Origin: an uncultured Saprospiraceae bacterium
Lineage (GTDB): Bacteria > Bacteroidota > Bacteroidia > Chitinophagales > Saprospiraceae
DNA length: 42,364 bases
Direction of reading: 5' to 3'
Assembly: GCA_937961455.1 (NCBI GenBank)
Contig: CALGNN010000134.1
Span: forward strand, 1-42,364
The translations under genes and the position numbers were made by a program. Positions 1 to 42,364 of the stretch are shown here, piece by piece. Each line of letters opens with the position of its first letter. Positions within the stretch are counted from its first letter, which is position 1. The notes under the pieces are model-generated. The model saw only the letters and a list, made by a program, of their open reading frames with translations, searched no databases and was not told where the DNA came from.

Positions 1-2466
1 AATAAAACTTTCGTTGATTAAATTATCAATAATGGGCTGCAAAATCATGGTTGGAATTGCGCTATCCATAGAAACGCTCTCTTCAATACTGATATGATAA
101 TTGAAAGCATCTTCCAATCTCATATTTTCCATATCCATGAAACATTCTAATAAATTAATTTCTTCTTTTAATTCACTAAAATGCTCTTTGCTATTATTAA
201 TATAATATCTAATTAGGTTAGAAAATTTTAATAAATATTTTTCAGCATTAATAATATTTTGTGTTTGAATATAGTATTGAATAGAACTAATGGAATTAAA
301 AACAAAATGCGGATTCATTTGTGCCTGAAGGGCTTGAAGTTTCAGATCAGTTATACGCTTTATAAAACTACTTTTAATTAAATGTTTTTCATGCTCTATG
401 TTTTTTGTAATTAAATTCAATAAATAGTAGCTTAACAAAATGGCAAAGACCATCAAGAACAAAAACCAGCTCTGCTTATAATACGGCTTTAATATCTTAA
501 AAGTAATTTCTTCATTGGGGAGATGGACATTATCATAAACATCAATTCCTCTAATTTCAAAAGTATATTCATTGGGATCTAAATCATAGAAATAAGTAAT
601 GATATCTTTAGTCATTTTCCATTCTTCCTGAATAGGTAACAATCGATATTCGTAATTTACTTTATCAAAACTTCCTAGATGATTTAAACTATGAGAAATA
701 CTAATATTATTTTCATCATAGGCTAATTCGTAATCATTTTTAATAGAAACATTATTATGATATAGCGCAATACTATTGAAGTCAAATACAGTGTCTACTA
801 ATTTTGTTTGGGAACCGGCCTTTGTCAACAACAAACCTTTACTTGTTGCGATATAAATTAATTCTCCAGATTTATAAATATCATTTCCACCTAAATCAGA
901 ATCGAAATGGATCTCTTCTAGTATTTCTAATTCTTCATTTAATATATAAACACCATCTACACAAACAATAAATACTTGTTGGTCAAATATTCGAATCTTA
1001 ACTATAGATTTCCTTGGCAAGAAACTACTTAATTTTTTCGATTTTATATTGAAAGAATAAAGGCCATTATCGTTTGTACCTAATAAATAATATCCACGTT
1101 CGAGTTCATTAATAGCAGTAATTTCACTGGGCACTCCAAGAGAAACAATTACACTGTCTAAATCATGTAGATATCTCAAACTATCTGAATGGGCGACCAA
1201 TAATTCTAATTGTTTATTCTTGTATAAACGATGTCCTTGAATATCTGCAATTAATTTACTAGCTGGTTTGTCTATACTTGACACTTCTAAAACCTCTCCA
1301 TCTGTACGGCTAATCGTATAAGACCTACTACTTTTATTATAAAAAATGTCTTTAAGTCGGTTTGTTATATTCGGATGCTTAATAAATTCTTTTTTCTTAA
1401 AATCGTATTCTAACAAATTATCTCTCGAGTTTTTAAAAAAGAATTTACCTGAATTAGTGAATTTGAAAAATCTATGGATATTTTTGTAGCTAGAGATGAA
1501 AATAGCATTTAATGTATCATCCTTTAAATGAAATAAATCACCCGTATTATTTGCTAATATTATTTGACCATCTAGTTCTCCTATTTCTTGAAAATCGATA
1601 TTGCTTTCTTTAGGATGACTAATAAATGAAAGACTTAGGTTTTGTTTTGAAATAAAAATAAGACCCTTACTTCTGGTACCTAACCATAAATTTTCATCTT
1701 TATCTATAAAAGGATTTAGTATTTCTGTATCAATTAAATCCATCATTAAACTAAAGTCGAAAGAAGCTTTTACATTTAGATTGGCGTCTAAGATAAATAG
1801 CGAAATTTCATTAAATAATAATACTTTACTATTTGAATTAACGAGTATAAAGTCTCTTCTTCCTTTGTAATTAAAATTACTTAATTCAATCTTTTTATAG
1901 TTGTTTTCGGTTTGACTAAATAATCTAATAAGCTCTTCTTTCTTAGTTTGTGTATATAAATAAAGCTGTTGATTGTCTGAAAAAATTCTCGTAGCACCAA
2001 AATCATTTTGTAAGTCAAACTTTTTTAAGGTATCAAACGCTACTAATGCATCTTCTTTTATTTTAGGAATTGTAGCTTCTTTCAGCAAGCATACACATTC
2101 TTCATCTAAGACTGCTATATCCAATACTTCCGCACTATTAATTATAGTTTCAATGATTTCACCTTCTTTAATAAGGTATGATCTGCGATTATAATCTATT
2201 GCACAAATCTTTCCTTTATCAGATACCACAGCTTTAATTATATCTCTATTGGGGAAATAATTTGTCCATCGATATCCATCAAATTTATTGAAACCTCTTT
2301 CCGTATAAGCCCAAATATTTCCACTTGAATCCTGCACCACTCCATAAACATAATTGGTGGATAGTCCATCATTTACATCAAAACTCTTGTACGGAAAATT
2401 CTGTGCAAATAGATTTACACTATGGAGCATAAATAGTAAAAGCCCTATTTTATAATTGCTTTTCAT
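1..2466 (-). CDS. LytS/YpdA-type sensor histidine kinase with propeller and Y_Y_Y sensor (partial)
   Basis: This is my own reading of the minus strand; the gene is cut off by the left window edge. It starts at the ATG at 2464-2466, giving MKSNYKIGLLLFMLHSVNLF, a signal peptide. Repeats such as QDSSGNIWAYTERGFNKFDG near the N-terminus and SGELIYIATSKGLLL later fit a two-component-regulator propeller. A Y_Y_Y-like domain follows near residues 600-640 (DLDPNEYTFEIRGID), then a transmembrane helix near 664-684 and the His_kinase (PF06580) core. AQMNPHFVFNS contains the likely phospho-acceptor His720. The window ends at the N-box, QPIIDNLINES, so most of the ATP-binding domain is missing. The start overlaps the stop of the upstream response regulator by 17 nt, so the two are co-transcribed. 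The propeller probably sits in the periplasm and senses an unknown ligand. Confidence 0.9.
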   Translation of the reverse strand, partial: MKSNYKIGLLLFMLHSVNLFAQNFPYKSFDVNDGLSTNYVYGVVQDSSGNIWAYTERGFNKFDGYRWTNYFPNRDIIKAVVSDKGKICAIDYNRRSYLIKEGEIIETIINSAEVLDIAVLDEECVCLLKEATIPKIKEDALVAFDTLKKFDLQNDFGATRIFSDNQQLYLYTQTKKEELIRLFSQTENNYKKIELSNFNYKGRRDFILVNSNSKVLLFNEISLFILDANLNVKASFDFSLMMDLIDTEILNPFIDKDENLWLGTRSKGLIFISKQNLSLSFISHPKESNIDFQEIGELDGQIILANNTGDLFHLKDDTLNAIFISSYKNIHRFFKFTNSGKFFFKNSRDNLLEYDFKKKEFIKHPNITNRLKDIFYNKSSRSYTISRTDGEVLEVSSIDKPASKLIADIQGHRLYKNKQLELLVAHSDSLRYLHDLDSVIVSLGVPSEITAINELERGYYLLGTNDNGLYSFNIKSKKLSSFLPRKSIVKIRIFDQQVFIVCVDGVYILNEELEILEEIHFDSDLGGNDIYKSGELIYIATSKGLLLTKAGSQTKLVDTVFDFNSIALYHNNVSIKNDYELAYDENNISISHSLNHLGSFDKVNYEYRLLPIQEEWKMTKDIITYFYDLDPNEYTFEIRGIDVYDNVHLPNEEITFKILKPYYKQSWFLFLMVFAILLSYYLLNLITKNIEHEKHLIKSSFIKRITDLKLQALQAQMNPHFVFNSISSIQYYIQTQNIINAEKYLLKFSNLIRYYINNSKEHFSELKEEINLLECFMDMENMRLEDAFNYHISIEESVSMDSAIPTMILQPIIDNLINESFI

Positions 2467-3208
2467 TCAAGCCTAAAACATTTGATTTGAATAATTCTTT
2501 CCTTCTTCTTGCTAAAGGGACTTGACTCATATCTTGCATGACAATAGCACCATCTTTAGAATATTTCTTAATGAAACTTACATTGATGAGATGTGACTTG
2601 TGACTAGAGAAAAAATCATAAGGACTGAGTAATTTTACAAATACACCAATGTTTGAATTACTGAGAATGCATTCTCCATTATTCACATAAACTTTAGTAT
2701 ACTTATTCCATCCTTCACATCTCACAATTTTTGATACTTCAATAAATTCTATATCAGTAGTTCCTGGTAAAACCACTCGAGAATTTTGAATAGGCAACTC
2801 TTGGATTTTGTTTTTCAATAATTGAAAAGAGTCCTTCATATTCTTAGCCTCAATTTTTTCAACTACCCTTGACAAAGCCTTATCCATATCTTCATAACTG
2901 ACAGGCTTTAATAAATAATCCACCGCTTTGGCTTTGATGGCTTCAATAGCATATTCTTGATAACCTGTCACAAATATTACTTCAAATGAAGGGTTAGTAA
3001 ATTTTTCCAACAAGTCAAAACCATTACCACCCGGCATAGATACATCTAAGAATATAAATTGTGGTTTATGTTTTCTTATTAATAGTTCTGCCTCTATAAT
3101 ATTACTAGCCTCTGCTAGTACTTCGATTTCAATGGAGCAGTATTTCAGGTTGTTTTTTAAAACTTCACGAATTTTAAATTCGTCATCAATGATTATGGTC
3201 GTGAGCAT
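2450..3208 (-). CDS. LytTR-family two-component response regulator
   Basis: This 252-residue protein has an N-terminal receiver domain: acidic residues in TTIIIDDE, phospho-acceptor Asp55 in FIFLDVSMPGGNGF, and the conserved Lys in YLLKP. A linker leads to a C-terminal LytTR DNA-binding domain (about 150-245) with FFSSHKSHLINVSFIKKY and VPLARRRKELF. I chose the ATG at 3208, because the longer frame needs a TTG at 3250 and adds 14 residues outside the receiver fold. It is the first gene of the operon with the kinase at 1-2466. It would bind direct repeats about two helical turns apart, and such a repeat lies at 3257-3289, just upstream of its own start and of the divergent genes. Confidence 0.93.
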   Translation of the reverse strand: MLTTIIIDDEFKIREVLKNNLKYCSIEIEVLAEASNIIEAELLIRKHKPQFIFLDVSMPGGNGFDLLEKFTNPSFEVIFVTGYQEYAIEAIKAKAVDYLLKPVSYEDMDKALSRVVEKIEAKNMKDSFQLLKNKIQELPIQNSRVVLPGTTDIEFIEVSKIVRCEGWNKYTKVYVNNGECILSNSNIGVFVKLLSPYDFFSSHKSHLINVSFIKKYSKDGAIVMQDMSQVPLARRRKELFKSNVLGLNEKQL

Positions 3209-3256
3209 GTTTGGAGTTGTTTCCTCAAAGTTCAAATAATATGAAAGCAAGTCCTA

Positions 3257-3289
3257 ACCGATAATCCACCAAATCCGACCGATAGTCCA
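3257..3289. promoter_or_regulatory. Candidate LytTR operator: 12-bp direct repeat with 21-bp period
   Basis: ACCGATAATCCA (3257-3268) recurs as ACCGATAGTCCA (3278-3289), 11 of 12 identical and starting 21 bp apart. LytTR regulators such as AgrA bind two roughly 9-bp direct repeats spaced about two helical turns. The site lies between a LytTR regulator gene and the divergent LuxR-domain gene, about 30 bp upstream of a TAnnTTTG element. The repeat is seen directly; its function is inferred. Confidence 0.55.
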
Positions 3290-3318
3290 ATATCAAAGCA
3301 AGAAATACGGGCTTCAAA

Positions 3319-3326
3319 TACTTTTG
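3319..3326 (+). promoter_or_regulatory. Bacteroidota -7 element for the LuxR-domain/giant-protein transcript
   Basis: TACTTTTG matches TAnnTTTG exactly and lies 20 nt before the ATG at 3347. I find no good -33 TTG, which fits an activator-dependent promoter served by the repeat at 3257-3289. Confidence 0.45.
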
Positions 3327-3346
3327 AATCAAAATTCACAAAAAAC

Positions 3347-3565
3347 ATGAATAAACTTAATGACCGCAAAGCGTGCCTAAGCAAACGCGAAACCGAAGTA
3401 CTTCGAGCCATTTCTTATGGACAAACGGTATTTGAAATTGCCAAAGAAATTTACTTATCCCATCATACCATAGTCAGCCATAAGAAAAATCTTATGCAGA
3501 AACTACATGCAAAGAATATCGCTCACCTCGTAAGAATTGCCTTTGAAGAAAAGCTATTGAATTAA
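3347..3565 (+). CDS. Stand-alone LuxR/GerE-type helix-turn-helix protein
   Basis: This 72-residue protein is almost only a LuxR-type DNA-binding domain. LSKRETEVLRAISYGQTVFE (11-30) is the first helices with the conserved E-T-E-V-L core. IAKEIYLSHHTIVSHKKNLM contains the recognition helix and is followed by KLHAKNIAHLVRIA. No receiver or ligand-binding domain precedes it, so it is either constitutively active or controlled by its level. It lies 32 nt upstream of the giant secreted-protein gene on the same strand with no terminator between, so it is probably co-transcribed. It is divergent from the LytTR regulator. A role in regulating the same locus is likely but not shown. Confidence 0.85.
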   Translation: MNKLNDRKACLSKRETEVLRAISYGQTVFEIAKEIYLSHHTIVSHKKNLMQKLHAKNIAHLVRIAFEEKLLN

Positions 3566-3597
3566 ACAAACTATTAAACCACTTACAACTTTAAATA

Positions 3598-6500
3598 ATG
3601 AAATCCTTACAATCAATTGTTTCGATAAAAAATCTATTATCCCTCATCATACTTTGCTGTTTTGTCTTATCCCAGCAAGCACCGATACAAGCACAAAACC
3701 TACCGAACAATCTCCCATGGAGTCCCGACCCGACTTGTAAAGGGATTCTGACTAAAGGTATTGCCGTAGCGACTTGCGCCGTCTCAAATAATTTTGCGAT
3801 TGCTGATAGATATACAATGGGCATGATCAACATTCAAAATTCTGTTACAAACGCAGCAAGTTCAAGGACAATCGTTCCAGCGCAAATGTATCATCACCCT
3901 TCATGGCATGTTGACTCTATCGGCAACGTATTTGGCGTTGCTATCGATGGTGAAGGCCATTCTTATGTAACGGCATCAGCCAACTATCCGGCTGCATTTT
4001 TTGCCTCTGGAACTGCCATCATAAGATATGGCGATCTTGGCGGTGGAATTGATGATTTAGGGGCGGCAGGAACTATTTACAAAATTGACAAAATCACTGG
4101 ACAGGCATCCGTATTCCAACAGCTACCACAACAAGCTTTTAGTTTCACCCACACAGGATGTTATTCATCCGTAACGAAATCAAGAACTACAGGACCAGGC
4201 CTTGGTAATATCAGCTATGACAAAACACATAACTTGCTTTTCGTAAGTAATTTTGAAGATGGAAAAATCTATAGATTAGATGTCCTAGGGAATATCCTTG
4301 ATTGTTATGATCCAGATATCAATGACACAGGAGCGCTTGGTCTTCCGACAGATGAAGTACCTTTTGGTTTGTCCATCAATGAAGATGGGACAAAATTATT
4401 TTATGGGACTCTATTCAATGATGGGAAAATAAAATCCATAGATTTAAATCCTATTGATGGCTCATTCGTTGGAAGTGTTCTTTCTTCAAGTCCTTATCCA
4501 ACTATTGTAGGAGTTGAACTTTTTCATACGGATTTGCGTGCCCTCAATCCATTCGCAAGCTTGAATTCTGTTTCAGACTTGAGCTTTCTTCCAAATGGGA
4601 ATTTGATGGTTGGTGAAAGAAAGAGCTTCACGCCTAATTTTGCCAATGCTTGTAACCATGAGACTTCTTCATACGAGTTGTCAAAATCTGGTGCTTTATA
4701 TAATGTAGCTACAAATATTCAAGCATCCTATGATGCAACTACTCAATTCCAAGACGATCAGTATGGAGGGATCGCCTATTATATAAACCCTTCTAACAAT
4801 ATAGAATATGTACTGTCTTCATCTGATTTATTGAATAATGCAGGACCTCATGGTATAGCCGTGATCCCTAGATCTGCTACAGGAACTCCAAGGAATGTAA
4901 TGGGCGTAATCCCATATTCACCTTTGACTATTAGCAATGATGTAAAAGGTGTAGGCGGAGATATAGAAGTATTCAATGAATGTGACTGCACCATACCGGA
5001 GCCGATTTTTTGCACCTATAGCTGCACCAGTAATCCTTACTCTGCCATTGACAATAATGATGCAGGCTATGATCAATATTTAGAAACGGATGGTTCTAAA
5101 GTTTTGGTAGGTGTTACTCATGATTTGGTGGATAGACCTTATGTGCAAAAAATTGACAATTGTGGAAACGTGCTTGAAACTTGGATTTATTCTCCCAACT
5201 TGGATTATAGTAAGATTGGGAAAATAAAAATGACCAAGGATGTATTAAATAATCAATATGTTCTTGCGATAGAATTTCTGATCTCATCAGGTCAAACTGA
5301 CGTGCACTTAATGACTATTGATGCCTCTGCTTTCAATCTTAATACTTTAAGTGGATCTGTTCTTGATGCTCCTATTGAATCAGAAACCATAGAGCAAATT
5401 ATTGTCGATTCAGAAAATTCTTATGTATTGGCTATTAATCAAAGGGACCCTTCAGGAAACCATTCTGTTGTCGTCCTGAAATATACTTCTAGCTTGACGA
5501 ATAGCTGGATCAGAAGATTAAGTATTCCTGCATACACTGACATGAAAGCTTATGACTTGATGGAAAGCACTCAAATCTTAGGTGCTTTTAATAATTTTCG
5601 CACATCATATATTTTAGTAGGGAGTGTAGATCAGGATGCATACATCATTGGTTTGGATTGGTATTTAACACCTTCAAAAACTAACTTGATCGACATTGAC
5701 AATGATAATTCAACTGCAGAAAATATTCGGAGGATTGCTTTTAATGGAACCGATTTTATTGTAGCAGGAAATCATATAAATCCATCCACAAATGATCACC
5801 GTATTTGGACTTCAAATATTACAATTAATACAAATTATTCTGCTTCAAATAATTGGCTAAATATTCTTGATGAAAATGGCACTAAAAATGAAACAGTCAT
5901 AGATCTAGCTTTGGACCCAGATGGTTTTTTACTTACCGGTCAACTTGAAATTTCTCAAATTGGTTTGCCCACTGGAAGCACTGTTGATGATATAACTTAT
6001 GTGGGGCGCTTTGACTTTGCAGGTGTACAGACTTGGGCTAGAAAGTATGAAATCAAAGGGACCAAATTGTATTCGCTCAAAGTGAATACAATAGGGATCC
6101 ATGGACAAGGCGTATTACAAAATTGTTATCCTGATCCATCACCTCCAGGTTATCTTTGCAGTTCTGATTTATTTAGACTTCAATTAGATGGTAATGGAAT
6201 TTTAGAGGATTCAACTTGTATGATTGATTTTGATTTTACGAATACCATTGGGACACCTTTATATCTTACAGATACGAGCTCTTATACTCAGCTGCCAAAA
6301 AATATTGAAACGATTACTAATAAACCAGATCATGGGCCTGCAGATAAAACTTGTTGCTTTGAAGAACTTGACGCATGTAATATTGAGCTAAAAGCGAATA
6401 CGACAAACACAGACTCTTGCTGTATCGTATCACTAGATCTTACGAATTACAATACATCTATTTATTCCATAAAGATTGAATTGCAAACGCCAAATTTATT

Positions 6501-9072
6501 CTTTGATCAAATTTTGATTGATCCAAGTTTACAGTATTCTGCCAGCCCAATTGCTAACCCAACAACGGTCTATATCGATAAGCTACCCAGTCATCTACCA
6601 ATTGGGACTTTAACTGATTTTATCAATTTCTGTTATGGGAATACTGGCAGCTTAAATGTACTTAGCCAAAGTTTGAAAATTAGCTATTATGATGTTAGCG
6701 GAAATGAGCTGCATGAATGTTGTTCTTTTTTGAATACCAGTTGTGATGTGCCAACTACTGATGATGAGTGTCTAGATATTATTCCAATCAGTTTAGATTG
6801 TGATGATAATATTGCCCACAAGTTTACTTTCTGTTTTCAAGTCAAGAATAATACGAATCCTTCACAAGTATTGGATGCTGTTCGTTTGGATATTGCAGAC
6901 CCCAATGTTAATATAATTCCAACGGTGCACAATCTCGTTCCACCTATTAACTCAGGTATTTTATCGAGCATTCAATGTGTTGATATTTATGCATCTCCAT
7001 TGATTAGTTATCCATATGCTTTTCAACTAAGCGCTGCAGCTAAAGATACCTCTAACACCTTTTGTTGCAATGATAGTGAAACATTAAATTTGGTATTACC
7101 CAATTGCTGTGACCCATGTGTTAATGACTGGATAAGTTTATCAAATACCCCTTCCACCGATGCTTGTTGTTATAAGTTTGATTTTAATAACGAATGTGAC
7201 AACACCTTATCAAAAATTGTTTGCACACTTGTGCCAATTGGTGCTGATTTTGGCATGACAATTATTGATCCTGCTCATGCAGCAAATTGGTTTATCAATC
7301 CTGTCTCGCCTCAAAAAATTGAAATAGTTCCAAACACGACGCCTGTTAGCAAGGGCTTGTATCAAGACCTTCTACACATGTGTGTGAATAATCGATCAAA
7401 TACCACTAATCCAATTATGGTCTTTGAGTACATGATGAAAGATATTAATGGAATAGATTCTGTAGCCTGCAAAGAAAAAATTCAGCTATCCTGTGATAAT
7501 GAACAAGCTTGCTTAGAGGTAGTAAGAGATTCTGTTTTTTGTGATGACTCCGGAAACTACTTTTTAGATTTTTGCATAAAAAACACTTCTAACAATCCGT
7601 CCTTCACCATCGGTCAAATAGATATCAATAATTTATTGACTCCTTTATATGTTGCACCTACCACCTTTACAGGTCTTACTATTTTACCTGGAAGCACCTA
7701 TTGTAATGTCGTGCCAATCTATTCTACTAGTGGAAGTCCAGCACCTGGTGATATACTTAATCTTTCAATAGAAGCTCATTCTTCTGGACTAGATACATGT
7801 TGTGTGGATGGAGCATTTCTTGGCACCATACTTTTACCCTGTGAAGATTGTGATGATGTCATCATAATATCTGATGAGGACTTATCAGATAAGGTCTATC
7901 ATGCAAATGAACAAATACGTTCAGAGGTTACCATCAAGGAGCACACATCTATTGAATATATGTCAGGGAATACGATTGAATTGGCAGCTGGCTTCAGCAC
8001 AGAATTGCATTCAACGTTCACAGCAAATACGGAAGAATGTCAAACTACACAAACTGCTTTTTGGAATTGTGATACCGATTGTCCCATCACTATCGAAAAT
8101 CTTCCTTGTGGTCAGATTCGAGTCAATTGGGGTAATTGCGCTTATGAGTCATACAGGTTTAGAATTTTCTTTAGGGAAGGTACTTCGGGGCCGGCTCAGC
8201 GACAAACTTTCAACAACACTTATAGTGGCAGTTATGACATTCCAGGTGTCGTGCCAGGTAATACCTATCAGATAACCATTTATGAAAAAAGAAAATGGAA
8301 CTGTAGTTGGAATATGAGGGCTTATCTTGTAACCCTAACAGCAAGAATTTGTCAGAACACTTCTAGTTTTGAAATAAATAATTCCAATTTAGCACAAGCA
8401 GAAATTTGTGGCTTTGAACCTATAATTCTAGACGGTTCAAATTCTTTAAATACACATGCACATGAAATTTGCATGCAGGAAATCGATCAATTCGGAAGTG
8501 GCTTCGGACCTACAATTTGTCATAGTGCAAATGGTGGAGTTCCATCTTCATTTGATCTAAAGGCTTTTGCAAACGGAAATTCCTGGAATTTAATTGGAGG
8601 AAAAAGATATAAAGTCAGCTTAACTACCTACAATCCAAGCCTTGGAGTAAATCCAGTAACCAGCTTTAAATTCATTAAAATAAAGGAGGCCTTTGCTCAA
8701 ATTCATCCAGTTGAACTTAGCTCCGAAAATTTCCCTTGCTTGGTGGTTACGTTTAATACTCAAATTACCGAGTATCTATACGGTTGCAATCCAGCTAATC
8801 TAGGCTATGTCACTACAGGAACCAGCTGTGATCAAGGATACTTTGTTGAGATTGCAGAAGTCCTGCCAAATGCTAGTGGTGGATTTGATAATATTCCTGG
8901 AACGATATACAGTGATTGGGTAGATTTAAATAATAGTGTTCCTAGCTATTTAGACATTCAGGGAATTTATACCACGCATGGATTTCCTGCTTTCCAGCAA
9001 AACAAATCTTATAGGGTTAAACTAGCCGTTCGATTCCCTTGGCATTCGGACGAGTTTATCATACACTTTTGA
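3598..9072 (+). CDS. Giant secreted cysteine-rich protein with propeller-like, coathanger-like and FN3-like regions
   Basis: This 1824-residue exported protein has a signal peptide at 1-32 (hydrophobic LLSLIILCCFVLS, cleavage about QA/QN). Residues about 40-460 look like a beta-propeller of the NHL/SMP type (SNFEDGKIYRLDVLG, SINEDGTKLFYG, LSFLPNGNLMVGER), and 480-880 look like a second propeller (IIVDSENSYVLAINQRD, LDPDGFLLTGQ). From about 915 to 1400 there are repeated modules with at least seven Cys-Cys pairs (TCCFEE, DSCCIV, ECCSFL, FCCNDS, NCCDPC, DACCYK, TCCVDG). Residues 1417-1481 resemble the Bacteroidota 3-coathanger stack motif (SGNTIELAAGFSTELHSTF), and about 1487-1575 are FN3-like. 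The C-terminus ends at PWHSDEFIIHF without an obvious type IX sorting domain. It is probably extracellular or surface-located; function unknown. Confidence 0.88.
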   Translation: MKSLQSIVSIKNLLSLIILCCFVLSQQAPIQAQNLPNNLPWSPDPTCKGILTKGIAVATCAVSNNFAIADRYTMGMINIQNSVTNAASSRTIVPAQMYHHPSWHVDSIGNVFGVAIDGEGHSYVTASANYPAAFFASGTAIIRYGDLGGGIDDLGAAGTIYKIDKITGQASVFQQLPQQAFSFTHTGCYSSVTKSRTTGPGLGNISYDKTHNLLFVSNFEDGKIYRLDVLGNILDCYDPDINDTGALGLPTDEVPFGLSINEDGTKLFYGTLFNDGKIKSIDLNPIDGSFVGSVLSSSPYPTIVGVELFHTDLRALNPFASLNSVSDLSFLPNGNLMVGERKSFTPNFANACNHETSSYELSKSGALYNVATNIQASYDATTQFQDDQYGGIAYYINPSNNIEYVLSSSDLLNNAGPHGIAVIPRSATGTPRNVMGVIPYSPLTISNDVKGVGGDIEVFNECDCTIPEPIFCTYSCTSNPYSAIDNNDAGYDQYLETDGSKVLVGVTHDLVDRPYVQKIDNCGNVLETWIYSPNLDYSKIGKIKMTKDVLNNQYVLAIEFLISSGQTDVHLMTIDASAFNLNTLSGSVLDAPIESETIEQIIVDSENSYVLAINQRDPSGNHSVVVLKYTSSLTNSWIRRLSIPAYTDMKAYDLMESTQILGAFNNFRTSYILVGSVDQDAYIIGLDWYLTPSKTNLIDIDNDNSTAENIRRIAFNGTDFIVAGNHINPSTNDHRIWTSNITINTNYSASNNWLNILDENGTKNETVIDLALDPDGFLLTGQLEISQIGLPTGSTVDDITYVGRFDFAGVQTWARKYEIKGTKLYSLKVNTIGIHGQGVLQNCYPDPSPPGYLCSSDLFRLQLDGNGILEDSTCMIDFDFTNTIGTPLYLTDTSSYTQLPKNIETITNKPDHGPADKTCCFEELDACNIELKANTTNTDSCCIVSLDLTNYNTSIYSIKIELQTPNLFFDQILIDPSLQYSASPIANPTTVYIDKLPSHLPIGTLTDFINFCYGNTGSLNVLSQSLKISYYDVSGNELHECCSFLNTSCDVPTTDDECLDIIPISLDCDDNIAHKFTFCFQVKNNTNPSQVLDAVRLDIADPNVNIIPTVHNLVPPINSGILSSIQCVDIYASPLISYPYAFQLSAAAKDTSNTFCCNDSETLNLVLPNCCDPCVNDWISLSNTPSTDACCYKFDFNNECDNTLSKIVCTLVPIGADFGMTIIDPAHAANWFINPVSPQKIEIVPNTTPVSKGLYQDLLHMCVNNRSNTTNPIMVFEYMMKDINGIDSVACKEKIQLSCDNEQACLEVVRDSVFCDDSGNYFLDFCIKNTSNNPSFTIGQIDINNLLTPLYVAPTTFTGLTILPGSTYCNVVPIYSTSGSPAPGDILNLSIEAHSSGLDTCCVDGAFLGTILLPCEDCDDVIIISDEDLSDKVYHANEQIRSEVTIKEHTSIEYMSGNTIELAAGFSTELHSTFTANTEECQTTQTAFWNCDTDCPITIENLPCGQIRVNWGNCAYESYRFRIFFREGTSGPAQRQTFNNTYSGSYDIPGVVPGNTYQITIYEKRKWNCSWNMRAYLVTLTARICQNTSSFEINNSNLAQAEICGFEPIILDGSNSLNTHAHEICMQEIDQFGSGFGPTICHSANGGVPSSFDLKAFANGNSWNLIGGKRYKVSLTTYNPSLGVNPVTSFKFIKIKEAFAQIHPVELSSENFPCLVVTFNTQITEYLYGCNPANLGYVTTGTSCDQGYFVEIAEVLPNASGGFDNIPGTIYSDWVDLNNSVPSYLDIQGIYTTHGFPAFQQNKSYRVKLAVRFPWHSDEFIIHF

Positions 9073-9090
9073 CATTGATTTAGTGCGATT

Positions 9091-9127
9091 ACCGATGTGT
9101 TACAAAATTGTAGCACATCGGTTTTTT
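9091..9127 (+). terminator. Rho-independent terminator after the giant secreted-protein gene
   Basis: The arms 9091-9104 and 9109-9122 form a 14-bp stem with one G-U pair and an AAAT loop, followed by a T run (9122-9127). It starts 18 nt after the stop codon at 9072. Confidence 0.85.
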
Positions 9128-9159
9128 AATTATAGTCATTTATATTTAGCATCTGTTGA

Positions 9160-9193
9160 TTGGACCTCATTAAGTAAGTTTTTACTACTTTTG
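9160..9193 (+). promoter_or_regulatory. Bacteroidota-type promoter of the PfkB kinase gene
   Basis: TACTTTTG at 9186-9193 matches TAnnTTTG exactly. A TTG at 9160-9162 lies 23 nt upstream as the -33 element. The gene's ATG follows 20 nt downstream. Confidence 0.6.
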
Positions 9194-9213
9194 CCGCGTC
9201 AAAAAATAAAATA

Positions 9214-10128
9214 ATGAGTTTAGTTGTAGTTGGTACCGTAGCCTTTGATGGCGTTGAAACCCCTTTTGCTAAGAGAGATAAAATAACAGGTGGAGCAGCC
9301 TATTATACTTCTTGGGCAGCTTCTTTTTTTACAGATACCATTAGATTGGTTTCTATTGTTGGAGGAGATTATCCACAAGAAGAAATTGATGCCATGAAAG
9401 AACGTGGAATCGATACCAGTGGTTTAGAAATTAAGGAAGACGGCCTTACCTTTTTCTGGGCTGGGAAATATCTTGATAATATGAATGAGAGGGAAACCCT
9501 AGTCACAGACTTAAATGTCTTGGATGATTTCAACCCAGTGCTTCCGGACCATTACAAAGACAGTCAATATATCATGCTGGGAAATCTTACACCAGATATC
9601 CAAATGCAAGTCATTGACCAATTAACTACGGATCCAAAACTAATAGCATTGGACACCATGAACTTCTGGATGGATATCGCTATGGATCGATTAAAAGAAG
9701 TAATTGCTAAGGTCGATTTATTGACCATCAATGATGAAGAAGCAAGACAACTATCTGGAGAATATTCTTTAGTTAAAGCTGCTGAGGTCATTCACAAAAT
9801 GGGACCAAAATATCTTGTCATTAAGAAAGGAGAACATGGTGCTTTACTATTCCATGAAAATAAAATATTTTTTGCTCCTGCAGTGCCTTTAGCCAATGTA
9901 GCAGATCCAACTGGAGCTGGGGACAGCTTTGCTGGTGGAATGATGGGTTATCTTGCCAAGACTGATGACCTAAGTTTTGAAAACATGAAAAGAGCCATCA
10001 TCTTCGGATCAGCAATGGCAAGTTTTTGTGTAGAAGATTTTAGTATTGGTAAAATCAAGCAATTGAGTGATGAAGATGTAACGGTTAGAGCCACCATCTT
10101 TAAAGATCTTGTAGATTTTAATTTATAA
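9214..10128 (+). CDS. PfkB-family sugar/nucleoside kinase
   Basis: This 304-residue cytoplasmic kinase of the ribokinase/PfkB family transfers phosphate from ATP to a sugar or nucleoside hydroxyl. The N-terminal substrate-binding strand and GG motif are present (MSLVVVGTVAFDGVETPFAK, then TGGAAYYTSWAA). The C-terminal signature is DPTGAGDSFAGG, with catalytic base Asp237 and an anion hole formed by GAGD. LLTINDEEARQLSG is the usual preceding segment. The substrate cannot be read from sequence; ribokinase-like and adenosine-kinase-like activities are both possible. It has its own promoter and a gap of about 90 nt to metZ, so it is probably expressed alone or with metZ. Confidence 0.88.
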   Translation: MSLVVVGTVAFDGVETPFAKRDKITGGAAYYTSWAASFFTDTIRLVSIVGGDYPQEEIDAMKERGIDTSGLEIKEDGLTFFWAGKYLDNMNERETLVTDLNVLDDFNPVLPDHYKDSQYIMLGNLTPDIQMQVIDQLTTDPKLIALDTMNFWMDIAMDRLKEVIAKVDLLTINDEEARQLSGEYSLVKAAEVIHKMGPKYLVIKKGEHGALLFHENKIFFAPAVPLANVADPTGAGDSFAGGMMGYLAKTDDLSFENMKRAIIFGSAMASFCVEDFSIGKIKQLSDEDVTVRATIFKDLVDFNL

Positions 10129-10221
10129 AACAATCAAGTTTTAATGGATGCTTCATGAGGGAGGAATTAAGCCCTTCACTTTGATTAAGCATTGCTAAAT
10201 TTAAGCCTAATCTATTTTCTT

Positions 10222-11394
10222 ATGGCTGAAAAGAAATTTGAAACCAATGCGATCAGGACGCAATTAGATCGAACTAAATATTCCGAGCACGCTAGTCCAA
10301 TGTTTCTTACTTCAAGTTTTATTTTTGAAGATGCCGAAGAAATGCGCGCCTCTTTCAATGAAGAGAAGGATCGTAATATTTATAGCCGATTTTCTAATCC
10401 AAATAACACGGAGTTTGTTGATAAGGTTTGTCAAATGGAAGAGGCCGAAAGCGGAGTTGCATTTGCCAGCGGTATGTCAGCCGTATTCTCCACTTTTGCC
10501 GCTTTATTAGATGCAGGTGATCATATCGTTTCTTGCAGTTCTGTTTTTGGTTCTACGCATGGTTTATTCACAAAAGTATTTCCCAAGTGGAATATAAGCA
10601 CGAGCTATTTTGACATCCACGATACGGAAAGTATTGAAGCTTTAATTCAGCCTAAGACCAAAATACTCTATGCTGAATCTCCAACAAATCCTGGTGTAGA
10701 CATTATTGATCTTGAACTCCTTGGTAGTATTGCTGAAAAGCACCAGCTTATTTTAATTATAGATAATTGCTTTGCTACACCTTACATTCAGCAACCCATC
10801 AAATTCGGTGCACATCTAGTGATTCATTCGGCAACGAAATTGATGGATGGTCAAGGAAGAGTCTTGGGTGGTGTAACAGTGGGCACATCTGATTTAATTA
10901 GAAAAATCTTTTTATTCAGCAGAACTACTGGACCTGCATTATCTGCATTTAATGCTTGGATGCTATCCAAGAGTTTAGAAACTCTAGCTGTGAGACTTGA
11001 GAGGCATTGCGCAAACGCATTATTAGTAGCACAATTTCTAGAAAAACAATCTCAAGTGAATTGGGTTAAGTATCCCTTCCTTCCTTCACATCCACAATAT
11101 GAAATTGCCAAAAAACAAATGAAATTGGGTGGCAATATTGTGGCTTTCGAAATCGATGGCGGAATTGAATCGGGAAGAAATTTTCTCAATGCAATAGAAC
11201 TCTGTTCTTTATCTGCAAATCTTGGAGACACTAGAACGATTGTGACACATCCTGCTTCTACTACGCATCATTCCTTATCACAGGAAGATCGAATCAAGGT
11301 TAATATTACTGATGGTCTAGTTAGAATATCAGTTGGATTGGAACATGTTGATGATATAATTGAAGATATTGAAAAAGCCTTTTTAGCTGTGTAG
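10222..11394 (+). CDS. metZ: O-succinylhomoserine sulfhydrylase (Cys/Met metabolism PLP enzyme)
   Basis: This 390-residue enzyme belongs to the cystathionine gamma-synthase family and makes homocysteine from O-succinylhomoserine (or O-acetylhomoserine) and sulfide in methionine synthesis. IYSRFSNPN is the phosphate/substrate loop, and FASGMSAVFSTF binds PLP. The PLP-binding lysine is Lys206 in HSATKLMDGQGRVLGG; the DGQGRVLGG stretch is typical of MetZ rather than MetB or MetC. THPASTTHHSLS near the C-terminus is also conserved. I chose the ATG at 10222; the longer frame begins with TTG at 10192 and adds ten hydrophobic residues not expected in this cytosolic enzyme. The acyl donor is assigned from family resemblance only. 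Confidence 0.87.
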   Translation: MAEKKFETNAIRTQLDRTKYSEHASPMFLTSSFIFEDAEEMRASFNEEKDRNIYSRFSNPNNTEFVDKVCQMEEAESGVAFASGMSAVFSTFAALLDAGDHIVSCSSVFGSTHGLFTKVFPKWNISTSYFDIHDTESIEALIQPKTKILYAESPTNPGVDIIDLELLGSIAEKHQLILIIDNCFATPYIQQPIKFGAHLVIHSATKLMDGQGRVLGGVTVGTSDLIRKIFLFSRTTGPALSAFNAWMLSKSLETLAVRLERHCANALLVAQFLEKQSQVNWVKYPFLPSHPQYEIAKKQMKLGGNIVAFEIDGGIESGRNFLNAIELCSLSANLGDTRTIVTHPASTTHHSLSQEDRIKVNITDGLVRISVGLEHVDDIIEDIEKAFLAV

Positions 11395-11411
11395 CTTCAA
11401 CATAATATTTA

Positions 11412-11442
11412 TTTAACCCCTTTCATGAATCTTTTATCTTTG
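11412..11442 (+). promoter_or_regulatory. Candidate promoter of rlmN
   Basis: TATCTTTG at 11435-11442 matches TAnnTTTG exactly. TTTA at 11412-11415, 19 nt upstream, is one base off the TTTG -33 element. The leader to the ATG at 11526 would be about 75-80 nt. Confidence 0.5.
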
Positions 11443-11525
11443 TTTTAATTAAACTAAATCGCTACAAATAACATTAGCACTTAGACTACTTAATAATAGT
11501 AAAACTAAGCGTCAAATAGCTACGA

Positions 11526-12572
11526 ATGGACGGAAGCTTAAAAAATATTAGATCCCAAACAGAGACTGAGTTGAAGGGCTTCCTCAAGGAGCACGGTCAT
11601 CCTGAATTCCGTTACAAACAAATAAGTCATTGGCTTTGGCAAAAATCCGTAAAAGACTTTAGGGCCATGAAAAATTTAGGAGCTAAGTTGATCGAATTAT
11701 TAGAAGCGCATTGGTTTATTGATGGCATCAAAGAAAACACCAGACAGATCAGTGAGGATGGGACTGTTAAATTTCGATTTGAATTGTACGATGGCGCTAT
11801 GATAGAGTCCGTCTTGATACCAGTAGCAGAAAAAAAACGATTTACGGTTTGTGTGTCCTCTCAGGTAGGATGCAGCCTCAACTGTAGCTTTTGTGCAACA
11901 GGCAAGATGAAACGCATGCGTAATCTATCGCCAGGAGAGATTGTTGATCAGGTATTTGAAGTCAACAAAGCATGCCTCGAAATCTATGATGCTCCCTTGA
12001 CTAATATTGTATACATGGGAATGGGCGAGCCCTTGTTGAATTACAAAAATGTTTCAAGCTCTATTGATATCATTTCTTCTCCTGAAGGCTTGCACATGTC
12101 TAGCAAGCGCATCACGATCAGCACTGCAGGAATAGCCAAGATGATAAAAAAATTAGCTGATGATCATGTCAAATGTAATCTTGCACTTTCATTACATGCA
12201 TCAACAGAGGATAAGAGATCTGAAATTATGCCCATCAATGATCAAAATGACTTAAGCTCCCTTATGGAAGCGCTTCAATATTATTATCAAAAAACCAAAA
12301 ATCGAATCAGCTATGAATACATAGCATTTGATGGCTTTAATGACGGGATTGAAGATGCAATGGCATTGGAAAAATTATGCAAAAAATTTCCTGTTAGAAT
12401 TAATATCATTGAATACAATCCTGTCATGGGAGTTAGCTTTGAAAAAGCTCCAGTAGATCGTATTGACGCATTTGCAAAATACCTTGTTGAAAGAGGTATC
12501 ATGGTGACTGTGCGAAGAAGTAGAGGAAAAGATATAGATGCAGCTTGTGGGCAATTGGCGAATAAAGCTTAG
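11526..12572 (+). CDS. rlmN: 23S rRNA (adenine-2503-C2)-methyltransferase / tRNA methyltransferase
   Basis: This 348-residue radical-SAM enzyme methylates C2 of A2503 in 23S rRNA, and of A37 in some tRNAs. The 4Fe-4S motif is CSLNCSFC (Cys116, Cys120, Cys123). YMGMGEPLLNY is the GEP-type SAM-binding motif, and SASTEDKR-like LALSLHASTEDKRSEIMPIN follows. The methyl-carrying cysteine near the C-terminus is Cys341 in DIDAACGQL. The N-terminal RNA-binding part includes FRYKQISHWLWQKSVKDFRA. Length and motifs are complete. It has its own candidate promoter and stands alone in the operon layout. Confidence 0.95.
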   Translation: MDGSLKNIRSQTETELKGFLKEHGHPEFRYKQISHWLWQKSVKDFRAMKNLGAKLIELLEAHWFIDGIKENTRQISEDGTVKFRFELYDGAMIESVLIPVAEKKRFTVCVSSQVGCSLNCSFCATGKMKRMRNLSPGEIVDQVFEVNKACLEIYDAPLTNIVYMGMGEPLLNYKNVSSSIDIISSPEGLHMSSKRITISTAGIAKMIKKLADDHVKCNLALSLHASTEDKRSEIMPINDQNDLSSLMEALQYYYQKTKNRISYEYIAFDGFNDGIEDAMALEKLCKKFPVRINIIEYNPVMGVSFEKAPVDRIDAFAKYLVERGIMVTVRRSRGKDIDAACGQLANKA

Positions 12573-12661
12573 CATAGGAATTTGACTGAATATTCCACGC
12601 TGTAAGTATTGCTCAAACCAAACAATAATAACGCTTTGACTCAGTTATTTTCTTTTAAGAA

Positions 12662-13657
12662 ATGGAATCAAAAATATTCATCCTAGCTTTAATGCTACCC
12701 CTAAGTATTTTCGGGCAAAGTGTCTTGGATTATTCCAATGATGCATTGTGGGCCTCGCTTCCTACAAAATTTGATTCTGCGGACTTTGTGCCAGATGGTT
12801 ATGAAGATCTTCAATCAACAGCAGCGGTCGATGTTTTTTTTATTCATCCTACCTCTTATCTAAAAAAGAAATTTGATGGAAGCTGGAATGCTCCAATTGA
12901 CAATCCAAAACTCAATGAATCAACATGCAATGGCAGCATCAAAAATCAGGCGAGTGTATTTAATGGCGCTGCAAAAATCTATGCTCCATTTTATAGACAA
13001 GCCCATATAGAAAGCTACTATATCGCATTAAAGAAACCAGAAGAAGCCAAAAGCTATTTTGAAATAGCGTATGCCGATGTTAAAGCAGCATTCGAGTATT
13101 ATTTAGAAAACTGGAATCAAGGTAGACCCATTATCATAGCTTCTCACAGCCAAGGAACCACCCACGCAGGAAAATTGCTATTAGAATTTTTTGATGGGAA
13201 AGCCCTCATGGACCAATTGGTTGCAGCTTATATAATTGGAATGCCAGTTCCTTCAGATCACTTTAAAGAAATTGCTCCTTGTGAAACAGATACTGACATT
13301 CAATGTTTTTGCAGCTGGAGGACTGTAAATGAAAAATATCGGATAAAGAAGCTTGATACAAAAGGAAGTCATATCTCTGTCATCAATCCATTAAATTGGA
13401 CATTATCTGAAAAAAAACAAACTAGGGAAATGCATAAAGGCATACTTTTACCAACGGATGAAAGTATATCTGGTCCCTTGGTAGACGCCCAAATAAAAAA
13501 TGGCTACTTATGGGTTAATAAACCTAAGTTTAAAGGGAGTATTTTTATACAAAGAAAAAATTATCACATTGGAGATTATAATATCTTCTGGGTTAATATA
13601 AGAGAAAACATTGCAAAAAGAGTTGATCAATTTATGAAGACTCAAGCAAGCGAATAA
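12662..13657 (+). CDS. DUF3089 alpha/beta-hydrolase, exported
   Basis: This 331-residue protein has a short signal peptide (MESKIFILALMLPLSIFGQ). The body matches the DUF3089 lipase-like family: VDVFFIHPTSYL near residues 55-70, YAPFYRQAHIESYY, and the nucleophile elbow IIASHSQGTTHAGKLL with probable catalytic Ser163. The acid and His of the triad are not certain; His in GSHISVINPLNW is a candidate. It is predicted to act in the periplasm on an ester, substrate unknown. It is the first gene of a tight operon: its stop is followed after one base by the sensor kinase ATG, and the TonB receptor comes next. Confidence 0.82.
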   Translation: MESKIFILALMLPLSIFGQSVLDYSNDALWASLPTKFDSADFVPDGYEDLQSTAAVDVFFIHPTSYLKKKFDGSWNAPIDNPKLNESTCNGSIKNQASVFNGAAKIYAPFYRQAHIESYYIALKKPEEAKSYFEIAYADVKAAFEYYLENWNQGRPIIIASHSQGTTHAGKLLLEFFDGKALMDQLVAAYIIGMPVPSDHFKEIAPCETDTDIQCFCSWRTVNEKYRIKKLDTKGSHISVINPLNWTLSEKKQTREMHKGILLPTDESISGPLVDAQIKNGYLWVNKPKFKGSIFIQRKNYHIGDYNIFWVNIRENIAKRVDQFMKTQASE

Positions 13658-13658
13658 G

Positions 13659-14810
13659 ATGGACATATATTCTAAAAAGGCAAGATGGAAGTTGTATCTC
13701 GGTTTAAGCGGGATCATTATTATGCTGATTTCATTAGCCTATACAAATTATTTAGCACAGCGTCTGGCAGAAGGAGAAAGAGGATATGCTGAAATATTTG
13801 CCCAAGCTTTTCAGCGATTGAATGCTAAAGATTTAGAAGATGATATTTCTATTGAGCTTGACATCTTTGAATCAAATGAAAATATTCCCGTCCTAGTAAC
13901 CGACAGTGAGTATAATATCATAGAATACAGAAATTTTGGTGCTGGAGAGGTGAATCAATCTTATTTAGAAAAAGAGTTGCAAAAAATGATCAACAATGGC
14001 ACCGAGCCCATTGAACTTGAGGCTGATGGCTTGCTTGTATTTAGTAAACAATCCACTGCACTGACATTTTTGAAATATTTACCGCTTTTGCAAATTCTCC
14101 TTTTATCTGCATTCGCCTTTATTGCTTACATTGGATTTAGTAATGCCAGACGTTCGGAACAAGACAGGGTGTGGGTTGGAATGGCTAAAGAAACCGCTCA
14201 TCAATTGGGCACACCGATTAGTGGAATTGTGGCTTGGATCGAACATTTAAAAGATACAGCAGCCAATGATCCGGACCAATTGGAAATTCTTGGAGAATTG
14301 AGATCAGATGTTAAAAGACTTGAACTCATTGCTGATCGTTTTTCGAAAATTGGATCAGCTCCCACACTAGAAGATGTCAACGTCTACGATGAGTTGGAGA
14401 AGTCAAAAAACTATATGATCAAAAGAGCCTCAAGAAGGGTTGAGTTTGATTTTCCAGAAAATAACAAAAGCTTACTGGCTAAAATAAATCCGCATCTATT
14501 TGAGTGGGTAATTGAAAATCTCATCAGAAATGCCTTAGATGCCATGGACGGAGAAGGAGAAATTTCAGCTCAAGTTTATGAAGAAAATAACATGGTCGCC
14601 ATAGATATTGCAGATACGGGTCATGGCATACCTAGTTCAAAACACAAAACCGTTTTCCAACCAGGATACTCTACCAAAAGGAGAGGTTGGGGTTTAGGGC
14701 TATCGCTAGCCAAAAGAATCATAGAAGACTATCACGATGGAAAAATATTTGTAAAAAATTCAAGTACAGAAAAAGGGACTATCTTTGCCATTCGATTGCA
14801 AAAATCCTAA
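13659..14810 (+). CDS. Membrane sensor histidine kinase
   Basis: This 383-residue kinase has one transmembrane helix near residues 12-34 (LGLSGIIIMLISLAYTNYLA), a short periplasmic sensor of about 100 residues, and a second helix near 135-160. The dimerisation H-box is MAKETAHQLGTPISGIVAW with His181. The HATPase_c domain has VIENLIRNALDAM (N-box), DTGHGIP (G1) and GWGLGLSLAKRII (G2). There is no HAMP or receiver domain and no response regulator gene beside it, so its partner is elsewhere. It lies between a DUF3089 hydrolase (1-nt gap) and a TonB receptor (6-nt gap), which suggests it monitors uptake or envelope state. Confidence 0.9.
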   Translation: MDIYSKKARWKLYLGLSGIIIMLISLAYTNYLAQRLAEGERGYAEIFAQAFQRLNAKDLEDDISIELDIFESNENIPVLVTDSEYNIIEYRNFGAGEVNQSYLEKELQKMINNGTEPIELEADGLLVFSKQSTALTFLKYLPLLQILLLSAFAFIAYIGFSNARRSEQDRVWVGMAKETAHQLGTPISGIVAWIEHLKDTAANDPDQLEILGELRSDVKRLELIADRFSKIGSAPTLEDVNVYDELEKSKNYMIKRASRRVEFDFPENNKSLLAKINPHLFEWVIENLIRNALDAMDGEGEISAQVYEENNMVAIDIADTGHGIPSSKHKTVFQPGYSTKRRGWGLGLSLAKRIIEDYHDGKIFVKNSSTEKGTIFAIRLQKS

Positions 14811-14816
14811 CCAAAT

Positions 14817-17282
14817 TTGACGCAAACATTAAAATATCTAATAAGCCTCTGGGCTTTAATCTTTCCTCTTCTCCTTTGGTCACAAGACCAAGCCTTGGAA
14901 TTTTATATTCAAGATACCAAGGGTGCCGCTTTGATAGGCGCCAATGTCTTCAACCTTGAATCTAATATCATGGAGAGTAGTGATGAGCGGGGATATATTA
15001 AAATCAATTACACGGATGCAACAACTAAACTGAGCATCAGTTACATTGGATTTCAAACAGTCGAAACTACCATTGCTGCAATAAAAGATAATGGCAGCTA
15101 TCTTGTCATGCAAGCCGAGACTTTAATTATTGAAAACATTGAAGTAATTGGCAGGACCAATGAAAGGCAAATTGAAATCCCTTATCAAGTAGAGACACTT
15201 TCCAAAGACTTCATTAAAAGTTCTCAGTCACAAAATGCTGCTGATGTCTTAGAAAAATCTGGACAAGTGTTTGTTCAGAAATCTCAAATGGGAGGAGGCA
15301 GTCCCATCTTAAGAGGATTTGAAGCAAACAAGATTTTATTAGTTGTTGATGGCGTACGTATGAACAATGCCATTTACCGATCTGGGCATTTACAAAATGC
15401 AATCTCTGTTGATCACAATTCTCTTGAAAGATTGGAATTGATTTTTGGGCCTGGTTCTTTAAATTATGGTTCTGATGCCATTGGTGGTGTCATTCACTAT
15501 CGGACGAAAAACCCCATTCTGAAACCTTACAGGGAATTGTCAAACAGCATCAACTACAGTTTCAATTCTGCTAATCTGGGACATGATATAAATGCTCAAG
15601 TACATTTAGGCAGAGGCGATAATTTAGCATTTCTAACTTCCATAAAATTAGGGCTCTATGGAGACCTAAGGTCTGGAAAAAATAAACATCCAGACTATCC
15701 TAATTTTGGAGATCGAGATTGGTATGTGAAAAATGAGATAGACTTAAGGGCAGGAACTTTCCTTGACACTGTCATATCAAATGATAATAAACATATTCAG
15801 TTTGGAAGTAATTATGCTCAAATTGACATCTTACAAAAAATGCTTTGGCAAATAAACAATGATGATCAATTGATCTTAAATGTACAATTATCAAATAATT
15901 CATATACAGAAAGATATGATCAATTGACGGAGGGTAGCTTTGACAATCCTGATTTTGCTAGTTGGGCTTACAACCCTCAAGTTAGGAATATGTTTTCTGC
16001 TCAATATTTGAGCTTAAAGCCGAGAAAATTCACAGATCAAATTAACCTCATTGCAGCTTATCAAAAAATAAAAGAAGGCAGAGTGAATAGGAGGTTTGGC
16101 AATAGATTTCGAGAGACCCAATTAGAAGACTTAGACATTTTTTCAGTTACCGTAGATTTGGTAAAAAATTTAAAACAAGAAAACCATGTCCTTAATTACG
16201 GAGCAGAATACAATCTTAATTATCTAAGCTCAACTGCATTTAAAACTGACATAGTTGATAATACTACGATACCAAATATTCTAACGAGATATCCTAGTGC
16301 TGACAATCGTATGTTAACACTTGGTGCCTATATAAATTATAAATGGAAAATTTCAGATGTGAGTATTATCAATGCTGGGACCCGATTTAATCATACCAAT
16401 ACTTTCATCAGCTACGACCCTAATGATCCATTCCAATGGCCAGACTATTTTTATGACGGTATTCAGAACAACAACAGTTCGCTGGTGGGATCTATAGGAT
16501 TAAACTCCAATTGGACTTCAGGTTGGAAGATGCGTTTTATGCTTGCCAATGCATTTAGAAATCCTAATATAGATGATCTCGCTAAAGTTCGCATTAGAGT
16601 AGATGATGTAAGCGTACCCAATCCAGATTTGGATTCAGAAAAATCTTATTCTGCTGATTTTAGTATTGGTAAAACCAGTGAATGGCAAGAAGAGACACGA
16701 ATGGAATGGAGTGTCAATGCATTCTACACCTATTTACGAGACGCTATAGTAAGGGAAGATTTTACCTTACCCGATGGATCAAGAATTTATACCGTGGATA
16801 CCTTTTCATTTAATGTTCAGGCAAATGTAAATGCTGATGAGGCATTCGTAAGAGGGCTTTCTTTAAATGGTAAATTAGATCATAGAAATCTAAGTCTAGC
16901 TGCTTCATTAAGTTATACTAAAGGTACAAGTAAAAATACTGAAGCAGAGTCAAAACCGCTCGCGCACATTCCGCCATTGTATGGTAGAGTAAATCTTGGA
17001 TATAATCTAGCTAACAATGATTTTTTATTGAGTTACAGATACAATGGATGGAAAAGAATTGAAGATTATGCCTTGGGGTCTTCAGACAATGAAGATCAAG
17101 CCACTGTAGATGGGACTCCCTCTTGGTACACTTTAAATTTCTATTATACGCGACAGATCAAAGATCGCACTACGCTAAGGCTAGCCTGCGAAAATATTTT
17201 AGATCAGCATTATCGTGCCTTTTCGTCCGGAATAAGTGCTCCAGGAAGAAATTTCATTCTTTCTTATTCTTGGGCTTTTTAA
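14817..17282 (+). CDS. TonB-dependent outer-membrane receptor, heme/hemoglobin-receptor-like
   Basis: This 821-residue protein begins with a TTG start at 14817. The kinase's in-frame TAA lies 9 nt upstream and the next ATG is inside the mature protein, so TTG is the only start that keeps the signal peptide (LISLWALIFPLLLWSQ). Residues about 25-105 form a CarboxypepD_reg-like domain (DTKGAALIGANVFNL, ISYIGFQT). The plug domain follows (LRGFEANKILLVVDGVRMNN, GPGSLNYGSDAIGGVIHY), then a beta-barrel of about 580 residues ending in NFILSYSWAF. The DGVRMNNAIYRSGHLQN segment resembles Bacteroidota hemin/hemoglobin/siderophore receptors. The substrate is inferred. It is the last gene of the DUF3089-kinase-receptor operon. 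Confidence 0.9.
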   Translation: MTQTLKYLISLWALIFPLLLWSQDQALEFYIQDTKGAALIGANVFNLESNIMESSDERGYIKINYTDATTKLSISYIGFQTVETTIAAIKDNGSYLVMQAETLIIENIEVIGRTNERQIEIPYQVETLSKDFIKSSQSQNAADVLEKSGQVFVQKSQMGGGSPILRGFEANKILLVVDGVRMNNAIYRSGHLQNAISVDHNSLERLELIFGPGSLNYGSDAIGGVIHYRTKNPILKPYRELSNSINYSFNSANLGHDINAQVHLGRGDNLAFLTSIKLGLYGDLRSGKNKHPDYPNFGDRDWYVKNEIDLRAGTFLDTVISNDNKHIQFGSNYAQIDILQKMLWQINNDDQLILNVQLSNNSYTERYDQLTEGSFDNPDFASWAYNPQVRNMFSAQYLSLKPRKFTDQINLIAAYQKIKEGRVNRRFGNRFRETQLEDLDIFSVTVDLVKNLKQENHVLNYGAEYNLNYLSSTAFKTDIVDNTTIPNILTRYPSADNRMLTLGAYINYKWKISDVSIINAGTRFNHTNTFISYDPNDPFQWPDYFYDGIQNNNSSLVGSIGLNSNWTSGWKMRFMLANAFRNPNIDDLAKVRIRVDDVSVPNPDLDSEKSYSADFSIGKTSEWQEETRMEWSVNAFYTYLRDAIVREDFTLPDGSRIYTVDTFSFNVQANVNADEAFVRGLSLNGKLDHRNLSLAASLSYTKGTSKNTEAESKPLAHIPPLYGRVNLGYNLANNDFLLSYRYNGWKRIEDYALGSSDNEDQATVDGTPSWYTLNFYYTRQIKDRTTLRLACENILDQHYRAFSSGISAPGRNFILSYSWAF

Positions 17283-18154
17283 AAAGAGAGTCCAATAGAA
17301 AGTTGAATATTCAAATTGACATCTTTATCAGCTCGAAAAATATAATCACCATTAGATTCTAGACTCACCTGAGAAACATCGTATGCGTCCTTGGTGATGT
17401 CACCGAGTCCATATAAAGCTTTTACACCGAATGATAATCCTTCATTAAAGAAATAAGCTAGACCTCCCATCACTCCGTAATCAAAAACCTTATAAGCATT
17501 TCCATTATCCTCGGTGAAAAAATAATAGGCGCCTAAGGCATCTGGAATGGTTAGCGTTTGACCATCTATTTTAATAGTCTTAGTTCCACCAGGAAATGCC
17601 TGACCTGCCATATCTTGAACATAGTTATAATTTAAAGTAAATTCAACAGGATCAATAGGTTGATTACTTGCATTGGACTTACCATTAAATGTAAGGTCGC
17701 CTCCTCCTCCAGCACCAATTAAAAAACCTCCATATACTCCACCAGAAATTTCAAAATCTCCAATTCTACCATAGGCGAAAATTGGAATTTCCATATAGGC
17801 ATTTGACAGTTGAAGGTCAATGGTTTTTGTACCTGTTGCAATGGCATTTCCACCATTGTCTCGATAAAACTGCAAATAAGCTTGATCTGATGAGAAGGAG
17901 TATTTCGTTCCTTTTTGAGAAAACACCAAGCCGGCTTTTACACCAAATACATCCGTAAATTTGAAATTTACATTTCCCCCAATATGAAAACCCGTAACAA
18001 AACCTGTAGTCTCAGTTGCATTTGCTTCAACCTCTGATCCAACAATACTTGACACACTTAAACCTGCATTAAAGCCAAATCCAATATCCTGAGCCGTTAA
18101 GTTTCCTATTGAAATGCATAATATGCTTAAGATTATATATTTCTTCATCTTCAT
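17279..18154 (-). CDS. Outer-membrane beta-barrel (porin-family) protein
   Basis: This 291-residue protein has a signal peptide (MKMKKYIILSILCISIGNLTAQ) and a barrel of alternating residues with glycine-rich turns, such as FGFNAGLSVSSIVG, FGVKAGLVFSQKGTKYSF and GGLAYFFNEGLSFGVKALYG. It ends in LNIQLSIGLSF, a terminal aromatic as in barrel proteins. It fits the PorT-like outer-membrane beta-barrel family (OMP_b-brl_2) and has no enzymatic domain. The start could also be the third-codon ATG. Its stop overlaps the end of the convergent TonB receptor by 4 nt, and no terminator is visible between them. Its promoter element overlaps the start of divergent trmB. Confidence 0.82.
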   Translation of the reverse strand: MKMKKYIILSILCISIGNLTAQDIGFGFNAGLSVSSIVGSEVEANATETTGFVTGFHIGGNVNFKFTDVFGVKAGLVFSQKGTKYSFSSDQAYLQFYRDNGGNAIATGTKTIDLQLSNAYMEIPIFAYGRIGDFEISGGVYGGFLIGAGGGGDLTFNGKSNASNQPIDPVEFTLNYNYVQDMAGQAFPGGTKTIKIDGQTLTIPDALGAYYFFTEDNGNAYKVFDYGVMGGLAYFFNEGLSFGVKALYGLGDITKDAYDVSQVSLESNGDYIFRADKDVNLNIQLSIGLSF

Positions 18155-18192
18155 TTTTTACTTAAAACGATTAATTATGTTTTTTTGCACCA

Positions 18193-18200
18193 CAAAAGTA
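18193..18200 (-). promoter_or_regulatory. -7 element for the outer-membrane barrel gene
   Basis: Read on the minus strand, TACTTTTG matches TAnnTTTG exactly and ends 38 nt upstream of the ATG at 18154. No clear -33 TTG is seen; the -33 position would lie inside the first codons of divergent trmB. Confidence 0.5.
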
Positions 18201-18210
18201 ATAAGCTAGA

Positions 18211-18897
18211 ATGGCTAAAAAAGGAAAGTTGCAAAAATTTGCGGAGTTCAGTCAAATACCTTTTGTATTTGAAAACTTCGATCCAAAGAATCCAGCACTT
18301 ACTAATAATGAAGGAGACGTAGTAAATTATCAAAATCGTTGGAGTGATTATTTTAAAAATGATCATCCAATCGTCTTAGAATTAGCATGCGGCAAAGCAG
18401 AATATGCCATTGGGATGGCGCAACTATATCCTGATAAAAATTTTATTGCTATCGATATTAAAGGTTGGCGCATGTGGAAAGGAGCCAAAAAAGTTTTAGC
18501 CTTAGAGCTTAATAATGTAGCTTTTCTTAGAACCAGAATTGAGCAGCTAGAGTTATTTTTTGGTGAAAATGAAATCAGTGAGATTTGGATTACCTTCCCA
18601 GATCCGTTTCTCAGAAAATCAAAAGTGAATAGAAGATTAACCGCACCTAACTTCAGAGAAAAATATCGAAAAATCTTGCAAGCGGATGGTACCGTAAATT
18701 TGAAAACCGACTCTGAAGAATTGTATCAATTTAGTTTGCAAAGTATCGAGGGAGATGATAGCGTAAATTTGCTTAAAGCTGACTCAGATATATACAGTCG
18801 AGATGAGGTTCCCGAAATACTTCAAATAAAAACTTACTATGAAAAAATGCATTTAGAAAATGCTTTAAGCATAAAGCATTTAGTCTTCGGATTCTAA
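18211..18897 (+). CDS. trmB: tRNA (guanine-N7-)-methyltransferase
   Basis: This 228-residue enzyme makes m7G46 in tRNA, using SAM. The SAM-binding motif is LELACGKAEYAIGMA, followed by FIAIDIKGWRMWKGAKKVL. The family signature is ITFPDPFLRKSKVNRRLTAP, a variant of the usual FPDPWPKxRHxKRR. NLKTDSEELYQF is the conserved C-terminal region. It starts 57 nt from the divergent barrel gene. A possible promoter, TATGTTTT at 18176-18183, is one base off the consensus. No other tRNA-processing gene is adjacent. Confidence 0.94.
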   Translation: MAKKGKLQKFAEFSQIPFVFENFDPKNPALTNNEGDVVNYQNRWSDYFKNDHPIVLELACGKAEYAIGMAQLYPDKNFIAIDIKGWRMWKGAKKVLALELNNVAFLRTRIEQLELFFGENEISEIWITFPDPFLRKSKVNRRLTAPNFREKYRKILQADGTVNLKTDSEELYQFSLQSIEGDDSVNLLKADSDIYSRDEVPEILQIKTYYEKMHLENALSIKHLVFGF

Positions 18898-18904
18898 ATA
18901 AATC

Positions 18905-19438
18905 TTATTTAACTTTTTGATACAAATGCATATTGCCATCTAAAGGTGTTGCATCTCCGTACATATATTCATCACAAAATTGATTGATGAAAAGTGCAGC
19001 TTTAGAATCTGATGTTTGTAAATAAAAATACAATGATCCTAGAGCATCTTGCTCTATTTCCCATGTGTGTGTGGTCACAGTATCCACGGTGCTATTTTTA
19101 AAATCTAAGACGAGACTTTCTTCCGTAATTGTAATGTAAGCACAAGGCTGTGAAACCAAAGGAACCCAACCTTCTCCATGTCCAACCAATTGCCATTCTC
19201 CTATTAAGTTTTGCTCAATTTCACTCACAGAAGTTAATTCATTTGCCATGCAATCGTCCATAATTGATCGCTCATTATCATCAATTAGACCATCCATGTC
19301 TTCATCGATTTGTTCAAAAGTACAATCATTCCCTAGGCTTTTATTTTCCTCCAAGGGTTTATCGCAAGAAATGAGACCAACAAATAGGAACATTGATAAT
19401 AAGCTTACAGATAGAATTTTCATAATTACATTTTTCAT
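18905..19438 (-). CDS. Lipoprotein with EF-hand-like acidic loop, lipocalin-like body
   Basis: This 177-residue protein has a lipoprotein signal: a hydrophobic stretch MKILSVSLLSMFLFVGLI then lipobox SC at Cys25 (Cys20 if translation starts at the sixth-codon ATG). The mature N-terminus holds DEDMDGLIDDNERSIMDDC, an EF-hand/thrombospondin type 3-like calcium-binding acidic loop. The rest (EQNLIGEWQLVGHGEG, then strands with TITEESLVLDFKN and HTWEIEQDALGSLYFYL) resembles the lipocalin-like domain of Bacteroidota lipoproteins. Likely exposed in the outer-membrane or periplasmic lipid layer; function unknown. It converges on trmB with a 7-nt gap and no terminator seen. Confidence 0.78.
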   Translation of the reverse strand: MKNVIMKILSVSLLSMFLFVGLISCDKPLEENKSLGNDCTFEQIDEDMDGLIDDNERSIMDDCMANELTSVSEIEQNLIGEWQLVGHGEGWVPLVSQPCAYITITEESLVLDFKNSTVDTVTTHTWEIEQDALGSLYFYLQTSDSKAALFINQFCDEYMYGDATPLDGNMHLYQKVK

Positions 19439-19564
19439 GATTTAGGGTTCTTATCATTAAAACGCCTTTAAAACTCAAAACGTTTGTTTTCTTTAAAATA
19501 TAGCCTTAAAAGCTCCTTGCCATTCATGGAAAAATAAACCATCTTCGTTTTATAAGTTTTCTTT

Positions 19565-20095
19565 ATGAATTTAGAAGTTACTGAAATACAAAATCATCAT
19601 ATTGATAGCTTATTAGACTATTGGTATGGAGCTAGCAAAGCCGATTTAGAGAGGATGGGTGCCGACATCACCAAACTCCCCAAAAGAGAAGAATTTCATA
19701 AAAAACTAGCGCATCAAATTCCCCTTCCTTATGATAAAAAACAAGCCTATGCGTTGATCTGGTTGCTGAATGATACAGCTATAGGACATTGTAATATTGG
19801 TGATATACAATATGGTTCCAGTGCTTTTATGCACCTACATTCTTGGTATCCAAAAAATCGTCTAAAGGGCATGGGTGAGCTTTTAGTTAAAAAAAGCATT
19901 CCTTACTTTTTCAATAATTTCAAGTTAGAAAAATTATACTGTCAGCCTTATGCCTTGAATCCTGCACCCAATAAAACTTTAAAAAAGCTAGGGTTCAATT
20001 TTCTCAAAGAATATGAATGCACTCCAGGCTCAATCAATTTTCATCAAAAGGTACATCTCTATTCTTTGGACAAATCAAGTATAAAAGTGTGGTAG
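19565..20095 (+). CDS. GNAT-family N-acetyltransferase
   Basis: This 176-residue protein fits the GNAT acetyltransferase fold. Acetyl-CoA-binding features are the strand AYALIWLLNDTAIGHCNIGD (mid-protein), KNRLKGMGELLVKKSIPYFF in place of the usual R-G-x-G-x-A/G loop, and the C-terminal NPAPNKTLKKLGFNFLKEYE, typical of Acetyltransf_3 (RimJ-like) proteins. The substrate is unknown. The last 7 nt overlap the likely GTG start of the next gene, truC. Confidence 0.8.
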   Translation: MNLEVTEIQNHHIDSLLDYWYGASKADLERMGADITKLPKREEFHKKLAHQIPLPYDKKQAYALIWLLNDTAIGHCNIGDIQYGSSAFMHLHSWYPKNRLKGMGELLVKKSIPYFFNNFKLEKLYCQPYALNPAPNKTLKKLGFNFLKEYECTPGSINFHQKVHLYSLDKSSIKVW

Positions 20096-20793
20096 AAAAA
20101 CAGGACAGCAACGCTTTAGAAATACTCTATGAATCTGATCATCTAATTGCGATAAATAAACCTCACGGCTTGCTGGTACATAGAAGCCCAATAGCAAAAG
20201 ATGCTACAGAATTTGCCTTGCAAAAAGTGAGAAGAATAGTAGGAAAACGTGTATATCTCATTCATCGATTAGACCGAAAAACCAGTGGGGTATTATTATT
20301 CGCAAAAGACCCTGAGACCAATGAAACTTTACAAAGTCAATTCAGAGAAAGGAAAGTACTTAAAGAATATCAGGCTATAGTAAGAGGCCATATTTCATCA
20401 GAGGGCATCATTGATTATGCATTAAGTCATGAGGATAAAACCAAAGCTGCTGTCACACATTATCAATCACTTCAACATTTTGAAATCCCTATAGCTTCAG
20501 GAGGCTTTCCTAGCTCCAGATACAGTTTAGTAAAACTCATACCAAAGACCGGTCGTCATCATCAACTCAGAAAACACCTAGCTCACATTAATCATCCGAT
20601 TATTGGTGATCGGCCCCATGGTTGCAATAAGCAGAATAAGCTTTGGAAGGAGAAGTTTGGGATGACTAAAATGTTACTTCATGCCCTAAACATGTCATTT
20701 GAATTTCAAGGCAAAGAAATCAATGTGCAAGCTCCATTTTCTATTGAGTTTTCAGATACTTTGCAATATTTGAATACCGCCAATATTTCTTAG
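20089..20793 (+). CDS. truC: TruC-type tRNA pseudouridine synthase
   Basis: This 234-residue RluA-superfamily enzyme converts uridine to pseudouridine, position 65 of tRNA if it is true TruC. The catalytic Asp is Asp62 in HRLDRKTSGVLLFAKD. NKPHGLLVHRS is motif I, and TGRHHQLRKHLAHINHPIIG is the conserved RNA-binding/structural motif, with GDRPHGCNKQN following. I chose the GTG at 20089, overlapping the acetyltransferase stop by 7 nt. A 24-residue longer frame from the ATG at 20017 lies wholly inside the upstream gene. Translational coupling is likely. The target base is inferred from family. Confidence 0.85.
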   Translation: MVEKQDSNALEILYESDHLIAINKPHGLLVHRSPIAKDATEFALQKVRRIVGKRVYLIHRLDRKTSGVLLFAKDPETNETLQSQFRERKVLKEYQAIVRGHISSEGIIDYALSHEDKTKAAVTHYQSLQHFEIPIASGGFPSSRYSLVKLIPKTGRHHQLRKHLAHINHPIIGDRPHGCNKQNKLWKEKFGMTKMLLHALNMSFEFQGKEINVQAPFSIEFSDTLQYLNTANIS

Positions 20794-20806
20794 CGAACCA
20801 TTTAAA

Positions 20807-21847
20807 TTACTGAAGGTGCTTCCAGCCTTGAGCTGTAACAGGATGTATATTTCCTTGAGAGCTTATTAAATTGTAGCCGTCTTTTTCATCCGTAATTTCA
20901 CCAATGATTTTTACATCAGCCATGAATTTGATCTTCTCAAAGTCTTTTGGATCAATGGTAAAAAGCAACTCGTAATCTTCTCCCCCACTCAATGCAGTCG
21001 TAACGGGATCCAGTTTAAACTTAATCGCCATGAGTTCTGCTTCCTGTCTAATTGGAATATGTACTTCTTCTAAATTAGCTCCAACTTTTGATTGTGTAAG
21101 TATGTGTTTGAGATCAGAAGCCAATCCATCGGATACATCAATCATCGAAGTAGGTATGAGATCAGCTTTGCGTAATTCATTAATAATATCAGTGCGCGCC
21201 TCAGGTTTCAATTGACGTCTAATTAAGTAGTCCTGCTCTTCAAGGTCAGGCTTTATATCAGGATTATCTACATAAAGTTGTTTCTCTCTTTCTAAAATTT
21301 GTAATCCCAAATAAGCCGCCCCTAGATCTCCGGTTACACAAATAATGTCTCCTTTCTTTGCGCCATATCTGTAAGATACATGCTCTGCATCTACGACTCC
21401 TAAAGCAGTTACACTTATGATCAAGCCTTTTGTAGATGAGGTAGTATCACCACCGACTAAATCAACTCCATATTCATTGCATGCTGCATACACCCCTTTG
21501 TAAAACTCTTCCATAGCTTCTACAGAAAATCGATTTGATAAAGCAATGCTCATGGTAATTTGCTTTGGGATGGCATTCATGGCACATATATCAGAAAGAT
21601 TTACAATGACTGATTTGTAACCAAGATGTTTTAATGGGACATACATCAAATCGAAATGAATCCCTTCTACTAAAAGATCTGTACTCACTACCGTAAGTAA
21701 ACCATCATGATCTAAAATAGCTCCATCATCTCCTACACCTGTTAAGGTAGATTTCTGGACTGTTTTATAACCCTTAGTTAAATGCTCTATGAGTCCAAAT
21801 TCCCCTAACTCATTTACATCCGTTCTTTTTGGTGTATTCTCGCTCAT
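20807..21847 (-). CDS. thiL: Thiamine-monophosphate kinase
   Basis: This 346-residue enzyme phosphorylates thiamine monophosphate to thiamine diphosphate with ATP. Family motifs are GVGDDGAILDHDG, VVSTDLLVEGIHFDL, NLSDICAMNA, LVGGDTTSS and MIDVSDGLASDLKHI; the Asp residues bind Mg-ATP. The C-terminal YELLFTIDP fits. The ATG at 21847 overlaps the TGA of the upstream RluA-family gene as ATGA, so translation is coupled. It is the last gene of a three-gene minus-strand operon beginning at 22665. It converges on truC with a 13-nt gap. Confidence 0.94.
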   Translation of the reverse strand: MSENTPKRTDVNELGEFGLIEHLTKGYKTVQKSTLTGVGDDGAILDHDGLLTVVSTDLLVEGIHFDLMYVPLKHLGYKSVIVNLSDICAMNAIPKQITMSIALSNRFSVEAMEEFYKGVYAACNEYGVDLVGGDTTSSTKGLIISVTALGVVDAEHVSYRYGAKKGDIICVTGDLGAAYLGLQILEREKQLYVDNPDIKPDLEEQDYLIRRQLKPEARTDIINELRKADLIPTSMIDVSDGLASDLKHILTQSKVGANLEEVHIPIRQEAELMAIKFKLDPVTTALSGGEDYELLFTIDPKDFEKIKFMADVKIIGEITDEKDGYNLISSQGNIHPVTAQGWKHLQ

Positions 21848-22512
21848 GTTGTTTCTTTTGGGTAGCTAAATGCATTCCATACATTTTCGTCAGGTAGTGC
21901 AGCTACAATAGATAATTTTTCTTTAGTTATGGGATGAATGATTTCTTTTTTCCAAGCATGGAGATGAATGCTCCGATCCTTGTTAGATCTTTTTGCACCA
22001 TATTTGACATCTCCTTTTATAGGCATACCCTCTGCAGATAATTGAGCTCTAATTTGATGGAATCTTCCCGTCTTCATGCTAATCTCCAATAATCCGTAGT
22101 TATCAATTTGATCGACTAATTTGTAGGAAAGTTCCACCTCATGTGCACCTTTGCCATTATCCGTAACTATGGATTTGTTGATCTTATTAATCTTTGTGAT
22201 ATAATGTTTGAGCGTTCCTTCCTTTTTCTCAGGACTGTTTTTGACTACTGCTAAGTACTTTTTCACAACTTCTTGTTTTTGAAAAGAACTCGACAAGGAA
22301 GAAGCAGCTTTTTTATTTTTTGCTAATACAACAATGCCACTAGCAGGACGATCCACTCTATTAATTATGTGAAGGGGATGCTTGCAATAAATTTCTGCAA
22401 GATCTAGGATGGACTTATCTCCAGTCTTATCACTTTGAGAAGCGATGGTAGGAGGTTTGTTCAAAACAATAAATTGATTGTTGTTGGCTAAAATCAGATT
22501 TGATAACTGCAT
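21844..22512 (-). CDS. RluA-family pseudouridine synthase
   Basis: This 222-residue enzyme makes pseudouridine in RNA. The core motif is NRVDRPASGIVVLAKN with probable catalytic Asp54; the first residue is Asn where most family members have His. NKPPTIASQSD is motif I, and TGRFHQIRAQLSAEGMPIKG is the conserved C-terminal motif. There is no S4 domain, so it is the short form. Whether the target is rRNA or tRNA is not clear. It lies 3 nt after the 49-aa membrane-protein gene and overlaps thiL by 4 nt. Confidence 0.86.
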   Translation of the reverse strand: MQLSNLILANNNQFIVLNKPPTIASQSDKTGDKSILDLAEIYCKHPLHIINRVDRPASGIVVLAKNKKAASSLSSSFQKQEVVKKYLAVVKNSPEKKEGTLKHYITKINKINKSIVTDNGKGAHEVELSYKLVDQIDNYGLLEISMKTGRFHQIRAQLSAEGMPIKGDVKYGAKRSNKDRSIHLHAWKKEIIHPITKEKLSIVAALPDENVWNAFSYPKETT

Positions 22513-22515
22513 GTA

Positions 22516-22665
22516 CTATTCTTCAATTTCTTCGTAGTCTGTATAACCTTCATCATCAGGTTCTACAATGTATTCTGTCTCCTCAGAAGCTTTTATGGTA
22601 TTCGGCTTAAGCACTACTCTGTATAAGAGATAAAATAAAAATATTAGAGATAGTATTTTAAACAT
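22516..22665 (-). CDS. Small membrane protein, DUF4834-like
   Basis: I found this 49-residue gene by reading the minus strand; it is short and easy to miss. Residues 1-20 are one hydrophobic helix (MFKILSLIFLFYLLYRVVLK). The rest is soluble with a very acidic tail, EPDDEGYTDYEEIEE. The layout matches small Bacteroidota DUF4834 proteins. It starts at the ATG at 22663-22665, 4 nt past an exact TATCTTTG promoter element, and ends 3 nt before the RluA-family gene. Conserved placement in an operon and the composition support a real gene. Function is unknown. Confidence 0.72.
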   Translation of the reverse strand: MFKILSLIFLFYLLYRVVLKPNTIKASEETEYIVEPDDEGYTDYEEIEE

Positions 22666-22669
22666 AGAT

Positions 22670-22696
22670 CAAAGATATAAATTTGTTAGTGAGCAA
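22670..22696 (-). promoter_or_regulatory. Promoter of the DUF4834-like/rluA/thiL operon
   Basis: On the minus strand TATCTTTG (22670-22677) matches TAnnTTTG exactly, and a TTG at 22694-22696 lies 16 nt upstream. Only 4 nt separate the element from the ATG, so the transcript may begin at or very near the start codon. Confidence 0.55.
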
Positions 22697-22857
22697 GTAA
22701 GTCTAGACTAAACAATTAGACAGACTTTTGTTGTTCTGATAGAAGACGAATCGCTTGGCTTGATCGCTATTAAAAAATCTAAAAGATCATTAAACTCAGC
22801 TCATAAAAGTCAAATTCAAACTCACACTATCTCTGCTGCTTCTACCGTTTATTTTAT

Positions 22858-22865
22858 TAAATTTG
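22858..22865 (+). promoter_or_regulatory. -7 element for the DUF2723 operon
   Basis: TAAATTTG matches TAnnTTTG exactly, 59 nt before the ATG at 22925. No clear TTG is seen at the -33 position. Confidence 0.4.
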
Positions 22866-22924
22866 CAGCTTATTTTCTATTGCCATTGGCTATAAAATAA
22901 AGCGAATCTTACTAATAAAACTGA

Positions 22925-25900
22925 ATGAACGCAAATCAAAAATTCATAAATATTGCTGGCTGGCTGGTCTTTGCAATAGCGATGACGGTATACTTTTTCT
23001 CAGCTGAGAGAGTGGGGAGTTTATGGGACTGTGGAGAGTTTATCCTAGGTGCTTACAAGTTGCAAGTAGTTCACCCTCCAGGTGCACCATTATTTTTATT
23101 AATAGGACACCTATTTACTTATGTGGCTGATATTTTCTCTGATGATCCTGCTGATATTGCTTTTGCAGTGAATCTACTTTCAGGGGCTTGCACTGCTTTC
23201 ACGGCAGCATTCGTTACTTGGATCACTATTCGAGTCGCGCAATATGTTGATTTTAATAATAATGAAGAACAGACTTCTGATCGAAGTCTCATTTATTGCG
23301 GTGCTGGGCTTGTTGCCGGATTGGCAACGACCTTTTGTAGTTCTATTTGGTTTTCTGCAGTGGAAGGAGAAGTTTACGCTATGTCTACCATGTTTACAGC
23401 CATGACATTATGGTCTATGATAAAGTGGTATACCTTACCAGATAGCCCTCAGAATGATCGATGGATTATTCTAACGGTATATTTAGCAGGTTTGTCTATT
23501 GGAGTTCACCTTTTAAGCTTACTTACTTTCCCTGCGCTAGCCTTGCTTTATTATTTTAAAAAATATCCGAAGAACAATCTCTTAGGTGCAGTTGCAGCTA
23601 TGGGAGTTGGTGTGGTATTAATTGGAGTTATTCAAAAATTCATTATTGAAGGTCTTCCATTGCTTTGGACAAAATTTGAATTATTGGCCGTTAATAGTTT
23701 TAACATGCCCATTCATTCTGGTCTAATTTTCCTGGCAGCTGTTTTAATAGGTTTATTATTCGCAGGGCTTAGATTTGCCAGAACCAAGAATAATAGAATC
23801 CTTGAGATCATAGTTACATGTGCTATGTTGTTAGTCATTTCTTACTCTACCATTGGTGTGGTCTTAGTGAGAGCGAATGCAGATCCTCCGGTCAACATGA
23901 ATGATCCTGAAGATGCCTTCAGACTATTACCTTATATTAATAGAGAACAATATGGAGAGCGTCCTTTATTAAGAGGGCCTCACTATGAAGCATCTCCATA
24001 TGATATGGAAACTACACCTAGATATGGACGCGTAGGTGATAAATATGAAATTGTAGATCGCAAGATCACTGCATTATATAGAGACAAGGATAAGATGTTT
24101 TTCCCTAGGATGTCCCACACTGATCAAGGCAGGCCCGGACTATACAGAAAATGGACTGGTGCCAAACCAGGCAAAATTGAAGGAAACATAGGATTTTTCG
24201 TTCGCTATCAAATATCCTGGATGTATTGGCGCTACTTTAATTGGAATTTTATTGGTAGACAAAATGGAGAGCAAGGATATGAACCTTGGAATTTGAAATC
24301 TGGACATTGGCTCTCTGGTATTAAACCTATTGATGAGGCTCGATTGTATAATATGGATGAATTGCCGCGCGCCATGGCAGAAAATCAAGCCTATAATAAA
24401 TATTATTTCCTTCCATTGCTCTTTGGATTATTTGGGATGTTTTGGCTATTCAAACGAGACCCAAAAATATTCATGAGTCTTTTGATCATGTTCTTAATAA
24501 CAGGAATTGGAATCATCATTTATTCCAATCAACCTCCAAATGAACCTAGAGAAAGAGATTATGTATTGGTTGGATCCTTCTTTACTTTTTGTATTTGGAT
24601 CGGACTTGGTGCCATGGGTGTCTTTAATATGGCTAAGAAAAAATTGAATCTCGGATTTATGCCAGCGGCAGGATTAGCAACTGTACTTGCGCTATCTGCT
24701 CCAATCATTATGGGTTTTCAAAATTGGGATGATCACAGTAGAAAAAATCATACAGCTTCTAGAGATTATGCAAGTAATTTCTTAGAGTCTTGTAGACCCA
24801 ATTCCATCATATTTACTTATGGCGATAATGATACTTATCCCCTTTGGTATGCCCAAGAGGTGGAAGGAATTAGAACAGACGTAAGGGTCGTCAATTTGAG
24901 TTTGATCGCTGTTGATTGGTATATAGATGGATTGAGGAGAAAGGTCAATGATTCACCTGCACTGAAGTTTTCTTTGCCGAAAGAGTCCCTACGAGGCTAC
25001 AAGCGAAATGCAGTGTATCACACTAATCAAGGACAGCCAGATCGAGAACTTAGTCTTGGTGCTGCTTTGAAATTCATTGGAGAAAGTCATCCCGTTTCAG
25101 GAGGCAATGGCAATACCTTTGAATCTTTCCTTCCTTCTAAAAAGCTTTACATCCCTATTGATAAAAATAGGATGATAAAAAATGGTGTTGTTGAATTAGC
25201 AGATTCTGCCAATATTGTCTCTAGAATTCCAATTAATATCAAAGGCAATTATATCCAAAAAGATGAGTTGGCTGTACTAGATATTATCAATAATAACATC
25301 TATGATCGACCGATTTATTTCAGTGTAACCTGTCAAAATGAAAAGCTTCAAGGTTTAAATGATTATATGGAATTAGAAGGCGCAGGCCTTAGAATTATTC
25401 CTGTGAAAACACCTAGCCAAAAGGAATTATACATCTATGGTTCAGGTCGTGTAAATACGGAGGTGATGTATGATAATATTATGAATAAATTCCGTTGGGG
25501 AAATTTTGACAAAGAGGAGCTATTTGTGAGTAAGAGTTACGGAGCTTCTTTGCAAGCTTGGAGAATGATCATGGTAAGGCTAGCCAATACACTTTACAAT
25601 GAGGGCAAGACAGACATGGCTAAGAATATTGCTAACAAATACTTCGAAGCATTTCCAAATATGAACTTCACCTACGATTCGAAGGTGATGCCGATGATAA
25701 CTGTTCTATTGAGAGCCAATGCTTTTGAAGATGCTAAAAAACACATGAGAATATTGGCTAACGAAACCTCGGAGCATCTCAATTTTTATTATTCGTTGGA
25801 TGCAGATGATATAAAATCTGGCTTCGAATCTGATTTTGCTTACGCTAATGACATCAAGGATAATTTATTGCAAGTTGCCAAATCATTAGGAGACAAAGAC

Positions 25901-25960
25901 TTTGAAAGTGAAATGAATAATTTGTTAGGAGCATATGTTATTCAAAATGTACCAAACTAA
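22925..25960 (+). CDS. DUF2723 multi-pass membrane protein, GT-C glycosyltransferase-like
   Basis: This 1011-residue inner-membrane protein has about ten or more transmembrane helices in the first 600 residues and a soluble C-terminal part of about 400. SLWDCGEFILGAYKLQVVHP near residue 35 is the DUF2723 hallmark (acidic residue in the first loop, as in protein O-mannosyltransferases). Others are VWFSAVEGEVYAMS-like IWFSAVEGEVYAMSTMF and SNQPPNEPRERDYVLVGSFF. TYGDNDTYPLWYAQEVEGIR in the soluble part is typical of the family. These proteins are related to GT-C glycosyltransferases and may transfer sugar from lipid carriers to proteins. The substrate is not known. It is the first gene of an operon with rpiB 3 nt downstream. 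Confidence 0.88.
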   Translation: MNANQKFINIAGWLVFAIAMTVYFFSAERVGSLWDCGEFILGAYKLQVVHPPGAPLFLLIGHLFTYVADIFSDDPADIAFAVNLLSGACTAFTAAFVTWITIRVAQYVDFNNNEEQTSDRSLIYCGAGLVAGLATTFCSSIWFSAVEGEVYAMSTMFTAMTLWSMIKWYTLPDSPQNDRWIILTVYLAGLSIGVHLLSLLTFPALALLYYFKKYPKNNLLGAVAAMGVGVVLIGVIQKFIIEGLPLLWTKFELLAVNSFNMPIHSGLIFLAAVLIGLLFAGLRFARTKNNRILEIIVTCAMLLVISYSTIGVVLVRANADPPVNMNDPEDAFRLLPYINREQYGERPLLRGPHYEASPYDMETTPRYGRVGDKYEIVDRKITALYRDKDKMFFPRMSHTDQGRPGLYRKWTGAKPGKIEGNIGFFVRYQISWMYWRYFNWNFIGRQNGEQGYEPWNLKSGHWLSGIKPIDEARLYNMDELPRAMAENQAYNKYYFLPLLFGLFGMFWLFKRDPKIFMSLLIMFLITGIGIIIYSNQPPNEPRERDYVLVGSFFTFCIWIGLGAMGVFNMAKKKLNLGFMPAAGLATVLALSAPIIMGFQNWDDHSRKNHTASRDYASNFLESCRPNSIIFTYGDNDTYPLWYAQEVEGIRTDVRVVNLSLIAVDWYIDGLRRKVNDSPALKFSLPKESLRGYKRNAVYHTNQGQPDRELSLGAALKFIGESHPVSGGNGNTFESFLPSKKLYIPIDKNRMIKNGVVELADSANIVSRIPINIKGNYIQKDELAVLDIINNNIYDRPIYFSVTCQNEKLQGLNDYMELEGAGLRIIPVKTPSQKELYIYGSGRVNTEVMYDNIMNKFRWGNFDKEELFVSKSYGASLQAWRMIMVRLANTLYNEGKTDMAKNIANKYFEAFPNMNFTYDSKVMPMITVLLRANAFEDAKKHMRILANETSEHLNFYYSLDADDIKSGFESDFAYANDIKDNLLQVAKSLGDKDFESEMNNLLGAYVIQNVPN

Positions 25961-25963
25961 TTC

Positions 25964-26401
25964 ATGGAAATAAAAAATATTTCGATCGGTGGTGATCATG
26001 CAGGTTATGCTTATAAAGCTGACATGATCAAATTTTTAGAAAGTCAAAATATTGCAGTTAAAAACTATGGCACAGATGGTCCAGACTCTGTGGATTACCC
26101 AGACTTTGTACATCCAGTTGCCGAAGATGTTGAAAGTGGAAATGCGGAATTGGGTATTGTTATTTGTGGCTCTGGAAATGGAGTGGCTATGACTGCTAAT
26201 AAACATCAAAATATTAGAGCAGCATTATGTTGGTCTGTTCAATTAGCTCAATTGGCTCGACAACATAATAACGCTAATGTCTTAGCCATACCTGCGAGAT
26301 TTGTTTCATACCATTTAGCCTTAGATATGTGCAAAGCTTTTTTAGAAACACCATTTGAAGGAGGGCGACATGAACGTCGCGTAAATAAAATCTCTTGTTA
26401 A
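25964..26401 (+). CDS. rpiB: Ribose-5-phosphate isomerase B
   Basis: This 145-residue enzyme interconverts ribose 5-phosphate and ribulose 5-phosphate in the pentose phosphate pathway. The N-terminal SIGGDHAGYAYK, DSVDYPDFVHPVAEDV and IVICGSGNGVAMTANK (active-site Cys in ICGSGNG) are the RpiB/LacAB signatures. HNNANVLAIPARFVS is the conserved C-terminal motif, and GGRHERRV near the end binds phosphate. Length matches the family. It begins 3 nt after the DUF2723 stop and is followed by an M28 peptidase; why these genes are linked is unclear. Confidence 0.95.
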   Translation: MEIKNISIGGDHAGYAYKADMIKFLESQNIAVKNYGTDGPDSVDYPDFVHPVAEDVESGNAELGIVICGSGNGVAMTANKHQNIRAALCWSVQLAQLARQHNNANVLAIPARFVSYHLALDMCKAFLETPFEGGRHERRVNKISC

Positions 26402-26411
26402 TACTTAAGTG

Positions 26412-28013
26412 ATGAAAAAGAAAATAATACTAATACTCGTTACGATTTTTAGCATTCAAATTTTGAATGCTCAGCAAATGGAAGAAATGGATCAAGTAGT
26501 TGCAGAACCATATGTTCCAACGACTCCAAGATTGACCTATGAAAGCAGCATAACAATTGCTGATTTAAAAAAACATTTAACGGTAATTGCTTCTGATGAA
26601 TTTGCTGGACGTGAATTAGGATCTGAGGGAATTGATAAAGCTGCAGATTACATAGCTAATCATTTTAAATCAATTGGTCTAAAGGCTGTAGGAGATGAAG
26701 GTTATTTTCAAAACACCAGCTTTACAAGATTAAAATGGGACGAGTCTAGCTTCAAAGTAAATGATGTTAGCTACAAAATTGCAAGGGATTACCTATGCTT
26801 ACCAGATCAAAATGCAGACTTCAGTATTAATACCAACGAAGTTTTATTCTTAGGATATGGTATTGATAGTCCTATATATTCTGATTATGGTTCAAAATCA
26901 GTTAAGGACCAAGTGATTATGATTTACGGAGCAAATCCTACAAATGATTTAGGTGTTTCAATTTTAGGAGAAGAGGCTGTCGATATCGATACAAGACTAC
27001 AAACTGCCTATGCAAAAGGAGCAAAATGTGTCCTTATCATAGATGATGAATTAAAAAGTCGAATTGGTTCAAATCTAAGATTTCTGCTCAATGGGAAAAT
27101 GTACATGGGAGATCCAACAGAGAAAAATAAAGGAAGAGCAAATAGCATTTTCATCTCAGGGGAAGTTGCAAAAGAATTAATGGGGAAAAAGTATAGAAAA
27201 GTAATCAAAGCTAGAAACAAGATTCTTAAAAAGAGAAAGTCCAAATCGGTCAAGTTGAATCCAGCGGTAAGTGTGAATATGAAGCGATCAGTTAAGTCCA
27301 CTGAAGGAGTAAATTGTGTAGGATTATTGGAAGGTTCTGATCCTGTAAAGAAAAATGAAATCGTTATTGTTACGGCGCATTTTGATCATTTAGGTCAAAA
27401 GGGAGATGGCATTTACAATGGAGCAGATGATAATGGTTCTGGTACAACAGCTGTATTAGAATTAGCAGAAGCTTTCTCTTATGCTAAAAAAGCTGGAAAT
27501 GGTCCTGAAAGAAGTATTCTTTTTATGACGCTTACTGGAGAAGAAAAAGGATTATTGGGATCAAGATATTATGTTGAAAACCCCATTTTTCCACTTGAAA
27601 ACTCTATTGTAAATATCAATATTGATATGATTGGTAGAATTGATAAAAAATATAAGGATCAAGCTAATTATATATACGTCATTGGCTCGGATAGAATGAG
27701 TACCGACCTGCATGATATCAATGAGGAAATGAACCAAACTTATACGAATTTAACTTTGGATTATACCTACAATGATGAAAATGATCCAAATAGATATTAC
27801 TACAGATCAGACCATTATAATTTTGCTGTAAGTGGTATTCCTGCGATATTTTTCTTCAATGGAACACATGCTGATTATCACAGAACTTCTGATACTGTCG
27901 AGAAAATAGCCTTTGATAAGATGGCCAATGTGGTAAAACTTATATATCATACTACATGGGAACTGGCAAATAGACCTGAACGCATAACGGTTAACGTCCC
28001 ACAAAAACCATAA
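26412..28013 (+). CDS. M28-family metallopeptidase, exported
   Basis: This 533-residue protein has a signal peptide (MKKKIILILVTIFSIQILNAQ). Residues about 125-290 form a protease-associated region with AKGAKCVLIIDDE. The M28 zinc-binding domain has His323 in IVTAHFDHLG, Asp339/Asp340 in NGADDNGSGTTAVLELA, catalytic Glu in LTGEEKGLLGSR, and Asp in NINIDMIGRID. The last zinc ligand is His in ADYHRTSDTVEKI. It is probably a periplasmic or secreted aminopeptidase. I chose the ATG at 26412; the frame also opens with an in-frame GTG three bases earlier. It is the last gene of the DUF2723-rpiB operon. Confidence 0.92.
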   Translation: MKKKIILILVTIFSIQILNAQQMEEMDQVVAEPYVPTTPRLTYESSITIADLKKHLTVIASDEFAGRELGSEGIDKAADYIANHFKSIGLKAVGDEGYFQNTSFTRLKWDESSFKVNDVSYKIARDYLCLPDQNADFSINTNEVLFLGYGIDSPIYSDYGSKSVKDQVIMIYGANPTNDLGVSILGEEAVDIDTRLQTAYAKGAKCVLIIDDELKSRIGSNLRFLLNGKMYMGDPTEKNKGRANSIFISGEVAKELMGKKYRKVIKARNKILKKRKSKSVKLNPAVSVNMKRSVKSTEGVNCVGLLEGSDPVKKNEIVIVTAHFDHLGQKGDGIYNGADDNGSGTTAVLELAEAFSYAKKAGNGPERSILFMTLTGEEKGLLGSRYYVENPIFPLENSIVNINIDMIGRIDKKYKDQANYIYVIGSDRMSTDLHDINEEMNQTYTNLTLDYTYNDENDPNRYYYRSDHYNFAVSGIPAIFFFNGTHADYHRTSDTVEKIAFDKMANVVKLIYHTTWELANRPERITVNVPQKP

Positions 28014-28416
28014 GTTGATTTTTCGTGCTCAATAAACTAACATAGATAAATTATACTGCAAATAATAATTTAATATTAGTATTTTATCGAATACTAATAT
28101 TTACATTAAAATATTAGTCTATAATGTTTGAAATTATTACTAATTAATAATTTTTTGTTACCCTCTCTTAATAATTGGATAATTTCGTTCTTCTAGGTTT
28201 AGTAATATTGAATTAAGAGGCCAAAGGCTAAGAACAAATCCATTTTTTTGTGCAATAATAAGGCTTTATATAAACGTTAAAGAGCTTGTAAATAGATGGA
28301 TTCACTATTTTTATTAATTAACTTTAGAAAGACTTAATGTTTACCCAACTATTCTAAACTGGGCATCGTCTTTTAAAAGTATAAGTCATTAAATAAGAAC
28401 TATTAAAATTTATATC
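28014..28416. other. 403-nt AT-rich intergenic region
   Basis: I find no gene, tRNA or small ORF with support on either strand. It holds the palindrome cluster at 28072-28118. No exact TAnnTTTG element is seen, so the promoter of the first cytochrome peroxidase gene is not identified; TAACTTTA near 28320 is one base off. Confidence 0.6.
28072..28118. repeat. 12-bp inverted repeat plus a third half-site (AATATTAGT)
   Basis: AATATTAGTATT (28072-28083) and its exact complement (28090-28101) flank a 6-nt TTATCG loop; a third direct copy, AATATTAGT, lies at 28110-28118. Three half-sites in 47 bp could be a regulator-binding cluster or a hairpin. It lies about 300 bp upstream of the peroxidase gene. 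AT-richness raises the odds of chance. Confidence 0.4.
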
Positions 28417-29601
28417 ATGACCAAAATGAAATTAAAAAATCTATCCATCTGTATGTTAGCCTTGCTAGCATTTAGTTTCCAATCTTGCTTAGAAGATGCT
28501 GTTGATGAAACTAAAATATCTTACACAGAGTCAGAATGGGCTGATATTTCTGCAACACTAAACTTACCACAAGGATTTGACGAATACAATCCTTCGTTTT
28601 TTGGGGGAAATAACAATCGTTCTGATGCAAAAGCTACTTTAGGAAGAGTATTATTTTATGACAATAATCTTTCTATTGATAATAGCACGAACTGCTCATC
28701 TTGCCACGCTCAAAAATTAGCTTTTTCTGACGATAAAGCCTTTAGTGAGGGAATAGATGGAGTAAAGACTAAAAGAAATTCATTGGCATTGGGAATTGGC
28801 TCAGGTATGAGTTTAGCCAATTATTACAATAACTTCGATCTCGGATTCTTCTGGGATGAAAGAGCAGGTACCATTGCTGAACAATTAAAAGAAACCATTC
28901 CTAATTCTGAAGAGATGGGTATGGAGCTACATGCTTTAACTGAGAAGATTAAAGATCTACCTTATTACAAAGTTTTATTTGATAAAGCTTATGGCAATAA
29001 CGGTGTTGTTGAAGAACACTTGATTACCGAATCACTCGAGTTTTTCATCAGTGCTATGGTAACGGGTCAGTCCAAATTTGAATTGGCTGTCGCTTCCTCA
29101 AATGCGTTCAATAATACTCCAACGGTCAACCTTGCAGGTTTATCAGATGCAGAAAATCAAGGTAAAAACTTGTTTATTAATGACTGTGCTTCATGCCATA
29201 GTGCATCAATGGGGCCATTCTTAACTTTTGCTTTAGGCATTCCAGCGAATCTCACAAGAGGTAACAATGGTTTGGATATGGTATATGAAGATAAAGGAAT
29301 TGGTGCGTCAACTGGTTTCTCAAATGATAATGGTCATTTCAAAGTGCCTTTATTGAAGAATATCGCTGTAACTGGACCGTACATGCACGACGGAAGATTC
29401 TCTACACTTGAAGAAGTGGTTGATTTCTACAGCACAGGTATTCAAGATCATGAAAATCTTTCAGAGCAATTGAAAGAAGGTGACAAGCCTAAAAAGTTTG
29501 ACTATACACAAGAAGAAAAAGATAATTTAATAGCATTCCTGCATACCTTAACTGATGAAGCAATGCTTACTGATCCAAAATTCTCAGATCCATTTAAATA
29601 G
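28417..29601 (+). CDS. Diheme cytochrome c peroxidase / MauG-like lipoprotein (copy 1)
   Basis: This 394-residue protein has a lipoprotein signal (FQSC, Cys24) and two c-type heme sites, CSSCH at 93-97 and CASCH at 257-261. YMHDGRFSTLEEVVDFYS near the C-terminus is the family signature. RVLFYDNNLSIDNSTNCSSC and FFWDERAGTI match the CcpA/MauG fold. Such proteins reduce H2O2 with electrons from c-type cytochromes, or oxidise protein residues (MauG-like); which applies is not known. It is periplasmic, anchored in a membrane by lipid. A closely similar gene follows downstream, and a hairpin terminator separates them. Confidence 0.92.
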   Translation: MTKMKLKNLSICMLALLAFSFQSCLEDAVDETKISYTESEWADISATLNLPQGFDEYNPSFFGGNNNRSDAKATLGRVLFYDNNLSIDNSTNCSSCHAQKLAFSDDKAFSEGIDGVKTKRNSLALGIGSGMSLANYYNNFDLGFFWDERAGTIAEQLKETIPNSEEMGMELHALTEKIKDLPYYKVLFDKAYGNNGVVEEHLITESLEFFISAMVTGQSKFELAVASSNAFNNTPTVNLAGLSDAENQGKNLFINDCASCHSASMGPFLTFALGIPANLTRGNNGLDMVYEDKGIGASTGFSNDNGHFKVPLLKNIAVTGPYMHDGRFSTLEEVVDFYSTGIQDHENLSEQLKEGDKPKKFDYTQEEKDNLIAFLHTLTDEAMLTDPKFSDPFK

Positions 29602-29620
29602 TGGAGTGATATAAATTTTA

Positions 29621-29659
29621 AAAAGCCTTCTCCATAAATTTTGGAGAAGGCTTTTTTTT
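29621..29659 (+). terminator. Rho-independent terminator after peroxidase copy 1
   Basis: The arms 29621-29633 and 29643-29655 form a 13-bp perfect stem around a 9-nt loop, continuing into a T run to 29659. It starts 20 nt after the stop. Confidence 0.9.
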
Positions 29660-29706
29660 GATCTTTTCTTAATTGCTACAAGATTTCCCCAATTGTTAAA
29701 ATCTCC

Positions 29707-29726
29707 CATTATTGCTCATTATTGCT
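29707..29726. repeat. Perfect 10-bp tandem repeat upstream of peroxidase copy 2
   Basis: CATTATTGCT occurs twice in exact tandem at 29707-29716 and 29717-29726, a one-helical-turn period, 43 nt before the ATG at 29769. TATATTAT follows directly. Candidate regulator site for copy 2. No such tandem is seen upstream of copy 1. Confidence 0.45.
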
Positions 29727-29768
29727 TATATTATAGAGTCCAACTAACTCAAACTGAAATACCTTAAT

Positions 29769-30932
29769 ATGAAAAATACCATTTACTATCTGAGCGCCTT
29801 ATTCTTTGGCAGCGTTCTTTTCCAATCTTGCCTTCAAGACAATGTAGATTTAAGCGTTAAAGCATACTCAGATGAAGACTATGCAATCATATCAGAACAT
29901 TTAAATCTTCCATTAGAATTAGACGATTACTCCGTCTTAGGAAATAATAGAAATGACATTGCCACATTGGGAAGAGTCTTATTCTATGATAATAATTTGT
30001 CTATTGACAATAGTAAAAACTGTTCTTCTTGCCACAGTCAAAAACTGGGCTTTGCTGATGACAAAAAATTCAGCGAAGGCATTGATGGTGCAGAAACAAA
30101 AAGAAATTCACTTGCCATTGGAATGGGTGGTGGTATAACCATCACAAGTTTTTACGAAACCTTCTCTTTGGGATTTTTCTGGGATGAAAGAGCTTCTAAT
30201 ATGAGAGCTCAAATAAGAGAAACCATCGAAAATGAAGATGAAATGGGAATGGACATGAGAGATCTAGTAGATAAACTTTCTGCTATTCCATACTACAAAG
30301 TTCTTTTCAAAAAAGCTTTCCAGAATGATGGAATTATTGAGGATCATCTAATTATTACTGCCTTAGAAAGTTTTGTAAACTCTATTTCAACGAAATCTTC
30401 AAAATTAGAAGAATCACTAAATGTTACCAATATTGCAGCGCAATTAAATAGTAATGAGGGTTTAGCAGGACTCAACGCTTCAGAAAATAGAGGAAAGTCC
30501 CTATTTATGTCAAACTGTGCGACCTGTCATAGTGCGAGTATTTCACCTTCGTTGACACATGCTTTAGATTTAGAACAATTTTCAAAGAAAGCAAATAATG
30601 GATTAGATCTTGTTTACGAAGATCAAGGGATCTATGGTATTACGGGTGTTCCTTCAGATAAGGGTAAATTTAAAGTTCCGTTTCTTAAAAATATTGCCCT
30701 TACAAAGCCTTACATGCATGATGGCAGATTTGCTACCTTAGAAGAAGTGGTAGACCATTATAGTGATGGTATTCAAAATCACACTTATTTATCCTCTTCA
30801 TTGAAAGCTGGAAATCAAGCTAAGAAATTCAACTTCTCAGCACAAGACAAAACCGATTTGGTAAACTTCTTGCATACCATGACCGATGATGAAATGATAA
30901 ATAATCCTAAATACTCAGATCCATTTTTATAG
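29769..30932 (+). CDS. Diheme cytochrome c peroxidase / MauG-like lipoprotein (copy 2)
   Basis: This 387-residue paralogue of the preceding gene has a lipobox FQSC (Cys21) and heme motifs CSSCH (85-89) and CATCH (250-254). LFYDNNLSIDNS and YMHDGRFATLEEVVDHYSDG are shared with copy 1. The two genes evidently arose by tandem duplication, but insertions and the N-terminus differ (copy 2 lacks the NPSFFGG segment of copy 1). Separate terminators and upstream sequences suggest separate regulation. The physiological electron donor and substrate are unknown. Confidence 0.92.
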   Translation: MKNTIYYLSALFFGSVLFQSCLQDNVDLSVKAYSDEDYAIISEHLNLPLELDDYSVLGNNRNDIATLGRVLFYDNNLSIDNSKNCSSCHSQKLGFADDKKFSEGIDGAETKRNSLAIGMGGGITITSFYETFSLGFFWDERASNMRAQIRETIENEDEMGMDMRDLVDKLSAIPYYKVLFKKAFQNDGIIEDHLIITALESFVNSISTKSSKLEESLNVTNIAAQLNSNEGLAGLNASENRGKSLFMSNCATCHSASISPSLTHALDLEQFSKKANNGLDLVYEDQGIYGITGVPSDKGKFKVPFLKNIALTKPYMHDGRFATLEEVVDHYSDGIQNHTYLSSSLKAGNQAKKFNFSAQDKTDLVNFLHTMTDDEMINNPKYSDPFL

Positions 30933-30951
30933 TAGAATCTAAAAGAAACTT

Positions 30952-30985
30952 AAAAACCCGCTTCAATTATTTGAAGCGGGTTTTT
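30952..30985. terminator. Bidirectional Rho-independent terminator
   Basis: The arms 30952-30966 and 30971-30985 form a 15-bp perfect stem around a TTAT loop, with A and T runs on the two sides. It serves the peroxidase gene (stop at 30932) and the convergent fatty-acid-hydroxylase-family gene (stop at 31008). Confidence 0.9.
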
Positions 30986-31007
30986 TATTTTAATGAAGAC
31001 ATTTGTC

Positions 31008-31850
31008 TTACAATTTTTCTTTCTCTGCGTATTCCTTCGGAGGTCTATAAGCCTTAAATGGAATTTTTAAAAGCTCCCAAACATTTTCCGACTCTTGTTT
31101 ACTAAAATGGGTATCTAAACCAAAGACCAACTTTGAGTTCTCTACATCTTTGTAAGTCCCAAATAATCTATCCCATAAAGAAAAGATGTTGCCATAATTA
31201 CTATCGGAATAAGGTTGTCTGTAGTGATGGTGCACACGATGCATTTGGGGTGTGACAAAAAACCATTTCAATACCCCATTGATTGACTTTGAAATTTTAA
31301 TATTGGAATGGGTCAATTGACCAAAGAAAACAGACAAGGCTTGATATAGCATAATTAGCCAAAATGATGCACCCGAAACAACGACAGCCAACAGAGTAAA
31401 TAGAAATCTTATGACGGATTCTCCTGGATGATGTCTATTGGCAGTAGAGGCATCCACCTCCATATCCGTATGATGGACCACATGAAATTGCCAAAGCCAT
31501 TTCACATGATGCTCTGTATAATGGGCGAGCCATGCGGAAATAAAATCCAAAATAAACAAGCCTATGATAATTTGAATGACTATGGGAAATTGAATCCAAT
31601 GTAATATTCCAAATTCATTTGCCTCTGCCCAAAAAGAAGTCTTGATTAGCAAGAAAGCCATCAACAAATTCACAAGAACCGTAGTAAGTGTAAATACAAT
31701 GTTGATCGCTACGTGTCTGGTCTTATTAGACTTAAAGTTATATACTGGGAAAAAATTTTCTAATAATAAAAATACCGTTAAGCCTCCAAATAAAAGTATG
31801 GATCTATGTGCGCTAGGTATCTCGTTAAAATAATTTATAAAATTATCCAT
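31008..31850 (-). CDS. Fatty-acid hydroxylase / sterol-desaturase superfamily membrane protein
   Basis: This 280-residue integral membrane protein has four or more hydrophobic helices and the di-iron histidine clusters of the superfamily: HYTEHH, FHVVHHTDME and MHRVHHHYRQPYSDSNYG. NIFSLWDRLFGTY is the conserved C-terminal segment. It probably hydroxylates or desaturates a lipid, such as a fatty acid or carotenoid; the exact substrate is not readable. The start is 12 nt after the stop of the second POT transporter, so it is the last gene of a three-gene minus-strand operon, ending at the shared terminator at 30952-30985. Confidence 0.88.
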   Translation of the reverse strand: MDNFINYFNEIPSAHRSILLFGGLTVFLLLENFFPVYNFKSNKTRHVAINIVFTLTTVLVNLLMAFLLIKTSFWAEANEFGILHWIQFPIVIQIIIGLFILDFISAWLAHYTEHHVKWLWQFHVVHHTDMEVDASTANRHHPGESVIRFLFTLLAVVVSGASFWLIMLYQALSVFFGQLTHSNIKISKSINGVLKWFFVTPQMHRVHHHYRQPYSDSNYGNIFSLWDRLFGTYKDVENSKLVFGLDTHFSKQESENVWELLKIPFKAYRPPKEYAEKEKL

Positions 31851-31862
31851 CGACGTCTATAA

Positions 31863-33431
31863 TTAATGAATTCCGTGCATCCATTTTTTAAGCATTGGAA
31901 CTAATAATAAAAGTAATAAAGCAGCACCCCCCATAACAAAGACACCCCAATTCAGGTAAACAGAAACAAATCCATTCATAGATTCTACCGCTGAAGCTCC
32001 TTCTTCAGGAGCCGAGGCCAATTTACCCAACTGTCCTGCAATTTCGTGAGCTAAGGAGATTGATAAAAACCAAGCACCCATAACAAAGCCTACAATTTTT
32101 GGCGGGGATAATTTTGTTACCATAGATAATCCGACAGGACTCAAACTCAATTCACCTGTTGTATGTAATAAGTACATTAAAAACAAGAATACAACTGGAA
32201 CCATTCCATCATCCATGCCAAACATTTTTGCACCTAATACAATTGCTGCATAACCTAAGGCCATTTGGAACAATCCATAGAAAAACTTCATAGGCGTACT
32301 AGGTTCCTTTTTTCTCTTACTGAGTCGTAACCAGAGCCAGGAGAATATTGGAGCAAGTAACATAATGTATAATGGATTTAAACTTGCAAACATAGAAGTA
32401 GGAATTCCTCCTCTTGATACATTTCTGTCGGCAAACAACATTAATGATCCACCCGCTTGTTCGAACAGCGCCCAAAACAAAGCGTGAAAGAAAAATAACA
32501 CAACAACTACCCATAATCTTTGACCTCCAGCTTTGTCTCCATTCCTAATTAAATTGAAGGAATAGTATAGAATATATCCGATCACACCTATAGTTACCAA
32601 TGGCAGTGCGACGGCTACAATTTCATTCATATTCAGCATCATTGCCATTAAAGGGATGGCAAGTAAAGAAAGAACAACTACTAGTATTTCATTGGATATA
32701 CCCAAGAATGAAGACTTTTTTAATAAGGCTTCATTAGGTGGTAATCCTTTATCTTCAAAATGCTCTTTGTTTCGAGCGAATACTACTAAACCAACTAACA
32801 TACCTATACCGGCTAGACCAAAGCCATAGTGCCAACCAAAGGATTCTCCTAAATATCCACACCATAATGGAGCCAGGAATGCACCCATATTAACTCCCAT
32901 ATAGAAGATGGTAAAGGCACCATCTTTTCGGGGATCATTTTGTTCATAAAATTTTCCTAAGAAAGAAGATATATTAGGTTTGAAAAATCCATTTCCTACA
33001 ATAATGAGTGCAAGGGCACAAAAGAACAATGAAAGATTTCCCTCAAACATGAGGCCTTCGAGTCCTAATACAAAATGGCCTAGCGCCATCAAAATTCCTC
33101 CAAGGAAAATGGCTTTTCTAAAACCATAGAGTTTATCCGCAACCAAACCTCCAACAACTGGCATAGCATATACTAAAGCTCCATAAGCTCCATAAATACC
33201 ATATGCGCGCACATCTGCATCAGCCTGCCCCATGTATTCAAATAATACTTTCGTCATGTAAAGCATCAACAAGGCTCGCATTCCATAAAAGGAAAATCGC
33301 TCCCACAATTCTGCAAAGAATAAGGTAAATAAAGCCTTAGGATGAATTTTCTTTTGAGAGAGTATTACCGTTGGAATCCATACTGCTACGAAGATGGTTC
33401 CTATGATCATTAACCAAAATCCAAAGTCCAT
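31863..33431 (-). CDS. POT-family proton-coupled peptide transporter (copy 2)
   Basis: This 522-residue inner-membrane protein has about 12-14 helices and takes up di- and tripeptides with protons. The POT motif FFAELWERFSFYGMRALLML in helix 1 carries the E-x-x-E-R proton/peptide residues. NGFFKPNISSFLGKFY and FTIFYMGVNMGAFLAPLWCG match the second signature. FEQAGGSLMLFADRNV and LLHTTGELSLSPVGLSMVTK are typical of the C-terminal half. It follows the other POT gene by 31 nt and resembles it throughout, so the pair is a tandem duplication. Confidence 0.93.
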   Translation of the reverse strand: MDFGFWLMIIGTIFVAVWIPTVILSQKKIHPKALFTLFFAELWERFSFYGMRALLMLYMTKVLFEYMGQADADVRAYGIYGAYGALVYAMPVVGGLVADKLYGFRKAIFLGGILMALGHFVLGLEGLMFEGNLSLFFCALALIIVGNGFFKPNISSFLGKFYEQNDPRKDGAFTIFYMGVNMGAFLAPLWCGYLGESFGWHYGFGLAGIGMLVGLVVFARNKEHFEDKGLPPNEALLKKSSFLGISNEILVVVLSLLAIPLMAMMLNMNEIVAVALPLVTIGVIGYILYYSFNLIRNGDKAGGQRLWVVVVLFFFHALFWALFEQAGGSLMLFADRNVSRGGIPTSMFASLNPLYIMLLAPIFSWLWLRLSKRKKEPSTPMKFFYGLFQMALGYAAIVLGAKMFGMDDGMVPVVFLFLMYLLHTTGELSLSPVGLSMVTKLSPPKIVGFVMGAWFLSISLAHEIAGQLGKLASAPEEGASAVESMNGFVSVYLNWGVFVMGGAALLLLLLVPMLKKWMHGIH

Positions 33432-33462
33432 AATATTATTGTTTTTCTATTTTTTGTTTTTA

Positions 33463-34986
33463 TTAGTGAGCAGTTTCTGTTACTAGATCTTCTGCTCCAT
33501 GGGTTAATCTTTTCAGAGGCTTGAGTATCATGATAAATAGTATTCCAATAATGGTACAGAATATCGCAATGCCTGTAAAAATATTAAAGTCACCTACAGT
33601 CTCTGACCAAGAACCTAACAATCCAGCTACTTTATTACCCAAACCCGTACTCGCAAAATAAGCACCCATCATAAATGCCATCCATCTTTCAGGAGCTAAC
33701 TTAGTGATGAATGATAATGCAACGGGCGAGGCACATAATTCTCCAATGGTGTGAAATAGGTATGCTAAGACCAGCCAATACATGCCTGATTTAGCAACGA
33801 CCTCTCCTACTGCATTCATCTCCACTTCCGTACTTGCCTTTGACATGAAGAAAAATCCCCATCCCATGATGATGACTCCTATGGCCATTTTAAATAAAGA
33901 GGATGACTCTTTACCTCTATTGTGCCAATAAATCCAAAAGGCTCCTACGAGTGTTGCAAAGACCAAAATGAAAATGGCATTAACTGACTGAAACCATGAG
34001 GCAGGTACCTCAAAGCTACCTATACTCAAATCTGTCTTTTGACTGGCATACACATTCATCAATCCTCCAGCTTGCTCGAATGCGCCCCAGAAAACAATGA
34101 TGATTAAAAAGGATAAATAGGTTACTAAGATTCTATCTTTTTCAACTTTGTCACCATCATTATAAATGACAATTCCTATTCCGACTGCAAAGGCAATTCC
34201 AAGCATGAGTAGTCCATAAGACCAACTGCCTGCAAATAGGTATATCGCAAGTCCAATTAAGGCTGTGATAACAAATCCTATGATTGAATTGGTATGTTTG
34301 AAAATATCCATAATTAAGTTCGGTCTATTCTCAACGCTCGTCTTTTCTTCAACAACCAAATTCCCGACATGACTGATATATTTTTGACCCCACAGATAAG
34401 TCAATTGACCTAAAAACATTCCAATTCCTGCGAGACCAAAGCCATAATGCCATCCGATTTTCTCTCCTACATAACCTACTAAAAGCGCAGATGCTGCTGC
34501 TCCCAAATTGATTCCCATATAAAAAATATAGAAACCCATATCTCTCTTATTATGATCATTTTTTGGATACAAGCCACCTACCATAGTTGAAATGTTAGGC
34601 TTTAATGCACCAACTCCAAGCACGATCAATACTAAACCAGCATAAAAGGCCCATACAGCTTCAAAAGCTAAGATTCCATGACCTAGGCACAATAAAATAC
34701 CTCCAACCATAACAGACTTACGCTGTCCAATAAATCGATCAGCAAGAATTCCTCCGGGGATAGATGCTACGTATACGAACATGGTATACCAACCATATAA
34801 GTTGATGGCTTCTGCATTAGTCCAGCCAAAGCCTGGATTATCACCTTGGGTTTGTGCAACGAGAAAAAGAACCAATATGGCACGCATACCATAGTAGCTA
34901 AATCGCTCCCACATTTCAGTTAGGAAAAGAATAAAGAGGCCTATTGGATGGCCGAATAACTGTGGTTGGTCTTCTAAATTTTTCAT
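33463..34986 (-). CDS. POT-family proton-coupled peptide transporter (copy 1)
   Basis: This 507-residue transporter is the promoter-proximal member of the pair. ILFLTEMWERFSYYGMRAIL-type motif in helix 1 (TEMWERFSYYGMRAILVLF) holds the E-x-x-E-R residues. VGALKPNISTMVGGLYP and YIFYMGINLGAAASALLVG are the PTR2 signatures, and TIGELCASPVALSFITKLAP is in the C-terminal half. The substrate should be short peptides, which the periplasmic peptidases of the organism would supply. No TAnnTTTG element is seen in the roughly 140 nt upstream. Confidence 0.93.
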   Translation of the reverse strand: MKNLEDQPQLFGHPIGLFILFLTEMWERFSYYGMRAILVLFLVAQTQGDNPGFGWTNAEAINLYGWYTMFVYVASIPGGILADRFIGQRKSVMVGGILLCLGHGILAFEAVWAFYAGLVLIVLGVGALKPNISTMVGGLYPKNDHNKRDMGFYIFYMGINLGAAASALLVGYVGEKIGWHYGFGLAGIGMFLGQLTYLWGQKYISHVGNLVVEEKTSVENRPNLIMDIFKHTNSIIGFVITALIGLAIYLFAGSWSYGLLMLGIAFAVGIGIVIYNDGDKVEKDRILVTYLSFLIIIVFWGAFEQAGGLMNVYASQKTDLSIGSFEVPASWFQSVNAIFILVFATLVGAFWIYWHNRGKESSSLFKMAIGVIIMGWGFFFMSKASTEVEMNAVGEVVAKSGMYWLVLAYLFHTIGELCASPVALSFITKLAPERWMAFMMGAYFASTGLGNKVAGLLGSWSETVGDFNIFTGIAIFCTIIGILFIMILKPLKRLTHGAEDLVTETAH

Positions 34987-35127
34987 GGATCTAGTAAAGT
35001 ATTTTAAACCTTCTAAAATAGAATTTTTTACACCAAACTTGCGAGTTATCTAATATTAATATAAGCTTTTATTCAGGGCGAAACCCTTAAGAAATGGTTA
35101 AACATTAAGCGAAAGAAACGCTACTAA

Positions 35128-35733
35128 CTAATTTGTCTGCGGAATTTCTTCTGATTCTTCTATGGTTAAAGACCATCCTGCAGTTTCAACAAGCGCTCTC
35201 AACCATTGAAATGTAGTTTTTGCTTGGTCATCTACTGCGTCTACCAATTCACTTTCCATAGCCACTTGTTCTATGTACTCTTTTGCTTTTGCATTTAAGC
35301 TATTGAGCTCGTCAATCGTAAATGAATTAAAACTGCCCTCTGTTAAATCATAGTAATCGGCATCATGGTCAATAGAAATAATTTCTGGCGCAGGAAGATT
35401 GTACACACGGATGGACTTTTCTAATTCTGAAATGTCATAACTGGCTTTGCTTAAATCATATCCCATAGACACTTTGGCTTTTACTCTTATCAAGGCCTTT
35501 TTACGCAAGGGACTTAGATCATACATCCAATAATCTTTGTAATCGTATACCTCAGAAAAATAGCCTTCTGCTGTTACCCATTTTGAAACTTTATTGATTT
35601 GTTGCAAAATGGCTTCTTTGGTTTCAAATTTTTCGGTTTTCCCAAATTGATATTTATATCCAGCAAACCATGCCAAGCCAGCGATTGCTGCAAGCACAAA
35701 GGCACTAACAATTCCACGATAGAGGGTTTTCAT
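35128..35733 (-). CDS. DUF4230 family membrane-anchored protein
   Basis: This 201-residue protein has one N-terminal transmembrane helix (residues 8-25, IVSAFVLAAIAGLAWFAGYK) and an extracytoplasmic domain. The body fits the DUF4230 family: KVSKWVTAEGYFSEVYDYKD, KALIRVKAKVSMGYDLSKA and the C-terminal FQWLRALVETAGWSLT. It has no visible catalytic motif. It is the last of three minus-strand genes (LPG-synthase-TM, DUF3108, DUF4230), 17 nt after the DUF3108 stop. No strong terminator follows. Function is unknown. Confidence 0.78.
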   Translation of the reverse strand: MKTLYRGIVSAFVLAAIAGLAWFAGYKYQFGKTEKFETKEAILQQINKVSKWVTAEGYFSEVYDYKDYWMYDLSPLRKKALIRVKAKVSMGYDLSKASYDISELEKSIRVYNLPAPEIISIDHDADYYDLTEGSFNSFTIDELNSLNAKAKEYIEQVAMESELVDAVDDQAKTTFQWLRALVETAGWSLTIEESEEIPQTN

Positions 35734-35750
35734 ATTGGGGTATTTTATGA

Positions 35751-36584
35751 TTAAGGATCTAGTTGGAAAGGATATTTTAATCCATTATAATTTTGAATGA
35801 CAGCTTTAATTGAACCTACACTCACGGGCGACTCTATTAAGAGTGGAACTTTGTTTTGATCATTGGACGCCCAAATATGAATTCTACTTCCTTCTTCAAA
35901 TACTTCCCCAGGAATGGTCTCTGGAGAAAAGTGAAGCGTATTTTGCACGCCTTTATTTCTAATCTTCTTCGACTCCTCTCCCATGTAGGTAACTTGCAAT
36001 GGAAAGGTCTCACTATCCAAACAAACTTCCACAGGAAAATTACTTCCCTCATCCAATCTATCAACTTTCATATTCCTTACAGAATATAAAACAGATAAAA
36101 CATCGTGCATGCAACTCTCTAATTGCAAATCTGTGCGTTTCGCATCTTTTTTAGTTTTGCCTTTATAACAAACCGCAGATTGGGCTTCTTGATCAAATTC
36201 TATTTTAGAATAAAAATCAAAATTTCCTTCATGAACCGCACGCTCAAAATATATTGGAAGCAGCGTCTCTTTATCAATGTAAGTGTGAAAGGTATCTCTA
36301 ACGGTGAAAAACCATTCGTATGATGGATAAGTTTTGCCATAGGCTTTTATCTCATAAAAGCTAGGTGTTTCATTGATATAAAAATCAACCTCTCCTGCCG
36401 ACAGCCAAATAAAATTCCAGTTGTAGTACAATATGTAATTGAGGTGTTCTCCTCCTTCAAAAGTTTCGTTCTGCATATGGCAAAGATCCAATGCACTTGA
36501 ATCTGCCATATCGAATGAGTCATAATCCAGTGCTGCTGGAATTATGAACATAGATGCAAATAAGTAGATAAGAAGCTTATTCAT
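35751..36584 (-). CDS. DUF3108 family exported protein
   Basis: This 277-residue protein has a short N-terminal signal (MNKLLIYLFASMFIIPAA). The body matches DUF3108: FEGGEHLNYILYYNWNFIWL, SAGEVDFYINETPSFYEIKA and YEWFFTVRDTFHTYIDKETL. HEGNFDFYSKIEFDQEAQSA also fits the beta-rich family. The role is unknown; it is probably periplasmic. Its first 8 nt overlap the end of the LPG-synthase-TM gene, so the two are translationally coupled. Confidence 0.82.
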   Translation of the reverse strand: MNKLLIYLFASMFIIPAALDYDSFDMADSSALDLCHMQNETFEGGEHLNYILYYNWNFIWLSAGEVDFYINETPSFYEIKAYGKTYPSYEWFFTVRDTFHTYIDKETLLPIYFERAVHEGNFDFYSKIEFDQEAQSAVCYKGKTKKDAKRTDLQLESCMHDVLSVLYSVRNMKVDRLDEGSNFPVEVCLDSETFPLQVTYMGEESKKIRNKGVQNTLHFSPETIPGEVFEEGSRIHIWASNDQNKVPLLIESPVSVGSIKAVIQNYNGLKYPFQLDP

Positions 36585-37590
36585 AACTGATTGAACTTAA
36601 TAAATCCGTTTTTGCCATGGTTATCATTCCTATGAACGCGGGCAAAATTAGATTTATTACCCATAACGAAATTGTAGCCATTATGATTCCTAGGGAGTTT
36701 TCGACAAATCCACTCCAGATGAGTAATGAAAACTCAGTTCTTAATAAAACGCTAAGAGCTGGAGGAAGTGGAATCCCAGATTGCACTAAGAAATTTGCGG
36801 AAATCCCTGCAAATGCCATATCTACGGGTATCCTAGCTCCATAAAAAAGCAGCAATAAATAGAACTGACTGCTGTACACACAAAATCTTGCGCCTGAAAT
36901 ACCAATGAATTTTAACAAATCTTTATTAGTGTAAAATCGGACATCTTTAAGGACATTCAGATGTTTTTTCCATTTTTCTGACCATACAATCTTTTGGAAA
37001 AAACCTGCAGATGCTTCCAGATTAAAATAGATTAACATCAATATGGCGAAGACTATTAGTGACATGAGTAAAAATGTATAACTCACTAATGGATCGATTT
37101 CTAATATGTGAGTCCCTATCCAAATAAATCCTACCAATCCAATTGAAATTAAAATCAAGTGCTGTGAAAGACTTCCGATAGCAGTGGCGATTACTGCTTT
37201 GATCCGATTCCCTTTTTCAACATACAACATTCTACCTGCGAAGTCCCCTAATCTGGCAGGAGTAATTATGGAAAGAAAACTACCCGCTAGTATACAAGCT
37301 AAAGATGATTTATGATTAAGCCTTTGAAATGGCAACATCAATTTTTGCCATTTGTAAGATTCCAAATAAACATTAAGGGGGAGTAGACAGAGGCACAAAA
37401 TCAAATAGCCAAAATGATAGTGATTAAAATTGGAACTGAAGTCTGTCCACAAACCAGCGATATCATTTTTCACACTAATCTGATTGTAAATGACAAAGCA
37501 AAACAATGCCATCAAACAAAGCTTAATGCTCAAGTTGATCCATTTTTTAGTGCCTCTTTTTAACAGATATTTAGTGGTGCTGCTCTTCAT
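36577..37590 (-). CDS. LPG-synthase transmembrane-domain (UPF0104) flippase-like protein
   Basis: This 337-residue multi-pass protein has about eight helices. SITPARLGDFAGRMLYVEKG is the conserved loop of the LPG_synthase_TM family (PF03706), and VYLESYKWQKLMLP in an earlier loop fits. In MprF this domain flips lysyl-phosphatidylglycerol; stand-alone proteins like this one have unknown lipid or polyprenyl substrates. I chose the ATG at 37590 because the longer frame begins with a TTG at 37602, which lies inside the likely promoter element at 37600-37607. It is first in the operon with DUF3108 and DUF4230 genes. Confidence 0.84.
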   Translation of the reverse strand: MKSSTTKYLLKRGTKKWINLSIKLCLMALFCFVIYNQISVKNDIAGLWTDFSSNFNHYHFGYLILCLCLLPLNVYLESYKWQKLMLPFQRLNHKSSLACILAGSFLSIITPARLGDFAGRMLYVEKGNRIKAVIATAIGSLSQHLILISIGLVGFIWIGTHILEIDPLVSYTFLLMSLIVFAILMLIYFNLEASAGFFQKIVWSEKWKKHLNVLKDVRFYTNKDLLKFIGISGARFCVYSSQFYLLLLFYGARIPVDMAFAGISANFLVQSGIPLPPALSVLLRTEFSLLIWSGFVENSLGIIMATISLWVINLILPAFIGMITMAKTDLLSSISYE

Positions 37591-37599
37591 CTTACCTTG

Positions 37600-37607
37600 C
37601 AAAAATA
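37600..37607 (-). promoter_or_regulatory. -7 element for the LPG-synthase-TM operon
   Basis: On the minus strand TATTTTTG matches TAnnTTTG exactly, 9 nt before the ATG at 37590. It leaves a leader of only a few nucleotides and rules out the upstream TTG as a start. Confidence 0.5.
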
Positions 37608-37659
37608 AAATAATGTAGGGATAGAGAAAAAAAGCTTTTATATTACAATTTTCTATAAG

Positions 37660-38217
37660 ATGAACTTAATTAAAGAAAGGTTGATGGGCGTTGACCCTGG
37701 GACAAATTTCCTAGGTGTCGCGATTGTGGAAATGCGAGGAAGAGATTATAAGTTAATCCATGTGGATACCTTAAACTTAAAATCTTTAGCAGATCAACAA
37801 ACGAAGTTGAAAGAGATATTCCTTCAGCTTCAAGAAGTCATTGAAATCTATTTACCATCTAGTTTAGCTATTGAAGCACCTTTTTATGGAAAGAATGTTC
37901 AATCTATGCTGAAACTTGGTCGAGCTCAAGGAGTCGCAATGGCGGCCGGAATGACCATGGGTTTAAACATATGTGAGTATGCGCCAAAAAAAATCAAGAA
38001 AGCGATTACTGGGAATGGAAATGCATCTAAAGAACAAGTTGGCGCTATGGTTGAACATTTACTTAAAGTGAAAATCACGCAGAAAGATTATGACGCTACT
38101 GATGCAATTGCTACAGCTATTTGCCATGGATTTCAATTAAGCAATATTCAAGCTTCAACGAGTGATTATAAAGATTGGTCAAGTTTTGTGAAAGATAATG
38201 CGGATAGAGTAAAATGA
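37660..38217 (+). CDS. ruvC: Crossover junction endodeoxyribonuclease RuvC
   Basis: This 185-residue nuclease resolves Holliday junctions. The first catalytic Asp is Asp12 in MGVDPGTNFLGVAIVE. SLAIEAPFYGKNVQSMLKLG holds the second acidic residue (Glu) and the conserved glycine-rich loop. DYDATDAIATAICHG holds the last catalytic Asp pair. ITGNGNASKEQVGAMV is the family motif between. It is a single gene; ruvA and ruvB are not in the window. It diverges from the LPG-synthase-TM gene. Confidence 0.95.
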   Translation: MNLIKERLMGVDPGTNFLGVAIVEMRGRDYKLIHVDTLNLKSLADQQTKLKEIFLQLQEVIEIYLPSSLAIEAPFYGKNVQSMLKLGRAQGVAMAAGMTMGLNICEYAPKKIKKAITGNGNASKEQVGAMVEHLLKVKITQKDYDATDAIATAICHGFQLSNIQASTSDYKDWSSFVKDNADRVK

Positions 38218-38239
38218 TTTTTAGCTTTTTGCTTAAAAA
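38218..38239. terminator. Weak bidirectional terminator between ruvC and the HIT gene
   Basis: The arms 38218-38225 (TTTTTAGC) and 38231-38239 pair with one bulged base around a T5 loop. It begins directly after the ruvC stop and lies 5 nt from the HIT-gene stop. Confidence 0.35.
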
Positions 38240-38244
38240 GACAA

Positions 38245-38646
38245 TTACAAGGTATTGTATGCTTCTGCGATCTTAGCCGCAAGGGCTTTGAATTCTTCTT
38301 GTGAAAGCTCCTTAGGTGTATTGGAAAAACTCACATCCGACATTTGATTCATGGGAATTAAATGAATATGAGCATGAGGTACCTCTAAGCCAAAAACACC
38401 AACAGATATCCTGTTGCAATCAATGATGGACGATATGGCTTTTGCTACTTTTTTGGCGAAGCGCATCATCTCAGCAAGCAATTCATCTTCAAGATCAAAT
38501 ATATAGTCTACTTCCTTTTTTGGAATCACAAGACAATGTCCAATTTGAATAGGTCTAATATCTAAGAAAGCGTAGCAATGATCGTTTTCAGCAATTTTAT
38601 AACTAGGAATTTCTCCCTTTACAATCTTTGTGAATATACTTGACAC
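38245..38646 (-). CDS. HIT-family (histidine triad) nucleotide-binding protein
   Basis: This 133-residue protein has the histidine triad EVPHAHIHLIPMNQ (H-x-H-x-H) near residue 95, where a nucleotidyl-His forms. MSSIFTKIVKGEIPSYKIAE and GHCLVIPKKEVDYIFDL are family hallmarks. It probably hydrolyses AMP-amidates or dinucleotide conjugates. The start is a GTG at 38644-38646 that shares one base with the greA stop, so it is translated by coupling. Confidence 0.93.
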   Translation of the reverse strand: MSSIFTKIVKGEIPSYKIAENDHCYAFLDIRPIQIGHCLVIPKKEVDYIFDLEDELLAEMMRFAKKVAKAISSIIDCNRISVGVFGLEVPHAHIHLIPMNQMSDVSFSNTPKELSQEEFKALAAKIAEAYNTL

Positions 38647-39122
38647 TAGGATAAAGCGATCTTCATGATCTCAAATTCCGTTGTACCTGCAGGTGTAGCC
38701 ACTTTGGCTGTTTCTCCAACCTTCTTACCCAGTATTCCTCCTCCAATGGGTGAGCTTATGGATAATTTTTTCTCTTTGAGATTGGCTTCTGACTCAGAGA
38801 CTAATTTAAAAGTCATCTCTTTATTCATCTTAAGGTTTTTTATAGTCACAACAGTGAGCAATCCAACCTTGCTAATATCGATATCTTCTTCGTTTATAAT
38901 TCTAGCATTGGCAAAGGTTTTTTCAAGATGATTGATCTTCATTTCTAGCATACCTTGCGCATCCTTTGCAGCGTCATATTCTGCATTCTCAGAAAGATCA
39001 CCTTTCTCTCTTGCTTCGGCGATTGCCTGAGCTGCTTCCTGCCTGCCAACTGTTTTTAAATAATCTAATTCATTAGATAACTTATCGTAGCCAGCTTGAG
39101 TTAAGTATTGAATTTCTGACAT
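38646..39122 (-). CDS. greA: Transcription elongation factor GreA
   Basis: This 158-residue factor enters the secondary channel of RNA polymerase and stimulates cleavage of backtracked RNA. The N-terminal coiled coil (YDKLSNELDYLKTVGRQEAA) and the tip DLSENAEYDAAKDAQGMLEM with its acidic residues are clear. The C-terminal FKBP-like domain holds ISSPIGGGILGKKVGE. A strong purine-rich site, AAGGA, is just upstream of the ATG. It is followed by the HIT gene, with overlapping stop and start. Confidence 0.96.
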   Translation of the reverse strand: MSEIQYLTQAGYDKLSNELDYLKTVGRQEAAQAIAEAREKGDLSENAEYDAAKDAQGMLEMKINHLEKTFANARIINEEDIDISKVGLLTVVTIKNLKMNKEMTFKLVSESEANLKEKKLSISSPIGGGILGKKVGETAKVATPAGTTEFEIMKIALS

Positions 39123-39147
39123 AATTCCTTTTTTGTATTAATAAGAA

Positions 39148-39173
39148 GAACGCTCCCCTTTGGAGGAAGCGTC
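39148..39173 (-). terminator. Imperfect hairpin downstream of the PorV/PorQ-family gene
   Basis: Read as minus-strand RNA the segment folds into about ten pairs with two G-U pairs, one bulge and a CCAAA loop. The G-U pairs would be A-C mismatches in the plus-strand RNA, so the structure is strand-specific. The sequence after it is U-rich but interrupted (UCUUCUUAUU). It may be a terminator for the 39223 gene or an attenuator in front of greA. Confidence 0.4.
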
Positions 39174-39222
39174 CTAAAAAAATTTATTTCTTTGCCTAAA
39201 ATATTAAAAAACGAATAAAAGG

Positions 39223-40275
39223 TCAAATAGTAATTCGAATTCCAATATTGTGGGTTCCATTAAATGGTTGAGTAAAACGGTAAGCATAGTCGATACCTAA
39301 TCTGTTTGAACTTCCCTTCTTAAGTGGAATCTCTGCAGAAGCACCAGCTGACACACCCGTATAGACATTTCTATCTAAAGCTGTTAGGCTTTGTCCAATA
39401 TCATATCTATATCCACCTCTTAGCATGAATATTTCATTAAAAGCATATTCGACACCAGCGCTAATTTGATCTCTAGAAAAAGAATTGGAAGTAAAGTTAC
39501 CTGCTACAGTTAGTCTATTTTTCATACCAATAAGAAAATCATATGAAATTCCAATATTCAATAGAGAAGGTAACTCAAATCTATTAGCTTCAGTTGAGAC
39601 AGCCAATCCATTATCTTGTGGCAATTCCTGAGAATTTACAATAAAAGATAAACCAGGTCCTCTATACTGCATTGGAGATCCAACATTTCTTAGTGAGATA
39701 CCAAATTTAAAATTATCATTCTCTCCAGATACATATTGAATTCCAGCATCTACACCAAAGCCAAAGGCTTTGATATCAGCTGTTGATTCTGAAATTGCTC
39801 TAAATAATACTCCAACAGAAATCTTGTTTTCAAAAATATGAGAATAAGCAATTCCTATATTGAAAAAATTTGGTGAAAAAGTGGCACCCGTTCCTCCAGG
39901 AATATCTGTGGTAGTCACAGGAATATCGCCAAAATCAACTGCCATTAATGACAAACCAAGTGTTCCATTTTCGCCCATTCGCTGTGCAACACCAACTGAA
40001 TTAAGTAGGATACCTGTTCCTTCAAAAAGTCGGGCATTACCAATTAAAACTTCCGTTTTATTAATTCTACTTAAGCCAGCTACATTTAATCTCATGGCTT
40101 CAACTCCTTTAACAAAAGAAGTATTCAATGTATGAAGACCAGCACTTCGTGCCCATGGGTTCAATAGCAACTCATAGGCTCCTGCTTCCCCTTGTCTATC
40201 TGGATTTCCAGCTGTTATCTGCCCAATGTTGGCAACAGCAAAAATCAATAAAAAAACTATTTTGATATTTTTCAT
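39223..40275 (-). CDS. PorV/PorQ-family outer-membrane beta-barrel protein
   Basis: This 350-residue protein has a signal peptide (MKNIKIVFLLIFAVANIGQITA). The family start pattern is GAYELLLNPWARSAGLHTLN, then VEAMRLNVAGLSRINKTEVL. The barrel ends FTQPFNGTHNIGIRITI. I chose the ATG at 40275; a longer frame to 40368 adds 31 residues that overlap the end of the upstream surface-protein gene and delays the signal peptide. PorV of the type IX system binds the C-terminal domains of cargo and delivers them to the PorU sortase. Here the upstream partner is a large surface protein rather than PorU, so a dedicated shuttle is possible. True PorV function is inferred. Confidence 0.72.
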   Translation of the reverse strand: MKNIKIVFLLIFAVANIGQITAGNPDRQGEAGAYELLLNPWARSAGLHTLNTSFVKGVEAMRLNVAGLSRINKTEVLIGNARLFEGTGILLNSVGVAQRMGENGTLGLSLMAVDFGDIPVTTTDIPGGTGATFSPNFFNIGIAYSHIFENKISVGVLFRAISESTADIKAFGFGVDAGIQYVSGENDNFKFGISLRNVGSPMQYRGPGLSFIVNSQELPQDNGLAVSTEANRFELPSLLNIGISYDFLIGMKNRLTVAGNFTSNSFSRDQISAGVEYAFNEIFMLRGGYRYDIGQSLTALDRNVYTGVSAGASAEIPLKKGSSNRLGIDYAYRFTQPFNGTHNIGIRITI

Positions 40276-40294
40276 TCTACTATTCTTCTTTTTA

Positions 40295-42364
40295 TTAAAA
40301 TCCTGTTGCGTCAAATTTCTTTCTAACACCAAACCATTTGATGACTTTTTCGCCATAGCCAGGAGCATTGATATGAATTAAATAAACTCCACTTGCTACA
40401 GGAATTCCTTTACTATTATTCAAATCCCATTCTACGTCTGGAATGGTTTGAGCATAGGTAATACCAGGATTTCCTCTCGGTGGTTGTTGCAATTGTGGTT
40501 CTTCACTTCTGTCGTACTGTCTAATGAACTTACCATCTAATGAGAATATCGTTATCACGGCATTGTCAGGCAAATTTGTGATTTTTACTAGATTCTCATT
40601 CCTTTGGTTTTCATAAGAAGACCATCCATAATATGGGTTTGGAACTACATTAACATCAGCCAATAAATCAGGTCTATCTCCTTCCTCTACTCTGGTTGCT
40701 CCTTTACCACTGAAACTAAATCTGTATGTAGGATTTTGATTGTATTCACCAGAACCAGATGTAACCGGATCATCATCAATTGCTGATTCATACACACTTA
40801 CATCATAAGGATTATCTACTCTCATACTTACTACAAGGTCATTAGGTATTAATCCATCTGCATAAGAAAGAAGTGACTCTTCAAAAGGCAATAATGGCAC
40901 ACTCGTCCATGTAATGGTTTCTAATACTCTTCTCTTTTTAAGTGCATTCTCTCCGATATCTAATCTACTTCTAAACCATTCACAAGCATCATATTCTACA
41001 TCCGTAACATAAATGTAGTGCTGACCTCCTGTGTAAAAATTCAGAATGGAATTTTGTCCACCTAAATCCATAAACAATTGATCAGTCGGATTCCACATCA
41101 TATCTGTACCTGTCGTTGGCTGCGTTAAGAATGGATCAAAAATATCACCATCATAAACAGAATTTTCTGCAAAGAAAATATTTAAACGCAAACCACTTTC
41201 AACATCTACTGCATAGCCTGGGAACCATCCCATTCCTACACCGTCTCCGTCAGGATCTGCTAAGCCGTCTCCATCCGCATCTTCTTTTCCTACTGATGGC
41301 GAATCTCTTACATAGAAGCTTGATGATTCACCGATAGGTGCACCACCTATATCAGTAAAGTGTCTGTTTCCAGCTTCAACTATAATACACCGACTCCATT
41401 TAGACTTATCACTTGTGAATACAATATCAACATTGTTAAGTCTTTCTAATTGATTGTCACTATTCGTCAAAATAGCTTCTTGTCTTCCATCAGTCCAAGC
41501 AGGTGTGATCTTAGGATTCGTTGCATCTACTACAAAATCAGTAAGTGCAAAAGGTGCAAATAAACCATCGCCCATCGTAGACAATGATTGATCTGGATCT
41601 ATATTTCTAAGCGCAATTGGATGGAGTGTTCCTTCTGTAGGTATGTAGTTATATATACCTTCAGTTCCAATGCCTCCTCTGGTATCAGCAGCTGCGCCAA
41701 ACCATCTTGGTCCTTCCGGGTCACTATATTGTAATGTAGAACCAATGGCTCCATTCGTATCATCAAATTTTTCTCCTGCATCATCAGATTGTCCTATAGA
41801 AATAGAAAATCCATACTCTTTGATTACTTGCTCATTTAATGATTCAATAGAAACATCAGAAAATATTTCTTGACCGGTATCTTCATCAATAAGAATCCAT
41901 CTAGCCGTATCTTGCAATACGTCATCGTTGTTATTATTATCTGTAAATGTCAATAGGAAATTCCCATCTTTCATTTCTAGTGGATTATATACTTTGACAT
42001 CAATTGGACCTGTTCCTTCAAGGTATTCAATAACACCTCCGTAACTACCATCAAACATTGCATTTCTAGTTTCATCTGAAACTTGTAAAAATGCTCTTCC
42101 AGCTCCAATACCGTCTAACCTTGTAATGACTGTTCCTTCCCCATATTCTGCATTTAGATTATCATAAACTATAGGTCTTGGTACTGCATTATAAGTTTCT
42201 CTATTCAATCTACCAGCTAAGTATGGAGTCCTTTGCCCAGTATTTTCTACTGGATCAAAATCCTCATAGGTATTCGAAGCATATGCGACAACGGTATAAT
42301 AATAGGTCTTATGATTAATAAGTCTTCTATCAGAAGAAGCAAATAAATCTTCTTTGATCTGGAA
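40295..42364 (-). CDS. Large surface protein with C-terminal sorting-type domain (partial, cut by window edge)
   Basis: The frame is open from the stop at 40295 to the right window edge, so 689 codons are seen and the N-terminus is outside. The edge region LINHKTYYYTVVAYASNTYE resembles a fibronectin type III strand. An acidic, calcium-binding-like segment lies in the middle (DADGDGLADPDGDGVGMGW), then GYAVDVESGLRLNIFFAENS. The C-terminal part (NPYYGWSSYENQRNENLVKI, VITIFSLDGKFIRQY, PVASGVYLIHINAPGYGEKV) looks like a FlgD/type IX sorting-domain-like Ig fold. It is not the C25-peptidase PorU. It ends 19 nt before the PorV/PorQ-family gene, so they are co-transcribed. Its role is unknown. Confidence 0.82.
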   Translation of the reverse strand, partial: FQIKEDLFASSDRRLINHKTYYYTVVAYASNTYEDFDPVENTGQRTPYLAGRLNRETYNAVPRPIVYDNLNAEYGEGTVITRLDGIGAGRAFLQVSDETRNAMFDGSYGGVIEYLEGTGPIDVKVYNPLEMKDGNFLLTFTDNNNNDDVLQDTARWILIDEDTGQEIFSDVSIESLNEQVIKEYGFSISIGQSDDAGEKFDDTNGAIGSTLQYSDPEGPRWFGAAADTRGGIGTEGIYNYIPTEGTLHPIALRNIDPDQSLSTMGDGLFAPFALTDFVVDATNPKITPAWTDGRQEAILTNSDNQLERLNNVDIVFTSDKSKWSRCIIVEAGNRHFTDIGGAPIGESSSFYVRDSPSVGKEDADGDGLADPDGDGVGMGWFPGYAVDVESGLRLNIFFAENSVYDGDIFDPFLTQPTTGTDMMWNPTDQLFMDLGGQNSILNFYTGGQHYIYVTDVEYDACEWFRSRLDIGENALKKRRVLETITWTSVPLLPFEESLLSYADGLIPNDLVVSMRVDNPYDVSVYESAIDDDPVTSGSGEYNQNPTYRFSFSGKGATRVEEGDRPDLLADVNVVPNPYYGWSSYENQRNENLVKITNLPDNAVITIFSLDGKFIRQYDRSEEPQLQQPPRGNPGITYAQTIPDVEWDLNNSKGIPVASGVYLIHINAPGYGEKVIKWFGVRKKFDATGF

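Follow-up and report, generated by a model that had tools for sequence, protein, structure and literature searches.

The LytTR regulators AgrA and ComE bind upstream of a promoter, at two direct repeats spaced by about two helical turns. Described more generally, in the excerpts of PMC4847170, LytTR sites are two repeats of 9 to 11 nt that are 11 to 13 nt apart, and the E. coli BtsR (YehT) site at yjiY (btsT) is represented by an oligonucleotide of the form ACCGCTTA-N13-ACCACTCA. For the S. mutans regulators HdrR and BrsR, the excerpted text of PMC6193735 gives the sites ACCTCTTAG-12-ACCACTTAA and ACCACTTAT-12-ACCGCTTAT, which have a period of 21, lie just upstream of the core promoter, and are activating and autoregulatory. 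The same excerpts report Bacteroides operons resembling the LytTR Regulatory Systems (LRS), where 11-bp direct repeats lie 11 bp apart and 11 bp upstream of the promoter (PMC6193735). These Bacteroides repeats aside, the titles and abstract openings found in the open-access literature searched hold no definition of such an operator for a LytTR regulator of Bacteroidota.

The locus analyzed here lies in a stretch of 42,364 nucleotides (the window) from the 4.6-Mb draft genome of an uncultured Saprospiraceae bacterium. Its promoter type and genes, too, suggest a member of the Bacteroidota. On its plus strand, the words ACCGATAATCCA (positions 3257 to 3268) and ACCGATAGTCCA (positions 3278 to 3289) are identical at 11 of 12 bases and start 21 bp apart; an earlier note on this DNA had reported a 12-bp direct repeat with one mismatch and a 21-bp period, and its letters and coordinates are confirmed. 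Expressed through its 9-nt core, ACCGATARt, the repeat starts at 3257 and 3278 with 12 nt in between (period 21), and both its length and its separation fall within the ranges described for LytTR operators. A -7 element of the Bacteroidota type, TACTTTTG, is located 29 bp after the second half-site, at 3319 to 3326 of the plus strand. We propose that positions 3257 to 3289 are very probably the operator of the neighboring LytTR regulator and that 3257 to 3326 form one composite promoter, in which two ACCGWTnnTCY half-sites 21 bp apart are followed, after 29 bp, by TACTTTTG. This sequence-based reading is preferred because the word, the spacing, and the promoter distance recur beside relatives of the regulator in other bacteria.

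The presumed binder is encoded next to the repeat, on the minus strand (2450 to 3208), as a response regulator of 252 amino acids with a receiver (Response_reg) and a LytTR domain, the latter matching PF04397 with an E value of 1.4e-10, above the cut-off. A solved-structure search gave receiver-domain matches only, among the best 60 of 191. The gene most likely starts at the ATG at 3208, which places the repeat 49 bp upstream of it and, as had been claimed, within the divergent region of the LytTR gene, a 138-bp interval (3209 to 3346) between the LytTR and LuxR-type starts. A sensor kinase with His_kinase and Reg_prop domains, the presumed partner of the regulator, occupies positions 1 to 2466 of the minus strand and runs off the window. 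On the plus strand, the first gene behind the promoter (3347 to 3565) encodes a stand-alone GerE/LuxR protein of 72 amino acids, and its ATG lies 90 bp from the start of the site. A gap of 32 bp separates this gene from the main presumed target, which codes for a giant secreted-looking protein of 1,824 amino acids (3598 to 9072, plus strand) with a signal-peptide-like start and a GCX_COOH (3-coathanger stack) domain. The proposal of a giant secreted-protein operon stands for these two closely spaced genes but extends no further, as the next open reading frame (ORF), of the PfkB family, starts at 9214.

Taken alone, the repeat is moderately unusual and suggestive of an operator without being decisive, given the frequency of comparable repeats in shuffled and natural DNA. 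Among 5,000 dinucleotide shuffles of the 138-bp region, 11 reach 11 of 12 identical bases at a period of 20 to 22, and 193 do so at any period from 10 to 60. Such a repeat at a period of 20 to 22 also occurs in 12 of 2,034 tiles of 138 bp cut from the bacterium's own DNA (the window plus 26 loci of the same genome). The window contains no second exact copy pair of the operator word and no second operator copy facing the LytTR gene; a weak pair (17/24) at 39898, inside an ORF, is regarded as background. A broad LytTR half-site consensus, [TA][AC][CA]GTTN[AG][TG], is matched at 8 of 9 positions by each half-site and equally well at three more places in the same 138 bp. Another direct repeat, AATATSAAAGCAAG, lies on both sides of the operator, at 3238 to 3251 and 3289 to 3302 (13 of 14 bases identical, 51 bp apart), and 1 of 1,000 mononucleotide shuffles gives an equally good pair at any spacing. 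Since the exact word is absent from all fetched loci except those that overlap the window, we place this second repeat outside the conserved architecture.

Close relatives of the window regulator (E <= 1e-60, 39 to 51% identical) are encoded in 32 of the 397 other genomes drawn from the family. Named genomes, when scanned, yielded three relatives, at 29 to 39%. Over 34 relatives, identity to the window regulator averages 51% for the LytTR domain and 49% for the receiver. In a tree of 45 LytTR proteins, 11 of which come from the window's own genome, the window regulator is the only one of that genome to fall into the clade with the 32 relatives (support 100/95); there it is nearest, at weak support (87/77), to the proteins of loci L148 and L216.

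The earlier note had called for a comparison of the divergent region across close relatives, and the relatives compared are of other genera, with none of the 100 searched belonging to the same genus. The comparison covered 33 loci around LytTR relatives (L148 and L214 to L245), two of them contributed by one genome (G363); several share a genus, which limits their independence. The score for non-coding DNA was based on the 12-base word of the window itself, at a threshold of at least 17 of 24, such that nothing was learned from the target loci. At period 21, 26 non-coding sites were detected in 20 of the 33 loci, versus 0 to 8 sites at each of the remaining nineteen periods in the range 13 to 32; 13 loci have no site at the threshold used. 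A reordered operator word produced one site in the 33 loci, while 100 permuted words produced a mean of 0.97 and a maximum of 6. For coding DNA of the same loci, the six sites at period 21 are inside the range of 1 to 8 seen at other periods. The non-coding count excludes a 7-bp satellite in L227 (about 9990 to 10320, with ATAATCC/ATAATTC-like units), which imitates the operator word at multiples of 7, thereby inflating the period-21 count; masking it reduced the sites from 32 to 26 and left the loci at 20. At the same threshold, no period-21 site was present in the non-coding DNA of 26 other own-genome loci, which comprise fifteen other LytTR places and other stand-alone LuxR-type ORFs. Thus, recurrence beside relatives of the regulator and before the giant genes that adjoin them, together with absence beside the fifteen other LytTR places, argues strongly for the LytTR operator that the earlier note had suggested. 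Over 34 tabulated sites (the 26 just described, the window, and seven pair matches), the half-site consensus is ACCGWTnnTCY; in both half-sites, the second C and the position-6 T never vary.

Exact pairs were found in 9 of the 33 genomes that have a close regulator relative and in 10 of the 365 that lack one (p = 3.2e-6); leaving out the window genome gives 8 of 32 for the former (p = 1.8e-5). Family-wide, the excess of exact pairs over the reversed control is slight (23 versus 16). Twelve of the 23 exact matches are among the 34 sites used, and 11 were left out (G148, G159, G236:C113:21345, G229, G348:C112, G004:C74, G129, G427, G385:C334, G408, and G354), mostly for lying inside ORFs, being repeat-like, or having unrelated gene neighbors; for G236:C113:21345, no such reason was given. 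Among 13 pair matches left out by gene context, one (G004:C74) has a -7 element of at least 5 of 6 bases at offset 29 or 30. With up to three mismatches, the composite pattern has matches in 124 of 398 genomes, mostly background, and a hand count over the 33 genomes with a close regulator relative gave 37 matches versus 10 for the reversed pattern.

The housekeeping promoter of Bacteroidota carries the -7 element TANNTTTG, refined to TAHHTTTG, and, in the excerpts of PMC6847099, the -33 motif is described as much less evident in Flavobacterium johnsoniae promoters. The window's TACTTTTG conforms to this -7 element, in line with the earlier report of an exact match about 30 bp downstream of the repeat. 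Inspection by eye of the plus strand about 20 bp upstream of TACTTTTG revealed no -33 element TTTG. The earlier note had read this absence as pointing to an activator-dependent promoter; the absence holds, but it is a weak sign of activator dependence, given how much less evident the -33 motif is in F. johnsoniae promoters (PMC6847099). A sigma-70 promoter scan gave a single match, within the LuxR ORF, and fewer matches than in shuffles.

The distance from operator to -7 element was assessed over the 26 sites, which exclude the window and were not selected by their downstream DNA. TAnnTTTG, at 5 of 6 bases or better, is found 29 or 30 bp after half-site 2 at 14 of the 26 sites (8 sites at offset 29, 6 at offset 30, and at most 3 at any other offset); the other 12 are without a 5-of-6 element at these two offsets. 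TAnnTTT occurs at offset 29 or 30 in 8 of the 26 and at most once at any other listed offset, and a T occupies offset 34 in 25. In the enlarged set of 34, the counts are 11 and 8 at offsets 29 and 30, and the T at offset 34 is present in 33; we regard the 26-site count as cleaner because the seven extra pair matches were chosen after their neighbors were seen. The operator, which lies just upstream of the core promoter at 14 of the 26 sites as it does in the window, keeps a fixed distance from the -7 element and makes one unit with it, as would be predicted if the activator contacts polymerase. Word, period, offset, orientation, and co-occurrence with the regulator are all observed directly.

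Composite sites precede all seven of the giant genes tested that adjoin a LytTR relative (those of the window [G000], G051, G271, G284, G199, G106, and G236), and at each of them 0 of 200 shuffles were equally good. The test omits G027 C582, which sits at a contig edge, G029 C90 in L245, whose start falls beyond the stretch, and weaker giant-protein matches. Nine giant homologues located elsewhere lack a composite site (at best 17/24, equaled by 3 of 200 shuffles). Two giant homologues of G029 have no site; this genome has a regulator relative, but they are not beside it. The giant protein of G051 is 39% similar to that of the window, and those of the other five are 21 to 26% similar, over parts. 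In G051, the kinase-LytTR genes and the giant gene point away from each other, and TACATTTG comes 29 bp after the site. From the start of the site to the giant ATG, the distance is 92 bp in G051, 93 in G271, 98 in G284, and 95 in G236, as well as 153 in G199 and 165 in G106. Because the window's 90 bp run to the LuxR ATG and the 92 to 98 bp of four relatives run to the giant ATG, the LuxR ORF looks like an insertion that separates the giant gene from its promoter. A tally over 40 sites, for six of which the search pattern included the -7 element, and over ORFs of at least 45 amino acids places the first ATG 80 to 99 bp from the site start in 17 cases, elsewhere within 420 bp in another 17, and nowhere in 6. 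The 17 close genes code for kinases, LytTR regulators, secreted-looking proteins or lipoproteins, stand-alone GerE or LytTR-like proteins, and one membrane-like protein. Positive autoregulation of the kinase and LytTR genes is likely in relatives, since the composite site precedes these genes there too.

Within the window's own genome, a composite search that tolerates three mismatches finds the window (0 mismatches), C23:7372 (1), and C21 (3, left as doubtful), and the reversed control matches nothing. At C23:7372, 92 bp separate the start of the site from the ATG of a secreted-looking protein of 947 amino acids with an SdrD_B-like domain, so that at least this further promoter probably belongs to the same regulon. 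The search for further own-genome pairs, which the earlier note had proposed, has thereby yielded one more site with the full architecture, again before a gene for a secreted-looking protein. With the offset set to 30, the composite pattern matches C28 only, upstream of paralogous kinase-LytTR genes. There are six own-genome pair matches, of which C54, C76, and C140 were not used; the C54 and C76 pairs are without a 5-of-6 -7 element. In the C28 region (L159, 12248 to 17440), one gene run holds a kinase, two LytTR regulators, an ORF of 97 amino acids, and a stand-alone LuxR-type ORF.

It is possible, as a tentative extension, that the LytTR promoter feeds a stand-alone DNA-binding protein and so sets up a two-step relay besides the giant surface protein. 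A GerE/LuxR single-domain protein lies behind the site in the window and in G322, and the two are 47.5% identical over 61 residues. Stand-alone LytTR-like proteins lie behind the site in G038 (LytTR-like by eye) and in G293, where the search pattern for the site included the -7 element. As the first ORF behind such an operator, L234 (5061 to 5444) and L330 (325 to 717) encode stand-alone LytTR-like proteins of 127 and 130 amino acids. The window's genome has 28 LuxR/GerE-type matches, twenty of them in open frames of less than 160 amino acids, and at least six small LuxR-type ORFs besides that of the window lie directly upstream of genes with signal-peptide-like starts (examples of such small ORFs in this genome are L172, 4267 to 4482; L173, 5284 to 5517; L174, 1177 to 1401; L175, 3979 to 4540; L160, 4511 to 4744; and L183, 4419 to 4664). 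LuxR/GerE-type matches number 37 in G041, 24 in G049, and 18 in G019, some in open frames of more than 1,000 amino acids. An apparently broken secreted-protein gene follows the operator and the LuxR-type ORF in G322 (L227, about 3620 to 4450). If the relay exists, LytTR-fed single-domain proteins could be a general layering of control over large secreted proteins in this lineage.

Several other readings of the repeat can be weighed against these data. The operator may be read mainly by the LytTR paralogue of C28, which is 43% identical to the window regulator, or by both proteins, an unlikely arrangement in our view. Upstream of the C28 kinase-LytTR operon lies a related pair, ACCGTTGATG...ACCGTTGGTT, with two mismatches and a -7-like TTATTTTG at offset 30, and the LytTR protein of this operon branches just outside the clade of the window regulator; however, it is the window regulator that adjoins the site and whose clade the sites follow, and the C28 site is the weaker match. 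We consider it very improbable that the repeat serves the minus-strand LytTR gene, through autoregulation or repression, and is no activator site for the plus-strand genes. The distance of 49 bp to the LytTR start and the sites that relatives carry before their own kinase or LytTR genes would fit such a role, but the site points toward a plus-strand -7 element at a fixed distance, in the orientation it has before target genes elsewhere.

Binding by the LuxR-type protein itself is in our view a remote prospect: a LuxR-type ORF is the first gene behind the repeat and likewise follows such a site in G322, yet the sites in G051 and G271 have no LuxR ORF behind them, and own-genome loci with other LuxR ORFs have no site at the same threshold. 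Chance is hardly credible as the source of the repeat, since, despite the shuffles that reach an equally good repeat at some spacing from 10 to 60, the word, period, offset, and gene context recur in other genera.

If the repeat is the operator of the adjoining LytTR regulator, as we favor, a signal read by the Reg_prop sensor kinase would lead to phosphorylation of the regulator, and two LytTR domains would occupy the half-sites, both on the same helical face. Contact between LytTR and RNA polymerase may then replace the -33 element and aid polymerase at TACTTTTG, switching on transcription of the LuxR-type ORF and the giant protein. We infer binding, dependence on phosphorylation, and activation as opposed to repression from LytTR biology. 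The layout also supplies a predictive grammar, in which ACCGWTnnTCY occurs twice at period 21 and is followed, after 29 to 30 bp, by TAnnTTTG. This grammar serves a Reg_prop kinase/LytTR pair that recurs across a Bacteroidota family and is repeatedly linked to giant secreted proteins, and an unannotated two-component system thereby gains named candidate target promoters and a testable output.

Among described systems, AgrA and ComE use other words and promoters than those of the window. BtsR is the best NCBIfam match of the window regulator, and the E. coli BtsR site, as excerpted, resembles the window's ACCGATAA-N13-ACCGATAG in its period of 21 and its ACC(G/A)nTnA core. Nevertheless, the regulator is BtsR-like and not BtsR, because its score of 121.5 bits is below the curated cut-off of 246 for NF008677; the systems also differ in having a Reg_prop kinase versus the BtsS receptor and secreted proteins versus a transporter as targets, and in the Bacteroidota -7 element of the window. 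The excerpted HdrR and BrsR sites of S. mutans share the period of 21 and differ in promoter class. LRS, in the text excerpted, pair a regulator with a membrane inhibitor protein, whereas the window has a receiver-domain regulator adjoining a histidine kinase gene, which rules out assignment to LRS. The Bacteroides LRS-like operons come from the same phylum and also have direct repeats but, as far as the excerpts go, differ by their period of 22, their transmembrane regulators, and their operon. Judged by its letters and spacing, the window site belongs to a known kind of LytTR site and differs in promoter type, kinase, and targets.
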